Shown piece by piece: positions 1-64,000 of a DNA stretch of 64,000 nucleotides. Source of the DNA: Dysosmobacter acutus (lineage in GTDB: Bacteria; Bacillota; Clostridia; Oscillospirales; Oscillospiraceae); NCBI RefSeq assembly GCF_018919205.1, contig NZ_JAHLQN010000001.1, forward strand, positions 930,001 to 994,000, in the 5' to 3' direction. A program made the position numbers and the translations under genes. Positions within the stretch are counted from its first letter, which is position 1, and each line of letters begins with the position of its first letter. The notes beneath the pieces are model-generated. The model searched no databases. It saw nothing but the letters and a program-made list of their open reading frames with translations, and was not told where the DNA came from.

Positions 1-2
1 AG

Positions 3-128
3 GTCTCCGTGCTCCGTTCCGCCGACCGCTGGTTCGGCATGACCTATCACGAGGACCGCTCCGCAGTGGCGGAGGAGCTGAAAAAGCTGCACAGCGCCGG
101 AACCTATCCCGCCTCGCTGCGGGCATAA
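3..128 (+). CDS. C-terminal end of an unidentified protein (cut by window edge)
   Basis: An open frame enters from the left edge and stops at TAA 126-128, giving 41 residues that include the string ADRWFGMTYHEDR and end in YPASLRA. The tail faintly recalls the end of sugar-phosphate nucleotidyltransferase-like proteins, but that rests on memory of similar tails and not on any visible motif. Too little is present to assign a function. Confidence 0.5.
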   Translation, partial: VSVLRSADRWFGMTYHEDRSAVAEELKKLHSAGTYPASLRA

Positions 129-201
129 AAGAGAAGGCTGAAGCAAATTTGACCCAAAGTTATAGTAAAGGATATTGGCTTTTTGCGGGAGGGAGAGCAG
201 A

Positions 202-2523
202 ATGCCCTTATCACAAAAGAGAATTGAAAACAAGAGGCAGGAGTCGGACGGGATGGGGAAAACGACGAAAGGCGTAAAAGAGGCCATTCAGATACCGGGA
301 GGGAAACCGTTTCACTACAAAGGGGTGCTGACCGCTTTATTTGTGTTGATTGTAATCGTCTCTTCGGTTATGATCTGGAACGCGGCAAGGCTGAAGCAGG
401 CTATCGACCTGAGAACCAGGATCTATGCAGAGGATGTGTCGCTGCAATTGTCGCGGGACATCGATTACCGGCTTCAGAAAAATGTCATGGATCTGCAGCT
501 TCTGGGCGACGGTGTACTGCAACTCACAAAAATAGGGGCGGCCGGCGACATTCAAGAAGTTTTGAGCAGGAGAGGAGAACTGCTCCACTTCAACGACCTG
601 TTTTTTCTGCAGCTTGACGGGACACTGCTCACCGCCGGTTCCCGGGAGGTGGATGGGGATATTTTGGAGGCGATGCAGACGGTCCTGAATGGAGGGGACG
701 GCGTCACCTTTTTAAATCAGGGCGGCATCCTCTATACCACGCCGGTGTTTGAGGGCGGGGAAGTCAGGGGAGTCATTGCCGGAGAGCGGAACAAGGAGAA
801 TATGCAGAAGCTGATCCGGCTGGAGAGCTTTTCCGGAAAGGGACTGACCTGCATTGTGGATTCCAACGGAGATGTGGTGATCTCGCCCACCAATCTGGAC
901 CCGTTTTTGCACCTTGAGGATGTCTTCATGGATGAGGGGGAGGACAGCCGGCAAACCGTCCAGGACATCCGCCGGATGCAGGAGGACATGAAGGCGAAAA
1001 AAAGCGGTTCATTTGCGTTTACCGCAGTGGACAAAAGCGAATTGACCCTTGCCTATAATCCGCTGGACAGTTATGACTGGGTGCTGCTGACCCTGATTCC
1101 CTCCGACCTGATTTCCCAACAGACGGACCTCTATATCTCTCAGAGCTTTTTCATCATCAACGGTATGATTTTCCTGTTTGCGCTGATCCTGTTTGTGCTC
1201 TTCAGGACCTATCGGGAGCACTTCGGTCAGATGAAGCGGCTTGCGTTTGTGGACCGCCTCACCGGGGCGATGAACAACACGGCTTTCCAAATCCGCTGCA
1301 GGGAGCTGCTGGAGGGGGCGCCGCCCGGTTCCTATACGGTGGTGCTCCTGAACATCAAGAACTTTAAGCTGATCAATGAGGAGTTTGACACGGCTGCCGG
1401 AGACACCGCGCTGCGCCGTGTGATGGAGGTGCTGTGCCGGCGCATCCGCCCGGAGGAGATAGCGGCCCGGGCTGACAGCGACAACTTTTTCCTCTGCCTG
1501 AAGGAAAGCGATCCGGAGACAACCCGGAGAAGGCTGGGGGAAATGGTGGATGAGATCAATGACACAAGGGAGCTGGCCCATCCTCTGACCATTCAGCAGG
1601 GGGCCTACCTCATAGAGGACCCCACGCTGGATATCACAATCGTGCAGGACCGGGCAAAGACCGCCTGCCGCGACGAACGCTCGACGCTGCGGGAAGGGCA
1701 GTGCGTGTTCTATGATATGGCGGTGACGCAGCAGCTGAAAAAGGAGTGGGAGCTCAACGAACTCTTTGAAAGTTCCCTGAAGAAGGGGGACTTCCAGCTT
1801 TACCTCCAGCCAAAGGTAAGCCTTGGAAGCAGACAGGTTGCCGGCGCAGAGGCGCTGGTGCGCTGGATCCACCCGGAAAAGGGGATGATTTATCCCTCCG
1901 ATTTCATTCCGCTGTTTGAGAAGAACGGGAAAATATGCCAGCTGGACCTGTACATTTTTGAAGAGGCCTGCAAGACGATTCGAAAATGGATCGACAATGG
2001 AGAGCCGGTACTGACCATTTCCGTCAATCTTTCCCGCCGGCACTTCCAGGGAGAGGACTGCCTAAATGCGTTTTATGCCATCGCGCGGCAATACCGGATA
2101 CCAAGGGACCTGCTGGAGATGGAGCTGACGGAATCCATTTTCTTTGACGACAGTACCATCGAAATCGTAAAAGGACAGATTCACCGCATGCATGAGATGG
2201 GATTCCGCTGTTCGTTGGATGATTTTGGATCGGGTTATTCCTCCCTTGGGATGATGATGGAATTTGATGTGGATGTGATCAAGATGGACCGCCGGTTCTT
2301 CCTGGACATCGACGCGCCGAAGGCCAGAAAGCTGATTGTCTCCATTGTGAGGCTTGCAAAGGAGATCGGCGCACAGACCGTGGCGGAGGGGATTGAGGCG
2401 GAGGACCAGGTGAGTTTTCTTGCCGGCATCGGATGCGACATGATTCAGGGCTATGTGTTCTCCAAGCCCCGCCCAGTATCGGAGTTTGAACAGTGGGCCA
2501 GGGAATTTTCCGCCGCCCAATGA
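202..2523 (+). CDS. Membrane-bound GGDEF/EAL protein, probable c-di-GMP phosphodiesterase
   Basis: About 773 residues. A first membrane helix (about 42-60), an extracytoplasmic sensor region of about 250 residues, a second helix (about 315-334), then GGDEF-like and EAL domains. The GGDEF signature is lost: the site reads RADSDNF, so cyclase activity is unlikely. The EAL domain (about 526-766) looks active, with EAL in AGAEALVRW, NLSRRHF, ELTES, DDFGSGYSS, KMDRRF and AEGIE. It probably hydrolyses c-di-GMP in response to an outside signal, with the degenerate GGDEF acting as a regulatory domain. I chose ATG 202 because a GGGAGG ribosome site lies just upstream; a TTG at 175 is in frame but lacks one. 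It is monocistronic, with a terminator directly after it. Confidence 0.88.
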   Translation: MPLSQKRIENKRQESDGMGKTTKGVKEAIQIPGGKPFHYKGVLTALFVLIVIVSSVMIWNAARLKQAIDLRTRIYAEDVSLQLSRDIDYRLQKNVMDLQLLGDGVLQLTKIGAAGDIQEVLSRRGELLHFNDLFFLQLDGTLLTAGSREVDGDILEAMQTVLNGGDGVTFLNQGGILYTTPVFEGGEVRGVIAGERNKENMQKLIRLESFSGKGLTCIVDSNGDVVISPTNLDPFLHLEDVFMDEGEDSRQTVQDIRRMQEDMKAKKSGSFAFTAVDKSELTLAYNPLDSYDWVLLTLIPSDLISQQTDLYISQSFFIINGMIFLFALILFVLFRTYREHFGQMKRLAFVDRLTGAMNNTAFQIRCRELLEGAPPGSYTVVLLNIKNFKLINEEFDTAAGDTALRRVMEVLCRRIRPEEIAARADSDNFFLCLKESDPETTRRRLGEMVDEINDTRELAHPLTIQQGAYLIEDPTLDITIVQDRAKTACRDERSTLREGQCVFYDMAVTQQLKKEWELNELFESSLKKGDFQLYLQPKVSLGSRQVAGAEALVRWIHPEKGMIYPSDFIPLFEKNGKICQLDLYIFEEACKTIRKWIDNGEPVLTISVNLSRRHFQGEDCLNAFYAIARQYRIPRDLLEMELTESIFFDDSTIEIVKGQIHRMHEMGFRCSLDDFGSGYSSLGMMMEFDVDVIKMDRRFFLDIDAPKARKLIVSIVRLAKEIGAQTVAEGIEAEDQVSFLAGIGCDMIQGYVFSKPRPVSEFEQWAREFSAAQ

Positions 2524-2541
2524 AAACCGGATAAAAATGGA

Positions 2542-2577
2542 AAAGAGCCGTCACGTTCACGTGACGGCTCTTTATTG
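2542..2577 (+). terminator. Intrinsic terminator of the GGDEF/EAL gene
   Basis: A perfect inverted repeat (AAAGAGCCGTCACG with CGTGACGGCTCTTT) followed by TTTATT, 20 bases after the stop codon. Confidence 0.85.
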
Positions 2578-2628
2578 ATTGAAGACCCGCTCCGCCGCCC
2601 AAGGGGGGCGGAGGCTGTAAAACCGGCA

Positions 2629-2793
2629 TCAGTAAATGACGTCGGACAGGATGGAGATCGCCATTGCGTCGGTGTCGCCGGGGTTGCAGAAGCGGTGGAG
2701 TGTGCCCGGTGTATGGTAGATGCTGTCATTTTCGTGAAGGATGATGGGCTCCTCCCCGGAACAGTGGATTTCAAAGGTGCCCTGCTGATCATG
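2629..2793 (-). pseudogene. Remnant of a small cupin-domain protein
   Basis: On the minus strand an open stretch of 54 codons ending at TGA reads like the second half of a cupin: GEEPIILHENDSIYHTPGT followed by LHRFCNPG. It has no start codon or ribosome site. An in-frame TGA at 2794-2796 and unrelated sequence lie upstream, so the N-terminal half is missing. I take it as a deletion remnant, next to a second remnant (MATE). Confidence 0.6.
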
Positions 2794-2881
2794 TCAATGC
2801 TTTTCGCTTGTACAAGACAGTTCGATTTTGAGAAATTTTGAGAAGACCAAGTGAAATGGAAAAAAGGCGGGGAGAAAGGAC

Positions 2882-3093
2882 TCATTGGGTTTCGGAGCCA
2901 TGGCTGGTCAGAGCCGGAAGGGTGAGCCACCTTCCCTGCAGCAGGCGGATCAGAAATAAAACGACCCGTATGCAGAGCTCCGCGCACATCGCCAGCCACA
3001 CCCCCACAAGCCCCACCGGCGCTGAGGCGTTTCCGCCCAGGCCCCCCACCATTGCGGCGTCTATGTGGCCGCTGCCAAACCAGATAAATGCTC
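2882..3093 (-). pseudogene. C-terminal remnant of a MATE-family efflux transporter
   Basis: The minus-strand frame ending at 2882 encodes FGSGHIDAAMVGGLGG, then GVWLAMCAELCIRVVLF and a basic LLQGRW end, typical of the last helix and tail of MATE multidrug transporters. The other roughly 380 residues are absent: upstream the frame runs into a hairpin and the tRNA-Leu terminator. It has no start site and is probably not translated. Confidence 0.6.
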
Positions 3094-3127
3094 CGCCCCC
3101 ATTTCCAACTGAAAATGAGGGCGGAGC
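3088..3127. repeat. Imperfect hairpin at the break of the MATE remnant
   Basis: ATGCTCCGCCC pairs with GGGCGGAGCAT around a 16-base loop. It lies exactly where coding similarity to MATE proteins stops. It could be an old terminator or a repeat involved in the deletion. Confidence 0.45.
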
Positions 3128-3149
3128 ATCCTGGCACGCTGTAAAATGG

Positions 3150-3186
3150 AAAAACCCACCGCAAGTGCCATGGCGCTTGCGGTGGG
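3150..3186 (-). terminator. Terminator of tRNA-Leu
   Basis: CCCACCGCAAG pairs with CTTGCGGTGGG, and on the minus strand the stem is followed by a run of T. It begins directly after the encoded CCA of the tRNA. Confidence 0.85.
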
Positions 3187-3271
3187 TGGTGCGGGCATGG
3201 GGACTCGAACCCCAACGCATTGCTGCACGAGAACCTAAATCTCGCATGTCTACCAATTCCATCATGCCCGC
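3187..3271 (-). tRNA. tRNA-Leu (anticodon UAG)
   Basis: Read on the minus strand: acceptor GCGGGCA pairs with TGCCCGC, the anticodon stem CGAGA/TCTCG encloses loop TTTAGGT (anticodon TAG, reading CUA), there is a long class II variable arm, a T arm TGGGG-TTCGAGT-CCCCA, discriminator A and an encoded CCA. It is about 85 nt including CCA. Confidence 0.95.
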
Positions 3272-3391
3272 GTGCCGGCACGGCGGGAAGCCGGGCTATC
3301 TTTGGCTATTTTAACACAGTTTCCTTGCTTGAACAACAGAAAAAAACAACGTATAATAAAAACAATTTGATTGTATTTGGAGATGAACAAA

Positions 3392-4231
3392 ATGCCAACT
3401 CCCCGCGTTGCCGCCATCCACGATATGTCAGGATTTGGCCGCTGCTCCCTCACCGTGGCGATCCCGGTGCTCTCCGCCATGGGCGTTCAGTGCTGTCCGC
3501 TGCCCACGGCCTTTCTGTCCACCCACACCGGCGGGTTCACCGGCTACACCTTTTTGGATATGACCGATGAGATGCCCAAGGTGGCGGCCCACTGGAGAGA
3601 GTTAGGGCTGCGCTTCGACGCCATCTACAGCGGTTTCATGGGCAGTGAGCGGCAGATGGAGATCACGGCGGAGTTCATCCGAACCTTTCGCCGGGACGAG
3701 TCCACTGTGGTCGTGGTGGACCCGGTGATGGGGGACCACGGGCAGAGCTATGCCACCTACACGCCGGCCATGTGCGACGCCATGGCGCGGATGGCCACGC
3801 TGGCGGACGTCATCACCCCCAATCTGACGGAGGCGGCCTTTTTGCTGGGAGTTCCCTATGAAGCGCTGCGCACCGATGCGCACGGATACTGCCGATGCGT
3901 GGAGAAACTGAGCCTGAACGGGAGACGGTCCGTGGTGCTCACCGGCGTCTCTTTGGAACCCGCAAAGATCGGCGCCGCCTGCTTTGACGCGCGCGGCGGA
4001 AAGACGGAGATCATTCAGACCACCTTTGAGACCAGGGAGTTTCACGGGACGGGAGACGTGTTTGCCAGCGTTCTGACAGGTGCGCTGGTGAGAGGCCGCG
4101 GCTTGATGGAAGCCGTGTCCGACGCGGTGGAATTTGTGCGCGACTGCGCGGCTTACTCGGCGCCCCAGAACCTGCCGGTGCGGGAGGGAGTGGATTTTGA
4201 GCCGCTGCTGTGGAAGCTGCACAGGGGATGA
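3392..4231 (+). CDS. Pyridoxal/pyridoxamine kinase (PfkB-like ribokinase fold)
   Basis: About 280 residues. It phosphorylates the 5'-hydroxyl of B6 vitamers in the salvage route to pyridoxal phosphate. Family marks: N-terminal HDMSGFGRCSLT, PLPTAFLSTHTGG, YSGFMGS, VVDPVMGDHG, ITPNLTEAAFL, and C-terminal FHGTGDVFASVLTGAL containing the anion-hole GTGD and catalytic Asp. Start ATG 3392 is preferred because TTGGAG lies about 9 bases upstream; in-frame ATG 3383 and TTG 3371 fit less well. It is monocistronic with its own terminator. Confidence 0.88.
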   Translation: MPTPRVAAIHDMSGFGRCSLTVAIPVLSAMGVQCCPLPTAFLSTHTGGFTGYTFLDMTDEMPKVAAHWRELGLRFDAIYSGFMGSERQMEITAEFIRTFRRDESTVVVVDPVMGDHGQSYATYTPAMCDAMARMATLADVITPNLTEAAFLLGVPYEALRTDAHGYCRCVEKLSLNGRRSVVLTGVSLEPAKIGAACFDARGGKTEIIQTTFETREFHGTGDVFASVLTGALVRGRGLMEAVSDAVEFVRDCAAYSAPQNLPVREGVDFEPLLWKLHRG

Positions 4232-4250
4232 ACCGGAACTTGTGAAAAGG

Positions 4251-4283
4251 GCCGCCGGAGCAGTGCTCCGGCGGCATTTTTTG
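4251..4283 (+). terminator. Intrinsic terminator after the B6 kinase
   Basis: GCCGCCGGAGCA pairs with TGCTCCGGCGGC and is followed by ATTTTTT. Confidence 0.88.
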
Positions 4284-4294
4284 CTGTGCAGCGC

Positions 4295-5557
4295 TCAATA
4301 CCGCCAGTCGGCGGGATCGTGGTTGCTGATGTCCGAAGTATTGGGCCAGGTCAGCTCCCCATCCTGAAGGATGTAGGGGATGTCGCTGTACACCAGCTCC
4401 CGGCCGTACTCATCCGTCACCACGGCGGCAAAGCAGAGCTGATCGGAGTCCTTTGTCATAGTGATATAGGTTCCTCCCGTCAGACGGAAAAAGGAGAAAT
4501 CCTCCAGGTCGCCGTGAAAGCTGTCCGGCTGATCGCAGGGCTCCAGCCATGCGATCAGGCTGCGGTTTTTAAATAGGCCCACCCGCACCGAGCCAATCTC
4601 CGACTGGCCGATGTCGCCGTTGACGGCGTACACGGAAAAGGCCGGCCGGGTGCTGACATAGGTTTCCGGCAGGGGGATCCGGCCGCTCTCATCCACCTTC
4701 TGATACAGCAGATGGTCATAGGTCATCAGATCCACGGCGGGGAGGGTGCTGGTATACAGGTCGCCAAAGCGCTCCAGGAGCTGAGTCTGGCGGGTGCCGT
4801 CGGCAGAGGTGAACACGGCGGAGATGTTGATGCTGTCCGTAAGGCGGCAGGCCAGCGTGGCGGTGAAGCCGCCGTTTGCTGCCCTCTCCCCGGGAATGTA
4901 GGAGACGCTGTCCGTGCCGTTGTCGATGGAGAACTCCACGGACATTCCCTCCGTATAGGTTTTGGGCACGGCGTGGACGGAGAAAGTGATGCGGTTTTCC
5001 TTCAGATCCGCGCTGGCAATCTCCGCTCCATAGTCGGCAGTGAGGCTGTTCTGCGCTTTCAGAATCTCCTCCACCCGGCCGGAGATGCCTCCGATCTGGC
5101 TGTCCACGCTCCGCTCCACCCGGGAGATGGAGTTTTGCAGGCTGTCGTAATTGCTGTCCAACTGCTTTACCCGGCTGTTCATACCCATCAGCAGAGCCAG
5201 CAGGATGCCGCAAAGGGCGAACAGGATGCGCACGTCCCACTTTCCCCAGGAGGACTTTTTTGCCGGAGGCTGGGCCTGGATATACCGCTCCACAATCTCT
5301 TCCACCATCTTCAGCTGGGTGTCTGTCAGCTCAGCCGGCGGGAGGTCCGAAGGAAGCTCCTCCTCCACGCCCAACAGCCATCCCACGGATACGCGGAACA
5401 GGCGGCTCATGGCGATCAGCTTTTCAATCTCCGGCAGCGTGGCGTCGCTCTCCCATTTATAGATGGCCTGCCGGGAGACGCCCAGCGCATCCCCCAGGGA
5501 TTCCTGGGAGAGGTTCTGCTCTTTTCTCTTTTGTGCGATTCTCTGTCCAATGGTCAT
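4295..5557 (-). CDS. Membrane-anchored XRE-family regulator with extracytoplasmic domain
   Basis: 420 residues. The N-terminus is a Cro/C1-type helix-turn-helix (about 1-60: IGQRIAQKRKEQNLSQESLG, then SRQAIYKWESDATLP). A linker and one membrane helix follow (about 108-128, FALCGILLALLMG), then a short coiled segment and about 250 residues of probable beta-rich outside domain containing ENRITFSVHAVPK. This is a one-component layout: DNA binding inside, ligand sensing outside. No obvious target gene is adjacent; it lies downstream of and parallel to ftsH but behind a terminator. The function of the C-terminal domain is not recognised. Confidence 0.75.
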   Translation of the reverse strand: MTIGQRIAQKRKEQNLSQESLGDALGVSRQAIYKWESDATLPEIEKLIAMSRLFRVSVGWLLGVEEELPSDLPPAELTDTQLKMVEEIVERYIQAQPPAKKSSWGKWDVRILFALCGILLALLMGMNSRVKQLDSNYDSLQNSISRVERSVDSQIGGISGRVEEILKAQNSLTADYGAEIASADLKENRITFSVHAVPKTYTEGMSVEFSIDNGTDSVSYIPGERAANGGFTATLACRLTDSINISAVFTSADGTRQTQLLERFGDLYTSTLPAVDLMTYDHLLYQKVDESGRIPLPETYVSTRPAFSVYAVNGDIGQSEIGSVRVGLFKNRSLIAWLEPCDQPDSFHGDLEDFSFFRLTGGTYITMTKDSDQLCFAAVVTDEYGRELVYSDIPYILQDGELTWPNTSDISNHDPADWRY

Positions 5558-5697
5558 TCGGGCGACCTCCTTTACACCATGGAGTATAGCAGGGAGCGGG
5601 GGAAAAAGGCCACCAACCGGCCGTTGATTTTTGTCAACCTCCGGTTAGCAGAGGCTGAATGCATTGGGACGCAGGGGCTGTGGAAAAAGAAAAGATG

Positions 5698-5728
5698 GAA
5701 AAGGCGCGCCATTTGGCGCGCCTTTTTG
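5698..5728. terminator. Bidirectional terminator downstream of ftsH
   Basis: AAAAGGCGCGCC pairs with GGCGCGCCTTTTT, with T-rich tracts on both strands. It sits immediately beyond the ftsH stop codon. Confidence 0.85.
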
Positions 5729-5729
5729 A

Positions 5730-7865
<2,136 letters not shown>

Positions 7866-7946
7866 GCAGATAAACTCCTTTCAGGAGAACAATTTTCCAG
7901 TCAATGTCAGAAAAACGATTGCGGAATTCTTCCTAAAAACAATGGA

Positions 7947-7975
7947 AGTATAGCACACAAAGCCAAAAGCTACAA
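7947..7975 (-). promoter_or_regulatory. Probable sigma-A promoter of ftsH
   Basis: Minus-strand TTGTAG, 17-base spacer, TATACT, about 80 bases upstream of the ftsH start. The -10 box is good and the -35 moderate. Confidence 0.55.
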
Positions 7976-8016
7976 GGCGGGAGCGGGTATTTTCTATGAA
8001 ATTTCTGTGAATTTGC

Positions 8017-8045
8017 TTTATCTTGTCCCGGGCACATGGTATAAT
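8017..8045 (+). promoter_or_regulatory. Possible promoter for rlmB
   Basis: A perfect TATAAT at 8040-8045 with a weak TTTATC 17 bases upstream. It is the only clear -10 box in the 400-base divergent region between ftsH and rlmB. About 225 bases of leader follow, with a GC-rich palindrome (GCGGGCCCGC) near 8088-8097; no riboswitch motif is recognised. Confidence 0.4.
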
Positions 8046-8269
8046 AACCGCGATACAGTCATTCTGGTTGATTTTCTGAAGATACCGCGGGCCCGCGGCG
8101 CATTGCCGGAGACGGCTTTGGAGCTTCACGGGTTTCCCGGCACCTCGCGGCCGCATGAGACAGGATGATTTTTTGACGGGAGGCCGCGAGGCGCTTTTGG
8201 CGCTTTTATAGTATGGACGGATTCCGCCGGAACACGCGGCGCTCCGGTCCTTGAAAAAGGAGTCATTTC

Positions 8270-9028
8270 ATGGAAAAGAACAGTTTTGCCGAGGCAGACG
8301 GCATCATCGAGGGCCGCAATGCGGTGATCGAGGCGCTGCGGGCCGGTGAACGCATTGATAAAATATACCTGCAAAAGGGAGAGACGGACAAGACCCTTGG
8401 CCACATCGCATCCACGGCCCGTGCCGCCGGCGTCGTGGTGGTGGAGGCGGACCGGCGGAAGTTGGACGCCATGAGCCGTACCCACGCCCACCAGGGCGTC
8501 ATCGCCCTGGCGGCGGTGCGGGAGTACGTGGCGGTGGAGGAGATTCTGCGCATCGCTGAAGAGCGGGGAGAGGCGCCGCTGCTTGTGGTCTGTGATGAGA
8601 TTTCCGACCCCCACAACTTAGGCGCGATCATCCGGACCGCGGAGTGCGCCGGGGCCCACGGCGTCATCATCCCCAAGCGGCGCAGCGCCGGTCTGACCGC
8701 GGTGGTGGGGAAGACCTCCGCTGGAGCGGTGGCGCATATGGCGGTGTCCCGGGTGCCGAACATCCCGTCCCTTTTAAAGGATTTGAAAAAGCAGGGGATC
8801 TGGATTTTCGGGACCGCCGCAGAAGGGGGCACGGCCCTGTACGACGCCGACCTGAAGGGGCCCGCCGCCGTGGTTATCGGCAGCGAGGGGGACGGGATGA
8901 GCCGGCTGGTGGTTGAGAACTGCGACTTTCTGGTCAGCATTCCCATGCGGGGGAAGATCAGCTCCCTCAACGCCTCCGCCGCTGCGGCCATCCTCCTCTA
9001 CGAGGCGGTGCGCCAGCGCCTTTCATGA
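8270..9028 (+). CDS. rlmB: SpoU-family 23S rRNA (guanosine-2'-O-)-methyltransferase RlmB-like
   Basis: 252 residues. An S-adenosylmethionine-dependent 2'-O-methyltransferase of the trefoil-knot SPOUT class. An N-terminal substrate-binding domain (GIIEGRNAVIEALR) precedes the SpoU motifs: SDPHNLGAIIRTAECAGA, the SEGDGMS loop and IPMRGKISSLNASAAAAI at the C-terminus. RlmB methylates G2251 of 23S rRNA, but substrate choice within the family cannot be read from sequence alone. A GGAG site lies close to the ATG. Confidence 0.88.
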   Translation: MEKNSFAEADGIIEGRNAVIEALRAGERIDKIYLQKGETDKTLGHIASTARAAGVVVVEADRRKLDAMSRTHAHQGVIALAAVREYVAVEEILRIAEERGEAPLLVVCDEISDPHNLGAIIRTAECAGAHGVIIPKRRSAGLTAVVGKTSAGAVAHMAVSRVPNIPSLLKDLKKQGIWIFGTAAEGGTALYDADLKGPAAVVIGSEGDGMSRLVVENCDFLVSIPMRGKISSLNASAAAAILLYEAVRQRLS

Positions 9029-9060
9029 GAGAACAGGACTTCAGCCTTGGGTGAGATTTG

Positions 9061-11172
9061 ATGCGCAACAGAGAAGAAAAAGACCAATATGATCCTCTTG
9101 CCGACACGAAAGAGCTCTTAGGCGGCACAAGGGTGCCAAAAGGCGACCCGGAGTTTTCCCTTGAGGCGATTCTCTCGGAGTACGGAAAGGGGATTGTGCC
9201 TCCCGTCGCTGCGGAGGAAGAGCCGGAGGCCCGGCCTGAGCCGCCGCGCGGCGGAGAGCCTCCGCGGGAGGCTATTGTGGCCAAAGAGCCTGCTCCCGGG
9301 GACGGCCCTCCGGAGAAGACAAGCTTCCGGGAGGAAGGACTTCCGGCGAAGCCGGAGGAGCTGCCGCGCCCTCCCCGGCCCATCAGCATGGAGGAGATCG
9401 TGGGCAGCACGGTGGACTCCGTGCTGGCGGAGGAAGATGAGATTCTGGAGGAGCGGCCTCGGCGCAGGTTCCTCTTTTCCCGCCGGCCGGTGGAGGACAC
9501 GGAGGAGCTGCCGCCGCCCCCAGAACCTGAGCCGGAACCGGAACCCGAGCCGGAGGAACCGACCCTGGTGGAGGCCGCGGACGTATACCGCAGGCTCCGC
9601 CGCCGGAGCCACCGCCCCATCCCCGCCGCCACAGTGATCACGCTTATCCTGTGCACCCTGCTGGGGCTGGAGGCGGGGGGAGTGGAGATGCCCTTCTGGA
9701 CGGGGGACAATCTGCTCCGCGCCTTGGTACAGTTTGCCGCTGTGGCAGTGATCTGCGTGCTTGGCTGGGGTGTGTTCCGGGAGGGGTTTTACGCCCTGGG
9801 ACACCGCCGCTGTACGCCGGAGATAGTAGTGGGCCTGTCCTGCGTGGTGACTGCCCTGGACTGCATTACCCAGCCCTTTTTGGCCCAGCGCTGCGAGGCG
9901 GAGCCCTTTGCCGCCGCAGCCTGCGCCGCCATGGTGTTTGCCATGTGGGGGCAGGAGAAGGAGGCCTGCGGCCGCTATGACAGCTACCGCACCGCCGCCA
10001 TGGACCCGGACCCGCCTTATCTGGTGGCGGATACCTCCGACGGGGCCTGCAAGCAAAAAGGGGAAGTGACCGGCTTTTTCAACGACACGGAGCGGCCCAG
10101 CACGGTTTCCCGCCGCCAGTCCATTCTGCTGCCGGTGATCCTGACCGCCACGCTGGTATTTGCCGTGCTGGCGTCGGTGGGTCAGAAGCACGCTCAGGAT
10201 TTTCTCTGGTGCTGGTCGGCCATCCTCTGCGCCGGCGCCACCTTTACGCTTCCGCTGGCGGACAAGCTGGCCTATGCCAAGCTCTCCCGCCGGCTTCAGA
10301 AAAACGGCAGCGCCGTGGCCGGCTACGCCGGAGCGGAGCGGATCGGGAAAAAGCGGACCATGGTGGTGACGGACAGCGACCTGTTCCCGCCGGGAACAGT
10401 CAGTCTCAACGGCGTCAAGGTCTTCGGCGAGGAGATGCGCAAGGTGGTCTCCTACGCCGCCAGCCTGGCCCAGGCTTCGGGCAGCGGGCTGAGGCGCCTC
10501 TTTGACAGCCTCCTGTCAAGCGAGGGGGGGCGGATTGAGCAAATAGACGACTTCAGCTTTTATGAAGAGGGCGGCGTCTCCGCCACCATCCACGGCGAGA
10601 CGGCCCTCCTTGGATCCGCCTCCTTTATGCGGAAGATGGACGTGCGCCTGCCCGGCGGGCTGAATCTGAAGACCGGCGTCTACCTTGCCGTGGACCGGCA
10701 GCTGGTGGCGGTGTTTGCCGTTAAGTACCTGGTGTCGGAAAATGTGGAGTGGGCGCTGAGGGCTATGCGCCGCAGCCATCTGACGGCAATATTGTGCTCC
10801 CGGGACAGCAACATCAACCCGGCGCTTTTGAAGCGGAAGTTCGGCTCCTCCGCCAAGGTGGAGTATCCGCCGCTTTCCGACCGGCTGGCCCTTTCGGAAC
10901 AGGCGGACTACAAGGGGCGGCCCGCCGCGCTGGTGTTTCGGGAGGGGCTGATGCCCTATGTGGAGACGGTGGCCGGCAGCCGCCGCTACTGCAAGGCGGC
11001 CTCCCGCAGCTCCTTTTTGGCGCTGTTGGGCAGCGTGGCGGGGACGGTGCTCAGCTTTTATCTGAGCTTTGTGGGGGCCTACACCCTGCTCACGCCGCTG
11101 AACCTGCTGATTTTCCTGCTGCTGTGGCTGGTGCCCGCGTTTTTGCTCTCCGGATGGGTCAATCACTTCTGA
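9061..11172 (+). CDS. P-type-ATPase-like membrane protein lacking catalytic motifs
   Basis: About 703 residues. A soluble Pro/Glu-rich N-terminus (about 1-185) opens with DPLADTKELL and FSLEAILSEYG and contains a Glu-Pro repeat near 155-170. Two pairs of membrane helices follow, then a cytosolic part (about 405-640) and two closing helices. The cytosolic part aligns by eye with the phosphorylation/nucleotide region of P1B ATPases: GVSATIHGETALLGSASFM matches the usual GxGV...G...LLGN stretch, and DRQLVAVFAV the following strand. But DKTGT is replaced by TDSDLFPPGT, the hinge GDGxND is absent, and the actuator TGE loop is missing. It is therefore probably a non-pumping pseudo-ATPase. Start ATG 9061 follows a TTG at 9058. 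The gene lies 32 bases after rlmB. Confidence 0.7.
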   Translation: MRNREEKDQYDPLADTKELLGGTRVPKGDPEFSLEAILSEYGKGIVPPVAAEEEPEARPEPPRGGEPPREAIVAKEPAPGDGPPEKTSFREEGLPAKPEELPRPPRPISMEEIVGSTVDSVLAEEDEILEERPRRRFLFSRRPVEDTEELPPPPEPEPEPEPEPEEPTLVEAADVYRRLRRRSHRPIPAATVITLILCTLLGLEAGGVEMPFWTGDNLLRALVQFAAVAVICVLGWGVFREGFYALGHRRCTPEIVVGLSCVVTALDCITQPFLAQRCEAEPFAAAACAAMVFAMWGQEKEACGRYDSYRTAAMDPDPPYLVADTSDGACKQKGEVTGFFNDTERPSTVSRRQSILLPVILTATLVFAVLASVGQKHAQDFLWCWSAILCAGATFTLPLADKLAYAKLSRRLQKNGSAVAGYAGAERIGKKRTMVVTDSDLFPPGTVSLNGVKVFGEEMRKVVSYAASLAQASGSGLRRLFDSLLSSEGGRIEQIDDFSFYEEGGVSATIHGETALLGSASFMRKMDVRLPGGLNLKTGVYLAVDRQLVAVFAVKYLVSENVEWALRAMRRSHLTAILCSRDSNINPALLKRKFGSSAKVEYPPLSDRLALSEQADYKGRPAALVFREGLMPYVETVAGSRRYCKAASRSSFLALLGSVAGTVLSFYLSFVGAYTLLTPLNLLIFLLLWLVPAFLLSGWVNHF

Positions 11173-11178
11173 TGGAAC

Positions 11179-11221
11179 GCCCCGCCTTTTGCGTCTACGT
11201 GCACAAAAGGCGGGGATTTTC
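11179..11221 (+). terminator. Terminator after the pseudo-P-type ATPase gene
   Basis: CCCCGCCTTTTG pairs with CAAAAGGCGGGG around a short loop and is followed by ATTTTCT. Confidence 0.75.
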
Positions 11222-11384
11222 TACGCGGGCGTAGAAAATGGTGATACTGCCAAACTTATAGTTGTATTGCTCCGGCAGTCGTTGTATAATTTATACATTA
11301 GGCAAGAATTCCGGAGGGAAACAGGGCGTGTGGGCGCCATGGTCCGGAATGTGCGACAGTCCAAACATAAGGAGTGGAAAGATC

Positions 11385-13460
11385 ATGAGCTATTCTGTAC
11401 AAAACATCCGCAACGTCTGTCTGCTGGGACACGGTGGGAGCGGAAAGACCGCCCTGGCGGAGAGCCTGCTTTATATGACCGGTGCCATTGACCGGATGGG
11501 CAAGGCTGTCGACGGCAATACCGTCTGCGACTATGATCCGGAAGAGGTCAAGCGCCAGATTTCCATTTCCGCTGCGGTGGCCCCGCTGGAGTACAAGGGC
11601 TGTAGGATCAACGTCCTGGACACCCCGGGCGGCTTTGATTTTGCCGGCGAGGTGATGGAGGCGCTGCGGGCGGCCGACGCGGCCATCATTGTCTGCTCTG
11701 CCAAGGACGGCATCAGCGTGGGTCTGGAGAAGGCCTGGAAGTACTGCGAAGAGCGCAATATGCCGCGCTTTATCTATATCTCCAAAACCGATGAGGACAA
11801 CAGCGACTACAACGCCACCTTTGACGCGCTGCGCCAGCGGTTTGGCAACAAGATCGCGCCTGTGATCGTGCCCATCTGGGATGAGGACAAACGGGTCACC
11901 GGCATCATCGACGTGGTCAACAAGCGCGCCTACGAGATGCAGAACCTTAAGCGTGTGGAGATCGACATTCCCGAGGGCAAGGGAGATGTCATTGAGGAGT
12001 TCAACAACGCCCTGAAGGAGTCTGTGGCCGAGACCAGCGAGGAGTTCATGGACAAATTCTTCGGCGGCGAGGACTTCACCTATGCCGAGATGATTCAGGG
12101 CCTGCGCCAGGGCGTCCGGGAGCTGAGCATGTTCCCTGTGCTGTGCGGCTCCGCCGTCAACTGCATGGGTTCTCTGATGCTGATGGATTATATTGTGGAC
12201 CTGCTGCCCAACCCCATGGAGGGCAACTACCACAAGGCCACCCGCCAGGACGGCGAGACCGAGGAGTTTGTGGTCTCCCCCGGCGGCGTGCCCACGGCCT
12301 TTGTGTTCAAGACCGTCTCGGACCAGTACGGCAAGTACTCCTTCGTCAAGGTGCTCTCGGGCACGGTGACGGCGGATGTGAGCTTGGTCAACTCCCGCAC
12401 CGGCGCCAATGAAAAGCTGGGCCGGCTGTATGTGATGCGGGGTAAGAAGGCCACCGAGGTCAAGGAGCTCACCTGCGGCGACATCGGCGCCATCGGCAAG
12501 ATGGATAAGGTCAAGACCGGCGATACCCTCTGCGATCCCCGGAAGGTGGTGGCGCTCAAGGGGATTCCCTTTGCAGAGCCCTGCTACTCCGTGGCCATCG
12601 TACCCAAGACCCGGGGCCAGGAGGATAAGATCGCCCAGGGTCTGACCCGCCTGAACGAGGAAGACCCCACCTTCACCGTGACCAACAACGCCGAGACCCA
12701 CCAGATGGTGGTCTCCGGCGCGGGCGATATGCAGATCGACGTGCTGGTCAGCAAGCTGAAGAGCCGCTTCAATGTGGAAGCAGAGCTCAAGCCCACCCGG
12801 GTGCCCTATCGTGAGAAAATCCGCAAGACCGTCCAGAAGCAGGGCCGCCACAAGAAGCAGACCGGCGGCAGCGGTCAGTTCGGCGATGTGTGGGTCCGCT
12901 TTGAACCCTGCGAGGAGGCCGAGGACCTGATCTTTGCCGAGGAGGTGTTCGGCGGCAGCGTGCCCAGAAACTTTTTCCCCGCCGTGGAAAAGGGACTGCG
13001 GGAGGCCCGCATCCACGGGCCTCTGGCCGGATACCCGGTGGTGAATCTGAAGGCGGTGCTCTACGATGGGTCTTACCACCCTGTGGACTCCTCCGAAATC
13101 GCGTTCAAGACCGCCGCGCAGCTGGCCTACAAGGCCGCGCTGCCTGAGGCCAACCCCGTGCTGCTGGAGCCGGTGGGCGAGCTGAAGGTCACGGTGCCCG
13201 ACAACTATATGGGCGACGTCATCGGCGACCTCAACAAGCGCCGCGGCCGCGTCATGGGCATGGACCCCACCGGGGACGGCGATCAGGTCATCACCGCCGA
13301 GGTGCCCATGGCCGAGATGGGCAGCTATGCCATCGATCTGCGGGCCATGACCCAGAGCCGGGGCAGTTTCACCTTCCACTTCGTGCGCTATGAGGATTGC
13401 CCTCCCGCCGCGCAGGAGAAGGCGATTGCAGAGGCCAAGGCGCTGGCGGAAGCGGAGTAA
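11385..13460 (+). CDS. EF-G-like translational GTPase (non-canonical EF-G paralogue)
   Basis: About 691 residues with the full EF-G domain order. The GTPase domain starts NVCLLGHGGSGKT, where true EF-G has GHIDAGKT; the G3 motif is DTPGGFDF instead of DTPGHVDF, and the G4 position reads SKTD instead of NKMD. Domains II-V follow, ending with the QSRGSFTFHF segment of domain V. These changes match the elongation-factor-G-like group found beside canonical FusA in many Firmicutes and Actinobacteria; its role is unsettled. Start ATG 11385 follows GGAG; upstream in-frame starts lack a ribosome site. Confidence 0.88.
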   Translation: MSYSVQNIRNVCLLGHGGSGKTALAESLLYMTGAIDRMGKAVDGNTVCDYDPEEVKRQISISAAVAPLEYKGCRINVLDTPGGFDFAGEVMEALRAADAAIIVCSAKDGISVGLEKAWKYCEERNMPRFIYISKTDEDNSDYNATFDALRQRFGNKIAPVIVPIWDEDKRVTGIIDVVNKRAYEMQNLKRVEIDIPEGKGDVIEEFNNALKESVAETSEEFMDKFFGGEDFTYAEMIQGLRQGVRELSMFPVLCGSAVNCMGSLMLMDYIVDLLPNPMEGNYHKATRQDGETEEFVVSPGGVPTAFVFKTVSDQYGKYSFVKVLSGTVTADVSLVNSRTGANEKLGRLYVMRGKKATEVKELTCGDIGAIGKMDKVKTGDTLCDPRKVVALKGIPFAEPCYSVAIVPKTRGQEDKIAQGLTRLNEEDPTFTVTNNAETHQMVVSGAGDMQIDVLVSKLKSRFNVEAELKPTRVPYREKIRKTVQKQGRHKKQTGGSGQFGDVWVRFEPCEEAEDLIFAEEVFGGSVPRNFFPAVEKGLREARIHGPLAGYPVVNLKAVLYDGSYHPVDSSEIAFKTAAQLAYKAALPEANPVLLEPVGELKVTVPDNYMGDVIGDLNKRRGRVMGMDPTGDGDQVITAEVPMAEMGSYAIDLRAMTQSRGSFTFHFVRYEDCPPAAQEKAIAEAKALAEAE

Positions 13461-13484
13461 ACCGCCGGATAAACGAAACATGCG

Positions 13485-13521
13485 GGGCGGTTCCGGATCA
13501 GCCGGAGCCGCCCTGTTTTTT
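13485..13521 (+). terminator. Terminator of the EF-G-like gene
   Basis: GGGCGGTTCCGG pairs with CCGGAGCCGCCC (one wobble) and is followed by TGTTTTTT. Confidence 0.85.
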
Positions 13522-13724
13522 CAGGTTTGATTTGACAAAAACCGGCAAATTGTGAAATTTCTTTGAACTTCTATTCTTGTTGCAAAAGCAACTGGATTTT
13601 TTGGGGGCCAACTGATATACTCAGACCATACCAAACAAGCCGCCGGAAAACCGGATGGCGGAAGATCAGTGATATAAGAATAGAAGAGCAGGACTTATTT
13701 TTAAAAATCAGGAGGATATGAGTT

Positions 13725-14267
13725 ATGAAGAAGTGGGTTTGCCCTGTTTGCGGCTATGTACATGAAGGCGATGTTCCCCCCGAGAAGTGCCCCCAGTGCG
13801 GCGTCCCCGGCGCCAAGTTCACCGAGCAGAAGGGTGAGATGAGCTGGGCTGCCGAGCACGTGGTGGGTGTTGCAAAAGACGTTCCCGAGGAGATCAAGGA
13901 GGGTCTGCGGGCCAACTTCAACGGCGAGTGCTCCGAGGTCGGTATGTATCTGGCCATGGCCCGTGTCGCTCACCGCGAGGGCTATCCTGAGATCGGCCTG
14001 TACTGGGAGAAGGCCGCCTATGAAGAGGCTGAGCACGCCGCCAAGTTTGCCGAGCTGTTAGGCGAGGTAGTCACCGACTCCACCAAGAAGAACCTGGAGA
14101 TGCGGGTCGAGGCTGAGAACGGCGCCACCATGGGTAAGTTCGAGCTGGCCAAGAAGGCCAAGGAGCTGAACCTGGATGCGATTCATGACACGGTTCATGA
14201 AATGGCAAGGGATGAGGCCCGACACGGCAAGGCCTTTGAGGGTCTGCTGGCTCGTTACTTCGGCTAA
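13725..14267 (+). CDS. Reverse rubrerythrin (rubredoxin domain first), peroxide reductase
   Basis: 180 residues. An N-terminal rubredoxin-type iron site (CPVCGYVH, then CPQCGVPG) precedes a ferritin-like di-iron domain with ligands in [27 protein letters not shown] and [15 protein letters not shown]. This order is inverted relative to classical rubrerythrin and matches the reverse rubrerythrins that reduce H2O2/O2 with NADH-derived electrons in anaerobes. A long leader carries TATACT at 13616-13621. The 3' end is the integration site of the mobile element: the last codons here are a second version of the sequence at 24088-24156, so the present C-terminus may be partly element-supplied. Confidence 0.92.
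14232..14249 (+). repeat. Left attachment-site copy (attL-like)
   Basis: GCCTTTGAGGGTCTGCTG, coding for AFEGLL in rubrerythrin, differs at one base from the right copy at 24118-24135. The strand-exchange point should lie inside the shared 11 bases GCCTTTGAGGG or just beyond. Confidence 0.65.
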
Positions 14268-14288
14268 TCAAAATACAGCATTTCCAAG

Positions 14289-14323
14289 GGGAAGCAGAAG
14301 CAATTCTGCTTCCTCTTTTTTTG
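14289..14323 (+). terminator. Terminator after rubrerythrin
   Basis: GGAAGCAGAA pairs with TTCTGCTTCC and is followed by TCTTTTTTT. It lies on the element side of the attachment site, so the element restores both the end of the gene and a terminator. Confidence 0.85.
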
Positions 14324-14340
14324 CCCGCCGCCGAGAGCCG

Positions 14341-14416
14341 TGCAACCTAATGTGCAACGCGCTTGTTTTTGCATGTGTGTAATCCTGCAAATGTGCAACT
14401 TCAAAATGTGCAACTC
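14341..14416. repeat. Cluster of ATGTGCAAC repeats near the left end of the element
   Basis: ATGTGCAAC occurs at 14350-14358, 14391-14399 and 14406-14414, with a further TGCAAC at 14341-14346. TGCAAC also occurs at 23931 and 23972 near the right end. Short direct repeats flanking an integrase-dependent att site are typical arm-type integrase binding sites. The rest of the roughly 450-base stretch before the next gene holds a bidirectional hairpin and promoters. Confidence 0.5.
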
Positions 14417-14607
14417 TATCATCAAGTGCTTACAGCACTCAATTTCATCTTAAACGGAATACGCCATCAACTTTTGACTACTTTCTATAACTTCGCGGTA
14501 TAAAACCTCAACATTGTAGTGTCCAGTAGTCACATAGAAGTCCTGCGGCGGCTCGCCTTAAAGCAACCGTATTTTCCGCTCCGCCGCCACCCATATTCTA
14601 CGGTTAA

Positions 14608-14636
14608 AAAGCCTCAAAAAAGAGGCTTTATTTTTC
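14608..14636. terminator. Bidirectional terminator hairpin in the left arm
   Basis: AAAGCCTC-AAAAAA-GAGGCTTT followed by ATTTTTC on the plus strand. On the minus strand the hairpin begins just after a strong minus-strand promoter (TTGGCA, 18 bases, TATAAT at 14644-14673). Confidence 0.7.
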
Positions 14637-14770
14637 TTTTATCATTATACCACGAGGCACAGTTATGTGCCAAGTATAAAATGGAAATTTGTTATACTTA
14701 AGTCAGAAAACAGGGGAACACAAAACCCCAACAAAAACAAAAAATAAATGATTAAAAGGAGATTACTACT

Positions 14771-15211
14771 ATGACTACCAACAAGAACACCATCCGTTAC
14801 ATCGACGAGACCACCGCCCAGGTTACCAAGGCTTTCCAGAAGAACTCTTCCATCTTCGGCACCGACGAATTCAAGCTCTGGCGTGAATACAAGGCCATGT
14901 TCCCCGAGGCTGTGATGGTAACCAAGACCATCAAGAAGAACCCCAACAAGCTGAACATCACCAAGAACATGACCTATGAAAACATGGCTGCTTTCATCCG
15001 CGAGCAGGACGATGCTGCCGAGGTTATGAAGGAGTTCCAGAAGCAGATCAACCTCTCTAAGGTCAAGGCTAACCCCTACCGTGCAGTTCTGGCATGGTTC
15101 AAGAAGAAGTATCCCGATGTCAATGACTACATGAACTACTTCGAGGAACTGGCTGCTAAGAAGTCCGCTGAAAACGATATGTTTGCCGTTCCCGCCGCCG
15201 CAAACTTCTAA
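14771..15211 (+). CDS. Unknown protein, paralogue 1 of a tandem pair
   Basis: 146 residues of unrecognised function. It aligns by eye with the next gene: FGTDEFKLW against YGTPENKLV, TYENMAAFI against TYANMEKHI, LSKVKANPYRAVLAWF against LSKAVASPYKFVADWF. It is basic, soluble and helix-rich. The strong AGGAG site, a TATACT box at 14693-14698 and favoured codons (AAC, AAG, ACC, ATC) suggest high expression. It is the first gene of a three-gene set with the paralogue and a 67-residue protein. Confidence 0.8.
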   Translation: MTTNKNTIRYIDETTAQVTKAFQKNSSIFGTDEFKLWREYKAMFPEAVMVTKTIKKNPNKLNITKNMTYENMAAFIREQDDAAEVMKEFQKQINLSKVKANPYRAVLAWFKKKYPDVNDYMNYFEELAAKKSAENDMFAVPAAANF

Positions 15212-15256
15212 TCCGCCAACAGATACGAATTTGAATTAAGAAAGGAATTTTAAATT

Positions 15257-15694
15257 ATGGCTACTAAGGGTTACAAGATCGACTTCACTAACAACACTCT
15301 GGTTATGAACTACAAGTTTCACTCCGCTTCTCAGGAATACGGCACTCCCGAAAACAAACTGGTCAAGAAAATTCTGAAAGACTTCCCCTCCCTGTCCGTC
15401 GTTGTCAAAGCTGGCCGTGAGGTCAAGACCCCCAGCAAGAACAAGCGTCTGACCTACGCCAACATGGAAAAGCACATCAAGGCTTACGACAATGCAGACG
15501 AGCTGCTGGAAGTGTTTGAAACCGTCAAGGCTCTGTCTAAGGCCGTTGCCAGCCCCTACAAGTTTGTTGCTGACTGGTTCGTTGAGCAGTTCCCCAGCTA
15601 CGACAAAGCCCCTACGTTCAAGGATGGCAAGCTGACCGTGCTGCCCGTTAAGGCACCCGACATCAAGGAATACAAAATCAAGAAGACCGCTTAA
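15257..15694 (+). CDS. Unknown protein, paralogue 2 of a tandem pair
   Basis: 145 residues. A diverged duplicate of the protein encoded just upstream, sharing the (F/Y)GT-x-E-x-KL start, a central basic stretch, TY-x-NM, D-x-A-x-E and LSK-x-x-A-x-PY-x-x-V-x-x-WF. Its C-terminus differs (LPVKAPDIKEYKIKK). No catalytic motif or membrane segment is seen. A nucleic-acid-binding or structural role is possible but only a guess from charge and expression signals. Confidence 0.8.
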   Translation: MATKGYKIDFTNNTLVMNYKFHSASQEYGTPENKLVKKILKDFPSLSVVVKAGREVKTPSKNKRLTYANMEKHIKAYDNADELLEVFETVKALSKAVASPYKFVADWFVEQFPSYDKAPTFKDGKLTVLPVKAPDIKEYKIKKTA

Positions 15695-15716
15695 CTAAGA
15701 AATGGAGGAAAAGAAA

Positions 15717-15920
15717 ATGACTACTACCAAGAGAGAAGCAAGAATTGCCGAGCTGGTGGAGCTGGCACAGGAATGGAACTGCACCTACATGGAGGCACTT
15801 CTGGAAATCTTGTATGAGTTCTACGAAACCGCCGGATTTGAGCGTGAGCGTCTGGATGCCGAGTTCGGCCCCATGTCTGATGATGAGCTGATGGAAGCCT
15901 ATCTGGTCACTTTCCCCTAA
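15717..15920 (+). CDS. Small unknown acidic protein
   Basis: 67 residues, acidic and helical (REARIAELVELAQEWNCTY, then SDDELMEAYLVTF). ATG 15717 is chosen over in-frame ATG 15702, because the GGAGG that would serve as ribosome site lies inside the longer version 8 bases before 15717. It follows the two paralogues at 22 bases and probably shares their transcript. Confidence 0.7.
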   Translation: MTTTKREARIAELVELAQEWNCTYMEALLEILYEFYETAGFERERLDAEFGPMSDDELMEAYLVTFP

Positions 15921-15944
15921 AACCGCCTCTAAAAGTGCCTGATT

Positions 15945-15973
15945 TTGATTTTTTAATTAAAAAATGTTATAAT
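15945..15973 (+). promoter_or_regulatory. Strong sigma-A promoter for the TAG-containing operon
   Basis: TTGATT, 17-base AT-rich spacer, perfect TATAAT. It lies upstream of the genes at 16101-17750 with about 120 bases of leader. Confidence 0.75.
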
Positions 15974-15989
15974 AATTATAGAAAAAGAG

Positions 15990-16073
15990 ATGAAAAGTCA
16001 CTTTTTAGAAGAATCCCCCCAAACGTCTTCCGCACAAATAGAAAGTATAGTTGGAAAACCTTTGGGGGCATGA
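15990..16073 (+). CDS. Possible 27-residue leader peptide
   Basis: An open frame beginning MKSHFLEESPQTSSAQ, preceded by AAAAAGAG, lies in the leader between the strong promoter and the first TAG-containing gene. Within it CCCCCAAA (16016-16023) can pair with TTTGGGGG (16061-16068). It could be a leader peptide, a structured leader, or chance. Confidence 0.3.
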   Translation: MKSHFLEESPQTSSAQIESIVGKPLGA

Positions 16074-16100
16074 AGAAGAAAGTCTGGCACGGAGTAAGAG

Positions 16101-16901
16101 ATGGAACAGTTAGAATGTAGATTCTATTCAAGATAGGAGATTGCCGAAGCCCTTTCGGTTAATCCAAAAGACAGCAAGCATTTTGCAGAAAAAGTGAAAG
16201 CCACTCTTGAGAAATGGGGGTATGAATACGACTACTCCAGAAGCGGAGTAGAGATCACAGGAAAGCCCGATCTACCAGAAGAGAAGTTGAAAGAAATTCT
16301 GATACGAAAGCTGAACCTTGATGTTCAGATCAACGCATACGACTTCGCCTGTTTCCTCTGCGCCTTTACCGACATCGGCAGTTTTGACAGTATGCCGTGG
16401 GACGAAAGAGCAATCCAAATGCAGTTGAAATACGATGTGGATGTCACAGACCGAACCTTGCGGAGCTGGTGCAAAAGGCTGATCGGCAGCGACATCATCC
16501 AGAAGTGTGGAAGAGAAACTTTCTGGAAAACACAGCGGTTCGGGAAAGAAAAATACCGCACGCCTGTTGCCGCCGATGATGATGAAATGGCGCAATACTT
16601 CCAGAAGAAAAGCGAGTATTTGGAGGTGGCAAGGCTGGCTGCCGAAGAAGCAGGAAAAACGGGAAAAGAAGCCGCCGCGTCCGCGTGGGATGCAACCTAC
16701 AAATCCCTCTGGCGTGAGTTCGGTTGCTGTTACTACGCTTGCAGAGGATTGTTGTTCAACGCCATCGGAGAAGACTACATCTTTGAAATCTACGAACTGG
16801 CGCAGGAGATTGCCGCCGCGCCTGTCAGCCTCCCTCCAGACGAAAGAAAGATTAACTCAAAGGAGGACTACCATGAAACATGGTTCAGGAGCAACTTATG
16901 A
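16101..16901 (+). CDS. Unknown, possibly DNA-binding protein with an in-frame TAG at codon 12
   Basis: 267 codons from ATG 16101 (GGAG 7 bases upstream) to TGA. Codon 12 is TAG (16134-16136): the frame reads YSR-TAG-EIAEALSVNPKDSKHFA. Without readthrough, translation could only begin at GTG 16194, which has no ribosome site and would discard the likely N-terminal DNA-binding helix region. A later part (RTLRSWCKRLI) also looks like a recognition helix, so a replication-initiator or regulator role is possible. Glutamine fits the TAG position best. The end overlaps the next gene by 29 bases. No other stop or frameshift occurs in the frame. Confidence 0.6.
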
Positions 16902-17322
16902 AGACCGCGTTTATGCCATGCTGAAACGCGACGGCTGGGCGAAATAGTTTGAACACCCAGGCATTTACGAAATCAGCATCGACGGCCAGACCGTCTATGT
17001 TGGAAAGAGCAAAAATATGCTCCGCCGTCTGGCGTAGCATTGGGTAGGTATCAAAACAGAAAGTGAGCGCAAATACCGCATACTTGCAGAGGCAAAACGG
17101 CACAGGCACGCAGTTGGCTTTTCTGTCCTGTATTATGCCGTAGAGCTGACCCCCAAGCTGATCGAAGAAGAGCTGGGAGAGAAAGAGGGCGAGTTCATCA
17201 GGGAGCTAAAGCCCGTCCTGAACACGCAGATACCCAAGGCCGACAACTGGCGCAGCTACGAAATCAATGAAATTGCAAGCACCATCACTCTGTCTGAGAT
17301 TTTGCAGTAGCAAAATACATGA
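16873..17322 (+). CDS. GIY-YIG-type nuclease-like protein with in-frame TAG codons
   Basis: From ATG 16873 (AGGAGG 6 bases upstream), the frame is open to TGA 17320-17322 except for TAG at codons 25 (16945-16947), 55 (17035-17037) and 146 (17308-17310; this last may be the true stop). The product shows a GIY-YIG core: GIY at 30-32, YVG at 42-44 after the normal 9-residue spacing, then GKSKNMLRR with the expected arginine, and a C-terminal half with EEELGEKEGEFI and KPVLNTQIP. Reading TAG as Gln gives LA-Q-HW, where many relatives have a polar residue before His. It could be a homing-type or element-maintenance nuclease, or a decayed gene. Confidence 0.6.
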
Positions 17323-17397
17323 ATCCAGATGGAGCAGATTTTACATAGATTGAGGGGGACTTCCCTTTGTAAATACCACCATGGAGGTTCATACAGT

Positions 17398-17613
17398 ATG
17401 AATTACAGCAAACTTGAACTGCTTGAAATGCAGATCAGACACACTTAGGATTTGCGGCGCAGCCTTTCCAGCGAGCCGTCCGCAGAAACCCTTGCCGCAT
17501 GGCGTTTAGAAGATGCGCGAAATGAGATCATGCGGAGATACTACGCCCGACAGGAAGCGGGCGCAGAAGAAACACCGCACTTTACCTTTACCAGCGAGGT
17601 GAAGTTGAAGTGA
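17398..17613 (+). CDS. Small unknown protein with an in-frame TAG at codon 17
   Basis: 71 codons from ATG 17398 (GGAGG about 10 bases upstream) to TGA 17611-17613. Codon 17 is TAG (17446-17448): the frame reads MQIRHT-TAG-DLRRSLSS, then ETLAAWRLEDARNEIMRRYY. The helical, charged product would be 71 residues if TAG is read through and 16 if not. The stop overlaps the GTG start of the next gene, so translational coupling would require ribosomes to pass the TAG. Confidence 0.55.
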
Positions 17614-17750
17614 GCGACAAAAAGAAAGACAAAGATAAGAAGAAAAAGAAGAAATCTGTGCTGGAAGCAGAGATTCTATCTTTTATGCAGAAGAGCATGA
17701 AAACTGCTCTCGATTTGGCGTTGGACGATCTTTTTAAGGATTGGAAATAA
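17610..17750 (+). CDS. Small lysine-rich protein
   Basis: 46 residues from GTG 17610, overlapping the preceding TGA. A block of Lys and Asp (KKKDKDKKKKKK) is followed by an amphipathic helix (LEAEILSFMQKSMKTALD). It has no TAG codon. It is the last gene of the operon, directly before a terminator. Function unknown. Confidence 0.55.
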   Translation: MSDKKKDKDKKKKKKSVLEAEILSFMQKSMKTALDLALDDLFKDWK

Positions 17751-17753
17751 CAA

Positions 17754-17795
17754 GAGGCGGAAGCCGTTCTGAAAGGAACGACTTCCGCCTTTTTT
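17754..17795 (+). terminator. Terminator of the TAG-containing operon
   Basis: AGGCGGAAGCCGTTC pairs with GAACGACTTCCGCCT and is followed by TTTTT. About 150 bases without a recognised gene follow, up to the repressor. Confidence 0.85.
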
Positions 17796-17947
17796 CGTTA
17801 TCCTCCGCCTGACGGCAGACTTTTCTTCTGTCGAGAACAGACGCCAAACCCGTCATCCGAAACAAAAATGTCTCTCCGTGGGAGTTTTGCCCACCCGATT
17901 TCGGCAAGGGGCATCTGAAAAATTTTTGTCCCGAAAGGGTAGCCCCG

Positions 17948-18160
17948 TCATTCCGTGTTTTTGACAAACTCGATCAAGTCCCCCGGCTGACAGTCCAAAA
18001 GTAAGCAGAGCGTTTCAAGGGTAGCCCACGACACCATCTGACCGCTTCTCAACTTTTGGAGCATGGCTTCCCCCATGATCTTCTCTTTCCTGATTTTGTT
18101 TGTGTTGTAGCCAGTCTCTTTGAGCATGGCAAGCACATCAACCTTGTACTGCATCGGCAT
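17948..18160 (-). CDS. Phage-type XRE repressor
   Basis: 70 residues of a minimal Cro/C1-type HTH: YKVDVLAMLKETGYNTNKIR, a recognition part GEAMLQKLRSGQMVS and LLDCQPGDLIEFV at the end. ATG 18160 is chosen because GGAGG lies upstream of it on the minus strand; a longer in-frame version would include the ribosome site. It is divergent from the gene at 18429, with three palindromic operators between them, the standard layout of an autoregulated repressor. Confidence 0.8.
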   Translation of the reverse strand: MPMQYKVDVLAMLKETGYNTNKIRKEKIMGEAMLQKLRSGQMVSWATLETLCLLLDCQPGDLIEFVKNTE

Positions 18161-18228
18161 TGTTGTTTCCTCCCTCTGGGGCAAGCCCCGATTTGCAGAC
18201 CTCTTCCATTGTCCTTATTTTAGCACAG

Positions 18229-18323
18229 AATTACACCCATTTCAAGTGTCAATATTACACATAAAACAAGTGTAATATTTGTGCAGTTTGCGAATTGTAT
18301 TACACTCGAAAAAGGTGTATTAT
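18229..18323. promoter_or_regulatory. Three operator palindromes between repressor and divergent gene
   Basis: Inverted repeats of TTACAC/GTGTAA with a constant 9-base spacer: 18231-18251 (imperfect), 18252-18278 (perfect, ATATTACAC and GTGTAATAT), and 18298-18320 (one mismatch). The third lies inside a plus-strand promoter, TTGTAT 18296-18301, 17 bases, TATTAT 18319-18324, so binding there should block transcription of 18429. The first overlaps a minus-strand TTGACA facing the repressor gene. Confidence 0.75.
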
Positions 18324-18428
18324 ATAGACAGTTCAAGGGGGCGCGAAACGCATTCTCCGAGTAGGCAGGACGCGAAAGGAACTCACGCCGCGCTTCAAAA
18401 AAAGATAAAGATTACGGAGGAAACCACA

Positions 18429-18707
18429 ATGACTAAGAACGAAATGATTACCATGATCGAAACCATGAACAACTACGACGATCTGGCTGCCAAGGCGAAA
18501 GCCAAAGCCGATGCCATCCGCGAGGCCATCAAGGAAGAGATGGTTCGGCAGGACACCGAAGAGCTGGTTGCTGGTGCTTACATCGTCCGCTTTACCAGCG
18601 TGATCTCCAACCGCTTCGACAGCACCACCTTTAAGCGTCTGTACGCTGATCTCTATAAGGACTTCACCAAGCCCGTCAGCTCCCGCCGCTTCTCCGTGTC
18701 TTGCTGA
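18429..18707 (+). CDS. Small unknown element protein
   Basis: 92 residues from ATG 18429 (GGAGG upstream). A charged helix (DDLAAKAKAKADAIREAIKE) is followed by a beta-rich end (AYIVRFTSVISNRFDSTTFK). It resembles small phage/ICE proteins of unknown role. It is the first gene under the operator-controlled promoter. A perfect hairpin (18719-18746) without a T-tract follows and may stabilise the mRNA end. Confidence 0.7.
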   Translation: MTKNEMITMIETMNNYDDLAAKAKAKADAIREAIKEEMVRQDTEELVAGAYIVRFTSVISNRFDSTTFKRLYADLYKDFTKPVSSRRFSVSC

Positions 18708-18769
18708 CTGGAAAAACGCTCCACGGGCAACAGAAAGCCCGTGGAGTGAGAAAATAGGAGGATTTGAAG

Positions 18770-19081
18770 ATGTATATTCTGGAGGATTTATGGGAGGGGA
18801 AAATCACCCCCAGTGATAGAGGTTATCGAAAGGGGAGTCCGTATGCCGAACTGGTGCGGCAATCCAACGAAACCGCAGACATCTTTTATAAAGACCTTTC
18901 TGCCGTTGGAAAGAAAGCGTATGAAACCCATTGCGATCAACAAGGGCAGCTTGAAGATGTAAAGGACTGCGACACCTTTATCCGTGGTTTCCGACTTGGG
19001 GCAAGGATGATTTTGGATGTGGTAGGGGACTACGACTCCCCGATGCTCCAAATCAACGAAATGGATACGGCGGAGGACTAA
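18770..19081 (+). CDS. DUF6809-like small protein
   Basis: 103 residues. The layout ILEDLWEGKITPSDRGYRKGS at the N-terminus and FIRGFRLGARMILDVV near the C-terminus matches the DUF6809 proteins common on mobile elements of Clostridia; no biochemical role is known to me. ATG 18770 follows AGGAGG by 8 bases; an in-frame TTG six bases earlier is less likely. Confidence 0.7.
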   Translation: MYILEDLWEGKITPSDRGYRKGSPYAELVRQSNETADIFYKDLSAVGKKAYETHCDQQGQLEDVKDCDTFIRGFRLGARMILDVVGDYDSPMLQINEMDTAED

Positions 19082-19222
19082 CCTCCGCCGCCTCTTCAAA
19101 GTTCTTATAATCTAACAAATACGAACACCAAAAGCCAGACATTTCAAGGCATCGAAGCTGACGCGGCAAACAAACGAACTTGACCGCTGAAAATTACGAA
19201 CTTTTCTCTTCTGGAGGACACC

Positions 19223-19786
19223 ATGAACAAGAAAACAAAGGCTCTCACCACGGAGCAATACAAAGAAATCATCCAGACCATGAAAGAGGGTTTCTGCGGT
19301 TGCCGTCCCAATGAGCGTATCGCAACCGCCCTTGTTCTGGAGGGGAATTTGGGCTTGCGTATCAGCGATATTGTGAAACTCCGCCCCTGTGACATTGTTC
19401 GGGATGGAGACCGCTTCCGCCTTGAAATCGTGGAGCAGAAAACGGGCAAGCGGCGTGTCTTCACCGTCCCGCTGGTAATCGCTCAGTATGTCGAGAACTA
19501 CTGTCTGCGGAACGGTATCGGCAGAGAGGACTTGATTTTCCCCATCACGGAGCGAGCCGTGCAGAAGCAACTTGCCATCGTCTGTGACTATTTAGGCTTT
19601 GAGGGCATCAGCACCCACAGTTTCCGCAAGTGGTATGCCACGGAAATCTACAAAGCTAATGGTTACGACATCGCCCTTGTTCAGCGGCTCTTGCAGCACA
19701 GCTCCGCCGCCGTCACACAGCGTTACATCGGCATTGAGCCGCAGAGGATTGAAGCAGCCATTCAGGGACACGCACAACTCTTGTAA
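19223..19786 (+). CDS. Small tyrosine recombinase (catalytic domain only)
   Basis: 187 residues. Contains the tyrosine-recombinase set: first Arg in GNLGLRISDIV, Lys in the beta-hairpin region (EQKTGKRRVF), HSFRKW (His-x-x-Arg), LLQHSSAAVTQRYIGI with the second His and the nucleophilic Tyr. The arm-binding domain and most of the core-binding domain of a full integrase are absent, so it may resolve dimers, invert a segment or assist excision. The element's main integrase is at 22690-23901. Confidence 0.85.
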   Translation: MNKKTKALTTEQYKEIIQTMKEGFCGCRPNERIATALVLEGNLGLRISDIVKLRPCDIVRDGDRFRLEIVEQKTGKRRVFTVPLVIAQYVENYCLRNGIGREDLIFPITERAVQKQLAIVCDYLGFEGISTHSFRKWYATEIYKANGYDIALVQRLLQHSSAAVTQRYIGIEPQRIEAAIQGHAQLL

Positions 19787-19807
19787 TCTTTTCTTTTGGA
19801 TAGATGA

Positions 19808-19838
19808 ACAGGGAGCCGAAAAATCGGCTCCCTGTTTT
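19808..19838. terminator. Convergent terminator
   Basis: AACAGGGAGCCGA pairs with TCGGCTCCCTGTT between convergent genes, with T-rich flanks. It serves the recombinase and possibly the minus-strand gene. Confidence 0.75.
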
Positions 19839-19846
19839 ACTGAAAA

Positions 19847-21148
19847 TCATCGCTGAATCGAATAATATCGTTTGTATTTGATTGTTACAAGGTTCAAAAC
19901 ACCTGCATCGGTAAGCTCCTTCAAGGCAGCGGCAACAGTCTGTTCGTTGAAGAAACCCAGACTGGAAACATCCGAAGCGAGAATTTCAGATAGTTTCTCC
20001 TTGAGCATTTCATACACTTCAACAATGTCGGAAGCAGGATAGGTTTCAAAGTCACCACTTATGTCTCTTTCATTTGTGAGGAGTGAAAATGCCACTGGAT
20101 TCTTCGAACCCACAGTTACAAATTCAATAAATTTATAAGTAGCAATATAGCGGGCTGCCTTCTGCTTTGCCGTATATCCGCCATTTTCTCTGATGTCATC
20201 TAAGTAAGCTTTCTTTTTTAAGACTTTCTCTCTGTGGTCAGCAGGACTTTCTTCCAACGGATATTTCTCATCAATCTTTGCCTTTTCTGCGGCAATGTTG
20301 CTATTTGCTTTTTCTGTTATCTCTTTTTCAGCATTAACAAAAGATTGTTCTGCCGTATTACGCACAAGGTCATTGGCCGCCATTGTCGCTTCCAATTCCT
20401 GTAACCGTTGGGCAATCTCTTTCTTCCTTTTTCCCTTAAATAACCCCAGTCCAGATTGTTCCTCAACTAATGCTGTTTTCTCTGCCAACATTGTTTCATG
20501 GGAGTTTTTTGCGTGTTCTATCTTGTCTTCCAGTTCTTTCTTTGCCTTTTCAACTTCTTCGCGGAGTTGGGACAGGATTTTCTGCTCTGCCTGCTCGTAT
20601 TCGTTCCGCCGCGCATCTAACACGCTTTTTGATACCGCCTCCCATGCGGCTTGACGACCTTCAAAATCATACTCATCTTTTTCTAAAAGGGCCGCCTCAG
20701 CTTGAAGGATTTGATAATCCTCAATAATTGAATCAGCAACTATCCGCATGGTCTGGGTGCTGATTTCTTTCATTTTAACCGAGTGTGCTTCATTTGCTTT
20801 CGTTTCTTCGTCAGCTGCTCCGCTTTCAATATTGACATACTTTTTGGTAAAGTAATTCCAAGGCACGGAAATACCATATACCGTCAGACGATCTCTCGCT
20901 GCGGCACTCTGCACACCCGCATCAATAGCAAGCTTTTCGGCTTCATCCATGGGATAGGTCATGGTAAGGCCGCAATCTGGGCATCTATATACCAGTTGAG
21001 TTTTATTTTCAATTCCTGCAACAGCTCCACCAGTGCCGAGAACAACCGCACCAATAATTCCTTTTTTGTAATTGTATGATACCCCTCCTGCTTGGCTATC
21101 CTTTACGACATTAGGACTGCCGCAAGCTGCACAACGATAACGAGCCAT
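19847..21148 (-). CDS. Zinc-ribbon, coiled-coil protein of unknown function
   Basis: 433 residues. An N-terminal zinc ribbon (CAACGSPN, then CPDCGLTM) encloses a glycine-rich hydrophobic hairpin (IIGAVVLGTGGAVAG). A long coiled coil follows (about 165-320, with EEVEKAKKELEDKIEHAK), then a C-terminal domain ending in a winged-helix-like LKELTDAGVLNLVTIKYKRY. ATG 21148 is chosen over an upstream in-frame ATG because GGGAAGG is positioned for it. Lower GC than the chromosome. The layout suggests a membrane-associated scaffold or sensor; a defence role is conceivable given the nearby WYL gene but unsupported. Confidence 0.7.
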   Translation of the reverse strand: MARYRCAACGSPNVVKDSQAGGVSYNYKKGIIGAVVLGTGGAVAGIENKTQLVYRCPDCGLTMTYPMDEAEKLAIDAGVQSAAARDRLTVYGISVPWNYFTKKYVNIESGAADEETKANEAHSVKMKEISTQTMRIVADSIIEDYQILQAEAALLEKDEYDFEGRQAAWEAVSKSVLDARRNEYEQAEQKILSQLREEVEKAKKELEDKIEHAKNSHETMLAEKTALVEEQSGLGLFKGKRKKEIAQRLQELEATMAANDLVRNTAEQSFVNAEKEITEKANSNIAAEKAKIDEKYPLEESPADHREKVLKKKAYLDDIRENGGYTAKQKAARYIATYKFIEFVTVGSKNPVAFSLLTNERDISGDFETYPASDIVEVYEMLKEKLSEILASDVSSLGFFNEQTVAAALKELTDAGVLNLVTIKYKRYYSIQR

Positions 21149-21273
21149 TTTCGTAACCTTCCCTCTCTTGTTAGTTGATATCACAGTTGATATTGATATA
21201 GCAATCTTATTGTAGTATATTTCGTTCGTCTTTGTCAATCTATAATGAAATGTAGATTGAGAGGCGAGATGAT

Positions 21274-21456
21274 ATGAGCAATGAAACTTTAAAAATTAAA
21301 CGCCGTGGCGAAGATGGGAACAAGGTCATTACCGTCCGCATAAAAGAAGAGACCCTGACGGCGATTGATAAAGCCGCTGCTGAAAGCAACTATTCCCGAA
21401 ATGAGTTAATAAACATCATTCTCAGCCACGGAATCAAAAATCTTGAAATTGTATAA
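21274..21456 (+). CDS. Ribbon-helix-helix (CopG-like) DNA-binding protein
   Basis: 60 residues. The basic N-terminus and strand VITVRIKEET, then helices LTAIDKAAAESNYSRNELIN and IILSHGIKN, match CopG/Arc-type regulators. Divergent from the zinc-ribbon gene and upstream of the WYL gene, so it may regulate one of them. Confidence 0.75.
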   Translation: MSNETLKIKRRGEDGNKVITVRIKEETLTAIDKAAAESNYSRNELINIILSHGIKNLEIV

Positions 21457-21541
21457 GCATCAGGGGTGGGATATTCCTGCCCTTTTTTCTTTGCCGTGAG
21501 CATGGTATAATGGCGAAAAAGTAATCACGGAGGCGGCAAGC

Positions 21542-22618
21542 ATGGCATCACCAATCAAGAACAGCGACAAGGGCGGCAAGCGTCCCGGCCAGAAGTTCAA
21601 ATCTCTACTGGTATGGCAGTATCTTTTGAAGCACACAGACGATGACCATGCTGCCAGCTCCGAGGCCATCAAGGAGCATTTGCGGGAATACGGCATCACC
21701 GCAGACCGCCATTCCATTGCCCGTGACATTGACGCGCTAAACGAGCTTTTTGCTATCGACGCGGCAGCCGAGATTGATGATCGTGACCGCCTCAACTACG
21801 AAATCATCTACGATACCAGCAAACGAGGTTACAAAGTCGTCTGCCGTCCCTACGACTTTGAAGAACTGCGTCTTCTGGCTGAGTGTGTCCGCGCCTCTAA
21901 GTTCATTTCCAAGAGCCAAGAAGAACATCTGCTGACCACCATTGAAGACCTGTGCAGCGAAAGCCAGATCGAAGAGCTGCACAACGAAGTCTATCTTGTA
22001 GGCCGCAACAAAACCAGTAACAAGCACATCATGCGCTCTATGCTGAAAATCAATCGGGCAATCAAAGAAAAATGCAAAATTAGCTTTAAGTATCTGAAAT
22101 ACACCCTAAATGACCGCTCCACTCAGGTAGCCAGAAGAGGCGGAAAAGACTACATCCGCAGCCCGTACAAGCTGCTTATCAACGACGGCAATTACTATCT
22201 GTTGGCCTACGACAGCGAAAAAGAGGACATGAGAACATACCGCCTTGACCGCATGAAAGACGTAGAGATCAAGCATGAGGCGAGGGATGGGGCTGCCGTC
22301 TATGACAAAATCGACATGAGAACCTATACCCAGCGTGTTTTTTCCATGTTCGGCGGCGAAGATAAATTTGTCAGCATCCGTTTCACCAACGACCTTTTGG
22401 ACACCGCTGTGGAGCGTTTCGGCAACGGAGGAGAGGTTTTCTACCGTCCCGATGACAAAGGACACTTTGTTGTATCTGCCCACGTGGAGATCAGCAAGCA
22501 GTTTTACGCGTGGGTCTGCGGCTTCCACACAAAAGCCAAAATCATCAATCCCCCCGAAGTAGTGGAGGGCATGAAAAACTTCCTCAATGAAATCTCCAAC
22601 AGATACGAAAGTGAATAA
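21542..22618 (+). CDS. WYL-domain transcriptional regulator
   Basis: 358 residues. An N-terminal winged helix (LLVWQYLLKHTDDDHAASSE, ITADRHSIARDIDALN) followed by a WYL domain (about 140-230: KISFKYL, then RSPYKLLINDGNYYLLAYD and the YRLDRMKDVE stretch) and a WCX-type C-terminal extension. WYL proteins sense nucleic acids or nucleotides and are frequent regulators of defence or mobile loci. TATAAT lies at 21506-21511. Confidence 0.88.
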   Translation: MASPIKNSDKGGKRPGQKFKSLLVWQYLLKHTDDDHAASSEAIKEHLREYGITADRHSIARDIDALNELFAIDAAAEIDDRDRLNYEIIYDTSKRGYKVVCRPYDFEELRLLAECVRASKFISKSQEEHLLTTIEDLCSESQIEELHNEVYLVGRNKTSNKHIMRSMLKINRAIKEKCKISFKYLKYTLNDRSTQVARRGGKDYIRSPYKLLINDGNYYLLAYDSEKEDMRTYRLDRMKDVEIKHEARDGAAVYDKIDMRTYTQRVFSMFGGEDKFVSIRFTNDLLDTAVERFGNGGEVFYRPDDKGHFVVSAHVEISKQFYAWVCGFHTKAKIINPPEVVEGMKNFLNEISNRYESE

Positions 22619-22630
22619 AAGATAAAACAA

Positions 22631-22663
22631 TCCTCCAGAAAGTTGATACTTCTGGAGGATTGT
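22631..22663. terminator. Hairpin between WYL and integrase genes
   Basis: AATCCTCCAGAAG/CTTCTGGAGGATT-type inverted repeat between convergent genes, followed by TGTTGT on the plus strand; moderate as a terminator. Confidence 0.6.
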
Positions 22664-22689
22664 TGTCAAAAGTCGATGCCGTAGAGTGA

Positions 22690-23901
22690 TTAAAGCCGAT
22701 TAAGATTATCTTGTAAAATTTCAATACCCGTTTTGGAAACTGCGAGATAATAACGCTGAGTAACATGAATGTGACCATGCCCCATCTGATTGCAAAGCAA
22801 GTGTGTAGGTGTGTTCAGCTCCGCCATCATCGTGCCGTAAGTGTGTCGGAGAAAATGATACTTGAAATTGATGCCCAGCTTGCTTTTTATCTCACGGGAT
22901 GGGTATTTGAAAGAATTGACTGTCTGAATAGTGCCGTCCGGCAGACAATTCACCAAATCTGTGGAGGCAATTTTCTTTCCGTCCAGATCGTCAATAAACC
23001 GCCGCTTCTGTTCGCGTAAGACGGCAAACTTCACTTCATCTTCTGCCCGCCGCCGAGCTTTTTCCTCCAAATGCTCTTTGAGCGTGGGACAGAGGTATAT
23101 TGTCCGTTTGGAGTTGCGCGTTTTGGGAGGAATGAGTTTAATAAGTCCCTCTTGATACTGCATTTGCCTGTCAATGGTTATCGTGCCATTCTCTAAATCC
23201 ACATTCGACCATTTCAGCCCAAAGGCTTCATTGATACGCAGACCGCAATACCGCCCAAGCAAATACGCCGTTTCTGCATTTGTCCCCTTGAAGTAGTCAT
23301 CCAAAAGTGTGAGTTCCTCACGACTGAACGCTATGATGCTGGTATCGTCCTCTGTTTTCATCTTTGGCATCTTGATTTTCGTATCTTTATTAACGCAGAG
23401 TTTGTTATAGATAGCTCCGTCAAGGTAGTTTCGGGAATGAGCTTGACCAAAGATTAGGTAAAACATTTTCAAGAAATTTTCCGTGTATTGATAGGAATAT
23501 TCTGCATCATAATAGAGTTCGGAAAGGTAATCATTGGCCTCTGCCGAGCTGATTTCATCCACAAACCGCTTGCCGAATTTGGAGCAAAGATGATTGTCCC
23601 AAATACTGTCTTGCTTGCGGATTGTCTGGTAGGCTCTGTCTTTCCGCCCGTTTGCGCAGTATTCTTGATAGACTTCCTTTACCGTTTTTCTGACTACGGG
23701 CTTCGGCTTTCTGGCATCCTGCGCTAAAGCAAGGGCGGCTTGCCTTGCCTTTATAGCGTCTTTCTTCGTGCGGAGTGGTGCGCCGAATTCATCTTTGCTC
23801 CCTCTTTTGGAAATTCGCTTTCCATCCGTTGTGAAAGTGTAGCGAAAAGCCCAAAGACCATTTTCCAACTGAAATACACCCACATCATTCTGTCTTCCCA
23901 T
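22690..23901 (-). CDS. int: Tyrosine integrase of the element
   Basis: 403 residues, a full-length site-specific integrase: an N-terminal arm-binding domain (GVFQLENGLWAFRYTF), an SAM-like core-binding region, and a catalytic domain with RYCGLRINEAFGLKW (Arg), HFLRHTYGTMMAE (His-x-x-Arg), and MGHGHIHVTQRYYLA (His and Tyr). It starts about 190 bases from the right attachment copy. It should carry out insertion into and excision from the rubrerythrin 3' end. Confidence 0.93.
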   Translation of the reverse strand: MGRQNDVGVFQLENGLWAFRYTFTTDGKRISKRGSKDEFGAPLRTKKDAIKARQAALALAQDARKPKPVVRKTVKEVYQEYCANGRKDRAYQTIRKQDSIWDNHLCSKFGKRFVDEISSAEANDYLSELYYDAEYSYQYTENFLKMFYLIFGQAHSRNYLDGAIYNKLCVNKDTKIKMPKMKTEDDTSIIAFSREELTLLDDYFKGTNAETAYLLGRYCGLRINEAFGLKWSNVDLENGTITIDRQMQYQEGLIKLIPPKTRNSKRTIYLCPTLKEHLEEKARRRAEDEVKFAVLREQKRRFIDDLDGKKIASTDLVNCLPDGTIQTVNSFKYPSREIKSKLGINFKYHFLRHTYGTMMAELNTPTHLLCNQMGHGHIHVTQRYYLAVSKTGIEILQDNLNRL

Positions 23902-23904
23902 GCT

Positions 23905-24087
23905 GTTGCCTCCTAAAGTGCAAATTTAGGTGCAACATTTTGGGTTGCTATTTGCCAAGACTTACACACTGTGCAACTTTGGCTTACAAAATCTCTTGCC
24001 AAAAGTCGCAGATAATGATACAATTTCCTTAGAAACAAGCTGGAAAGGCTACACTTTAGTCACGAGCGAATGCGAAGTGACTAACAG
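23905..24087. other. Right arm of the element (integrase to attachment site)
   Basis: No gene seen. It holds TGCAAC at 23931-23936 and 23972-23977 and an inverted repeat TAGTCAC/GTGACTA at 24057-24083. These are candidate integrase or excisionase binding sites. Confidence 0.45.
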
Positions 24088-24156
24088 ATGGCCCGCGACG
24101 AAGCGAGACATGGCCGTGCCTTTGAGGGCCTGCTGAAGCGCTATTTCGGCAAATAA
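24088..24156 (+). pseudogene. Displaced 3' end of the rubrerythrin gene
   Basis: Codes for [22 protein letters not shown] then TAA. This matches the last residues of the rubrerythrin at 13725-14267 ([21 protein letters not shown]) but with different codons, so it is not a recent duplication. It is best explained as the original gene end, pushed away when the element inserted and supplied its own version. Confidence 0.8.
24118..24135 (+). repeat. Right attachment-site copy (attR-like)
   Basis: GCCTTTGAGGGCCTGCTG, the counterpart of 14232-14249 with one base different. Confidence 0.65.
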
Positions 24157-24212
24157 AGTGCTAATTGCTTAAAGCACTTTTGAGAGGATGGAGCATTGCT
24201 CCATCCTCTTTA
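24156..24212 (+). terminator. Original rubrerythrin terminator region
   Basis: Two consecutive hairpins follow the displaced gene end: AAGTGCT/AGCACTT with TTTT, and GAGGATGGAGCA/TGCTCCATCCTC followed by TTTATTT. They are probably the native terminators of the rubrerythrin gene before insertion. Confidence 0.7.
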
Positions 24213-24285
24213 TTTATAGATACATGTGGGATAGGCCAGTAAACCCCATCACTATTTTGAGAATCGGTAAGAAATAAGCTTGAGA

Positions 24286-24340
24286 TACAAAGATAAAGAT
24301 GAACGGTTCAAGGATAAAACCGTTCATCTTTATCTTTGTA
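24286..24340. repeat. 23-bp perfect hairpin overlapping the end of the XRE gene
   Basis: Arms 24286-24308 and 24318-24340 are perfect reverse complements around a 9-base loop. The right arm includes the last codons and the TAA of the minus-strand XRE gene. It is unusually long for a terminator and lacks a clear T-tract. Confidence 0.7.
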
Positions 24341-24641
24341 TTAAATGTTCAACAATTGTTTGGATCAGCTGCAAATCCTTTTCACTCAGTTGTTCCAATT
24401 CATTTACCACGTTTTTCAACAATGCGGGATTACTAATATTTTCATCAAAGAACTCAACCAGTGTAATTTGAAAATACTCACAGATGGCGAACAGCTCCGT
24501 CAGGGATGGGAGGGATTTACCTGAAGAGATGTTATTGACATATCCTCTGCTATGCCCGAGATCATAGCTCATTTGATACTCTGAAACGCCTTTTCTCATG
24601 CGGAGCTGTGTGATTCTCTCTCGGACAAAGTTTGTATCCAT
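24330..24641 (-). CDS. XRE-family transcriptional regulator
   Basis: 103 residues: HTH (VRERITQLRMRKGVSEYQMS, GHSRGYVNNISSGKSLPS) and a short helical tail with ELEQLSEKDLQLIQTIVEHL. ATG 24641 follows GGAGG on the minus strand. Divergent from the SPFH operon; several TTTTTAAAA-like sites lie in between (near 24693, 24727 and 24777) and may be its operators. Confidence 0.85.
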   Translation of the reverse strand: MDTNFVRERITQLRMRKGVSEYQMSYDLGHSRGYVNNISSGKSLPSLTELFAICEYFQITLVEFFDENISNPALLKNVVNELEQLSEKDLQLIQTIVEHLIQR

Positions 24642-24714
24642 CCGATCGCCTCCTTGTGTAACAAGGATAACCGTGCAACCATAAGAAATATACTTTTTAA
24701 AAACTTTAAACATC

Positions 24715-24743
24715 TTGATTAGCACTTTTAAAAATGTTATTAT
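24715..24743 (+). promoter_or_regulatory. Promoter of the SPFH operon
   Basis: TTGATT, 17-base spacer, TATTAT, about 70 bases upstream of the SPFH gene. Confidence 0.6.
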
Positions 24744-24813
24744 GGTCGTATAGATGTTAAAAAAATAAAAATGCCGTTTAAAAAACTTATATCTATGTAA
24801 GGGGTGAGACTGT

Positions 24814-25983
24814 TTGGCAATTGCGGAAGTTATTAAATACGAAGGGGATAACTCAATATTTGTATGGAAATATCCCAAAGAGGACTTCAATACCAACTCG
24901 CAATTAATCGTCCACGAGTCGCAGGAGGCTGTTTTTTTTCTAAATGGACAGCCGCTCGACCTGTTTGGCTCCGGACGTTACACGCTGGAAACAGAAAATA
25001 TTCCTCTGCTGCGCCATGCGATCAACATTCCCACTGGAGGACAATCTGCATTTCATTGTGAAGTCTACTTCATCAACAAGATTGAGCAGATGGCAATCCG
25101 CTGGGGGACGGACAGTAAGGTACAGTATGTGGAGCCGACCTATGGGTTTCCACTCTCTATTGGCGCAAGCGGAGAAATGAGCTTACGGGCAGAAAACAGC
25201 ATCAAGCTGCTTACAAAACTTGTAGGCACAGAACACGATATGTGCCGTGATAAATTGGTATCATATTTCCGGGCCTTCCTGATGACAAAGGTAAAAACAT
25301 ACATAGCGCAGAGTATCAGAGAGTTAAAGGCAAATATTTTTGAAATAGATGAACAGCTCCTCGATTTTTCCTCCGCACTTAAAGAAAAGCTCACGCCTGA
25401 CTTTGCTGATTACGGAATTGCGCTGGAACGCTTTTTTGTCTCCAATATTGTAAAGCCCGATGGAGAGCCGCAGTACGAAAAGTTCAAAGAACTGCATTTT
25501 CGCCAGTATGCGGACATTGCCGAGGCAAGAATTCGTCAGCAAGTAGGCGTAATCGATCAAGAGGCGGAGAGGCAAAAGGTAATTATTAAGGCACAGGGAA
25601 CCGCACAGAAGCGTTCCATTGAAGGGTATACATACCAGCAGGAACGTGGTTTTGATATAGCCGAAAAGGCCGCTCAAAACGAGGGAGCCGGCAATTTCAG
25701 CAGCGCCGGGATTGGCCTTGGCATGATGACAGGCGTCGGCGGCGCAGTCAGCGGCATGGTTGGCGGTGCTGTTGGTGGTGTGCTTGGAACAATGAACGCT
25801 CCCGCCGCTATGCATTTGTTCTGTGAAAACTGCGGCGCTCAGCTTATGCCGGGGGCGGCTTTTTGCGAGAATTGTGGCGCCGGGGTGGCGGCTGTACCAC
25901 ACTGCGTCAAGTGTGGCTATTTGTTTGAGCGCCCGGGAAAATTCTGCCCAAAGTGCGGTGCCAAACGGGAGGAAATTCAATGA
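24814..25983 (+). CDS. SPFH-domain protein with C-terminal double zinc ribbon (YdjI/virion-core-like)
   Basis: 389 residues. The N-terminal region (AIAEVIKYEGDNSIFVWKYP, SQEAVFFLNGQ) and the SPFH/band-7 core fit the virion-core-protein-like family that includes Bacillus YdjI. A helical EAERQKVIIKAQGTAQKR stretch is followed by a Gly-rich segment (about 292-325) and two zinc ribbons (CENCGAQLMPGAAFCENCG; CVKCGYLFERPGKFCPKCG). The family clusters with envelope-stress genes and is thought to scaffold membrane assemblies. The start is TTG 24814 with AGGGGTGAG upstream. First gene of a three-gene operon. Confidence 0.8.
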   Translation: MAIAEVIKYEGDNSIFVWKYPKEDFNTNSQLIVHESQEAVFFLNGQPLDLFGSGRYTLETENIPLLRHAINIPTGGQSAFHCEVYFINKIEQMAIRWGTDSKVQYVEPTYGFPLSIGASGEMSLRAENSIKLLTKLVGTEHDMCRDKLVSYFRAFLMTKVKTYIAQSIRELKANIFEIDEQLLDFSSALKEKLTPDFADYGIALERFFVSNIVKPDGEPQYEKFKELHFRQYADIAEARIRQQVGVIDQEAERQKVIIKAQGTAQKRSIEGYTYQQERGFDIAEKAAQNEGAGNFSSAGIGLGMMTGVGGAVSGMVGGAVGGVLGTMNAPAAMHLFCENCGAQLMPGAAFCENCGAGVAAVPHCVKCGYLFERPGKFCPKCGAKREEIQ

Positions 25984-26396
25984 AGCAAAATAAAGTACTG
26001 GGAATCCTGCTATGGCTGGTTGGGATTGTTTTGGCGCATTTGATTGTATTTCTCCTGCCCCAAGAAATGGAAAAGGCAGAGTGGATTACCTATGGTTTTA
26101 CATTGATTGCGTTTTTTTCGCAGCTTATTTTGTGGTTTACGGCCTGGAGGGAAAAGCCCTCTCCTGAACAACAGTTTTTGCAGACTCCTCTGTTGTTTTA
26201 CTCAGTGTGTTATATTGCCGGGCAGATCATTCTCTGCGTGATATTTGCGCTGGTCAGCACCTCTGGTAAAATCGCGGTGATAGTCAATGCAATATTTCTG
26301 GCCAGTATGTGCTTGCTGTTTGTATTTTCTTTGATAGGGCGAAATCACGTTGACCGTATCGATCAACGTCAAAAAAATCATCATACTAAATTATAA
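25980..26396 (+). CDS. Four-helix membrane protein
   Basis: 138 residues. Four predicted membrane helices (about 6-28, 37-57, 73-93, 99-120) and a basic His/Lys-rich tail. It starts with ATG overlapping the preceding TGA (ATGA), so it is translationally coupled to the SPFH gene. The family is not recognised; it may anchor the SPFH assembly. Confidence 0.7.
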   Translation: MKQNKVLGILLWLVGIVLAHLIVFLLPQEMEKAEWITYGFTLIAFFSQLILWFTAWREKPSPEQQFLQTPLLFYSVCYIAGQIILCVIFALVSTSGKIAVIVNAIFLASMCLLFVFSLIGRNHVDRIDQRQKNHHTKL

Positions 26397-26412
26397 AAAG
26401 GGAGCGGGAAAA

Positions 26413-27663
26413 GTGAAGCAGTTAACTTGTGAAATGTGCGGGAGCACAGAATTACTGAAACAGGACGGTGTTTTTGTCTGTCAGTCTTGCGGAACAAAGT
26501 ATTCCATTGAAGAAGCCAAAAAAATGATGGTAGAGGGCACGGTTGAGGTCGCCGGCACAGTTAAAGTTGACAGCAGCGATAAAATAGCGAACTATCTGGT
26601 GATGGCCAACAGCGCTTATGATGCAGGCAATCAAAAGGAAGCGGAGAACTACTGCAACAAAATCATCGAGATTGACCCCAGCAATTATGAAGCCTGGTTT
26701 CTTAAGGGCAAGGCGGCAGGCTGGCAATCCACCCTTGCCAATATTCGCGTGGAAGAGTCTGTGAACTGCTTTACCAAGGCCATTGAAAATGTGCCGGAAG
26801 ATAAAGCGGAAGAAGTCAAGAAGGGCGCATCGCAGGAGATCACCAATCTGTCCAAGGCTCTGGTGCAGCTATGCTGCAACAACTATTCAAAAAACGGAAG
26901 CACGAACAACGCCAACACCATCAAAAGCAACTGTGTCAAGGTGCAGCTGTATGCTTTGCAGCTTTTGACCAAGTGCGGTGTGCAGCCCAAAGATTTTAAA
27001 TCTGAAATTGCGACAAAAATCAATCAGGCTGTTGTAGCCGCATATAATGGCGACATTAAAAAAGATTACTGGGGGTCTACCGGGCACCCCTCTAAGGCCG
27101 CATGGGATAGGTACACGGAGCAGGCGTGGGCTGCTGTGGATTTGCTGAAATATGCGATTTCCTTAAGCGATGACGATGCTTCTGCAGACAAACAACGTTA
27201 TGAGAATATCATTTTTATTCTAAAGGAAATCGAATCCTCGGCTTCTTACAGATATTCAAATGGCGCGTGGGGAAAAGAATATCAGTACACAGGAGAAGGC
27301 AAAGAGAAGATTATCAATCAAATTATGGAGTACCATAATAAAATTAAGGAAATCGATCCCAATTATACAATCCCGGAACGCCCCAAGGCTTCCAGCGGCT
27401 GTTATGTTGCCACCGCTGTATATGGATCCTACGACTGCCCACAAGTGTGGACACTGCGCCGCTACCGCGACTATACATTGGCAAAAACGTGGTATGGCCG
27501 GGCATTTATCCACACCTATTATGCAATTAGCCCCACGCTTGTAAAGTGGTTTGGCCATACAGAGTGGTTTAAGAAGACGTGGAGAGGCAGGCTTGACCGC
27601 ATGATTGTAAAATTAAAGAATGAGGGTGTAGAGGATACACCGTATCAGGACAGAGAATGGTAA
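26413..27663 (+). CDS. Zinc-ribbon/TPR-like protein with CFI-box C-terminal domain
   Basis: About 416 residues from GTG 26413 (GGGAG upstream). N-terminal zinc ribbon (CEMCGSTELL, CQSCGTKYS), a helical repeat region resembling TPR (YDAGNQKEAENYCNKIIEID), then a C-terminal domain with CYVATAVYGSYDCPQV and RRYRDYTLAKTWYGR, which fits the CFI-box family (consensus C-F-I-A-T-A-A-Y-G-S). Soluble, third gene of the SPFH operon. Function unknown; the pairing of two zinc-ribbon proteins and a membrane protein suggests a membrane-linked complex. Confidence 0.78.
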   Translation: MKQLTCEMCGSTELLKQDGVFVCQSCGTKYSIEEAKKMMVEGTVEVAGTVKVDSSDKIANYLVMANSAYDAGNQKEAENYCNKIIEIDPSNYEAWFLKGKAAGWQSTLANIRVEESVNCFTKAIENVPEDKAEEVKKGASQEITNLSKALVQLCCNNYSKNGSTNNANTIKSNCVKVQLYALQLLTKCGVQPKDFKSEIATKINQAVVAAYNGDIKKDYWGSTGHPSKAAWDRYTEQAWAAVDLLKYAISLSDDDASADKQRYENIIFILKEIESSASYRYSNGAWGKEYQYTGEGKEKIINQIMEYHNKIKEIDPNYTIPERPKASSGCYVATAVYGSYDCPQVWTLRRYRDYTLAKTWYGRAFIHTYYAISPTLVKWFGHTEWFKKTWRGRLDRMIVKLKNEGVEDTPYQDREW

Positions 27664-27734
27664 CTACATAAGCGTCTTTTATTAGGCCGCTGGACTGATT
27701 TGCAACTTATGCAACTTTATAGGTTAGACGGATA

Positions 27735-27769
27735 AAAAGGGAAGCAGCGTACGCTGCTTCCCTTTTTTA
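27735..27769 (+). terminator. Terminator closing the SPFH block
   Basis: GGGAAGCAGCGT pairs perfectly with ACGCTGCTTCCC and is followed by TTTTTT. Its arms resemble the terminator after rubrerythrin at 14289. Confidence 0.88.
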
Positions 27770-27900
27770 TGGCTTCTGTGCGGTCACGGAGCATGCTCCG
27801 CGGTTTTTTCCGCAATGCGGATAAATTGAGATTGACCATCCGGGGGAACGGTGCTACCATACAAAAAGTGTGATAGAACAGCATCAAGGGAGGATGTATT

Positions 27901-28878
27901 ATGAAACTGTTTGCATATGGGTGCCGGGAATTCGACGAGGAGGCCTTTTTCCTCAAGCACGCTGAGGAACTGAACGTGGAGCTTGGCATCAGCCGGGAGC
28001 CGGTCAGCATGGAAAACGCGGTGCTGGCCAGGGGCTACGACTATATCTCCATTCTGACCACGCCGGTACCGGCGGAGCTGGTGGACCGGTTCCGGGAGAT
28101 GGGCGTTCGGATGATTTCCACCCGCACCATCGGCTACGACCACATCGACTACCACCATGCTAAGGAGGTGGGGATGAAGGTCTCCAACGTCAGCTACACG
28201 CCGGAGTGCGTGGCGGACTACACGGTGATGCTGATGCTCATGTCCATCCGCAAGATGAAGCGGATCATGCAGCGCGCCTCCATCAACGACTTTACGCTCC
28301 AGGGCATCAACGGAGGACTTCTGCCGGAGCGGACCGTGGGCGTCATCGGCACGGGCCGCATCGGCCGGGCGGTGATCCGGGACCTGAAGGGATTTGGCTG
28401 CAAGGTCTACGCCTATGACCTCTATAAAAGCGACCAGGTGGATGTGGAGTATCTGCCGCTGGAGGAGCTGTTCACCCGCTGCGACCTCATCACCCTCCAT
28501 ATGCCGCTGACCGACGAGAACTTCCACATGATCGACCGCAAGGCCATTGAAAAGATGCCCGACGGCGTGATCCTGATCAACACCGCCCGGGGCGGCCTGA
28601 TCGACAGCGACGCCATGATCGAGGGCCTGGAATCCGGCAAGATTGGCGCCTGCGGCCTGGACGTGGTGGAGGACGAGTTCCAGATGTACTATTTCGACCG
28701 CCGCAGCGACGTGGTGGGCAACCGCAGGCTCTCCATCCTGCGGGACATGCCCAACGTGGTGGTGACGCCCCACATGGCCTTTTACACGGACCGCAGTGTT
28801 TCGGACATGGTGCACAACTCCATCCTCAGCTGCCTGTACGACGACCGGGGCGAGAAGAACCCCTGGCAGGTGGTATAA
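27901..28878 (+). CDS. D-2-hydroxyacid dehydrogenase (D-lactate dehydrogenase-like)
   Basis: 325 residues. NAD-dependent reduction of 2-oxoacids to D-2-hydroxyacids. Seen: Rossmann motif VGVIGTGRIGRAV followed by an acidic residue (YDLY) indicating NAD, catalytic Arg in NTARGGLID, Glu in LDVVEDE and His in TPHMAFYT. Substrate-side residues cannot be resolved; D-lactate is likely but related hydroxyacids are possible. TATCAAGGGAGG precedes the ATG. Confidence 0.88.
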   Translation: MKLFAYGCREFDEEAFFLKHAEELNVELGISREPVSMENAVLARGYDYISILTTPVPAELVDRFREMGVRMISTRTIGYDHIDYHHAKEVGMKVSNVSYTPECVADYTVMLMLMSIRKMKRIMQRASINDFTLQGINGGLLPERTVGVIGTGRIGRAVIRDLKGFGCKVYAYDLYKSDQVDVEYLPLEELFTRCDLITLHMPLTDENFHMIDRKAIEKMPDGVILINTARGGLIDSDAMIEGLESGKIGACGLDVVEDEFQMYYFDRRSDVVGNRRLSILRDMPNVVVTPHMAFYTDRSVSDMVHNSILSCLYDDRGEKNPWQVV

Positions 28879-28889
28879 GTGATATCGCG

Positions 28890-28918
28890 AAAGGGAGGGC
28901 GAAAGCCCTCCCTTTTTG
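28890..28918 (+). terminator. Terminator after the D-2-hydroxyacid dehydrogenase
   Basis: AGGGAGGGC-GAAA-GCCCTCCCT followed by TTTT. Confidence 0.88.
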
Positions 28919-29007
28919 CCGCACCGGAAGATATGTTTTCCCAATTGCCTTTTCAGAACGGGTGTGCTACGATGGAGGAAGATTCTGGAAGGGATGCGTG
29001 AAAAGAG

Positions 29008-29970
29008 ATGAGTCAGCGGAAGGCCTCTATACTGTTGCTGCTGGCATCCATGATGTGGGGCAGCAGCTTTGTGGCGTCTAAGGTGTGTCTGAACAGCGGG
29101 ATGCTGCAGTTTGAAATCGTGTTTTACCGGTTTTTGATCGGCGCGGTGCTGATGTGGCTGATCTTCCGCAAGGAGCTGCGCGGCATTTCCCGCCAGACCT
29201 GGAAGACCGGCATTGCGCTGGGCCTTGTCACCACCGCCAGCTTTGCCGCGGAGATGTACGGCATCACCATGACCCAGACCACAAAGGCGGCGTTCATCAC
29301 CGCCACCAACGTGGTGATGATGCCGTTTCTCTACTGGCTGGTCTGCCACGTGAAGCCGGGCCTGCGGTCGGTGGGGGCGGCCATGCTGGCCTTGACCGGC
29401 GTGGGATTTTTAAGCCTTACCGGCGGGTCCTACGCGGTGGAGGTCGGAGACTTGCTGCTGCTGTTGGCGGCCCTTCTCTACAACGTCTACGCGCTGGTGA
29501 CGGTCACCATGGGCAAGGACTGCACGGCGGCACAGATGACCTTTTTGCAGTTTGCCTCCACGGCGGTATTCATGGGAATCCTGACCCTGTTTCAAGGAAG
29601 CGGCGGCGGCTTTACGCTCCAGAGCACGGGAGCGGTGCTCTATCTGGCCGTGATGCCCACGGTGGTGTGCTACATGATTAAAAATATCACCATACGCTAC
29701 ATGAGCCCCGTGCGCTGCTCGCTGATCCTCTCTACGGAGAGCGTGTTCTGCGCCATCTTATCCGCGATCATCCTCCATGAGAGGATCACGATGCGGATGC
29801 TGTTCGGCATTGTACTGATCTTCAGCGGTGTGCTCCTGGAGCAGCTGCGCTCCCGCAAGGCGGTGCCCGCGCCCCGGGATACGGAGCTGACGGCGGAGGG
29901 GATGGAAGGCGACGCCGCTGGGCCGCCGGAGGATGCGCCGGCAGAGCAAATCGATGTAAATGAGGCGTAA
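29008..29970 (+). CDS. EamA/DMT-family transporter
   Basis: 320 residues with ten predicted membrane helices in two EamA repeats. Family marks: LLLLASMMWGSSFVASKV at the N-terminus and a second repeat ending ILHERITMRMLFGIVLIFSGVLL. A polar acidic tail of about 40 residues follows. Substrate unknown; relatives export amino acids or metabolites. Confidence 0.85.
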   Translation: MSQRKASILLLLASMMWGSSFVASKVCLNSGMLQFEIVFYRFLIGAVLMWLIFRKELRGISRQTWKTGIALGLVTTASFAAEMYGITMTQTTKAAFITATNVVMMPFLYWLVCHVKPGLRSVGAAMLALTGVGFLSLTGGSYAVEVGDLLLLLAALLYNVYALVTVTMGKDCTAAQMTFLQFASTAVFMGILTLFQGSGGGFTLQSTGAVLYLAVMPTVVCYMIKNITIRYMSPVRCSLILSTESVFCAILSAIILHERITMRMLFGIVLIFSGVLLEQLRSRKAVPAPRDTELTAEGMEGDAAGPPEDAPAEQIDVNEA

Positions 29971-30050
29971 AGTTCATGGGTAATCGATAAAATGACTTGC
30001 GCGGCAGAGAATTTTATGATACGCTTTTTCATGTGAAAGGATGAGAAACG

Positions 30051-30707
30051 ATGTATCATTATATCCTGTTTGATCTGGACGGAACGCTGACCGATTCCAA
30101 GGAGGGCATCTTCAAGTGCCTGCGCTATGCCTTTGAAAAGATGGGAGAACGGGTGCCTGACGATGCGGAGCTGATCAAGTTCATCGGCCCGCCGCTGCAA
30201 AACTCCTTTATGGAATACTGCGGCTACAGCCTGGAAAAGGCCCAGCGCGCCGTGGGCATATTCCGGGAGCGGTATGTGCCCATTGGAAAATTTGAGAACA
30301 CGGCCACGCCGGGTCTGCCGGAGCTGTGCCGGCGGCTGAAGGAGCGGGGCTACGTGATGGCGCTGTCCTCCTCCAAGCCGGAGGACATGTGCCAGCAGAT
30401 CTGCGCCCATTTCGGCTACGACCAATCCTTAAGCGTCATCGCCGGCAGTCCGCCCGTGGGAGAGACTTCCAAGGCGGAGGTGATCCGGGAAACCTTCCGG
30501 CGCCTGAAAATCGGCGAGGAGGACAAGGCGTCGGTGCTGATGGTGGGCGACCGGAAGTTTGATGTGTTAGGCGCCAGGGAGTGCGGCATCGACTGTTTGG
30601 GCGTGGAGTTTTTCGGCTACGCCGCACCGGGTGAACTGACGGAGGCCGGAGCCGTGGCGGTGGTACATAGCGTCCAGGAGTTGGAGGAGTTTATTTTGAG
30701 CCACTGA
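30051..30707 (+). CDS. HAD-superfamily phosphatase (phosphoglycolate-phosphatase-like)
   Basis: 218 residues. Motif I FDLDGTLTDS, helical cap, motif II ALSSSKP, Lys in TSKAEV and motif IV LMVGDRKFDVLGA. Most similar to HAD-IA Gph/YjjG-like hydrolases; the physiological substrate is not deducible. Confidence 0.85.
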   Translation: MYHYILFDLDGTLTDSKEGIFKCLRYAFEKMGERVPDDAELIKFIGPPLQNSFMEYCGYSLEKAQRAVGIFRERYVPIGKFENTATPGLPELCRRLKERGYVMALSSSKPEDMCQQICAHFGYDQSLSVIAGSPPVGETSKAEVIRETFRRLKIGEEDKASVLMVGDRKFDVLGARECGIDCLGVEFFGYAAPGELTEAGAVAVVHSVQELEEFILSH

Positions 30708-30736
30708 AATGGCGGCCTGTGTATGGATGAGATTTG

Positions 30737-30768
30737 GCGGGACAGCATAGAATGCTGTCCCGCTTTTT
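30737..30768 (+). terminator. Terminator after the HAD phosphatase
   Basis: GCGGGACAGCAT pairs with ATGCTGTCCCGC and is followed by TTTTTA. Confidence 0.88.
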
Positions 30769-30877
30769 ATGACAGAGCTTCCGCGGCCGACCAGGCCGCC
30801 CGTGAAAAAGGCAAAAAAAGTCGAGAGGGGCGCCGGGCGGCGGTCTATACTGACAGCAGGTAAGGAGGGATTGAGGG

Positions 30878-31747
30878 ATGGAGCAGGTTGAGGCGGTGCA
30901 GCGGATGCAGGACTATATTGAGGTCCATTTGTATGAGCCCATCACGCCGGCGGACCTGGCAAGGGCTTCGCTCTTTTCGCCCTGGCATTCCTACCGGCTG
31001 TTTGTGAACCTGGTGGGCATGACGCCGGCCGGATATATCCGGCGGCTTCGCCTCTCCAAATCCGCTCTGGGGCTGCGGCGGGGCTTAAAAGTCGCGGACG
31101 CCGCCTTTGCAGCCGGATTTGGAAGCGTGGACGGGTACCAGCGGGCCTTCTTCCGAGAATTTGGATGCAACCCGGGCGACTATGCGGCCGACCCCGGTCC
31201 CATCTATCTGTTCACACCTTACGGGGTAAAATTCAGGCACATCGAAAGGAGAAAAGCTGTGGAACCTGTGAAGACCGTATTTGTTCAGATGGTGGAAAAG
31301 CCTGCGCGCAAGGTGCTTATCAAGCGGGGGATCAAGGCCGGAGACTACTGGTCCTACTGTGAGGAGGTGGGCTGTGATGTGTGGGGGCTTCTCCAGAGCG
31401 TTCAGTCCATCGGCCCGGAGCCGGTGTGCCTCTACCTGCCGCCGCTGTACCGCAAACCGGGGACGTCGGAGTACGTCCAGGGCGCGGAAGTCCCTCCGGA
31501 CTACAGTGGGGCGGTGCCGGAGGGATTTGACCTGATCTCGCTGCCGGCCGGGAGATACCTGATGTTTCGGGGGGAGCCCTTTGCGGAGGAGGACTACTGC
31601 GGTGCCATTGAGGAGGTGCAGACGGCGGTCAAGCGGTACGACCCGGCCCTGATCGGGTGCGTTTGGGATGACCGGAGCCCAAGAATTCAGCTGGAGCCCA
31701 TTGGGACAAGAGGTTATATCGAGCTGTGGCCGGTCAGGCCGGCGTAA
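30878..31747 (+). CDS. AraC-family regulator with GyrI-like ligand-binding domain
   Basis: 289 residues. An N-terminal AraC double HTH (LARASLFSPWHSYRLFVNLV, then VADAAFAAGFGSVDGYQRAF) is joined to a C-terminal GyrI/SOUL-like domain (about 125-289) as in Rob/SoxS-type effector-sensing regulators. Probably senses a small hydrophobic or amphipathic compound; its target is not evident. Confidence 0.88.
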   Translation: MEQVEAVQRMQDYIEVHLYEPITPADLARASLFSPWHSYRLFVNLVGMTPAGYIRRLRLSKSALGLRRGLKVADAAFAAGFGSVDGYQRAFFREFGCNPGDYAADPGPIYLFTPYGVKFRHIERRKAVEPVKTVFVQMVEKPARKVLIKRGIKAGDYWSYCEEVGCDVWGLLQSVQSIGPEPVCLYLPPLYRKPGTSEYVQGAEVPPDYSGAVPEGFDLISLPAGRYLMFRGEPFAEEDYCGAIEEVQTAVKRYDPALIGCVWDDRSPRIQLEPIGTRGYIELWPVRPA

Positions 31748-31761
31748 GAGTCTCGCGGACA

Positions 31762-31802
31762 GAAAAAGGGAGGGAAAAGCAATTGCTTTTCCCTCCCTCT
31801 AT
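31762..31802. terminator. Convergent bidirectional terminator
   Basis: A perfect palindrome AGGGAGGGAAAAGCAA/TTGCTTTTCCCTCCCT flanked by A- and T-rich tracts, between the AraC gene and the minus-strand protease. Confidence 0.88.
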
Positions 31803-31820
31803 TTGAAAGGGGCGGCTGGA

Positions 31821-33119
31821 TCAGGCTGCGTCGGATTTTGTTTTTTCGATGTTTTTCACCTGCTCCAGCGTTTTGCCGGGCACGCTCAGGTCCGCCCTCA
31901 GAACAGGGTCCATGGGGACCGCAAGGTACATGTTGTTGCCGTAGATCAGATAGGCGCTGGTGATGCCGATGACCTGGCCGAACTCATTGAAGAGCGCGCC
32001 GCCGCTGCTGCCGATGGAGATGGAGGCGGTATTTTGGATCACGGGGATGGAAAAGCCCTCAATGGTGCGGGAGCAGCTGCTGACCACGCCGGAGGTTACG
32101 GAGTTTTGAAGGCCAAGAGGGCTGCCAATGGCATAGATGACGTCGCCGTTGCGGACCGTGTCGGAGGATACCATGGGCAAAAAGGCAAAGGCGGAGGTGC
32201 GCTCGCCGGCGGTGGAGAGAGTGGAAATCCGCAGCACAGCGATGTCCTCGCCGGCATCGTAGTACAGAACCTTCTCCACCGGATACTTCTCGCCTGTGAT
32301 CAGCGTGATGTTGGCGTAGGCCATGCCGTCGATGGAGTGGTAATTGGTGACGGCGATGCCGTCAGAGGTGATGAAAAATCCACTGGAGGTGCTGGAGGTG
32401 GTATTGGTGTCGCGGTAGTAGTCGGTGGCGTAGCACTCCATGAAGAACACCGCCGAGCTGCAGCGGTCGGCGATCTGGCGGGCGGTGAGGGATTCGCTGG
32501 TCAGCCCCAGGGCGTTGGCCGCGGCCTGACTCACCAGGCCCTTGGCCATCAGGCCATCCAAAAGCGTCTGTGTGCCGCCCTTTTTCGGGAAGGTCAGGGC
32601 GCTGAGCATGGCCTCGAACAGATCGCCCCTGGTGAAGGTGGAGTAGGAGGTCACGGTGGAGAGCCCAATGTGGCGGGCAAAGAGGGCCGCCTCACCGGGA
32701 ACAAAGTCTCCGTTGCTGTCCTGATAGCCCAAAATCCGCAGCAGAAAGGTGAAAAACTCATCGGCGCTGACGGTTCGGCTGGGCGAGAAGGTGGTTTCAG
32801 AAGTGCCGGCCGCCCAGCCGCAGGCATAGGCATAGCTGACATCCGCCTGGGCCCAGGCGGGGACGTCGGTAAAGGGGGCGTGGTAGCTGCCGCTGGCGGC
32901 GGACTGCTCTCCGCCGGCCAGGCGCACGATCAAAGTGACTGCCTCGGCCCGGGTGGCGGAGCGGTCCAGGTCATAACCGGAGCCGGTGCCGTTGACCAGG
33001 CCAAGCGTATTGAGCTTGTCCGCCGCAAGTGTCTGCTCGCCGGGCAGAGCGCTGGCGGCCGGGATCAGATTCACTGCCAGCAAGAGGGCGCAAAGCGCCG
33101 CGGCAATGCGTTTTTTCAT
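31821..33119 (-). CDS. Secreted trypsin-like serine protease with SLH-like repeats
   Basis: 432 residues. Signal peptide (MKKRIAAALCALLLAVNLIP, cleavage near ASA). SLH-type repeats (about 28-205, with RSATRAEAVTLIVRLAG and RTVSADEFFTFLLRILGY) would hold it at the cell wall. A trypsin/HtrA-like domain (about 220-425) follows: His in AVTNYHSIDG, Asp in GEDIAVLRI, Ser in IGSSGGALF. No PDZ domain. Probably surface-attached proteolysis or quality control. ATG 33119 is chosen because it opens the signal peptide and follows GGAGG. Confidence 0.85.
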   Translation of the reverse strand: MKKRIAAALCALLLAVNLIPAASALPGEQTLAADKLNTLGLVNGTGSGYDLDRSATRAEAVTLIVRLAGGEQSAASGSYHAPFTDVPAWAQADVSYAYACGWAAGTSETTFSPSRTVSADEFFTFLLRILGYQDSNGDFVPGEAALFARHIGLSTVTSYSTFTRGDLFEAMLSALTFPKKGGTQTLLDGLMAKGLVSQAAANALGLTSESLTARQIADRCSSAVFFMECYATDYYRDTNTTSSTSSGFFITSDGIAVTNYHSIDGMAYANITLITGEKYPVEKVLYYDAGEDIAVLRISTLSTAGERTSAFAFLPMVSSDTVRNGDVIYAIGSPLGLQNSVTSGVVSSCSRTIEGFSIPVIQNTASISIGSSGGALFNEFGQVIGITSAYLIYGNNMYLAVPMDPVLRADLSVPGKTLEQVKNIEKTKSDAA

Positions 33120-33272
33120 GTGAGGGTACCTCCAAATGAATAAAATGCCAGCGCCGCAAAAACGGCGGAGGATACGGAATGCGGTCTCTATCATAGCACG
33201 GGCCATCATTTTTTACAAGAACGTGGACAGCAAAGGTACAATCTGTTAAACTATCGGGGAAAGGAAGAGAAT

Positions 33273-34262
33273 ATGGCTGAACAAATTGGAGAAAACCTAT
33301 ACCGGCTGGACATCCCGCTGCCGGAGAACCCCCTTAAGAACCTGAACAGCTATCTCATCACAGGGGAGCGGAATCTGCTCATCGACACGGGATTTCGCCA
33401 GGAGCCCTGCCGCCGGGCCATGGCGGAACAGCTTTTGGAGCTGCGCGTGGACATGGACCGGACGGACCTGTTTTTGACACATCTGCACACCGACCACACC
33501 GGCCTTGCCCAGGAGCTGCTCCGGCCCGGCTGCCGGGCCATGCTCAGCGATGTGGACGTGCCGCTGCTGATCCACAGCCAGAGCGAGGCATACTGGGAGG
33601 AGAATTTCGACGCCTATCTCAAAGAGGGCTTCCCACGCACGGAGCTGAGGGAGCTATGGGGCGACAATCCGGCCAGGGACATCCACCCCGTGCCCTTTTC
33701 AGGCTACACGCCGGTGCGGGATGGGACGATCTTGCGCTATGGAGGCTACCGCCTGAAATGTCTGCTGACGCCGGGGCATACGCCGGGCCACATGTGCCTC
33801 TATGAGACGGAGAAACGAATGCTCTTCTGCGGCGACCACGTGCTCTATCACATCTCGCCCAACATCACCCGTTGGAGGAGCATGCCCGACGCCCTTGGCA
33901 GCTATCTGAAGAGCCTGGACCTGGTGGCCGATCTGGAGGTAGAGACTCCTCTGCCAGCCCACCGGGCGGTGGAGGGTGACTTTCGCCAGCGGGTCATCCA
34001 GCTGCGGGCCCATCACGGGACCCGGCTTCAAAACACGCTGGACCAGGTGAGCCGCGCCCCGGGGCAGAGCGCCTATGAGATCGCCGGGGGAATGTCCTGG
34101 GACATCCGCTGCCGCAGCTGGGAGGACTTCCCGCTGACCCAGAAGTGGTTCGCCGTGGGCGAGGCGCTGTCCCACCTGGACTACCTGGCGGTTCGCGGCC
34201 GGCTTTTGTGCCGGGAGACGGGGGGAATCCGCCGATATTTCCCGGCGTTGGACCAAGTATAA
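33273..34262 (+). CDS. MBL-fold metallohydrolase
   Basis: 329 residues. Zinc motif [10 protein letters not shown], later His in [14 protein letters not shown], Asp in LFCGDHVLY and His in PLPAHRAV, and a helical C-terminal extension. Resembles the glyoxalase-II-type hydrolases; substrate unknown. It ends 14 bases before deoC, so the two may be cotranscribed. Confidence 0.85.
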
Positions 34263-34276
34263 GGGGGATACCTAAA

Positions 34277-34933
34277 ATGGAACTGAAAGAGATTTTAAGC
34301 AGAGTCGACCACACGCTGCTCCGCCCCGACGCCACCTGGGAGGAGATCCGTGCCCTGTGCGACGACGGCGCTTCCTATGGCTGCGCGTCGGTGTGCATCC
34401 CGGCCGCCTATGTGCGTCAGGCGTCGGACCATGTGCGGGGCGCCGTGGCGGTGTGCACCGTGGTGGGCTTTCCCAACGGCTATTCCACCACGGCGGCCAA
34501 ATGCTTTGAGGCGGAGGAGGCATTGACCTCCGGAGCGTCGGAGATCGATATGGTCATCAACTTAGGCTGGCTGAAGGACGGCCGCTACGATGAGATAGAG
34601 CGGGAAATCCGGGAGGTGAAGGCCGCCTGCCAGCGCCATGTGCTGAAAGTCATTGTGGAGACCTGCCTGCTGACGGAGGAGGAGAAAATCCGCATGTGCC
34701 AGGTGGTCTCCAACTCCGGCGCCGACTTCATCAAGACCTCCACCGGTTTTTCCACAGGCGGAGCCACCCGGGAGGATGTGGCGCTGCTGCGCGCTCATGT
34801 GGCGCCAGGGGTGAAGGTAAAGGCCGCGGGCGGGATTTCCACGCTCCGGGACGCGGAGGATTTCATCGCCCTGGGGGCCGACCGCCTGGGCACATCCCGC
34901 ATTGTCAAGGCGGTAAAAGAGGGAAGCAACTGA
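34277..34933 (+). CDS. deoC: Deoxyribose-phosphate aldolase
   Basis: 218 residues. Cleaves 2-deoxyribose 5-phosphate to acetaldehyde and glyceraldehyde 3-phosphate. DHTLLRPDA at the start, [17 protein letters not shown], Schiff-base Lys in DFIKTSTGF, and [12 protein letters not shown] 34277 follows GGGGG; upstream in-frame starts would overlap the hydrolase gene. It lies 28 bases before deoD: a nucleoside salvage pair. Confidence 0.95.
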
Positions 34934-34961
34934 ATTTACAATCGGAAAAGGAGAAGATACC

Positions 34962-35681
34962 ATGTCTACTGCTCACAACAGCGCCGAAAAGGGCCAGTTT
35001 GCCAAGACCGTTTTGATGCCGGGCGACCCGCTGCGCGCCCAATTCATCGCAGAGACCTTTTTGAAGGATGCCGTGCTGGTAAACAATGTCCGCGGCATCC
35101 ACGGCTACACCGGCACCTACGAGGGTGTGCCGGTTTCCGTCATGGCCTCCGGGATGGGCACCCCTTCCATCGGCATCTACTCCCATGAGCTGTTCCACTT
35201 CTACGATGTGGACAACATCATCCGCATCGGCTCCGCCGGCGCCATGTCTCCGGACTTAAAGCTGATGGATGTGGTGGCGGCCCAGGGCGCCTGCACCAAT
35301 TCAAACTATGTGTCCCAGTTTCGTATGCCCGGTACCTTCGCGCCCATTGCAAGCTTTGAACTGCTGGAGACGGCGGTGGCCGCCGCCCGGGAGATGGGGG
35401 TGCGGATGCCGGTGGGCAACGTGCTCTCCTCCGACGTGTTCTACGATGCATCCAACTCCACCATGGACTGGGCCAAAATGGGGGTCCTGTGTGCCGAGAT
35501 GGAGGCGGCGGGCCTTTACTGCAACGCGGCGCAGGCCCACAAGCGGGCTCTGGCGCTGCTGACCATCTCCGACAGCCTGATAACGGGGGAGGAGCTGTCC
35601 TCTGAGGACCGTCAGACCGGATTCACTCAGATGATGCGCATCGCCCTGCGGGTGGCCGTTGAGATGGCCAGCCGGGATTGA
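34962..35681 (+). CDS. deoD: Purine-nucleoside phosphorylase, DeoD type
   Basis: 239 residues. Phosphorolysis of purine (deoxy)nucleosides. MPGDPLRAQFIAE phosphate site, ASGMGTPSIGIYSHEL, IRIGSAGAM, EMEAAGLY, and SDSLITGE with the catalytic Asp. Supplies deoxyribose 1-phosphate for the DeoC route. Confidence 0.95.
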   Translation: MSTAHNSAEKGQFAKTVLMPGDPLRAQFIAETFLKDAVLVNNVRGIHGYTGTYEGVPVSVMASGMGTPSIGIYSHELFHFYDVDNIIRIGSAGAMSPDLKLMDVVAAQGACTNSNYVSQFRMPGTFAPIASFELLETAVAAAREMGVRMPVGNVLSSDVFYDASNSTMDWAKMGVLCAEMEAAGLYCNAAQAHKRALALLTISDSLITGEELSSEDRQTGFTQMMRIALRVAVEMASRD

Positions 35682-35704
35682 TCTACATGGCAGAAACATG
35701 ACGA

Positions 35705-35745
35705 AAAGCGCCCCCGCTGCCAATCCGGCAGCGGGGGCGCTTTCC
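35705..35745. terminator. Terminator of the deoC-deoD operon
   Basis: AGCGCCCCCGCTGCC pairs with GGCAGCGGGGGCGCT and is followed by TTCC; A-rich on the other side, so it may also serve ylbJ. Confidence 0.75.
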
Positions 35746-35793
35746 TATCCGGTCGGCGAGGCGCGGAAAAGGCGTGCAGAAGAGGCTGCCGTT

Positions 35794-36690
35794 TTAAAAG
35801 AACAGAGGGCTTGCGGCAGCCGCCAAGAGCACGCATAAAAGGCACTGGATGGATTTGCCCATCCAGTAGTAACGGGAGGATAGGCCGGGGATGACGGAGA
35901 GGGTCTGGCAGTGAACGGAGAGACCACCCCAGCCAAGGAGTCCTGCCGCGGTGAGAAAGCCCAGGCGGTCGGCGCTGAGCAGCGCGGCGCCATTGAAAAG
36001 CTCCGTAAAGCCGATCAGCAGCGCGCCGGTCTCACCGCCCAGACGGCGAAGAGGCAGCAGCGCCACGGAAAAGAGGATGATGAATGCGCACACGCCGGCC
36101 ATGGAGCGGGCGCCGCTGCCGGCGGCCTTGACAAAGGCCTCGGAAAAGGAAAGTGCTTTTTTTACGCGCCGAAGCCGGACGCCACGGAGATCTGAGCGTT
36201 TGCCGCGGAAGAAAAGGCCGGTGAGCAGCGCGGCCAGCACATGGATGAGCCACAGGCAGAATCCGATCCGGCCGCTGCCGAAAACGCCCAGGCCAAGGAC
36301 ATTCACGGCAAAGGCGGGAGAGCAGTTGTTGCAAAAGGCAAGGAGCCGCTGAGCCTCGTCCCGGCTCAGTGCCTGCTGGGAATAGAGGGCGGCGGCGGTG
36401 CCGGCCCCCACGGGATATCCGCCAAGGACCCCAAGCGCCAGCGCCGCAGCTCCGGCGCCGCCCACGTGGAACAGCGGCTGCATGAGGCCTTCCAGCCGCC
36501 GCCCCAGAGCGTCGGCAAACCCCAGGTCGATCAACAGCGACGATACCACAAAGAAGGGGAAGAGGGAGGGAATGGCCGATTGGAGGCAGAGAGATATCCC
36601 CTCCTGCACGCCGGCGCGCACATCCTGGGACCAGTAGAGCAGTGCCGCCATAGTCAGCAGCAGGAAAAGATAGAGGAGTTTTCGCTTCAT
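35794..36690 (-). CDS. ylbJ: Sporulation integral membrane protein YlbJ-like
   Basis: 298 residues with about eight membrane helices and the nucleoside-recognition (Gate) type fold: IPSLFPFFVVSSLLIDLG, LGGYPVGAGTAAALY, FCNNCSPAFAVNVLGLGVFG. In Bacillus, YlbJ is mother-cell-expressed and needed for normal spores. Divergent from yqfC, which also belongs to sporulation. Confidence 0.85.
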   Translation of the reverse strand: MKRKLLYLFLLLTMAALLYWSQDVRAGVQEGISLCLQSAIPSLFPFFVVSSLLIDLGFADALGRRLEGLMQPLFHVGGAGAAALALGVLGGYPVGAGTAAALYSQQALSRDEAQRLLAFCNNCSPAFAVNVLGLGVFGSGRIGFCLWLIHVLAALLTGLFFRGKRSDLRGVRLRRVKKALSFSEAFVKAAGSGARSMAGVCAFIILFSVALLPLRRLGGETGALLIGFTELFNGAALLSADRLGFLTAAGLLGWGGLSVHCQTLSVIPGLSSRYYWMGKSIQCLLCVLLAAAASPLFF

Positions 36691-36801
36691 TTCTGTATCA
36701 CCCCGTCCAACCTATGCATCTTTTGTCCCTACCATGACGGGGACACGCAAGTTTCTCCGGAGAGGGACATAGATTGGAGGTACGGAAATGGAGGAACTCA
36801 T

Positions 36802-37068
36802 ATGGAAGAAATCTTGGCACGGGTGGCGGAGCTCTTTGACCTGCCGGGCGAGGTGGTGGCGGGGCTGCCCCACATTGAACTGGTGGGGCAGAGGCAGCTG
36901 CTCATCGAAAATCACCAGGGCATCCTCTCCTACAGCGACCGCATCATCGACGTGAACACGGTGGGGCGGGTGGTGCGTATCCGGGGAGAGCGGCTGGAGC
37001 TGCTGGCCATGACATCAGAGGCCCTGCGCATCGGCGGCACCATCGCCGGTGTGGAATTCTTACAGTAG
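36802..37068 (+). CDS. yqfC: Sporulation protein YqfC
   Basis: 88 residues, with HIELVGQRQLLIENHQGILS and RGERLELLAMTSEALRIGG typical of YqfC/YabP-like proteins. ATG 36802 with GGAGG upstream. It ends in TAG, which shows that UAG acts as a stop in host genes. It forms an operon with yqfD. Confidence 0.85.
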   Translation: MEEILARVAELFDLPGEVVAGLPHIELVGQRQLLIENHQGILSYSDRIIDVNTVGRVVRIRGERLELLAMTSEALRIGGTIAGVEFLQ

Positions 37069-37087
37069 TAGAAGGGAGGGGACAACT

Positions 37088-38284
37088 GTGCTGGAGCAGG
37101 GAAGCAACTTCCTGCGGGGAGAGGTGTGGCTGCGGGCGGAATCCGGCTTTCCGGAGCGGGTGCTCAACCTCTGCGCGGCCCAGGGCATCGCCCTGTGGGA
37201 TCTGCAGTGGCGCTCCCCGACGGAGTTCACCTGCCGCCTGACCCGGAAGGACTACCACCGGCTGCGGCAGGCCGCCACAAAGCTGGACTGCACCCTCTGC
37301 GTGCAGAAAAAAACAGGCGTGCCCTTTCTCCTGGGTGCCGCCCGCCGCCGCCAGGTGCTGCTGGCCGGGTTCTGCCTGTGTCTGGGGATGCTGCTGCTGG
37401 GCTCCTTTTTTGTCTGGGACTTTGAACTGGAGGGGAACCGGACGGTGACGGATGAGCAGATTCTGCGCTCTCTTGAAAAAAATGGATTGACCCGGGGTGT
37501 GTTCGGGCTCAGCGTGGATTCGGAGGACCTGCGCAACCACGTTCTGATAGATATCCCGGAGCTCTCCTGGATCGCCGTGAATGTCTCCGGCTACCGGGCC
37601 CATGTCCAGGTGCGGGAACGGGTAATCAAACCGGAGCTGGCGGACAAAAAGTCCCCCGCCAACGTGGTGGCGGTGAAAGACGGCTATGTGGTGCGGGTAG
37701 AGGCGCTGGGCGGCGACAAGCAGGTGCTGGAGGGCGACACGGTGGAGGCGGGCCAGCTGCTGATCTCCGGCGTCAGCGACACGGATACATTCGGCGCCCG
37801 GGTCCTGGCCGGCATGGGCAAGGTCTATGCCAGGACCTGGTATCAGCTGAGCATGGAGATGCCGCTCACCATAACGCAGAAAGTGGACACGGGGGCGGAA
37901 AAACACCGCTATGCGCTGACCATTGGAACAAGCCGGATAAAATTTTATGGGAATGGTAGCATTGACACGGGGGATTATGATAAAATAAGCAGGAAAATCA
38001 AATGGACGCTGCCGGGCGGCTTTGCGCTGCCCATCAGCTGGGTGGAGGAGACGTACCGGCTCTATGAGACCCAGGAGGTCAGCCGCCCGGCGGAAGAGGC
38101 GGAGCGGGAGGGGGAAAAAATCCTCCAGGCGTATCTTGCCACATTGGTCGGCGAGGAGGGAAGCGTTTCCTCCACCATCTGCTCCTCCCGGGAAAAGAAC
38201 GGCATTTTGACCGTTACCCTCTCCGCAGAGTGCGTGGAGCAGATCGGGAAGTCAGTGCCCATTCCCACAGACCTCACAGATTGA
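37088..38284 (+). CDS. yqfD: Sporulation protein YqfD
   Basis: 398 residues from GTG 37088 (GGGAGG upstream). A cytosolic N-terminal part, one membrane helix (about 93-112), and a large outside domain with FELEGNRTVTDEQILRSL and PANVVAVKDGYVVRVE. It belongs to the SpoIV/YqfD family made in the mother cell. It precedes phoH, the usual Firmicutes order. Confidence 0.88.
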   Translation: MLEQGSNFLRGEVWLRAESGFPERVLNLCAAQGIALWDLQWRSPTEFTCRLTRKDYHRLRQAATKLDCTLCVQKKTGVPFLLGAARRRQVLLAGFCLCLGMLLLGSFFVWDFELEGNRTVTDEQILRSLEKNGLTRGVFGLSVDSEDLRNHVLIDIPELSWIAVNVSGYRAHVQVRERVIKPELADKKSPANVVAVKDGYVVRVEALGGDKQVLEGDTVEAGQLLISGVSDTDTFGARVLAGMGKVYARTWYQLSMEMPLTITQKVDTGAEKHRYALTIGTSRIKFYGNGSIDTGDYDKISRKIKWTLPGGFALPISWVEETYRLYETQEVSRPAEEAEREGEKILQAYLATLVGEEGSVSSTICSSREKNGILTVTLSAECVEQIGKSVPIPTDLTD

Positions 38285-38316
38285 TCGGCGGACTGACGCC
38301 GCAAAGGAGTGTATCC

Positions 38317-39282
<966 letters not shown>

Positions 39283-39330
39283 GAGGCGCAGTGCCCGGAC
39301 CGGACAGGAAAAGAGAAAGAGGGATGAAGA

Positions 39331-39834
39331 ATGAAGCGGAATCGGATTGCGGTGACGGCGGATGTGCCCGGCGCGGCCAGCCAGGGAAATGTGGCGCTGA
39401 TTCGAAAGACCATCCGCACCGCCTTGGCGGCGCAGGGGGTCACGGTGCCCTGTGAGGTCAACGTGCTGCTGACCGACGACGCGGGAATACGGCAGATCAA
39501 CCTGGAAATGCGGGATGTGGACAAGTCCACGGACGTGCTCTCTTTTCCCATGTTTGAATTTTCACCGGACTGCCCTCCTACGGAGGAGAGCGCCGGTGAG
39601 CTGCTGGACTGGGCCACGGGGCTGCTGCCTCTTGGCGACATGGCCATCTCCATGGAGCGGGTGAAGGAGCAGGCCCGGGAGTACGGCCACTCGGGCCGCC
39701 GGGAGCTTGCCTACCTGGTGGCCCACTCGGTGCTGCACCTTCTGGGCTTTGACCACCTGGACGAGGGGGAGCAGAAGGCCCGGATGCGTGCAAGGGAAGA
39801 GGCCGTTTTATCAGAGCTTGGCATCCAGCGATAG
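39331..39834 (+). CDS. ybeY: Endoribonuclease YbeY (rRNA maturation)
   Basis: 167 residues. Metal-dependent RNase with HSVLHLLGFDH (His-x3-His-x5-His zinc site) and DKSTDVLSFPM. Ends in TAG, a second host gene using UAG as stop. Confidence 0.95.
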   Translation: MKRNRIAVTADVPGAASQGNVALIRKTIRTALAAQGVTVPCEVNVLLTDDAGIRQINLEMRDVDKSTDVLSFPMFEFSPDCPPTEESAGELLDWATGLLPLGDMAISMERVKEQAREYGHSGRRELAYLVAHSVLHLLGFDHLDEGEQKARMRAREEAVLSELGIQR

Positions 39835-39890
39835 AGAATACCCTGCTGCGGGAAAAATAAAACGCTCAAGAAAGTTGAGGATCACCTTTT

Positions 39891-40787
39891 ATGAATGAGA
39901 TCAAAAAAACAGCCATGGTCACCGTCTGCGGGCGTCCCAATGTGGGAAAGTCCAGTTTGACCAACGCCCTGGTGGGCGAAAAGATCGCCATCGTGTCCAA
40001 CAAGCCCCAGACTACCCGCAACCGCATCTACGGCGTTGCAAACCGGGGCGACACTCAATATGTGCTGCTGGACACTCCGGGACTCCACAAGGCCCGCACC
40101 CGACTGGGAGACTACATGGTCAAAGTGGTCAACGCCAGTGTGGCGGAAGTGGACTGCGTGCTGCTGTTGGTGGAGCCCATCGCCCATGTGGGCGCGCCGG
40201 AGGAGGCGCTGATCCAGCGCATCCGGGAGGGCCGGCTGCCGGCAATTTTGTGCATCAACAAAATTGACACGGTGAAAAAGGAGGAACTGCTGCCGGTGAT
40301 GGCCGCGTACCACGAGGTATATCCTGACTTCAAGGCCATCCTCCCCATCTCCGCCCACACCGGAGAGGGGCTGGAGGAGCTGGTGGCGGAGATGCACAAG
40401 TACGCCTGCGAAGGGCCTCAGCTGTTTCCCGACGGAATGACCACGGATCAGCCGGAGCGGCAGGTGATGGCGGAGATCGTCCGGGAGAAGCTGCTGGTGT
40501 GCCTGGACAAGGAGATCCCCCACGGAACGGCGGTGGAGATCACCCGTTTTTCCGAGCGGGAAAACGAGATCATCGACGTGGAAGCCACCATCTACTGTGA
40601 AAAAAGCAGCCATAAAGGCATCGTCATCGGCAAGCAGGGCGCCATGCTGAAAAAAATCAGCACACTGGCCCGCCAGGACATGGAGCGCTTCATGGGGACC
40701 AAGGTCTATCTTGAGACCTGGGTGAAGGTCAAGGAGAACTGGCGCGACAACCCCGCGTCCATCAGGAACTTCGGCTATAAGGAGTAA
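39891..40787 (+). CDS. era: GTPase Era
   Basis: 298 residues. 16S rRNA-binding assembly GTPase: GRPNVGKSSLTNAL, DTPGLHKA, INKIDTV, and C-terminal KH domain with IVIGKQGAMLKKI. The dgkA and cdd genes often found between ybeY and era are absent. Confidence 0.97.
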   Translation: MNEIKKTAMVTVCGRPNVGKSSLTNALVGEKIAIVSNKPQTTRNRIYGVANRGDTQYVLLDTPGLHKARTRLGDYMVKVVNASVAEVDCVLLLVEPIAHVGAPEEALIQRIREGRLPAILCINKIDTVKKEELLPVMAAYHEVYPDFKAILPISAHTGEGLEELVAEMHKYACEGPQLFPDGMTTDQPERQVMAEIVREKLLVCLDKEIPHGTAVEITRFSERENEIIDVEATIYCEKSSHKGIVIGKQGAMLKKISTLARQDMERFMGTKVYLETWVKVKENWRDNPASIRNFGYKE

Positions 40788-40916
40788 GCGCGGTATCCAT
40801 CCTCCGCAGGGAGCTGCGGGATGGGGGATGGGGCGGTTTTCGCTTTTGCGCAGGATTTGCCAGTCATAAAATTCGACACTCCGCGCCATGCTAATCCCGA
40901 AAGGGAGGATGCAGAC

Positions 40917-41030
40917 ATGGACGGAAGCGAATATTGGACACTTTTTATGGAGACCGGCTGTCCGGTTTTTTACCTTTTATATAAACGGCAGTGTGCCGAG
41001 GAAGAACAGCAGGACTCTAAGACGGCTTAG
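40917..41030 (+). CDS. yqzL: YqzL-like small protein
   Basis: 37 residues. YWTLFMETGCPVFYLLYKR matches the YqzL type (WxxFxxTGxxxxYLLYK). Located between era and recO exactly as in Bacillus. ATG 40917 follows GGGAGG. The upstream 130 bases hold a GC-rich hairpin (CCATCC...GGATGG, about 40798-40830). Confidence 0.8.
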   Translation: MDGSEYWTLFMETGCPVFYLLYKRQCAEEEQQDSKTA

Positions 41031-41067
41031 GCGGAGAGACTCTCTCCGCCGCGGGGAGGGTACATAG

Positions 41068-41820
41068 ATGACATCTCATCTGGTGACGCCGGGGATCATC
41101 CTGCGGGAGACGGAGACCAAGGAGGCGGACAAAATCCTCACCGTACTGACCCGGGATTTGGGAAAGATCGCTGTGATTGCCCGGGGCGCCCGCCGCAAGG
41201 GCTGCCGCTTTGCAGCTTCCGCCCAGCTTCTTGCCTACTCCGAACTGACGCTCTACAAAAGCAAGGACTGGTACTTCCTCAACGAGGGGGCTACGATAGA
41301 GCTGTTTCCAGGACTGCGTCGGGATCTGGAGCTGCTGGCGCTGGGCTCCTATTTCGCCGAGCTGACGGAAGCTGTGACGGGGGAGGAACTGCCGTCTCCG
41401 GAAATCCTGTCGCTGCTGCTAAACGCCCTGTACGCCCTGGACCGACTGCATAAACCCCAGCTGCTGGTCAAGGGCGCATTTGAGCTGCGGCTGATGGCCC
41501 TGTCCGGCTACGAGCCGCTGGCGGAGGGGTGCGTCTACTGTGGAAAGGGAGAGCCGGAGGAGGCCATGATAGATATCCGACAGGGCGTTGTGCACTGCAG
41601 GGCGTGCGGAGAAAGGGGAATGGGTCTGTCCCTTCCGCTGTCGCCGTCCACCCTGGCGGCGGTCCGGCACGCCCTCTATGGCGACGCCAAGCATCTCTAC
41701 TCCTTCACCCTGAACAAGGAGTCCATGGAGCAGTTTGCCCAGGTGTCGGAGGCATTCTCTGCGGCTCAGCTTGAGCGGGATTTCCGTACGCTGAGCTTTT
41801 ATAAAAGCATCAAAGCCTGA
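41068..41820 (+). CDS. recO: DNA repair protein RecO
   Basis: 250 residues. N-terminal OB fold (TPGIILRETETKEADKILTV), helical C-terminal domain and a four-Cys zinc site (CVYCGK and CRACGE). Works with RecR to load RecA onto SSB-coated DNA. Confidence 0.95.
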   Translation: MTSHLVTPGIILRETETKEADKILTVLTRDLGKIAVIARGARRKGCRFAASAQLLAYSELTLYKSKDWYFLNEGATIELFPGLRRDLELLALGSYFAELTEAVTGEELPSPEILSLLLNALYALDRLHKPQLLVKGAFELRLMALSGYEPLAEGCVYCGKGEPEEAMIDIRQGVVHCRACGERGMGLSLPLSPSTLAAVRHALYGDAKHLYSFTLNKESMEQFAQVSEAFSAAQLERDFRTLSFYKSIKA

Positions 41821-41877
41821 CAAAAACTGATAACATTTTGTATAATTCTCCTGTTATGATACGCAGAGGAGTCGAAT

Positions 41878-44265
41878 ATGAGCGAATTATTTGATAAATC
41901 CATACGGACGCTGGAGCTGCCCCGGGTTTTGGAGCTGCTCAGCGCCCAGGCGGTCAGCGACGAGGCCAAGCGGCGGGCCCTTCGGGTCCGGCCGGAGACG
42001 GAGCGGGAGGAAGTGCTCAAGCTCCAGGATCAGACCGACGCGGCGCGGACCATGATCGGGCTGCACGGCAGCCCTACCTTTACCGGCATCAAACCGGTGG
42101 CGGAGGCCCTGGCCCGGGCGGACCGGGGCGGAATGCTGAACACCACGGAGCTTTTGACCATCGCGGGGCTTTTGACCACCGCCCGCCGGGTCCGGGAATA
42201 TTTGGGAGGCGACAGCGGAGAGAAGACGGCCATTGACCATCTCTTTTTATCCCTCCACGCCAACCGCTTCCTGGAGGAGAAGATCAACCGATCCATCCTG
42301 AGCGAGGATGAGATCGCCGACTCCGCCAGCCCGGAGCTCCAGGACATCCGCAGGCACATGCGCTCGGCCGGAGCCAAGAGCCGCCAGATTCTCCAGCGGA
42401 TCATCTCCTCCCCCTCTTACGCAAGGGTGCTGCAGGAGGCCATCATCACCCAGCGCGACGGCCGGTTCGTGGTGCCGGTGAAGGCGGAGTGCAAGGGAGA
42501 ACTGCCGGGCCTGGTCCACGACATCTCCTCCTCCGGGGCAACGCTTTTTGTGGAACCCATGGGGGTGGTGCAGGCCAACAACGAGCTGAAGGAACTGGAG
42601 GCCAAGGAGAAGAAGGAGATTGAGAAGATTCTCTTCACCCTGTCCGCCGAGGCGGCCGCCCACCAGGGAGACATTCTCTGGGACTACGACACTTTGGTGC
42701 ATCTGGATCTGATCTTCGCCAAGGGACAGCTCTCTTACCAGATGAACGCCTGCCGGCCGGAGATCCGCGCCGACGGGGGATTGAATCTCCGCCGCGCCCG
42801 CCATCCCCTGCTGGACCCGGCCAGGGCGGTGCCCATTGACATTGAGTTGGGGGACACTTTTGACACCCTTGTGATCACCGGGCCCAACACCGGCGGCAAG
42901 ACCGTGAGTTTAAAGACCCTGGGCCTTTTGACGCTGATGGCCCAATGCGGGCTTCACATCCCCGCCGCCGACCGCAGCGCCCTGTCCGTATACGACCGGG
43001 TGCTGGCCGATGTGGGCGACGAGCAGAGCATCGAGCAAAGTCTGTCCACATTTTCAGCACATATGGTCAACATCGTGCATATTCTGGAAGAAGCGGACCG
43101 CCGCAGCCTCATACTCTTCGACGAGTTAGGGGCCGGCACCGACCCGGTGGAGGGAGCCGCGCTGGCCATTGCCATCATTCAGGAGGCGCGGAGCAAGGGC
43201 GCGAAGATCGCCGCCACCACCCACTATGCGGAGCTGAAGACCTTTGCAATGACCACGGCCGGCGTGGAGAACGCCTCCTGTGAGTTCGACGTGGAGACGC
43301 TGCGTCCCACTTACCGGCTGCTGATTGGCATTCCCGGAAAATCCAACGCCTTTGCCATCTCCAAGCGGCTTGGGCTGCCGGAGCAGGTGATTGACGCAGC
43401 CAAAGAGCAGATGAACAGCGAGAGCATCCGGTTTGAAGACGTGCTGGCCCAGTTGGAGGAAAAGCGTCAGACCCTGGAGAAAAAGCAGTTGGAAACCGAG
43501 CGGCTGCTGCGTCAGCGGGAGGAGGACGCCCGCAAGGCCCGGGAGTTCCGGGAGCAGATGGAAAAAGCCAAGGAGCGGGCCCGCTCCAGAGGGGAGGCGG
43601 AGGCGAAACGGGTGCTGAAAGAGGCCCGGGACACTGCGGATCAGATTTTTGCAGAACTCAACGAGCTGCGCCGCCAGCAGACCCGTGCCCAAAACTGGCA
43701 GGATACAAACGACGCCCGGGCCGCTGTCCGCCGTCACTTGAATGAGGCCGAAGAGGCACTGCAAAGCAGGGAGATGGAACAGGAGCCAATTCCCGCCCCC
43801 AGCCGTCCCATCCGGGAGGGCGACCTGGTGGAGCTGCCCGGGGTCCGGACGGCGGCGGAGGTGGTTTCCGTGGGAAAGGACGGCTCGCTGCAGCTGAAGG
43901 CCGGCATGCTGAAGATGACGGTGAAGCCCGGCGAGGTGCGGCTCATCGAAGAGGAGGAGCGCAGAAAGAAGCCCGTGAGCATCCAGCAGCGGGCGGCTCA
44001 GAGCCTGCGGACCATGGCCGCGGCCGCGTCGGAGCTGGACATCCGGGGCATGGAGACCCTGGAGGCGGAGCCGGTGGTGGAGCGCTTCATCGACAGTGCC
44101 GTCATGGGCAAGCTGAACCAGGTCACCATCATCCACGGAAAAGGCACCGGCGCGCTGCGCAAGGCGGTGCACCAGATGCTGAGGCGGAACCCGGCGGTAA
44201 AGTCCTTCCGGCTGGGGGTCTACGGCGAGGGCGAGGCCGGCGTGACCGTGGCAGAGCTGCGATGA
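41878..44265 (+). CDS. mutS2: Endonuclease MutS2
   Basis: 795 residues. MutS-like core and ATPase (ITGPNTGGKTVSLKTLG, LILFDELGAGTDP, TTHYAELK), a coiled coil (about 515-620) and a C-terminal Smr domain (ELDIRGMETLEAE, IIHGKGTGALRKAV). Acts in recombination suppression and ribosome rescue. Confidence 0.96.
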   Translation: MSELFDKSIRTLELPRVLELLSAQAVSDEAKRRALRVRPETEREEVLKLQDQTDAARTMIGLHGSPTFTGIKPVAEALARADRGGMLNTTELLTIAGLLTTARRVREYLGGDSGEKTAIDHLFLSLHANRFLEEKINRSILSEDEIADSASPELQDIRRHMRSAGAKSRQILQRIISSPSYARVLQEAIITQRDGRFVVPVKAECKGELPGLVHDISSSGATLFVEPMGVVQANNELKELEAKEKKEIEKILFTLSAEAAAHQGDILWDYDTLVHLDLIFAKGQLSYQMNACRPEIRADGGLNLRRARHPLLDPARAVPIDIELGDTFDTLVITGPNTGGKTVSLKTLGLLTLMAQCGLHIPAADRSALSVYDRVLADVGDEQSIEQSLSTFSAHMVNIVHILEEADRRSLILFDELGAGTDPVEGAALAIAIIQEARSKGAKIAATTHYAELKTFAMTTAGVENASCEFDVETLRPTYRLLIGIPGKSNAFAISKRLGLPEQVIDAAKEQMNSESIRFEDVLAQLEEKRQTLEKKQLETERLLRQREEDARKAREFREQMEKAKERARSRGEAEAKRVLKEARDTADQIFAELNELRRQQTRAQNWQDTNDARAAVRRHLNEAEEALQSREMEQEPIPAPSRPIREGDLVELPGVRTAAEVVSVGKDGSLQLKAGMLKMTVKPGEVRLIEEEERRKKPVSIQQRAAQSLRTMAAAASELDIRGMETLEAEPVVERFIDSAVMGKLNQVTIIHGKGTGALRKAVHQMLRRNPAVKSFRLGVYGEGEAGVTVAELR

Positions 44266-44428
44266 AGCGGGCCGGTTTGCGGCGCAGATGCGAAATTGCA
44301 CAAAACCGAAGGAGCAAAACTGTGCAAAGTGGCGCCCAAAAGTATGGTGAAATCTGGAAATTGGAGGAAATGATAATTTTTTCTGTACTGGAAAATCACT
44401 TTTCAGGTAATGTTTGTGAAAAACAACA

Positions 44429-44457
44429 TTGACGAAAAAGAGAAAAGCAGATATTAT
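44429..44457 (+). promoter_or_regulatory. Promoter of the HPr gene
   Basis: TTGACG, 17-base spacer, TATTAT, about 70 bases upstream of the start codon. A second in-phase TATAAT lies three bases further on. Confidence 0.7.
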
Positions 44458-44530
44458 AATAGGTAATTGGGCATCTTGGTTTCCGGACATGAAACGTGAA
44501 AATCAAGCGTGGAGAAGGAGTGCTGTATCT

Positions 44531-44794
44531 ATGTATACACAGGAAATTACTGTCAACAATGAAGTTGGGCTGCATGCAAGACCCGCCACATTCTTCATTC
44601 AGAAGGCCAACGAGTTCAAAAGCGGCATCTGGGTGGAGAAGGACGAGCGCCGCGTCAACGCCAAGAGCCTGCTGGGTGTGCTGTCCCTGGGCATTGTAAA
44701 GGGCACTACCATCACCCTGATTGCCGATGGCGTGGACGAGAAAGAAGCGGTCGCCGCATTGGCCGATCTGGTTTCCGGCAATTTCGGCGAATAA
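44531..44794 (+). CDS. ptsH: HPr phosphocarrier protein
   Basis: 87 residues. Active-site His in NEVGLHARPA and regulatory Ser in NAKSLLGVLSLG, so it can serve both the PTS and catabolite control. ATG 44531 with GGAG upstream; a longer frame lacks similarity. Confidence 0.92.
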   Translation: MYTQEITVNNEVGLHARPATFFIQKANEFKSGIWVEKDERRVNAKSLLGVLSLGIVKGTTITLIADGVDEKEAVAALADLVSGNFGE

Positions 44795-44811
44795 GATTCC
44801 GGCTGTAAAAA

Positions 44812-44846
44812 CGGCGGCTCCGATTGAAGCGGAGCCGCTTTTTTTC
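44812..44846 (+). terminator. Terminator after HPr
   Basis: GCGGCTCCG pairs with CGGAGCCGC and is followed by TTTTTTT. Confidence 0.9.
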
Positions 44847-44863
44847 GTGAAAGGGGGGATTGG

Positions 44864-46684
44864 GTGACCAGGGAGGAACTGAAGGAAAAAGCCGGCGACC
44901 TGCCGCTGCTGCCGGGCGTCTATCTGATGATGGACAAATCCGGGAAGGTCATCTACGTGGGCAAGGCGAAAAAACTGAAAAACCGGGTTAGCCAGTATTT
45001 TCAGGACACGGCTTCCCACGCGGTCAAGACCCGGGCCATGGTGGCCCAGGTGGACCACTTTGACACCATTTTTGTCTCAAGTGAGTTTGAAGCGCTGATC
45101 CTTGAAAACGCCCTCATTAAGCAGTACAGTCCCAAGTACAACATCCTGCTCAAGGACGACAAGGGGTACCCCTTTGTGCGGCTGGACAGGACCAGCTATC
45201 CCCGCTTTACCATGGTCAACCGCATCGCCGACGACGGGGCCCGCTATTTTGGGCCCTTCGGCGGGCGGCATGAGACGCGTATGGCCCTGGACGCCATCTG
45301 CACGGCGCTGCGGCTTCCCACATGCAGCCGCAAGTTCCCCCGGGATATCGGGGCGGAGCGGCCCTGCCTCAACTTCCACATGGGCCGGTGCGACGGGTTC
45401 TGCCGCCGGGAGATGAGCGCCGAGGAATACCGCAAGCGCATCGAGCAGGCGGTGATGCTGCTCTCCGGCAAGTCCAGACAGCTCAGCCGGGCCATGGAGG
45501 AGGAGATGGCGGCCGAGGCGGAGGCCCTCCACTTCGAAAAAGCCGCGCTGCTGCGGGACCGGATTGCCGCCATCTCCGTGCTCAGCAAAAAGCAGACGGT
45601 CATCGCAGGCATCTGCGCGGATACGGACGTGTGGGGCATCTACCGCGGCGCGGTGAAAAGCGGGTATGCGGTGCTTCACGTGGAGGACGGGCAGCTCACC
45701 GGACGGGAGGTGGAGGTGTTCTCCGCCCCGGCGGACGAAAACGACGCGGAGATGCTTTCCGCCATCACCTCCCAGTACTACCTGCCCCGGGCGGCTTTGC
45801 CCAGGGAGATTCTGCTGCCTTTTGACACGGGGGACATTGAAGAGCTGTCCCGGGCCCTCTTTGAGCGGGCAGGGCACCGGGTGTATATCCGCATCCCCCA
45901 GCGGGGCGAGAAGGCGGAGCTCCTATCCCTGGCCATCGACAACGCCCGGGAGGAGGTGGAAAAGGTCACCACGCTGCAGGAGCGCAGCGACCGGACGCTG
46001 GAGCTGCTGGCCCGGATAACCGGTCTCAACCGGCCGCCCCGGCGGATGGAAGCCTACGACATCTCCAACACGGGGAAGTCCGACATTGTGGCATCCATGA
46101 CGGTGTTTGCCGGCACCAAGCCGCTGAAGCGGGACTACCGCCGCTTTAAAATCAAGGAGTTGGACCATCCCGACGACTACGCCTCCATGCAGGAGGTGCT
46201 CCGGCGGCGGCTGAACCGCTGGAAGGATGGGGACGAGAAGTTCTCCCAGCTACCGGACGTATTTTTGATCGATGGCGGCGAAACCCACGCAAGGGCCGCC
46301 GTGGAGGTAATCCGGGGCGAATACGGCCTGGAGACGCCGGTGTTCGGCATGGTGAAGGACGACCGCCACCGGACCCGGGCGCTGGTGACGCCGGAGGGGA
46401 AGGAAATCGGAATCTCCGCCAACCAGGCGGTCTTTTCCCTCATCGGCCAGATCCAGGAGGAGACCCATCGCTTTGCCATCACCTTTCACCGGGAGAGCCA
46501 CCGCCGCAGCGCCGTCCACTCGGTGCTGGACGATATTCCCGGTGTGGGCGAGAGCCGGAAAAAGGCGCTGCTCAAACGCTTCGGCAGCGTGCGGGCTATC
46601 CGGGAGGCCGGGGTGGATGTTCTGGCGGAGGCGGTTCCCCGGCCCGCCGCCCAGGCGGTGTACGCCTTTTTTCACAAGGATTGA
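44864..46684 (+). CDS. uvrC: Excinuclease ABC subunit C
   Basis: 606 residues from GTG 44864 (GGGGGG upstream). GIY-YIG nuclease (PGVYLMMDKSGKVIYVGKAK), UvrBC coiled coil, RNase H-like domain (EAYDISNTGKSDIVASM, FLIDGGETHA) and C-terminal HhH (IPGVGESRKKALLKRFGS). Incises on both sides of bulky lesions. Confidence 0.97.
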   Translation: MTREELKEKAGDLPLLPGVYLMMDKSGKVIYVGKAKKLKNRVSQYFQDTASHAVKTRAMVAQVDHFDTIFVSSEFEALILENALIKQYSPKYNILLKDDKGYPFVRLDRTSYPRFTMVNRIADDGARYFGPFGGRHETRMALDAICTALRLPTCSRKFPRDIGAERPCLNFHMGRCDGFCRREMSAEEYRKRIEQAVMLLSGKSRQLSRAMEEEMAAEAEALHFEKAALLRDRIAAISVLSKKQTVIAGICADTDVWGIYRGAVKSGYAVLHVEDGQLTGREVEVFSAPADENDAEMLSAITSQYYLPRAALPREILLPFDTGDIEELSRALFERAGHRVYIRIPQRGEKAELLSLAIDNAREEVEKVTTLQERSDRTLELLARITGLNRPPRRMEAYDISNTGKSDIVASMTVFAGTKPLKRDYRRFKIKELDHPDDYASMQEVLRRRLNRWKDGDEKFSQLPDVFLIDGGETHARAAVEVIRGEYGLETPVFGMVKDDRHRTRALVTPEGKEIGISANQAVFSLIGQIQEETHRFAITFHRESHRRSAVHSVLDDIPGVGESRKKALLKRFGSVRAIREAGVDVLAEAVPRPAAQAVYAFFHKD

Positions 46685-46724
46685 AGAGCGCTTGCGCTTT
46701 CAGCCTCGGCTGAAGGCGCCGCTA

Positions 46725-46766
46725 TGAAAAAGCGCCTCCGGCGGGCCCGCCGGAGGCGCTTTTCGC
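46725..46766 (+). terminator. Terminator of uvrC
   Basis: AAAAGCGCCTCCGGCGGG pairs with CCCGCCGGAGGCGCTTTT. Confidence 0.85.
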
Positions 46767-46839
46767 AGGGTTATGAGGATTTTGCATACCAAGCTGTCCA
46801 TATTTGCAGTGGGCAGGGTCTGAATTTACAAAATATGCA

Positions 46840-46868
46840 TTTACATTTATTGATTTTTCATATATAAC
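46840..46868 (+). promoter_or_regulatory. Promoter of selA-selB
   Basis: TTTACA, 17-base AT-rich spacer, TATAAC, about 36 bases upstream of selA. Confidence 0.6.
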
Positions 46869-46903
46869 TAATTTATTGAGTGAATGATTGGAGCGTGGAG
46901 AGA

Positions 46904-48280
46904 ATGGAGACCAGAGAGCTGCTGCGCGGAATCCCGAAAGTGGACGAGATCTTAAAGCTGCCCGCCATTGAGGAGGCAGAGCTTGCCGCGGCCGCGGTGC
47001 GGGAGGCGGTGCGTGCTGAGCTGGAGGAGCTGCGCGCCGGAATCCTGAGCGGCGCGGTGACGGAGCTTCCGGGGAGCGAGGCGCTGTGCGGGAAAATCCT
47101 AAAGCGCTGCCGCCGCCAGCAGCTGCCCTCGCTGCGGGGCGTAATCAACGGCACAGGGGTGATCCTGCACACCAATTTGGGCAGGGCCTGCCTTTCCCGG
47201 CGGGCGGCGGAGGCGGCCTACGATGTGGCCCGGAGCTACTCCACTCTGGAATACGATCTGGAGCGGGGCGGCCGGGGACTGCGCTACACCCACGTGGAGT
47301 CACTGCTGCGCAAGGTCACCGGCGCCGAGGCCGCCATGGTGGTGAACAACAACGCCGCGGCAGTGCTGCTGATCCTCTCGGCAATGGCCGCCGGAGGCGA
47401 GGTCATCACCTCCCGGGGGGAACTGGTGGAGATCGGCGGGTCCTTCCGGGTCCCGGAGATCATGGAGCAGTGCGGCTGCAAGCTCAAAGAGGTGGGGACC
47501 ACCAACAAGACCCATCTGCGGGACTATGCCGCCGCCATCGATGACAACACCAGGGCGCTGATGAAGGTGCACACCAGCAATTTTAAGATTTTGGGCTTCA
47601 CCGAATCCGTGCCCCTGGAGGAGATGGTGGCCCTTGGACACGAAAACGGCCTGCCGGTGATTGAGGACTTGGGCAGCGGCTCCCTGATGGACCTGGAGCA
47701 GTTTGGAATCCACGGCGAGCCCACGGTTCAAAACTCCGTCCGGGCGGGGGTGGATGTGATCTCCTTTTCCGGCGACAAGCTGCTGGGCGGTCCTCAGGCC
47801 GGCATCATCATCGGCAAAGCGGAGTACATCGCAGAGCTGGCGCGCCACCCGCTGACCCGGGCCATGCGGGTGGACAAGATGACTTTGGCGGCCCTGGAGG
47901 CCACGCTGCGCAGTTACGCCGAGGAGAGCGCTCTGGAGGAAATCCCAACGCTGGCCATGTTGGGCGCGCCGGAGGAGGAGCTGCGTGCAAAGGCGCAGCT
48001 GCTCTGCGACGCTTTGGTGAAAGGCGGGGTGGAGGCTCAGGTGGCCGCGGAGCAGTGCCAGGTGGGCGGAGGCTCCGTGCCCACCCAGCTGCTGCCCACC
48101 TTCGCGGTGGCGATCGCCCCGGTCAAATGCAGCGTGGACGAGCTGGAGCGGGCGCTGCGCCTGCGGGAGCGGCCCATCATCGGCCGGATCGCCCATGACC
48201 GGTATCTTCTGGACCTGCGCACGCTGCGGGAGGAGGACTTCCCCGCGGTGGAAACTGCACTGTTTGAGGTTTTATCATGA
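46904..48280 (+). CDS. selA: L-seryl-tRNA(Sec) selenium transferase
   Basis: 458 residues. A PLP enzyme that converts Ser-tRNA(Sec) to Sec-tRNA(Sec) with selenophosphate. INGTGVILHTNLGRACLS, NNNAAAVLLIL, EDLGSGSLMDL and the PLP Lys in SFSGDKLLGGPQAG. ATG 46904 with GGAG; a GTG at 46880 has no ribosome site. It overlaps selB by 4 bases (ATGA), so the two are coupled. Confidence 0.97.
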   Translation: METRELLRGIPKVDEILKLPAIEEAELAAAAVREAVRAELEELRAGILSGAVTELPGSEALCGKILKRCRRQQLPSLRGVINGTGVILHTNLGRACLSRRAAEAAYDVARSYSTLEYDLERGGRGLRYTHVESLLRKVTGAEAAMVVNNNAAAVLLILSAMAAGGEVITSRGELVEIGGSFRVPEIMEQCGCKLKEVGTTNKTHLRDYAAAIDDNTRALMKVHTSNFKILGFTESVPLEEMVALGHENGLPVIEDLGSGSLMDLEQFGIHGEPTVQNSVRAGVDVISFSGDKLLGGPQAGIIIGKAEYIAELARHPLTRAMRVDKMTLAALEATLRSYAEESALEEIPTLAMLGAPEEELRAKAQLLCDALVKGGVEAQVAAEQCQVGGGSVPTQLLPTFAVAIAPVKCSVDELERALRLRERPIIGRIAHDRYLLDLRTLREEDFPAVETALFEVLS

Positions 48281-50205
48281 AACACATCATTATCGGCACC
48301 GCCGGACACGTGGACCACGGCAAGACCCTGCTGGTAAAGGCTCTGACCGGCATCGACACGGACCGGCTTCAGGAGGAGAAAAAGCGGGGCATCACCATTG
48401 AACTGGGGTTTGCCCACGTGGAGTTTGACGACGGCACCCAGGCGGGCATCGTGGATGTGCCGGGCCATGAGAAATTCATCAAAAACATGCTGGCCGGAGC
48501 CGGCGGCATCGATCTTGCCATGCTGGTGGTGGCCGCCGACGAGGGGTTTATGCCCCAGACGGTGGAGCACCTTGGCATCTTGAGCCTGCTGGGTATCCGG
48601 GACGGGCTGGTGGTGATCACCAAGTGCGACATGGCGGAGAGCGAATGGGTGGAAATGATCCGGGAGGACGTGGCCCAGCAGGTGAAAGGCACCTTTTTGG
48701 AGGGCAAGCCTGTTCTGGCGGTCTCCGCCTATACGGGCGAGGGCATTCCAGAGCTGAAGGAGCACCTGCACCAGCTGGTGATGAAGGCGTCGGAGAAGAG
48801 CATGCGGGTGCCCTTCCGCCTGCCGGTGGACCGGGTGTTCTCCGTGGAGGGATTCGGTACCGTGGTCACCGGCACGCTGATCGAGGGGTGCATCCAGGAG
48901 GGGGAGACGGCGGAGCTGGTGCCCTCGGGTCTGACGGCCAAGGTGCGCAACCTTCAGGTCCACGGAAAAGACGTGGAGACGGCCTACGCCGGACAGCGGG
49001 TGGCCATCAACCTGGCGGGACTGAAAAAGACGGAGGTCGCCCGGGGGGACACGGTGGCAAAGCCGGGCACTGTACGCTCCTCGCTGATGATAGACGTCCG
49101 GCTCCAGAACCTGCGCAACTCCCAGCGTGTGATCCTCAACGACTCCCAGGTTCATCTCTACCACGGTTCCACGGAGCAGCTGTGCAAGGTGGTGCTGCTG
49201 GACCGGGACAAGCTGGAGCCGGGGGAGAGCTGCTATGCCCAGCTGCGCATGACGCAAAGCGTATCCACCAAGGCGGGGGACCGGTTTGTCATCCGGTTTT
49301 TCTCTCCGCTTGAGACCATTGGCGGCGGCGTGGTGTTGGACGACACGCCGGTGCGACACAAGCGCAACCGCCCAGAGGTGATGGAGGCACTGGCCATCCG
49401 GGAGAGCGGCAGCGGAGGCGAACGGCTGGTACAGGCGGTGGCCGGGTTCGGCTATGCCCTGCCGGACCGGAAGAAGATAGCGGACAAGCTTTCATGCAAC
49501 CCGGAAGACATGGAGGCGGACCTGCAGGAACTGGTGGGCCGCGGCGAGGTCATGGAAGCTCTGCCGGGCCGCTATCTGGCGGCCTCGGTTCTGGATACGG
49601 TGTGGGGCAGCTGCCGCGCGCTGCTGGAGGGCTATCACAAGGCCAACCCCCTCCACGCGGGCATGCGTCAGGCGGAGGTGCGCCAGAAGCTCTTCAAATC
49701 CACGGAGCAGACGGTGGCCGACGCGGTGTTGGGCGCGCTGCGCTCCGAGGGCAAGATCAAAAAGGTGGCGGACCGGTACGCGCTGTCAGAGTTCGACATT
49801 CACTACACCAAGCGGCAGACCGCCATCCGGGAGCGGCTACTCAAGGCCTATAAGGACGCCGGAGTGGAGACGGCAACGGTGGACGAGGTCATGGCCATGT
49901 TCGCGCCTAATGAGAAAAATGACTCCAAACAGGTGCTGGACAGCGTGCTCTCCGATGGGGAGCTGGTGATGCTCTCCCCCCAGATCTGCTGGAGCAGGGA
50001 AACCTATGAGCGGGTGTGCGGAGTGGTCGGCAAACACTTTGAGGACCACGAGACCATCACCCTGGCGGAGCTGCGGGATGCTTTGGGGACCTCCCGCAAG
50101 TACGCGCTGGCCGTGCTGGAATATTTTGACCGGAATAAGGTTACAAAGAAAGAGGGAGATTTCCGCCGACTGGCCCAGGGATTTGGGCGGGATCTGCCGA
50201 ATTGA
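48277..50205 (+). CDS. selB: Selenocysteine-specific elongation factor SelB
   Basis: 642 residues. EF-Tu-like part (GTAGHVDHGKTLLVKAL, KRGITIELGFA, DVPGHEKF, TKCD) delivers Sec-tRNA(Sec); C-terminal winged-helix domains (about 450-642) bind the SECIS hairpin in mRNA. Needed for the UGA codons of grdB and grdA downstream. Confidence 0.97.
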   Translation: MKHIIIGTAGHVDHGKTLLVKALTGIDTDRLQEEKKRGITIELGFAHVEFDDGTQAGIVDVPGHEKFIKNMLAGAGGIDLAMLVVAADEGFMPQTVEHLGILSLLGIRDGLVVITKCDMAESEWVEMIREDVAQQVKGTFLEGKPVLAVSAYTGEGIPELKEHLHQLVMKASEKSMRVPFRLPVDRVFSVEGFGTVVTGTLIEGCIQEGETAELVPSGLTAKVRNLQVHGKDVETAYAGQRVAINLAGLKKTEVARGDTVAKPGTVRSSLMIDVRLQNLRNSQRVILNDSQVHLYHGSTEQLCKVVLLDRDKLEPGESCYAQLRMTQSVSTKAGDRFVIRFFSPLETIGGGVVLDDTPVRHKRNRPEVMEALAIRESGSGGERLVQAVAGFGYALPDRKKIADKLSCNPEDMEADLQELVGRGEVMEALPGRYLAASVLDTVWGSCRALLEGYHKANPLHAGMRQAEVRQKLFKSTEQTVADAVLGALRSEGKIKKVADRYALSEFDIHYTKRQTAIRERLLKAYKDAGVETATVDEVMAMFAPNEKNDSKQVLDSVLSDGELVMLSPQICWSRETYERVCGVVGKHFEDHETITLAELRDALGTSRKYALAVLEYFDRNKVTKKEGDFRRLAQGFGRDLPN

Positions 50206-50217
50206 CGCAAAACATGC

Positions 50218-50246
50218 TTGCCTTGCAGCGGCTGGTGTGCTATACT
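50218..50246 (+). promoter_or_regulatory. Promoter of tRNA-Sec
   Basis: TTGCCT, 17-base spacer, TATACT, 11 bases before the tRNA 5' end. Confidence 0.75.
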
Positions 50247-50257
50247 GAGCGTCGCAT

Positions 50258-50354
50258 GGGAGTAGATGGGTGCTGGTGTGCCCCCCGGTCTTCAAAACCG
50301 GTGCAGGTGGTGAAGAGCCGCCCAGGTGGGTTCGATTCCCACATATTCCCGCCA
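50258..50354 (+). tRNA. selC: tRNA-Sec (anticodon UCA)
   Basis: 97 nt with encoded GCCA end. A long acceptor (GGGAGTA pairing with TATTCCC with one G-T), anticodon stem CCGGT/ACCGG around CTTCAAA with anticodon TCA, a long variable arm (GGTGG...CCGCC) and a T arm GTGGG-TTCGATT-CCCAC. Located directly after selB, so selA, selB and selC are together. Confidence 0.95.
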
Positions 50355-50388
50355 AAAGAGCGCTGCAGCGATGCGGCGCTCTTTTTTC
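50355..50388 (+). terminator. Terminator of tRNA-Sec
   Basis: GAGCGC pairs with GCGCTC and is followed by TTTTTT, beginning directly after the tRNA. Confidence 0.85.
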
Positions 50389-50409
50389 ATTGAAGAGGAG
50401 GGATGGGAA

Positions 50410-51342
50410 TTGGACATCAAGCAGCTGGAGGTGTTCGCCGCGGTGGTGGACAGCAACAGCTTTTCCAAGGCGGCGGAGCAGCTGCACCTGACCCAGCCGA
50501 CGGTCAGCACCCATATCGCCTCCCTGGAAAAGGAACTGAAAATCAAGCTCATTGTCCGGACCACCAAGGAGATATTTCCCTCTGAGGCGGGAAAGCTGCT
50601 GTACCAATATGCCCGGCGCATGCTGAAGCTCCGCAGGGAGGCCCTTGAGGCCATCCAGTCCTACTCCAAGGAGATGTGCGGCACCATTCACATAGCCGCC
50701 TCCACCATCCCGGGCCAGTATTTCCTGCCCCGGCTGATGCGCGGATTTCGGGAGGAGTATCCGGATATTCAGTTCGCCATGGAGATCACCGACAGCCAGG
50801 AGGTGGCGGCGGCGGTTTCCTCCCGCGGCGCGGAGATCGGCTTTTGCGGCACCATGCTGGACACGCCCAAGTGTACCTTCCAGGAGTTTGCCGACGACCG
50901 GCTGGTCCTCATCACGCCCAATACCCGCAAATACCGGCAGTATCAGAAAAAGGGCTTTCCCGTCCGCCGGATCCTGGAGGAGAGCTTCATCAGCCGGGAG
51001 AGCGGCAGCGGCACCCGGAAGGAGACGGAACAGTTCCTCCGGGAGATGGGTGTGGATGTGGCGCGGATGAAGATTGCCGTGGAGGTGCGCTCCACCGACG
51101 ACATCAAAAAGATGGTCAGTGAGGGGCTGGGGATCGCCGTCATCTCCAAAACCGCCTCGGAGAGCGATTGCCAGTTCGGAAACCTTCTGGCCTTTGACTT
51201 TGACAGCGTCAGCCTCCGCCGGAAGCTCTATGCGGTGCGGCACAAAAAGGGAATTCTGTCCCCCATTGCCCAGACCTTCTATGAATATGCCCTTGAGTAT
51301 TACAAAAAGGGAAATCCTGGAGACGGGAGCGCCCGGGCTTAA
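50410..51342 (+). CDS. LysR-family regulator linked to selenium metabolism
   Basis: 310 residues from TTG 50410 (GAGGAGGG upstream; earlier in-frame ATGs run into the tRNA). HTH LEVFAAVVDSNSFSKAAEQL and LTQPTVSTHI, then a periplasmic-binding-like effector domain. It lies between tRNA-Sec and the grd operon, the usual place of the selenium-metabolism-associated LysR group; its effector is not known to me. It may regulate the grd operon that begins 460 bases downstream. Confidence 0.85.
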   Translation: MDIKQLEVFAAVVDSNSFSKAAEQLHLTQPTVSTHIASLEKELKIKLIVRTTKEIFPSEAGKLLYQYARRMLKLRREALEAIQSYSKEMCGTIHIAASTIPGQYFLPRLMRGFREEYPDIQFAMEITDSQEVAAAVSSRGAEIGFCGTMLDTPKCTFQEFADDRLVLITPNTRKYRQYQKKGFPVRRILEESFISRESGSGTRKETEQFLREMGVDVARMKIAVEVRSTDDIKKMVSEGLGIAVISKTASESDCQFGNLLAFDFDSVSLRRKLYAVRHKKGILSPIAQTFYEYALEYYKKGNPGDGSARA

Positions 51343-51672
51343 CAGGGAATCTGTTTTCTTGCCAAGGACAGGCCGCGAAGTGAGCCGCGATAACAGTGCT
51401 ATGGTTTATACTTATTAAAGGACCTATATCGATTACTCTGACAAATGACAAGACGCATAGCTGTCTGCATGGAAGAGATGAAGCGCTCTCATGTGAGGAT
51501 GTGCAGGGGACATGTGTTTTTATATAACGGACAAAAGGGCTCTGATCTGGATAAGTTTTCCAATTGAACCGACAAAATAGATAACTTCTCAAGAAAAAAC
51601 TGTGCAGGTCTGACAAAAACACAGAAAAATGCAAAAACCGGATTGAATTTATTTATAAATCCCTCTTTTTGC

Positions 51673-51700
51673 TTGCCATTTTTTCATTTTCCTGTATGAT
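51673..51700 (+). promoter_or_regulatory. Promoter of the grd operon
   Basis: TTGCCA, 16-base T-rich spacer, TATGAT. The 330 bases between the LysR stop and this promoter contain no gene I can support; they are AT-rich and may hold regulator sites. Confidence 0.6.
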
Positions 51701-51742
51701 GATGATTATAAAGCCGGAGTTTGGGGATTTGACCTGCCGGTT

Positions 51743-51773
51743 GGCTGAAAAGTAAGATTTTCGGCCCTTTTTT
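51743..51773 (+). terminator. Terminator-like hairpin in the grd leader (possible attenuator)
   Basis: GGCTGAAAA-GTAAGA-TTTTCGGCC followed by CTTTTTT, located between the promoter and grdX. It would end transcription unless antitermination occurs. Confidence 0.6.
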
Positions 51774-51802
51774 GCGGAAAAGTATGGAAAATGGAGCTTG
51801 AT

Positions 51803-52219
51803 ATGAGTTCGGAGAGAGACTATTTGATTTTGACCAACAATCCCCTTGCGGCGCGCTGCATGGACGGGCGGTTTACCATCCGTCTGGAGGAGGCGCTGGG
51901 CTACCGGGAAATCCTGGTGCTGGCCCGGGATATGGTCTATGAGGGGCACACACTCTATACCCACCCTCTTTCCGGCAGCGTCAAGCCCAACGAGACCCCC
52001 TATAAGTCCGTGGTGGTCTCCAAGGTCCCTCACGGCTTTTCGGCGGAGCAGGCGGAGATCATGGGAAATGCCATTTTGGCCTATGATAAGTTCGTCCAGC
52101 GCAACGTGGTCCTGACCGATCAGATCCGGCGGGACTTTCAACTGATCGACTATACCCTGCTGTCGGGCGCTTTGAATTTCGACGCGGCGGCGGGTCTTAG
52201 TAAATTTGCTCAACCATAA
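51803..52219 (+). CDS. grdX: GrdX family protein
   Basis: 138 residues. The sequence (YLILTNNPLAARC, VKPNETPYKSVVVSKVPHG) and its place as first gene of a glycine reductase operon identify GrdX, a protein of unknown biochemical role. ATG 51803 follows GGAG by 6 bases; ATG 51791 is a longer alternative. Confidence 0.85.
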   Translation: MSSERDYLILTNNPLAARCMDGRFTIRLEEALGYREILVLARDMVYEGHTLYTHPLSGSVKPNETPYKSVVVSKVPHGFSAEQAEIMGNAILAYDKFVQRNVVLTDQIRRDFQLIDYTLLSGALNFDAAAGLSKFAQP

Positions 52220-52246
52220 GGAAAATATAAGAAGGAGGTGTTCTCT

Positions 52247-53539
52247 TTGAAATTGGAACTGGGCTATATCCAGATGAAAGACATTCAATTTTCAAAGGAA
52301 TGCAAGGTAGAAAACGGAACGCTTTTCGTAAATGCCGATGAGGTGAAAGCTTTCGTATACGAGGACGACGATGTCAAGGCCTGCGTCAAGAGCGTGGTAT
52401 TTGACATTGCCAAGCCCGGCGAGAGCGTTCGCATCACCCCGGTCAAGGACGTCATCGAGCCCCGCGTGAAGGTGGAGGGCCCCGGTGGAATCTTCCCCGG
52501 CGTCATCGCCAAGGTTGACACCGTCGGCTCCGGCAAGACCCATGTCCTGCGCGGCATGGCTGTGGTCACCGCCGGCAAGATCGTCGGTTTCCAGGAAGGC
52601 ATCATCGACATGTCCGGCCCCGGCGCCGACTACACCCCGTTCTCCAAGCTGCTGAACCTGGTGCTGGTCTGCGAGCCCGTGGAGGGCGTGCATCAGCACG
52701 AGTATGAGCATGCGGTACGCCTGGTGGGCCTGCGCGCCGCCACCTTCATCGGTGAGCTGGGCCGCGATCTGGTTCCCGACGAGGTCAAGACCTTCGAGAC
52801 CTATGGCATCAAGGAAGGAATTGAGAAGTTCCCCAACCTGCCCCGCGTGGCCTATGTCCATATGCTCCAGAGCCAGGGCCTGCTGCATGACACCTATGTC
52901 TACGGCGTGGACGCCAAGCGCTCCCTGACCACGATCCTCAACCCCACCGAGACCATGGACGGCGCCATCATCTCCGGCAACTGCGTGTCCGCCTGCGACA
53001 AGAACACCACTTATCACCACCTGAACAACCCCGTGGTGGCCGAGCTGTTCGAAGAGCACGGCAAGAGCCTCAACTATGTCTGCAACATCATCACCAACGA
53101 GAACGTCTACCTTGCTGACAAGCAGCGCTCCTCCGACTGGACGGCCAAGCTGTGCCGCCTGCTGGATCTGGACGGCGCCATCGTCTCCCAGGAGGGCTTC
53201 GGCAACCCCGATACCGATCTGATCATGAATACCAAGAAGATCGAGCTGCAGGGCGTCAAGACCACCATCATCACCGACGAGTATGCCGGCCAGGACGGCA
53301 AGTCCCAGTCTCTGGCGGACGCCGATCCTTTGGCCGACGCCGTGGTCACCGGCGGCAACGCCAACCAGGTCATTGTCCTGCCCAAGATGGATAAGGTCAT
53401 CGGCACGCTGGACTATGTGGATAAGATCGCCGGCGGTCATGCCGGTTCCCTGCGTCCCGACGGTTCCATCGAGGCGGAGCTGCAGGTTATCACCGGCGCT
53501 ACCAACGAGATGGGCTTCAACTGCCTGAGCGCAAGATAA
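52247..53539 (+). CDS. grdE: Glycine reductase component B, alpha/beta proprotein GrdE
   Basis: 430 residues from TTG 52247 (AAGGAGG upstream; the product then starts LELGYIQMKDIQF as in relatives). A proprotein that cleaves itself at Asn-Cys in SGNCVSACDKN (Cys about 246) to give a pyruvoyl-type subunit binding glycine as a Schiff base. Works with GrdB. The glycine type is inferred because only one substrate-specific pair is present and it sits with grdA, grdC and grdD. Confidence 0.92.
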   Translation: MKLELGYIQMKDIQFSKECKVENGTLFVNADEVKAFVYEDDDVKACVKSVVFDIAKPGESVRITPVKDVIEPRVKVEGPGGIFPGVIAKVDTVGSGKTHVLRGMAVVTAGKIVGFQEGIIDMSGPGADYTPFSKLLNLVLVCEPVEGVHQHEYEHAVRLVGLRAATFIGELGRDLVPDEVKTFETYGIKEGIEKFPNLPRVAYVHMLQSQGLLHDTYVYGVDAKRSLTTILNPTETMDGAIISGNCVSACDKNTTYHHLNNPVVAELFEEHGKSLNYVCNIITNENVYLADKQRSSDWTAKLCRLLDLDGAIVSQEGFGNPDTDLIMNTKKIELQGVKTTIITDEYAGQDGKSQSLADADPLADAVVTGGNANQVIVLPKMDKVIGTLDYVDKIAGGHAGSLRPDGSIEAELQVITGATNEMGFNCLSAR

Positions 53540-53561
53540 GGGAAGGAGGACTTAGAGAACA

Positions 53562-54866
53562 ATGAGTTATCGTGTAGTACACTATATCAACCAGTTCTTC
53601 GCCAACATCGGCGGCGAGGAAATGGCTCATGTGCCCCCCGAGCTGCGGGAGGGCTTTGTAGGCCCCGGTATGGCCTTCAACCAGGCCTGGAAGGGTGAGG
53701 CCGAGATCGTCCAGACCATCGTCTGCGGCGACTCCTATTTCGCTGAGCATGAAAAAGACGCCAAGGCCCAGGTCCTGGAGTGGGTCAAGGCTGCCAAGCC
53801 CGACCTCTTCATCGCCGGCCCCGCCTTTAACGCCGGCCGTTACGGCTATGCCTGCGCCAACGTCGCGCTGGCTGTCCAGGAGGAACTGGGAATCCCCGTC
53901 CTGACCGGTATGTATGAGGAAAACCCCGGCGCTGATCTGAAGGACAAGGTTCTGATCGTTGCCACCGCCAACAGCGCCGCCGGCATGCGCAAGGCCGCCC
54001 CCGTGATGGCCAAGCTGGCGATGAAGCTGATGAAGGGCGAAGAGTTGGGCGCCTCCTGCGAGGACGGCTATATGCCCAACGGCATCCGCCGCAACTTCTT
54101 TGAGAAGGAGCGTGGTGCAAAGCGCGCTGTGAAGATGCTGATCAACAAGCTTGCTGACAAGCCCTTCACCACCGAGTATCCTATGCCCTCCTTTGACCGC
54201 GTGGCTCCGGAAAAGGCTATCAAGGATCTGAGCAAGGCCACCATCGCCCTGTGCACCTCCGGCGGTATTGTTCCCAAGGGCAACCCCGACCATATCGAGT
54301 CTTCCTCCGCCTCCCACTATGGCGAGTACAACATCGCCGGCGTGCAGGATCTGACCGAGGCCACCTACGAGACCGCCCACGGCGGCTACGATCCGGTCTA
54401 TGCCAACGAGGACCCCGACCGCGTTCTGCCTGTGGACGTGCTGCGCGAGTTTGAGCGCGAGGGCAAGATCGGCAAGCTGCACGACTTCTTCTACACCACT
54501 GTCGGTAACGGAACTGCCGTTGCCTCCGCAAAAGCCTTTGCCGCTGAGTACGCGCAGAAGCTCCTGTCCGCAGGAGTGGATGCCGTCATCATGACCTCCA
54601 CCTGAGGCACCTGCACGCGTTGCGGTGCAACGATGGTAAAAGAGATTGAGCGCGCTGGCATCCCCGTGGTGCATATGTGCACAGTTACCCCCATCTCCAT
54701 GACGGTCGGCGCCAACAGAATTGTCCCGACCATTGCAATCCCCCATCCCCTGGGCAACCCCGCGCTGACCAAGGAAGAGGAGTACGCCCTGCGTAAGAAG
54801 CTGGTTTCCCGCGCCCTGGAGGCTCTGACCACCGAGGTGGAGGACCAGACCATCTTCGAGGTCTGA
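53562..54866 (+). CDS. grdB: Glycine reductase component B, selenoprotein subunit GrdB (one UGA-Sec)
   Basis: 434 residues when TGA 54603-54605 is read as selenocysteine (residue 348). The context TST-U-GTCTRCGATM is the known GrdB active site. The frame is open on both sides and ends at TGA 54864-54866 (DQTIFEV). Together with GrdE it attacks glycine and passes the carboxymethyl group to the selenium of GrdA. It is not a pseudogene. Confidence 0.96.
54603..54640 (+). promoter_or_regulatory. Sec UGA codon and SECIS-like hairpin of grdB
   Basis: TGA is followed directly by GCACC...GGTGC with a 12-base loop, the place expected of a bacterial SECIS element bound by SelB. Confidence 0.75.
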
Positions 54867-54878
54867 TTTTGAATGAAG

Positions 54879-54918
54879 ATGCTCCCACGGCGCAACAAAG
54901 GCGCCGTGGGAGAGCATC
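54879..54918 (+). repeat. Strong hairpin between grdB and trxB
   Basis: CTCCCACGGCGC pairs with GCGCCGTGGGAG. It is not followed by a T-tract, so it is more likely an mRNA stabiliser or partial terminator within the operon. Confidence 0.65.
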
Positions 54919-54941
54919 CTTTAAATTAGGAGCGTAAAAGA

Positions 54942-55883
54942 ATGAGCAAAATCTACGATGTTATTGTTCTGGGCGCCGGCCCTGCCGGCCTTGCCGCCGG
55001 CCTTTACGCCGGACGCAGCCGTCTGGACACCCTGATAATTGAAAAGGGCCAGGACGGCGGTCAGATCGCCATCACCAACGAGATCGAAAACTACCCCGGC
55101 CAGCTGCTGGAGGGCGAGAGCGGCCCCAGCCTGATTGCCCGCATGACCGAGCAGGCCAAGAAGTTCGGCACCGAGCGCGTCAGCGACGTGATCAAGAGCG
55201 TGGAGCTGGACGGCGATGTGAAGAAGCTGGTGGGTAATAAAGGCGAATACCTTGCCAAGGTCGTGATCATTGCCACCGGCGCATTCCCCCGCCCCATCGG
55301 CTGCAAAAATGAGGCTCAGTATGTGGGCAAGGGCATTTCCTTCTGCGCCACCTGTGACGCAGCGTTCTTTGAGGACTTTGAGGTCTATGTGGTGGGCGGC
55401 GGCGACGCTGCCGTGGAAGAGGCCATGTATCTGACCAAGTTCGCCCGCAAGGTGACCATCATTCACCGCCGCGACGAGCTGCGTGCCGCCAAATCCATTC
55501 AGGAGAAGGCGTTCAAGAATCCCAAGCTGAACTTCATGTGGGACACCGTGGTGGATGAGGTGGACGGCGACGAGATCCTCTCCAAGATGATCGTCAAGAA
55601 CACCAAGACCGGTGAGCTGACCACTGTGGAGGCGGATCCCGAGGACGGCATGTTCGGCCTTTTCGGCTTCATCGGCCTGCTGCCCAACTCCAAGCTGTTC
55701 GATGGCATCATCGACATGGAGAACGGCTACATCAAGACCGACGACAACATGCACACCAACCTTCCCGGCGTCTATGCCGCCGGTGATATCCGCGTGAAGA
55801 GCCTGCGCCAGGTTGTCACAGCTGCCGCCGACGGCGCCATCGCCGCCATGCAGGCTGAGCACTATATCGCAAATCTGAAGTAA
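54942..55883 (+). CDS. trxB: Thioredoxin reductase of the glycine reductase operon
   Basis: 313 residues. FAD motif VLGAGPAGLAAGLYAGR, redox CATCD, NADPH-type motif VVGGGDAAVEEA and C-terminal YAAGDIR. Transfers electrons to the TrxA encoded 14 bases downstream for reduction of the GrdA/GrdB couple. Confidence 0.95.
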   Translation: MSKIYDVIVLGAGPAGLAAGLYAGRSRLDTLIIEKGQDGGQIAITNEIENYPGQLLEGESGPSLIARMTEQAKKFGTERVSDVIKSVELDGDVKKLVGNKGEYLAKVVIIATGAFPRPIGCKNEAQYVGKGISFCATCDAAFFEDFEVYVVGGGDAAVEEAMYLTKFARKVTIIHRRDELRAAKSIQEKAFKNPKLNFMWDTVVDEVDGDEILSKMIVKNTKTGELTTVEADPEDGMFGLFGFIGLLPNSKLFDGIIDMENGYIKTDDNMHTNLPGVYAAGDIRVKSLRQVVTAAADGAIAAMQAEHYIANLK

Positions 55884-55897
55884 GGAGACTGAGAGTT

Positions 55898-56215
55898 ATG
55901 CTGGAAGTTGATAAGAATACTTTTGAGGCCGAAGTGCTTCAGGCCAGCGGCAAGGTGGTAGTGGACTTCTACGGCGACGGCTGTGTGCCCTGCGCCGCTC
56001 TGATGCCCCACGTCCACGGCTTTGCCGAAACCTACGGCGACAAGCTGAAGTTCTGCGCCCTGAACACCACTAAGGCGCGCCGCCTGGCCATTGGCCAGAA
56101 GATTCTGGGCCTGCCCGTCATCGCCGTCTATGAAAACGGCGCGATGATCGACTCCTGTGTCAAGGACGACGCTACCCCCGAGAACGTCGAGGCCATGATC
56201 AAGCGCCACATCTAA
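55898..56215 (+). CDS. trxA: Thioredoxin with GCVPC active site
   Basis: 105 residues. The normal WCGPC is replaced by GCVPC (in YGDGCVPCAAL), a form known from glycine reductase thioredoxins of amino-acid-fermenting Clostridia. Cis-Pro in GLPVIAV is present. Confidence 0.95.
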   Translation: MLEVDKNTFEAEVLQASGKVVVDFYGDGCVPCAALMPHVHGFAETYGDKLKFCALNTTKARRLAIGQKILGLPVIAVYENGAMIDSCVKDDATPENVEAMIKRHI

Positions 56216-56291
56216 GGTGGATGGCGCCACAAAGCGGTAGAACGCTGCCAAGCAGCTTTCTATAAATTCATTGCAAAGGAGGAAAAGAGAC

Positions 56292-56768
56292 ATGAGCATT
56301 TTAGCTGGCAAAAAGGTCATCATCATCGGTGACCGTGACGGCATTCCCGGTCAGGCCATCGAGGCCTGCGCTGTGAGCGCTGGAGCTGAGGTCGTGTTTT
56401 CCTCGACGGAGTGCTTCGTCTGAACCGCCGCTGGTGCAATGGATCTGGAAAATCAGAAGCGAGTCAAGGAGTTCGCTGAGCAGTATGGTCCCGAGAACGT
56501 TGTCGTTCTGTTGGGCGCTGCTGAGGGCGAGGCTTCCGGCTTGGCTGCTGAGACGGTCACCAATGGTGACCCGACTTATGCCGGTCCGTTGACAGGAGTC
56601 CAGTTGGGACTCACGGTTTACCACGTGTGCGAGCCTGAAGTGAAGGCTGAGTTTGACGAGGCTGTCTACGAGGAGCAGGTCTCCATGATGGAGATGGTTC
56701 TGGATGTGGATGATATCATCAGTGAGATGAGTGCCATTCGCGATCAGTACTGCAAGTATTTGGGCTAA
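56292..56768 (+). CDS. grdA: Glycine reductase selenoprotein A (one UGA-Sec)
   Basis: 158 residues when TGA 56421-56423 is read as selenocysteine (residue 44), in [13 protein letters not shown], the defining GrdA motif. It carries the carboxymethyl-selenoether to component C. A GC-rich stretch (ACCGCCGCTGGTGCAATGG) that can fold follows the UGA. The 170 bases after the gene contain a perfect GGCGGCGGCT hairpin (56783-56804) and no gene. Confidence 0.96.
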
Positions 56769-56938
56769 TGACTGAGCTTGGGGGCGGCGGCTTCAGCCGC
56801 CGCCTCTGTCCGTCTTTTAGGCGCATTCTGCGTCGATGTGGATGATCGCAGAAGGCCGCACTCGGAGGACGCAGCGCTGCTGCAATGATCCATGGCGATG
56901 AACTACATTTTTGAAAATGCAGAGAGGACGATTTTCTT

Positions 56939-58477
56939 ATGAAGAGTGTTATCAAAGGCGCGGGCTATATCCTGGTACATACGCCCGACATGGTGATTCA
57001 CAACGGCACCACCCAAACCACCGAACGCATCGTCAATCCCGACGGTGACTACCTCAAGGAGCTGCCCAGCCACATCCGCAGCTTTGAGCAGACCCTGAGC
57101 TATTGGCCCAACCAGGTCTACATCGGCAACAAGACCCCCGAGGACCTGGCCGGTGTGGAGCAGCCCTGGCACGACAAGACCTGCGACGTGAACGAGCGCT
57201 ACGGCAAGTTCGGCCAGATCATGCCCCAGGAGGAGTTCCTGCTTCTGATGCAGGCCTGCGATGTCTTTGATCTGGTGAAGATGGATAAGGAGTTTGTGGC
57301 TGAGCACAAGGCTGCCCTGGCCGCCAACCCCCTGATTGACGAGACCATTATGGCCCGCATCAACGACGGCGTCGAGGGCGCCGAGGTTGCCCGTCTGGTG
57401 GCGGAGGAGCACTCCGAGGGCCTCTATCATCACGACAAGCTGGTGGGCTGCGTCAACCGCGCCCATGACATTGACGTGAACCTGTCCGCCCACGTGATGC
57501 ACGAGAACATCGTGTCCAAGGCATCCTCTGTGCTGGCCCTGCTGTCCGCTGTGAAGAACGCGGGCATCAGCAAGGATGAGGTGGAGTATGTTGTCGACTG
57601 CTGCGAGGAGGCCTGCGGCGATATGAACCAGCGCGGCGGCGGCAACTTTGCCAAGGCGGCCGCCGAGATTGCCGGGCTGAGCTGCGCCACCGGCTCCGAT
57701 GCCCGCGGCTTCTGCGCCGGTCCGGCCCACGCCATGATCGAGGCCGCCGCTCTGGTGGAGTCCGGCGCCTATAAGACCGTCATCGTCACCGCCGGCGGCT
57801 GCACCGCCAAGTTGGGCATGAACGGTAAGGACCACGTGAAGAAAGGCCTGCCCATTCTGGAGGATATGGTGGGCGGATTCGCCGTTGTGGTCACCCAGAA
57901 TGACGGCGTGAACCCCGAGATCAACCTGGAAATCCTGGGCCGCCACACGGTGGGCACCGGTTCCGCCCCTCAGGCCGTCATCGGCTCCCTGGTCACCGAT
58001 CCCCTGGAGCGCGCCGGCCTGAAGGTCACTGATATCGACAAGTTCTCCCCCGAGATGCAGAACCCCGACATCACCAAGCCCGCCGGCGCCGGTGACGTGC
58101 CTTTGGCCAACTACAAGATGATCGCCGCCCTGGCTGTCAAGCGGGGCGACATCGCCAAGGCCGACCTGGCCAAGTTCACCGTCGAGCACGGCCTCACCGG
58201 CTGGGCTCCCACCCAGGGCCACATTCCTTCCGGCGTGCCCTACATCGGCTTTGCCCGTGAGGACATCCTGGCCGGCGCCATCCAGCGTGTGATGATCATC
58301 GGCAAGGGCTCTTTGTTCCTGGGCCGCATGACCAACCTCTTTGACGGCGTATCCTTTGTGATCCAGAAGAACTCCGGCGCAGGCGACAATGCGGGCGTCA
58401 GCGAGGAAGAGGTCAAGGGCATGATCGCCAAGGCCATGAAGGAGTTTGCCGCCACTTTGATGGCTCAGGCCGAATAA
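56939..58477 (+). CDS. grdC: Glycine reductase component C, subunit beta GrdC
   Basis: 512 residues. Ketoacyl-synthase-like fold (CCEEACGDMNQRGGGNFAK, GFCAGPAHAMIEAAAL). With GrdD it takes the acyl group from GrdA and releases acetyl phosphate, giving ATP via acetate kinase. Confidence 0.95.
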   Translation: MKSVIKGAGYILVHTPDMVIHNGTTQTTERIVNPDGDYLKELPSHIRSFEQTLSYWPNQVYIGNKTPEDLAGVEQPWHDKTCDVNERYGKFGQIMPQEEFLLLMQACDVFDLVKMDKEFVAEHKAALAANPLIDETIMARINDGVEGAEVARLVAEEHSEGLYHHDKLVGCVNRAHDIDVNLSAHVMHENIVSKASSVLALLSAVKNAGISKDEVEYVVDCCEEACGDMNQRGGGNFAKAAAEIAGLSCATGSDARGFCAGPAHAMIEAAALVESGAYKTVIVTAGGCTAKLGMNGKDHVKKGLPILEDMVGGFAVVVTQNDGVNPEINLEILGRHTVGTGSAPQAVIGSLVTDPLERAGLKVTDIDKFSPEMQNPDITKPAGAGDVPLANYKMIAALAVKRGDIAKADLAKFTVEHGLTGWAPTQGHIPSGVPYIGFAREDILAGAIQRVMIIGKGSLFLGRMTNLFDGVSFVIQKNSGAGDNAGVSEEEVKGMIAKAMKEFAATLMAQAE

Positions 58478-58488
58478 GGGAGGCAATC

Positions 58489-59640
58489 ATGAGTAATTTG
58501 GAAAAAACAATTGCCAAGGCATTCTTGGAGATGGCTGAGGGCCTGGAAAACGGTTCCTACGGCGTCCGTCCCAAGATTGCCCTGACCGGCATGGGCAGCG
58601 AGCATGGCGAGGAAAACGCCATGGCCGCCGCCAAGATGGCCGCCGGGCGCGGTGTGGATGTGTACTACATCGGCACCCTGGAGGCGGAAGGCGTCACCAC
58701 CGTCAAAGTGGCGGATGAGGACGAGGGCCACAAGAAGATGGAGCAGATGGTGGAGAACCACGAGGTGGACGGCGCGGTCACCATGCACTTCCCGTTCCCC
58801 ATCGGCGTTTCCACTGTTGGCCGGGTCGTTACCCCGGCCAAGGGCAAGGAGATGTTTGTGGCCAACACCACCGGCACCTCCAGCGCCGACCGCATCGAGG
58901 GCATGATCAAAAATGCCGTTTACGGCATCATTGCGGCCAAGGCCTCCGGCGTGCAGAACCCCACTGTGGGTATCCTGAACGTGGATGGCGCCCGCCAGAC
59001 CGAAATGGCCCTCAAGCAGCTGCAGGAGGGCGGTTATGACTTCCAGTTCGCCAACTCCGCCAGGGCCGACGGCGGCGCCGTCATGCGCGGCAACGATGTG
59101 CTGCAGGGTACGCCCGACGTGATGGTCACCGATTCCTTAACCGGCAACGTGCTGATCAAGATGCTCTCCGCTTACACCACCGGCGGCAGCTTTGAGGCCA
59201 CCGGATATGGCTATGGCCCCGGCATCGGCAAGGGCTACGAAAAGCTGATCCTCATCATCTCCCGCGCCTCCGGCGCACCTCTGATTGCCAACGCTCTGGA
59301 ATTTGCCGCACAGCTGGTGCAGGGCAAGGTGTTCCAGGTTGCGGCCGAGGAGTTTGCCAAGGCGGAAAAGGCAGGATTGAACAAAATCCTGGAAGCTCGC
59401 AAGGCCGCGGCCAAGCCCGCAGCCGAGGAGGAAGAGGTCAAGGCGCCTCCCGCGGAGCCTGTCACCGCCAGCATTCCCGGCATCGAGGTCATGGACCTGG
59501 AGGATGCTGTGAAAGCCCTGTGGAAGGCCGGCATTTACGCTGAGTCCGGCATGGGCTGCACCGGTCCCCTGGTGATGATGAGCGAGGCCAACCATGCCAA
59601 GGCCCTGGAGATTCTCCAGAAGGCCGGATATGTGGGCTAA
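58489..59640 (+). CDS. grdD: Glycine reductase component C, subunit alpha GrdD
   Basis: 383 residues. PlsX/phosphotransacetylase-like fold (ALTGMGSEHGEEN, VTDSLTGNVLIKM) and a C-terminal extension with an Ala/Glu/Pro linker and active Cys in GMGCTGPLVMM. It begins 11 bases after grdC. Confidence 0.95.
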   Translation: MSNLEKTIAKAFLEMAEGLENGSYGVRPKIALTGMGSEHGEENAMAAAKMAAGRGVDVYYIGTLEAEGVTTVKVADEDEGHKKMEQMVENHEVDGAVTMHFPFPIGVSTVGRVVTPAKGKEMFVANTTGTSSADRIEGMIKNAVYGIIAAKASGVQNPTVGILNVDGARQTEMALKQLQEGGYDFQFANSARADGGAVMRGNDVLQGTPDVMVTDSLTGNVLIKMLSAYTTGGSFEATGYGYGPGIGKGYEKLILIISRASGAPLIANALEFAAQLVQGKVFQVAAEEFAKAEKAGLNKILEARKAAAKPAAEEEEVKAPPAEPVTASIPGIEVMDLEDAVKALWKAGIYAESGMGCTGPLVMMSEANHAKALEILQKAGYVG

Positions 59641-59657
59641 AAGAAGGAAGCGAGCAC

Positions 59658-59951
59658 ATGAAAGTCAACGATGTCATTGAAAAATGCGAAAAGGAATTGA
59701 CCACCGAAGAGCTTATTGACCTGGTGGCCAACCACAACCGGCAGGTGGATCTGATCTTTGCGGAGAAAAAGAGCGACGAGGACGGCTATCTCAGCTGGGA
59801 TGCTGAGAACTGGACCTCCGTGGACGGCAAGCGGTTCATCCGCAGCTATTCCCTGGGGGGCCGGGTCCTGTCCGACTACTCCGGCTACAACAAGTACGAC
59901 ATGAAGGGGTACTTTGAGCCGGAGAAGGCCAAAGAGGTTCGCCTGAACTGA
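59658..59951 (+). CDS. Small unknown protein at the end of the grd operon
   Basis: 97 residues, soluble and acidic, with a helical start (IEKCEKELTTEELIDLV) and an aromatic-rich second half (SWDAENWTSVDG, SGYNKYDMKGYFEP). 17 bases after grdD, with GGAAG upstream, and before the operon terminator, so it is cotranscribed. I do not recognise the family. Confidence 0.75.
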   Translation: MKVNDVIEKCEKELTTEELIDLVANHNRQVDLIFAEKKSDEDGYLSWDAENWTSVDGKRFIRSYSLGGRVLSDYSGYNKYDMKGYFEPEKAKEVRLN

Positions 59952-59955
59952 GCCA

Positions 59956-59992
59956 AAAGAGCGCGCGGAACGTTCCGCGCGCTCTTTTTCTT
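59956..59992 (+). terminator. Terminator of the grd operon
   Basis: AAGAGCGCGCGGAAC pairs perfectly with GTTCCGCGCGCTCTT and is followed by TTTC. Confidence 0.9.
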
Positions 59993-60003
59993 AATATGGG
60001 CAG

Positions 60004-60564
60004 CTATTTCCTGGGCCGCAGGGCAAGGCCGGCTCCGCCGCCAATGACGCCGCCCAAGATGTGAGTCAGGTGGGACACGTTGTCCTGCTGGGTAAAGCCC
60101 TCATAGATCTGACCGCCCAGGTAAATGACGGCAATCACAATCAGGGTCAGAGGAATTCCGTCCCGTCCGCTCCCGGTGACGGAGGAGAGGAGGATGAAGG
60201 CGAAGACCACTCCGGAGGCGCCCAGCAAAGCCGTTCCGGGGAAGAAAAAGACCTCAGTCAGACCGGTGACCAGGGCGGTGATGGCGATGACCGCCGCGAC
60301 CCGGAGGCTTCCGTACTTCTCCTCCAGCATGGGACCGGTGAGGAGAAGAAGGACCATATTTCCGCTGTAGTGGGCCCAATTGGCATGCCCCAACACATGG
60401 CCAAAGAGGCGGAAGTAAAAGAGCGGGTCCACAAGGGAACTGCGGTACACGCTGAACAGATGCATGTTGGACCAGCCGGAGGTGAATTGGTTTAAAAGAA
60501 GGACTGCCATGGAGAGCAGCGCAAAGGTCAGCACCACCGGAGCGTTGTATCGGATTTTTGGCAT
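60004..60564 (-). CDS. Rhomboid-family intramembrane serine protease
   Basis: 186 residues with six predicted helices. Catalytic Ser in LLGASGVVFAF and His in VSHLTHILGG; NxxxH-like motif in HYSGNMVLL. ATG 60564 follows GAGGTGATC; an in-frame GTG 9 bases earlier would consume that site. Confidence 0.85.
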   Translation of the reverse strand: MPKIRYNAPVVLTFALLSMAVLLLNQFTSGWSNMHLFSVYRSSLVDPLFYFRLFGHVLGHANWAHYSGNMVLLLLTGPMLEEKYGSLRVAAVIAITALVTGLTEVFFFPGTALLGASGVVFAFILLSSVTGSGRDGIPLTLIVIAVIYLGGQIYEGFTQQDNVSHLTHILGGVIGGGAGLALRPRK

Positions 60565-60600
60565 GTTGATCACCTCGGGATATGATTTGGCGGGGGAAAG

Positions 60601-61174
60601 GGTTTCTACTCAAAAGAAAATAAAACGCAGTATATCATATATAAAAGCTGATATATTGCACAAAAGTGAATACTGCGGATTTGGAAAGCACAACCTTGAA
60701 CTTTGACGGGCTACTTGGAGAAGAAAAAGCGGGGAAATGGATCGTGTCTGCGTTGAAAAACTGGACGGCACATAATTGCGGGCACTCGCACCAGCGGAAA
60801 CGGTTGGAAAAGGGAAGGAAAGCCGCGCATGTTCTTTGGCTTCAGGAAAAGGAAGATGTGGCTTTATTATAGAGCAGAGTCCAGAACACTGTCAAATTTT
60901 TGAAATTGGCGTTCTGGACAAAAGCACGCTCAAAAATTTAGAAGAAAATTTGGAATGATCAAAAGAAGATAAGAAACTGCAAAGGATTCAGGATTTCGTC
61001 AAATTGACTAAACAGATGCGTAAGAGGCGGATGAATTTTGCGGTGATTAAATCATAATGCTGAAGAAACCGATTGAGCTTCCCAACTCTTGGGGAACAGG
61101 GAGAATGGAGTTCCCATATCTTGTGATCGATAAAGGGTACATCCGATTTGTGAAAATTCACTGTGTGAAATTTG
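60601..61174. other. AT-rich stretch without a supported gene
   Basis: About 570 bases of lower GC than the flanks. Short open frames occur, such as one with IFEIGVLDKSTLKNLEENLE near 60895-60956, but without ribosome sites or continuous coding character. It looks like degraded coding sequence from an unknown source. Confidence 0.4.
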
Positions 61175-61203
61175 TTGAATCCGCACAAAATTTATCATAT
61201 AAT
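61175..61203 (+). promoter_or_regulatory. Promoter for the GH3 operon
   Basis: TTGAAT, 17-base spacer, TATAAT, about 95 bases upstream of the first gene. Confidence 0.7.
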
Positions 61204-61301
61204 GAATATAATTGGTATACATAATATGAATACCATAGAGCGCCTGCAGCTGCAGAGACAACCGCCGCCTTCACCGGGAGCGGGGAAGAGGGGGAAGGGA
61301 C

Positions 61302-61853
61302 ATGGTCCTGTTTGGTGTAATGGGATTTGCCTTGTTCTTCCTCAGTGACTGGAATGATCTGCACCGGGGTGACAAGCGCCTCTGCTGGCTGTTCCCGGCC
61401 GGGGCGGTGCTTTTTTGCTCAGCGGTTGCGGCGGAGAGCCGTCCCGGAGCGGCACCGCTTACCGGAGCCTGGCAAATCATAGCCGCGGCTGCGGCGGTTA
61501 TATTTTTGGCGCTGGAGGTCTATTCGCTGTTTTTTGCCCTGCCGGCCGGTGACTCTTACGGCAAGCCGGGCGCAAAGCGGCCGGCGCTGACCCAGGGCGT
61601 TTATGCGCTTTGCCGCCATCCCGGCGTTTTATGGATGATCGGGCTGCTGATCTGTCTGTGGCTCTCCTGCGGCCTGCCGCTTTTGTGTGTGGCGGTGTAC
61701 AGCCTGCTGGATGTGCTTTTGGTGGTCTACGAGGACCGGTGTGTGTTTCCGGTGCTGCTGGAAGGATATGACGCGTATCAGAAGAGGACGCCGTTTTTGG
61801 TGCCTTCTGCCGGCAGCATCCGGGAGTTTCTGGCGTCCAACAAAGGAGATTGA
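61302..61853 (+). CDS. ICMT/PEMT-like membrane methyltransferase-type protein
   Basis: 183 residues with five or so membrane helices. The C-terminal half carries the isoprenylcysteine/phospholipid methyltransferase pattern: LTQGVYALCRHPGVLWMIG, then YEDRCVFPVLLEGYDAYQKRTPFLVP. A related membrane protein without methyltransferase activity cannot be excluded. GGGGGAAGGG lies before the ATG. It is 19 bases upstream of the GH3 gene. Confidence 0.65.
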   Translation: MVLFGVMGFALFFLSDWNDLHRGDKRLCWLFPAGAVLFCSAVAAESRPGAAPLTGAWQIIAAAAAVIFLALEVYSLFFALPAGDSYGKPGAKRPALTQGVYALCRHPGVLWMIGLLICLWLSCGLPLLCVAVYSLLDVLLVVYEDRCVFPVLLEGYDAYQKRTPFLVPSAGSIREFLASNKGD

Positions 61854-61872
61854 GAGAAAGAGGGTGTGTTCC

Positions 61873-63462
61873 ATGAAGTTTCAGGATCGGCTGAAAAAGT
61901 GCAGCAAGGAGCAGCTCTGGCGGGAATACTGCGGCTTTTTGGACATGTCCATGGAAGAGTATATGTACATCCAGCGCCGCCTGATGGAGGAGCAGATGCG
62001 GGTGTGGTCCGGCTGTCCTTTGGGGCGGAAGCTGTTGGACGGCAAAAAGCCGGGCAGCATTGAGGAACTGCGGGATATGCTGCCCCTCACCACCTATGCG
62101 GACTATGCCGATGTGCTGCTGCCCCGGCGGTCGGACATGCTCTGCGGCGAGCCGGCGGTCTGGATTCAGACCACCTGGGAGGGGGGGCTTCGCCCCATCA
62201 AGCTGGCACCCTACACCAGGGGGATGCTGGACTGCTATCGGCATAATCTGCTGTCGGTGATGATGATGGCCACCAGCAGGAAAAAAGGCGATTTCGATTT
62301 AAAGCGGGGCGACCGTATTCTGTACGGAGGCGCGCCGCTGCCCTATGCCACGGGACTGATGCCCTCCCTGTTTGACGAGGATATCGAATTCACCTGGCTG
62401 CCCGATTCCAACGCCCACTCTGATTTGAGCTTCAGCCAGCGGATCAAGAAGGGCTTCTCCATGGCCATGAGCGGCGGCGTGGATTTCTTTTTCGGAATCG
62501 GCAGCGTGGCCAACTATATCACGGAGAGCTTCGGCAAAGGCGGCAGCGGCGGAAAGCTGAATATTTCCGTGAAACACGCCCTGCGCTATGTCAGGGCCAA
62601 GTACATCAGCCGGCGGGACGGGCGCAGCGTGGTGCCGGGGGATATCTTCCGTCTGAAGGCCCTCTTTTACGCCGGGACGGACGCCCGCTGCTACCGGGAC
62701 CGCCTGAGTGCGGCCTGGGGGACGGTCCCTCTGGAGCTGGCCGCCGGGACCGAGTCCACCTGTCTGGGCGCGGAAACCTGGGAGCGCAATGGAATGGTGT
62801 TTTTTCCAGACGCCTGCTTTTATGAGTTTATCCCCGAGGAGGAGATGCGCAGAAACCGGGCGGACGAGACCTACCAGCCCCGGACCTGCCTGATGGACGA
62901 GGTGTGTGCCGGAGAAACCTATGAGCTGGTGATCAGCGTGCTCCACGGCGGCGCGTTTATGCGCTACCGGATCGGAGACACCTACCACTGCCTTCGGGGC
63001 GGCAAGGGCGAACTGCCCCGCTTTTCCTTTGTGGACCGGGTACCCGACGTGATCGACATCGCCGGATTCACCAGGATCACAGCCTCCTCTGTGGAAGAGG
63101 TGATCCACCTGTCCAAGCTTGGAATTGGCGACTGGGTGATGAAAAAGGAGTTTGACGCCCAAAGCAACCCCTTTTTGCACATGTATGTGGAGATTACGCC
63201 GGAGGCACAGGTGGACGATGTGACCACGCGGCAGGTCCTGACTGAGCATCTGACGGTCTATTTCAAGTACTTTGACAGCGACTACAGCGATTTGAAAAAA
63301 CTGCTGAACATGGAGCCCCTTCAGATCACCATTTTGAAGTACGGAACCATTTCCGGCTATGAACAGCAAACCGGGCACAAGCTTTACCGCATCAACCCGG
63401 GCATGCTGGACATCACCGGGCTGCTGAAGTACCAGGCGCAGGTATGGGAGGAGCACGTATGA
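61873..63462 (+). CDS. GH3 auxin-responsive-promoter family protein (acyl-adenylating enzyme)
   Basis: 529 residues. The ANL-related GH3 fold is indicated by PLTTYADYADVL near the N-terminus, GRDGRSVVPGD-like and YAGTDARCYRDRL stretches, ELAAGTESTCLGAE, and the C-terminal LVISVLHGGAFMRYRIGD and SFVDRVPDVIDIAGFTRI. Plant GH3 enzymes adenylate carboxylic acids and conjugate them to amino acids; the bacterial substrate is unknown. ATG 61873. Its stop overlaps the next start. Confidence 0.78.
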   Translation: MKFQDRLKKCSKEQLWREYCGFLDMSMEEYMYIQRRLMEEQMRVWSGCPLGRKLLDGKKPGSIEELRDMLPLTTYADYADVLLPRRSDMLCGEPAVWIQTTWEGGLRPIKLAPYTRGMLDCYRHNLLSVMMMATSRKKGDFDLKRGDRILYGGAPLPYATGLMPSLFDEDIEFTWLPDSNAHSDLSFSQRIKKGFSMAMSGGVDFFFGIGSVANYITESFGKGGSGGKLNISVKHALRYVRAKYISRRDGRSVVPGDIFRLKALFYAGTDARCYRDRLSAAWGTVPLELAAGTESTCLGAETWERNGMVFFPDACFYEFIPEEEMRRNRADETYQPRTCLMDEVCAGETYELVISVLHGGAFMRYRIGDTYHCLRGGKGELPRFSFVDRVPDVIDIAGFTRITASSVEEVIHLSKLGIGDWVMKKEFDAQSNPFLHMYVEITPEAQVDDVTTRQVLTEHLTVYFKYFDSDYSDLKKLLNMEPLQITILKYGTISGYEQQTGHKLYRINPGMLDITGLLKYQAQVWEEHV

Positions 63463-64000
63463 TGACGCACTCCATCCCGTATCTGTTTGTGAACATGATT
63501 GCGCTGAGCTGCTTTACGCTGATGTTTGCAACATTTCTGGCGGCCAAGAAAACGCCGGAGATCCGGGCCTTTATGGCGGTGCTGGCGGGCTGCATTCTCT
63601 GGTCCGGCGGCGCTATCCTCATGCGGCTGCAGATGTGGCCCGGCATGGAATTTTGGTACTATGTTTCCATCGTATCCCTCTTTTCCCTGGAGTGGCTGTT
63701 CTATCTCTTTGTGCACAACTTCTCCCGCCAGAGGGGAAAATTCACGCTGATTCTCTGGACCGTTCTGACCCTTGCCATCTGGCCCGGAACCATCAGCGGA
63801 TTTTACCTGGCGCCGCCCACCCCGATGGTGACGGCAAGCGGCGGCACTGTGTTTACGTACAGCACGAACTGGCATATCCTGATTCCCTGCGTGTTGTTTG
63901 TAGCCATCATCATCTCCACGCTGCAGCTGCTGCGCAAGATCATCCGGGAGCAGGGCATCCACTCCCCGGGTATCCGGGTGATTGTTCTGGGCGGACTGGT
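63459..64000 (+). CDS. 7TM sensor-like membrane protein (cut by window edge)
   Basis: At least 180 residues: five or six membrane helices are visible (LFVNMIALSCFTLMFATFLA, FMAVLAGCILWSGGAILM, YYVSIVSLFSLEWLFYLF, FTLILWTVLTLAIWPG, ILIPCVLFVAIIIS) resembling the N-terminal 7TM module of histidine kinases and diguanylate cyclases. The start overlaps the GH3 stop (ATGA), so the two are coupled. The output domain lies outside the window. Confidence 0.65.
   Translation, partial: MMTHSIPYLFVNMIALSCFTLMFATFLAAKKTPEIRAFMAVLAGCILWSGGAILMRLQMWPGMEFWYYVSIVSLFSLEWLFYLFVHNFSRQRGKFTLILWTVLTLAIWPGTISGFYLAPPTPMVTASGGTVFTYSTNWHILIPCVLFVAIIISTLQLLRKIIREQGIHSPGIRVIVLGGL

Follow-up and report, generated by a model that had tools for sequence, protein, structure and literature searches.

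A putative amber-coded gene block inside a standard-code integrative element of Dysosmobacter acutus

The stretch of Dysosmobacter acutus DNA analysed here (64,000 nucleotides, called the window below) carries an integrated element that, almost certainly, contains a block of genes in which UAG is read as glutamine, set within genes that follow the standard code. The block comprises ORF1, a GIY-YIG nuclease gene (ORF2) and ORF3. An amber-to-Gln code for these three genes had been proposed in a sequence-only reading of the window and is supported by homologues from other species and genera, which retain in-frame TAG codons and often have Gln at the TAG columns. Beyond that reading, the amber code is confined to one block of a two-code element, a division seen again in islands, plasmids and phages.

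The host genome is nearly complete (97.5%, 3.16 Mb, 2 contigs). The insertion site is the 3' end of a rubrerythrin-like gene. An 11-bp direct repeat, GCCTTTGAGGG, flanks the element at 14232 and 24118, and a second, related gene end (at about 24093-24156) marks the far border. Judged from this repeat and the second gene end, the borders would lie at 14232 and 24128. The features are as follows (gene families are designated F, loci L and genomes G).

14232 to 24128, no strand: whole integrated element, about 9.9 kb, with ends predicted from a short repeat and a reading by eye
14771 to 15211, plus strand: 145-aa-type gene (F3), no TAG
15257 to 15694, plus strand: second 145-aa-type gene (F3), no TAG
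15717 to 15920, plus strand: 67-aa gene (F16), no TAG
15945 to 15973, plus strand: promoter-like site of the amber block, TTGATT-17-TATAAT with TG before the -10, by consensus match alone
16101 to 16901, plus strand: ORF1, 266 aa, winged-helix-like (wHTH, F2), one in-frame TAG (16134)
16873 to 17322, plus strand: ORF2, GIY-YIG nuclease, in-frame TAG at 16945, 17035 and 17308
17398 to 17613, plus strand: ORF3, 71 aa (F14), in-frame TAG at 17446
17610 to 17750, plus strand: ORF4, 46 aa, Lys-rich (F18), no TAG in the window copy
17752 to 17793, plus strand: terminator-like inverted repeat
17948 to 18184, minus strand: Cro/CI-type HTH regulator (PF13443), divergent, standard code
18429 to 18707, plus strand: 92-aa gene (F4), standard code
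18770 to 19081, plus strand: 103-aa gene (F13), standard code
19223 to 19786, plus strand: short tyrosine recombinase (PF00589), standard code
21542 to 22618, plus strand: WYL-type regulator (F6), standard code
22690 to 23901, minus strand: full-length tyrosine integrase, standard code

On re-reading, the five TAG codons stand in frame at exactly the positions first reported, and no TAA or TGA interrupts ORF1, ORF2 or ORF3. The TAG at 17308 had been regarded as perhaps a true stop; it is probably a sense codon as well. Most close homologous proteins continue past this position as ILQQQNT, and TAG followed by CAA recurs in L079, L080, L081 and L093. The genes had also been described as joined by overlaps, which holds for ORF1/ORF2 and ORF3/ORF4 and fails between ORF2 and ORF3. 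The supposed strong promoter is the site at 15945-15973, with 10/12 consensus matches and an extended -10, but three such sites occur in the stretch against 1.7 expected. The supposed terminator is present as the inverted repeat at 17752-17793, but a pattern scan reports it on the minus strand only. Certain stops are TAA or TGA, as claimed, in 11 other genes listed for the element, and the host gene ybeY does end in TAG. Most element genes were assigned to no family in Pfam and other profile searches. PHROGs and Pfam gave no capsid or terminase match for the window genes compared with them, and no terS was recognised in the element.

The amber codons are conserved between species. The locus of another species of the genus (L053/L079; L079 is a contig of O. 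valericigenes An860) is 85% identical in DNA over 1.8 kb and keeps all five TAGs; its genes differ from those of the window by many silent changes, and the TAGs are nonetheless retained. Against the nearest relative, dN/dS is 0.115 for ORF1, 0.039 for ORF2 and 0.33 for ORF3, the last value suggesting that ORF3 is only weakly constrained. In ORF1 and ORF2 it is low on both sides of the TAGs, and after the second TAG of ORF2 there are 15.5 silent differences to 2.5 changing ones. The integrase has a dN/dS of 0.041 (window against L053/L079). In mononucleotide shuffles of ORF2, 683 of 200,000 have at least two TAGs and no TAA or TGA, and chance alone is an unlikely source of the pattern. Ordinary decay, sequencing error and chance are ruled out by the conservation of TAG in independent assemblies.

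In a search of the family, 5 of 300 genomes, from 4 of 106 genera, carried the nuclease. Stops inside the seven matches are TAG, except that two of them each show a single TAA, at which the gene itself ends. Scanning GTDB genomes yielded 40 nuclease loci, of which 26 are close (L079-L104) and 14, more distant, were set aside; the close loci come from Oscillospiraceae, other Clostridia MAGs and one MAG labelled Bacteroidaceae. The window and 25 of these loci make up a set of 26 sequences (L103, with a frame broken at the match start, and the too distant L105-L118 were omitted). The 26 nucleases contain 54 TAG, 64 CAG and 46 CAA codons, with at least one TAG in 24; because the other two (L084 and L096) have none, amber codons are not indispensable to the nuclease. 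Gln is also found in 13 of the 18 TAG columns of the alignment and is missing from five; counting well-filled columns, 12 of 17 TAG columns have Gln compared with 30 of 138 columns overall (P 4e-6). One column consists of 22 Q and 4 TAG and nothing else. The exchange can be read in LA-TAG-HW and LAQHW, IDD-TAG-TVY and IDGQTVY, and NT-TAG-IPK and NTQIPK. The first 130 aligned codons of the 26 loci hold 46 TAG, 0 TAA and 0 TGA. Because TAG trades with Gln codons and all 46 stops are TAG, this comparison shows that UAG stands for Gln in the predicted products of the ORF1-nuclease-ORF3 block.

Database homologues were examined for both larger proteins; such entries hide codons, and a Gln in them may stand for CAG, for CAA or for a TAG that the gene caller translated as Gln. 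Of the 1,708 nuclease homologues the best 120 were inspected, and Q occurs in 95 of these at ORF2 codon 55 and in 22 at codon 25, which is one of the Gln-free TAG columns of the alignment. The window ORF1 contains a single TAG beside 9 Gln codons. At its codon 12, Q is present in 35 of the 60 homologues that start before that codon, followed by E in 5. Fourteen of 81 ORF1 clusters begin at residue 32, the same as the window's own entry, which is without its start; this fits a table-11 gene caller meeting the same TAG.

The genes around the nuclease in 31 loci were clustered into families, and families with TAG are separate from families without it. In conserved parts, the ratio of TAG to Gln codons is 56/112 for the nuclease, 7/118 for the wHTH family F2, 8/30 for F9 and 4/9 for F14, in sum 75 TAG to 269 Gln codons. 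Eight families outside the block (integrase, 145-aa gene, F4, HTH F5, WYL F6, resolvase F7, F10 and F16) have 6 TAG to 777 Gln codons (Fisher 2.5e-34 against the block), and all six precede the probable start of the HTH gene. These counts exclude L119-L122, which are phage records, and L089, a near-duplicate; L083 and L085 are also close to one another. Families F8, F11, F12, F13, F15, F17 and F18 were left out of the contrast (3, 0, 1, 2, 0, 1 and 0 TAGs in conserved parts, respectively); both TAGs of F13 precede the start assumed for the window gene. The contrast shows a partition of the element's predicted genes by code. Codon use is not uniform within the block, because TAG is rarer in F2 than in the nuclease (P 3e-9); the nuclease is not significantly TAG-richer than F9. 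Its TAG density is the highest among well-sampled families, and that of F14, from four loci, is similar.

Related elements occur as islands in the genomes of several Clostridia, both isolates and MAGs, and show the two-code split. Direct repeats flank seven of the nine islands tried, with an integrase beside them; these islands measure 4.4-11.3 kb and several of the repeats are tRNA 3' ends.

Island L094, 4.4 kb: repeat of 52 bp, tRNA-Arg
Islands L088, 5.3 kb; L096, 5.8 kb; and L098, 6.3 kb: direct repeats
Island L090, 6.7 kb: repeat of 46 bp, tRNA-Lys
Island L091, 7.0 kb: repeat of 48 bp, tRNA-Pro
Island L079, 11.3 kb: repeat of 46 bp, tRNA-Thr

No flanking repeat was found for L092 and L097, both close to contig ends. 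The smallest island, L094, consists of regulators, F9-F2-nuclease and a convergent integrase. Selected window and island genes gave no match to a capsid family in PHROGs, Pfam or NCBIfam.

Two complete circular plasmids from rat cecum, pRGI00117 (HG796263.1; L385) and pRGI00100 (HG796260.1; L387), show the split as well, with TAG in all 14 block ORFs of the two and in none of the six genes examined outside the blocks. In pRGI00117 all eight block ORFs have TAG (14 TAG, 36 Gln codons), and Rep3 and two other genes outside the block have 0 TAG to 19 Gln codons. The plasmid has a relative of the nuclease (32% identity), and one of the block ORFs is an amber-coded terminase small subunit (TerS; phrog_2538, E-value: 7e-29). 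The sole TAG of its winged-helix ORF, at codon 3, may lie ahead of the real start. In pRGI00100, TAG is found in 6/6 block ORFs (13 to 32 Gln codons), including a TerS homologous to that of pRGI00117, and in 0/3 genes examined outside the block (0 to 18). The plasmids have the amber-coded TerS and an 87-aa gene in common, with an amber-coded HTH among the block genes of both. They resemble the window element in their amber-coded block and two-code layout, and pRGI00117 also in its nuclease relative; they differ in being circular plasmids with no integrase seen. In the deposited records the block genes are mostly cut at TAG and annotated as fragments. The plasmid names fit the set described in PMC3913684, although they are not printed in its main text, and the terms 'stop codon' and 'genetic code' do not occur in its accessible text.

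The same pair of genes occurs in phages. L120 (13.2 of 27.2 kb seen) has a wHTH gene and the nuclease directly upstream of terS, terL and portal, with 5 TAGs in the nuclease, 10 in terL, 12 in a tail gene of 1,857 codons and 1 in the seen part of portal; terS and the integrase have none. By terminase, its relatives are phages of about 25 kb, both recoded (L143) and unrecoded (L139, L140). In the fragment L122, the wHTH gene (1 TAG) and the nuclease (4 TAGs), together at L122:1531-2535, are amber-coded, and terS, terL, portal and later genes have no TAG; the nuclease lies two genes upstream of terS. Genes predicted to encode a wHTH protein and a nuclease of this kind thus co-occur in phages, islands and, farther apart, a plasmid. 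In a further record, L119 (IMGVR_UViG_3300024268_002441), TAG-free genes resembling tail and lysis genes (by eye) stand next to a convergent integrase and a nuclease that is amber-coded; this arrangement is either an island beside a prophage or part of a prophage.

The product of ORF2 matches PF01541 (24.6 bits, cut-off 22.6) and has the GIY...YIG motif. Residues G30 I31 Y32, Y42 G44, R52, E105 and N117, which we take to have catalytic roles, are invariant in seven nuclease sequences. Its best PDB profile match is T4 endonuclease II (2wsh; E-value: 2.9e-7), and it also matches phrog_1111. The PF01541 score above cut-off and the profile match to 2wsh link it to the GIY-YIG nucleases of these types; unlike them, it is amber-coded and has a winged-helix gene as its neighbour, with terS-terL downstream of it in phage records. 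None of the genes tested gave a convincing match to a defence family (PADLOC best E-value for the nuclease: 0.001).

The reader of UAG was sought among tRNA genes and release factors. The host has RF1 (546 bits). The window has no tRNA with a CUA anticodon, as the sequence-only reading had stated, and the scan of the full genome that it had suggested was also negative (Rfam and ARAGORN; each of the 58 Rfam places coincides with an ARAGORN locus). At window positions 50258-50354 there is a tRNA-Sec gene with anticodon TCA. No CUA tRNA is among the 130 called in three carrier genomes, which are drafts of 20-80 contigs (G083, G276 and G360, with 45, 44 and 41; 134 Rfam places), on the loci around 30 nucleases, in 12 viral records or on the two plasmids, where ARAGORN with circular topology found no tRNA at all. 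Intron and loose settings yielded none at eight loci of viral records and four stretches with weak Rfam hits. Nor was one found in the records searched of the recoded phages L120 and L143, which encode a nuclease of this type or a related terminase; phages of this type could not be tied to Oscillibacter, and no helper phage was found. A DNA pattern for CUA tRNAs, which is partly sensitive (it fits the host's own tRNA-Gln(TTG) and misses its tRNA-Gln(CTG)), had one match in 400 genomes of the family, at a place where ARAGORN finds no tRNA. A looser pattern matched in 285 of the 400; four of its loci, taken as a sample and checked, are tRNA-Arg(TCT), and so is an odd match in G445 that had looked like a candidate suppressor.

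As no CUA tRNA was found in the genome, the amber code seems not to belong to the host, nor to be provided by the element. Because none was found in host, carriers, plasmids or viral records, UAG suppression should be supplied externally or by an ordinary tRNA used in an unusual way. Outside supply fits recoded phages. For use of an ordinary tRNA there is a weak hint in tRNA-Gln(CUG) (L042, L209, L233, L258), where the top pair of the anticodon stem is a C27.U43 mismatch in G000 and G360 and G.U in G083 and G276 (by eye). Of 715 phages predicted to use code 15, 375 carry a Sup-CTA tRNA and nearly half do not (PMC11210395).

The explanation that we favour, with some reserve, is a phage-satellite-type integrative element with two codes, whose block is unlocked by UAG suppression in trans, likely from a recoded helper. 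The satellite type is suggested by the integrase and direct repeats around seven islands, the lack of a capsid or terminase match among the window genes compared, the position of the nuclease upstream of terS in phage records and the TerS on a related plasmid, and we consider the element probably satellite-like. The model runs as follows. Genes of the quiet state (integrase, HTH and WYL regulators, 145-aa genes) would be kept in the host code. In an uninfected cell, translation of the block would end at the first UAG, because the host has RF1 and no UAG-reading tRNA was found. The block would become readable only once UAG suppression is provided in trans, most probably by a helper phage that is itself recoded (code 15); that such a phage supplies the suppressor is our best guess, by a narrow margin over its opposite. 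The nuclease would then act in replication or packaging of element or helper, a role suggested by its place beside terminase genes in phages, and its target may be helper, host or element DNA. We regard it as evenly balanced whether these elements, in their integrative and plasmid forms, make up a class of code-locked phage satellites of gut Clostridia. In such a class the genetic code would serve as a helper-sensing switch for a nuclease/replication/packaging block, translated only if a recoded helper phage or some other source supplies UAG suppression.

It is very improbable that the block is simply dead, its TAGs being clustered CAG-to-TAG mutations. Each TAG is one step from CAG and the host treats TAG as a stop (YbeY); conservation across species rejects this alternative of the sequence-only reading, with five TAGs common to another species, dN/dS of 0.04-0.14 in ORF1 and ORF2, 46 TAG and no TAA or TGA in 26 relatives, and invariant GIY-YIG motif residues. 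Near-cognate suppression by the host's ordinary tRNA-Gln(CUG), with TAGs acting as expression brakes and little protein made without a helper, would insert the expected residue, Gln. The C27.U43 mismatch leaves four anticodon-stem pairs in G000 and G360 (by eye), and 4-bp anticodon stems have been linked to stop readthrough for other tRNAs (PMC13092985). This is nevertheless an unlikely explanation: with as many as four TAGs in a single island nuclease, hardly any full-length protein would result, and YbeY has TAG as its stop. Moreover, the effect of 4-bp stems on wobble concerns a codon base other than the first, and it is at the first that UAG and CAG differ.

The favoured model of suppression in trans also has to be weighed against two readings in which the block serves elsewhere or otherwise. 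The block could be a passenger, silent in this host and selected only in other cells rich in recoded phage; such phages are known in the gut (PMC9523058), and no suppressor was found in this host. We doubt this, given that several Clostridia, isolates as well as MAGs, show the split, that island borders are repeat-marked and that the integrase and regulators are kept TAG-free. Alternatively, the nuclease could be an anti-phage weapon locked by UAG and released by a recoded phage's own suppressor tRNA, in keeping with a TAG density that is the highest of the well-sampled families (56 to 112) and a best PDB profile match to T4 endonuclease II. This seems rather improbable, since the genes tested gave no convincing defence-family match (PADLOC best E-value: 0.001) and TerS and phage-like neighbours on related plasmids suggest hijacking over pure defence.

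Stop-codon recoding is known from phages, where the suppressor tRNA often travels with the genes. Like code-15 phages (e.g. crAss-like), the element has UAG as Gln at homologues' Gln positions and a host on the standard code. Unlike them, the carriers here are islands and plasmids with no capsid gene or tRNA recognised, no CUA suppressor tRNA was found on the element, and the code boundary lies inside an element of 4-11 kb. Phage-inducible chromosomal islands are characterised by specific attachment sites, exclusive genes, phage-dependent induction, interference and packaging, and a conserved organisation of the replication origin (PMC6092414). The element resembles these satellites in its small integrated form, tyrosine integrase, divergent regulator, attachment-like repeats (direct repeats at 7/9 related islands; 11 bp in the window) and, on related plasmids, TerS; it differs in having no recognised terS in the window, in its second genetic code and in being known here from genes alone. 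Among the best-ranked matches in the open-access literature, no paper on amber-coded satellites or islands was found; in the accessible text of PMC10879173, which mentions the genetic code and suppressor tRNA, satellites are named solely in the reference list.

The recoding described here sits in islands and plasmids where a suppressor was sought without success, which implies a trade in suppressor tRNAs between mobile elements. The code boundary runs through one small element, apparently parting quiet-state from induced genes, and so compact a system allows the idea that recoding gates lytic expression to be tested. Genes of this kind are truncated or lost in standard annotation, as in the database entry of the window ORF1.

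Two minor observations concern the ends of the block. Its leader (window 16015-16068) is almost identical in L053 and can form a hairpin, CCCCCAAA...TTTGGGGG, whose fold is no stronger than that of shuffles (z -1.04). At the other end, an ORF4 relative from a different genome of the genus (L068; G084:C2) has, when read by eye, an in-frame TAG in its Lys-rich stretch.
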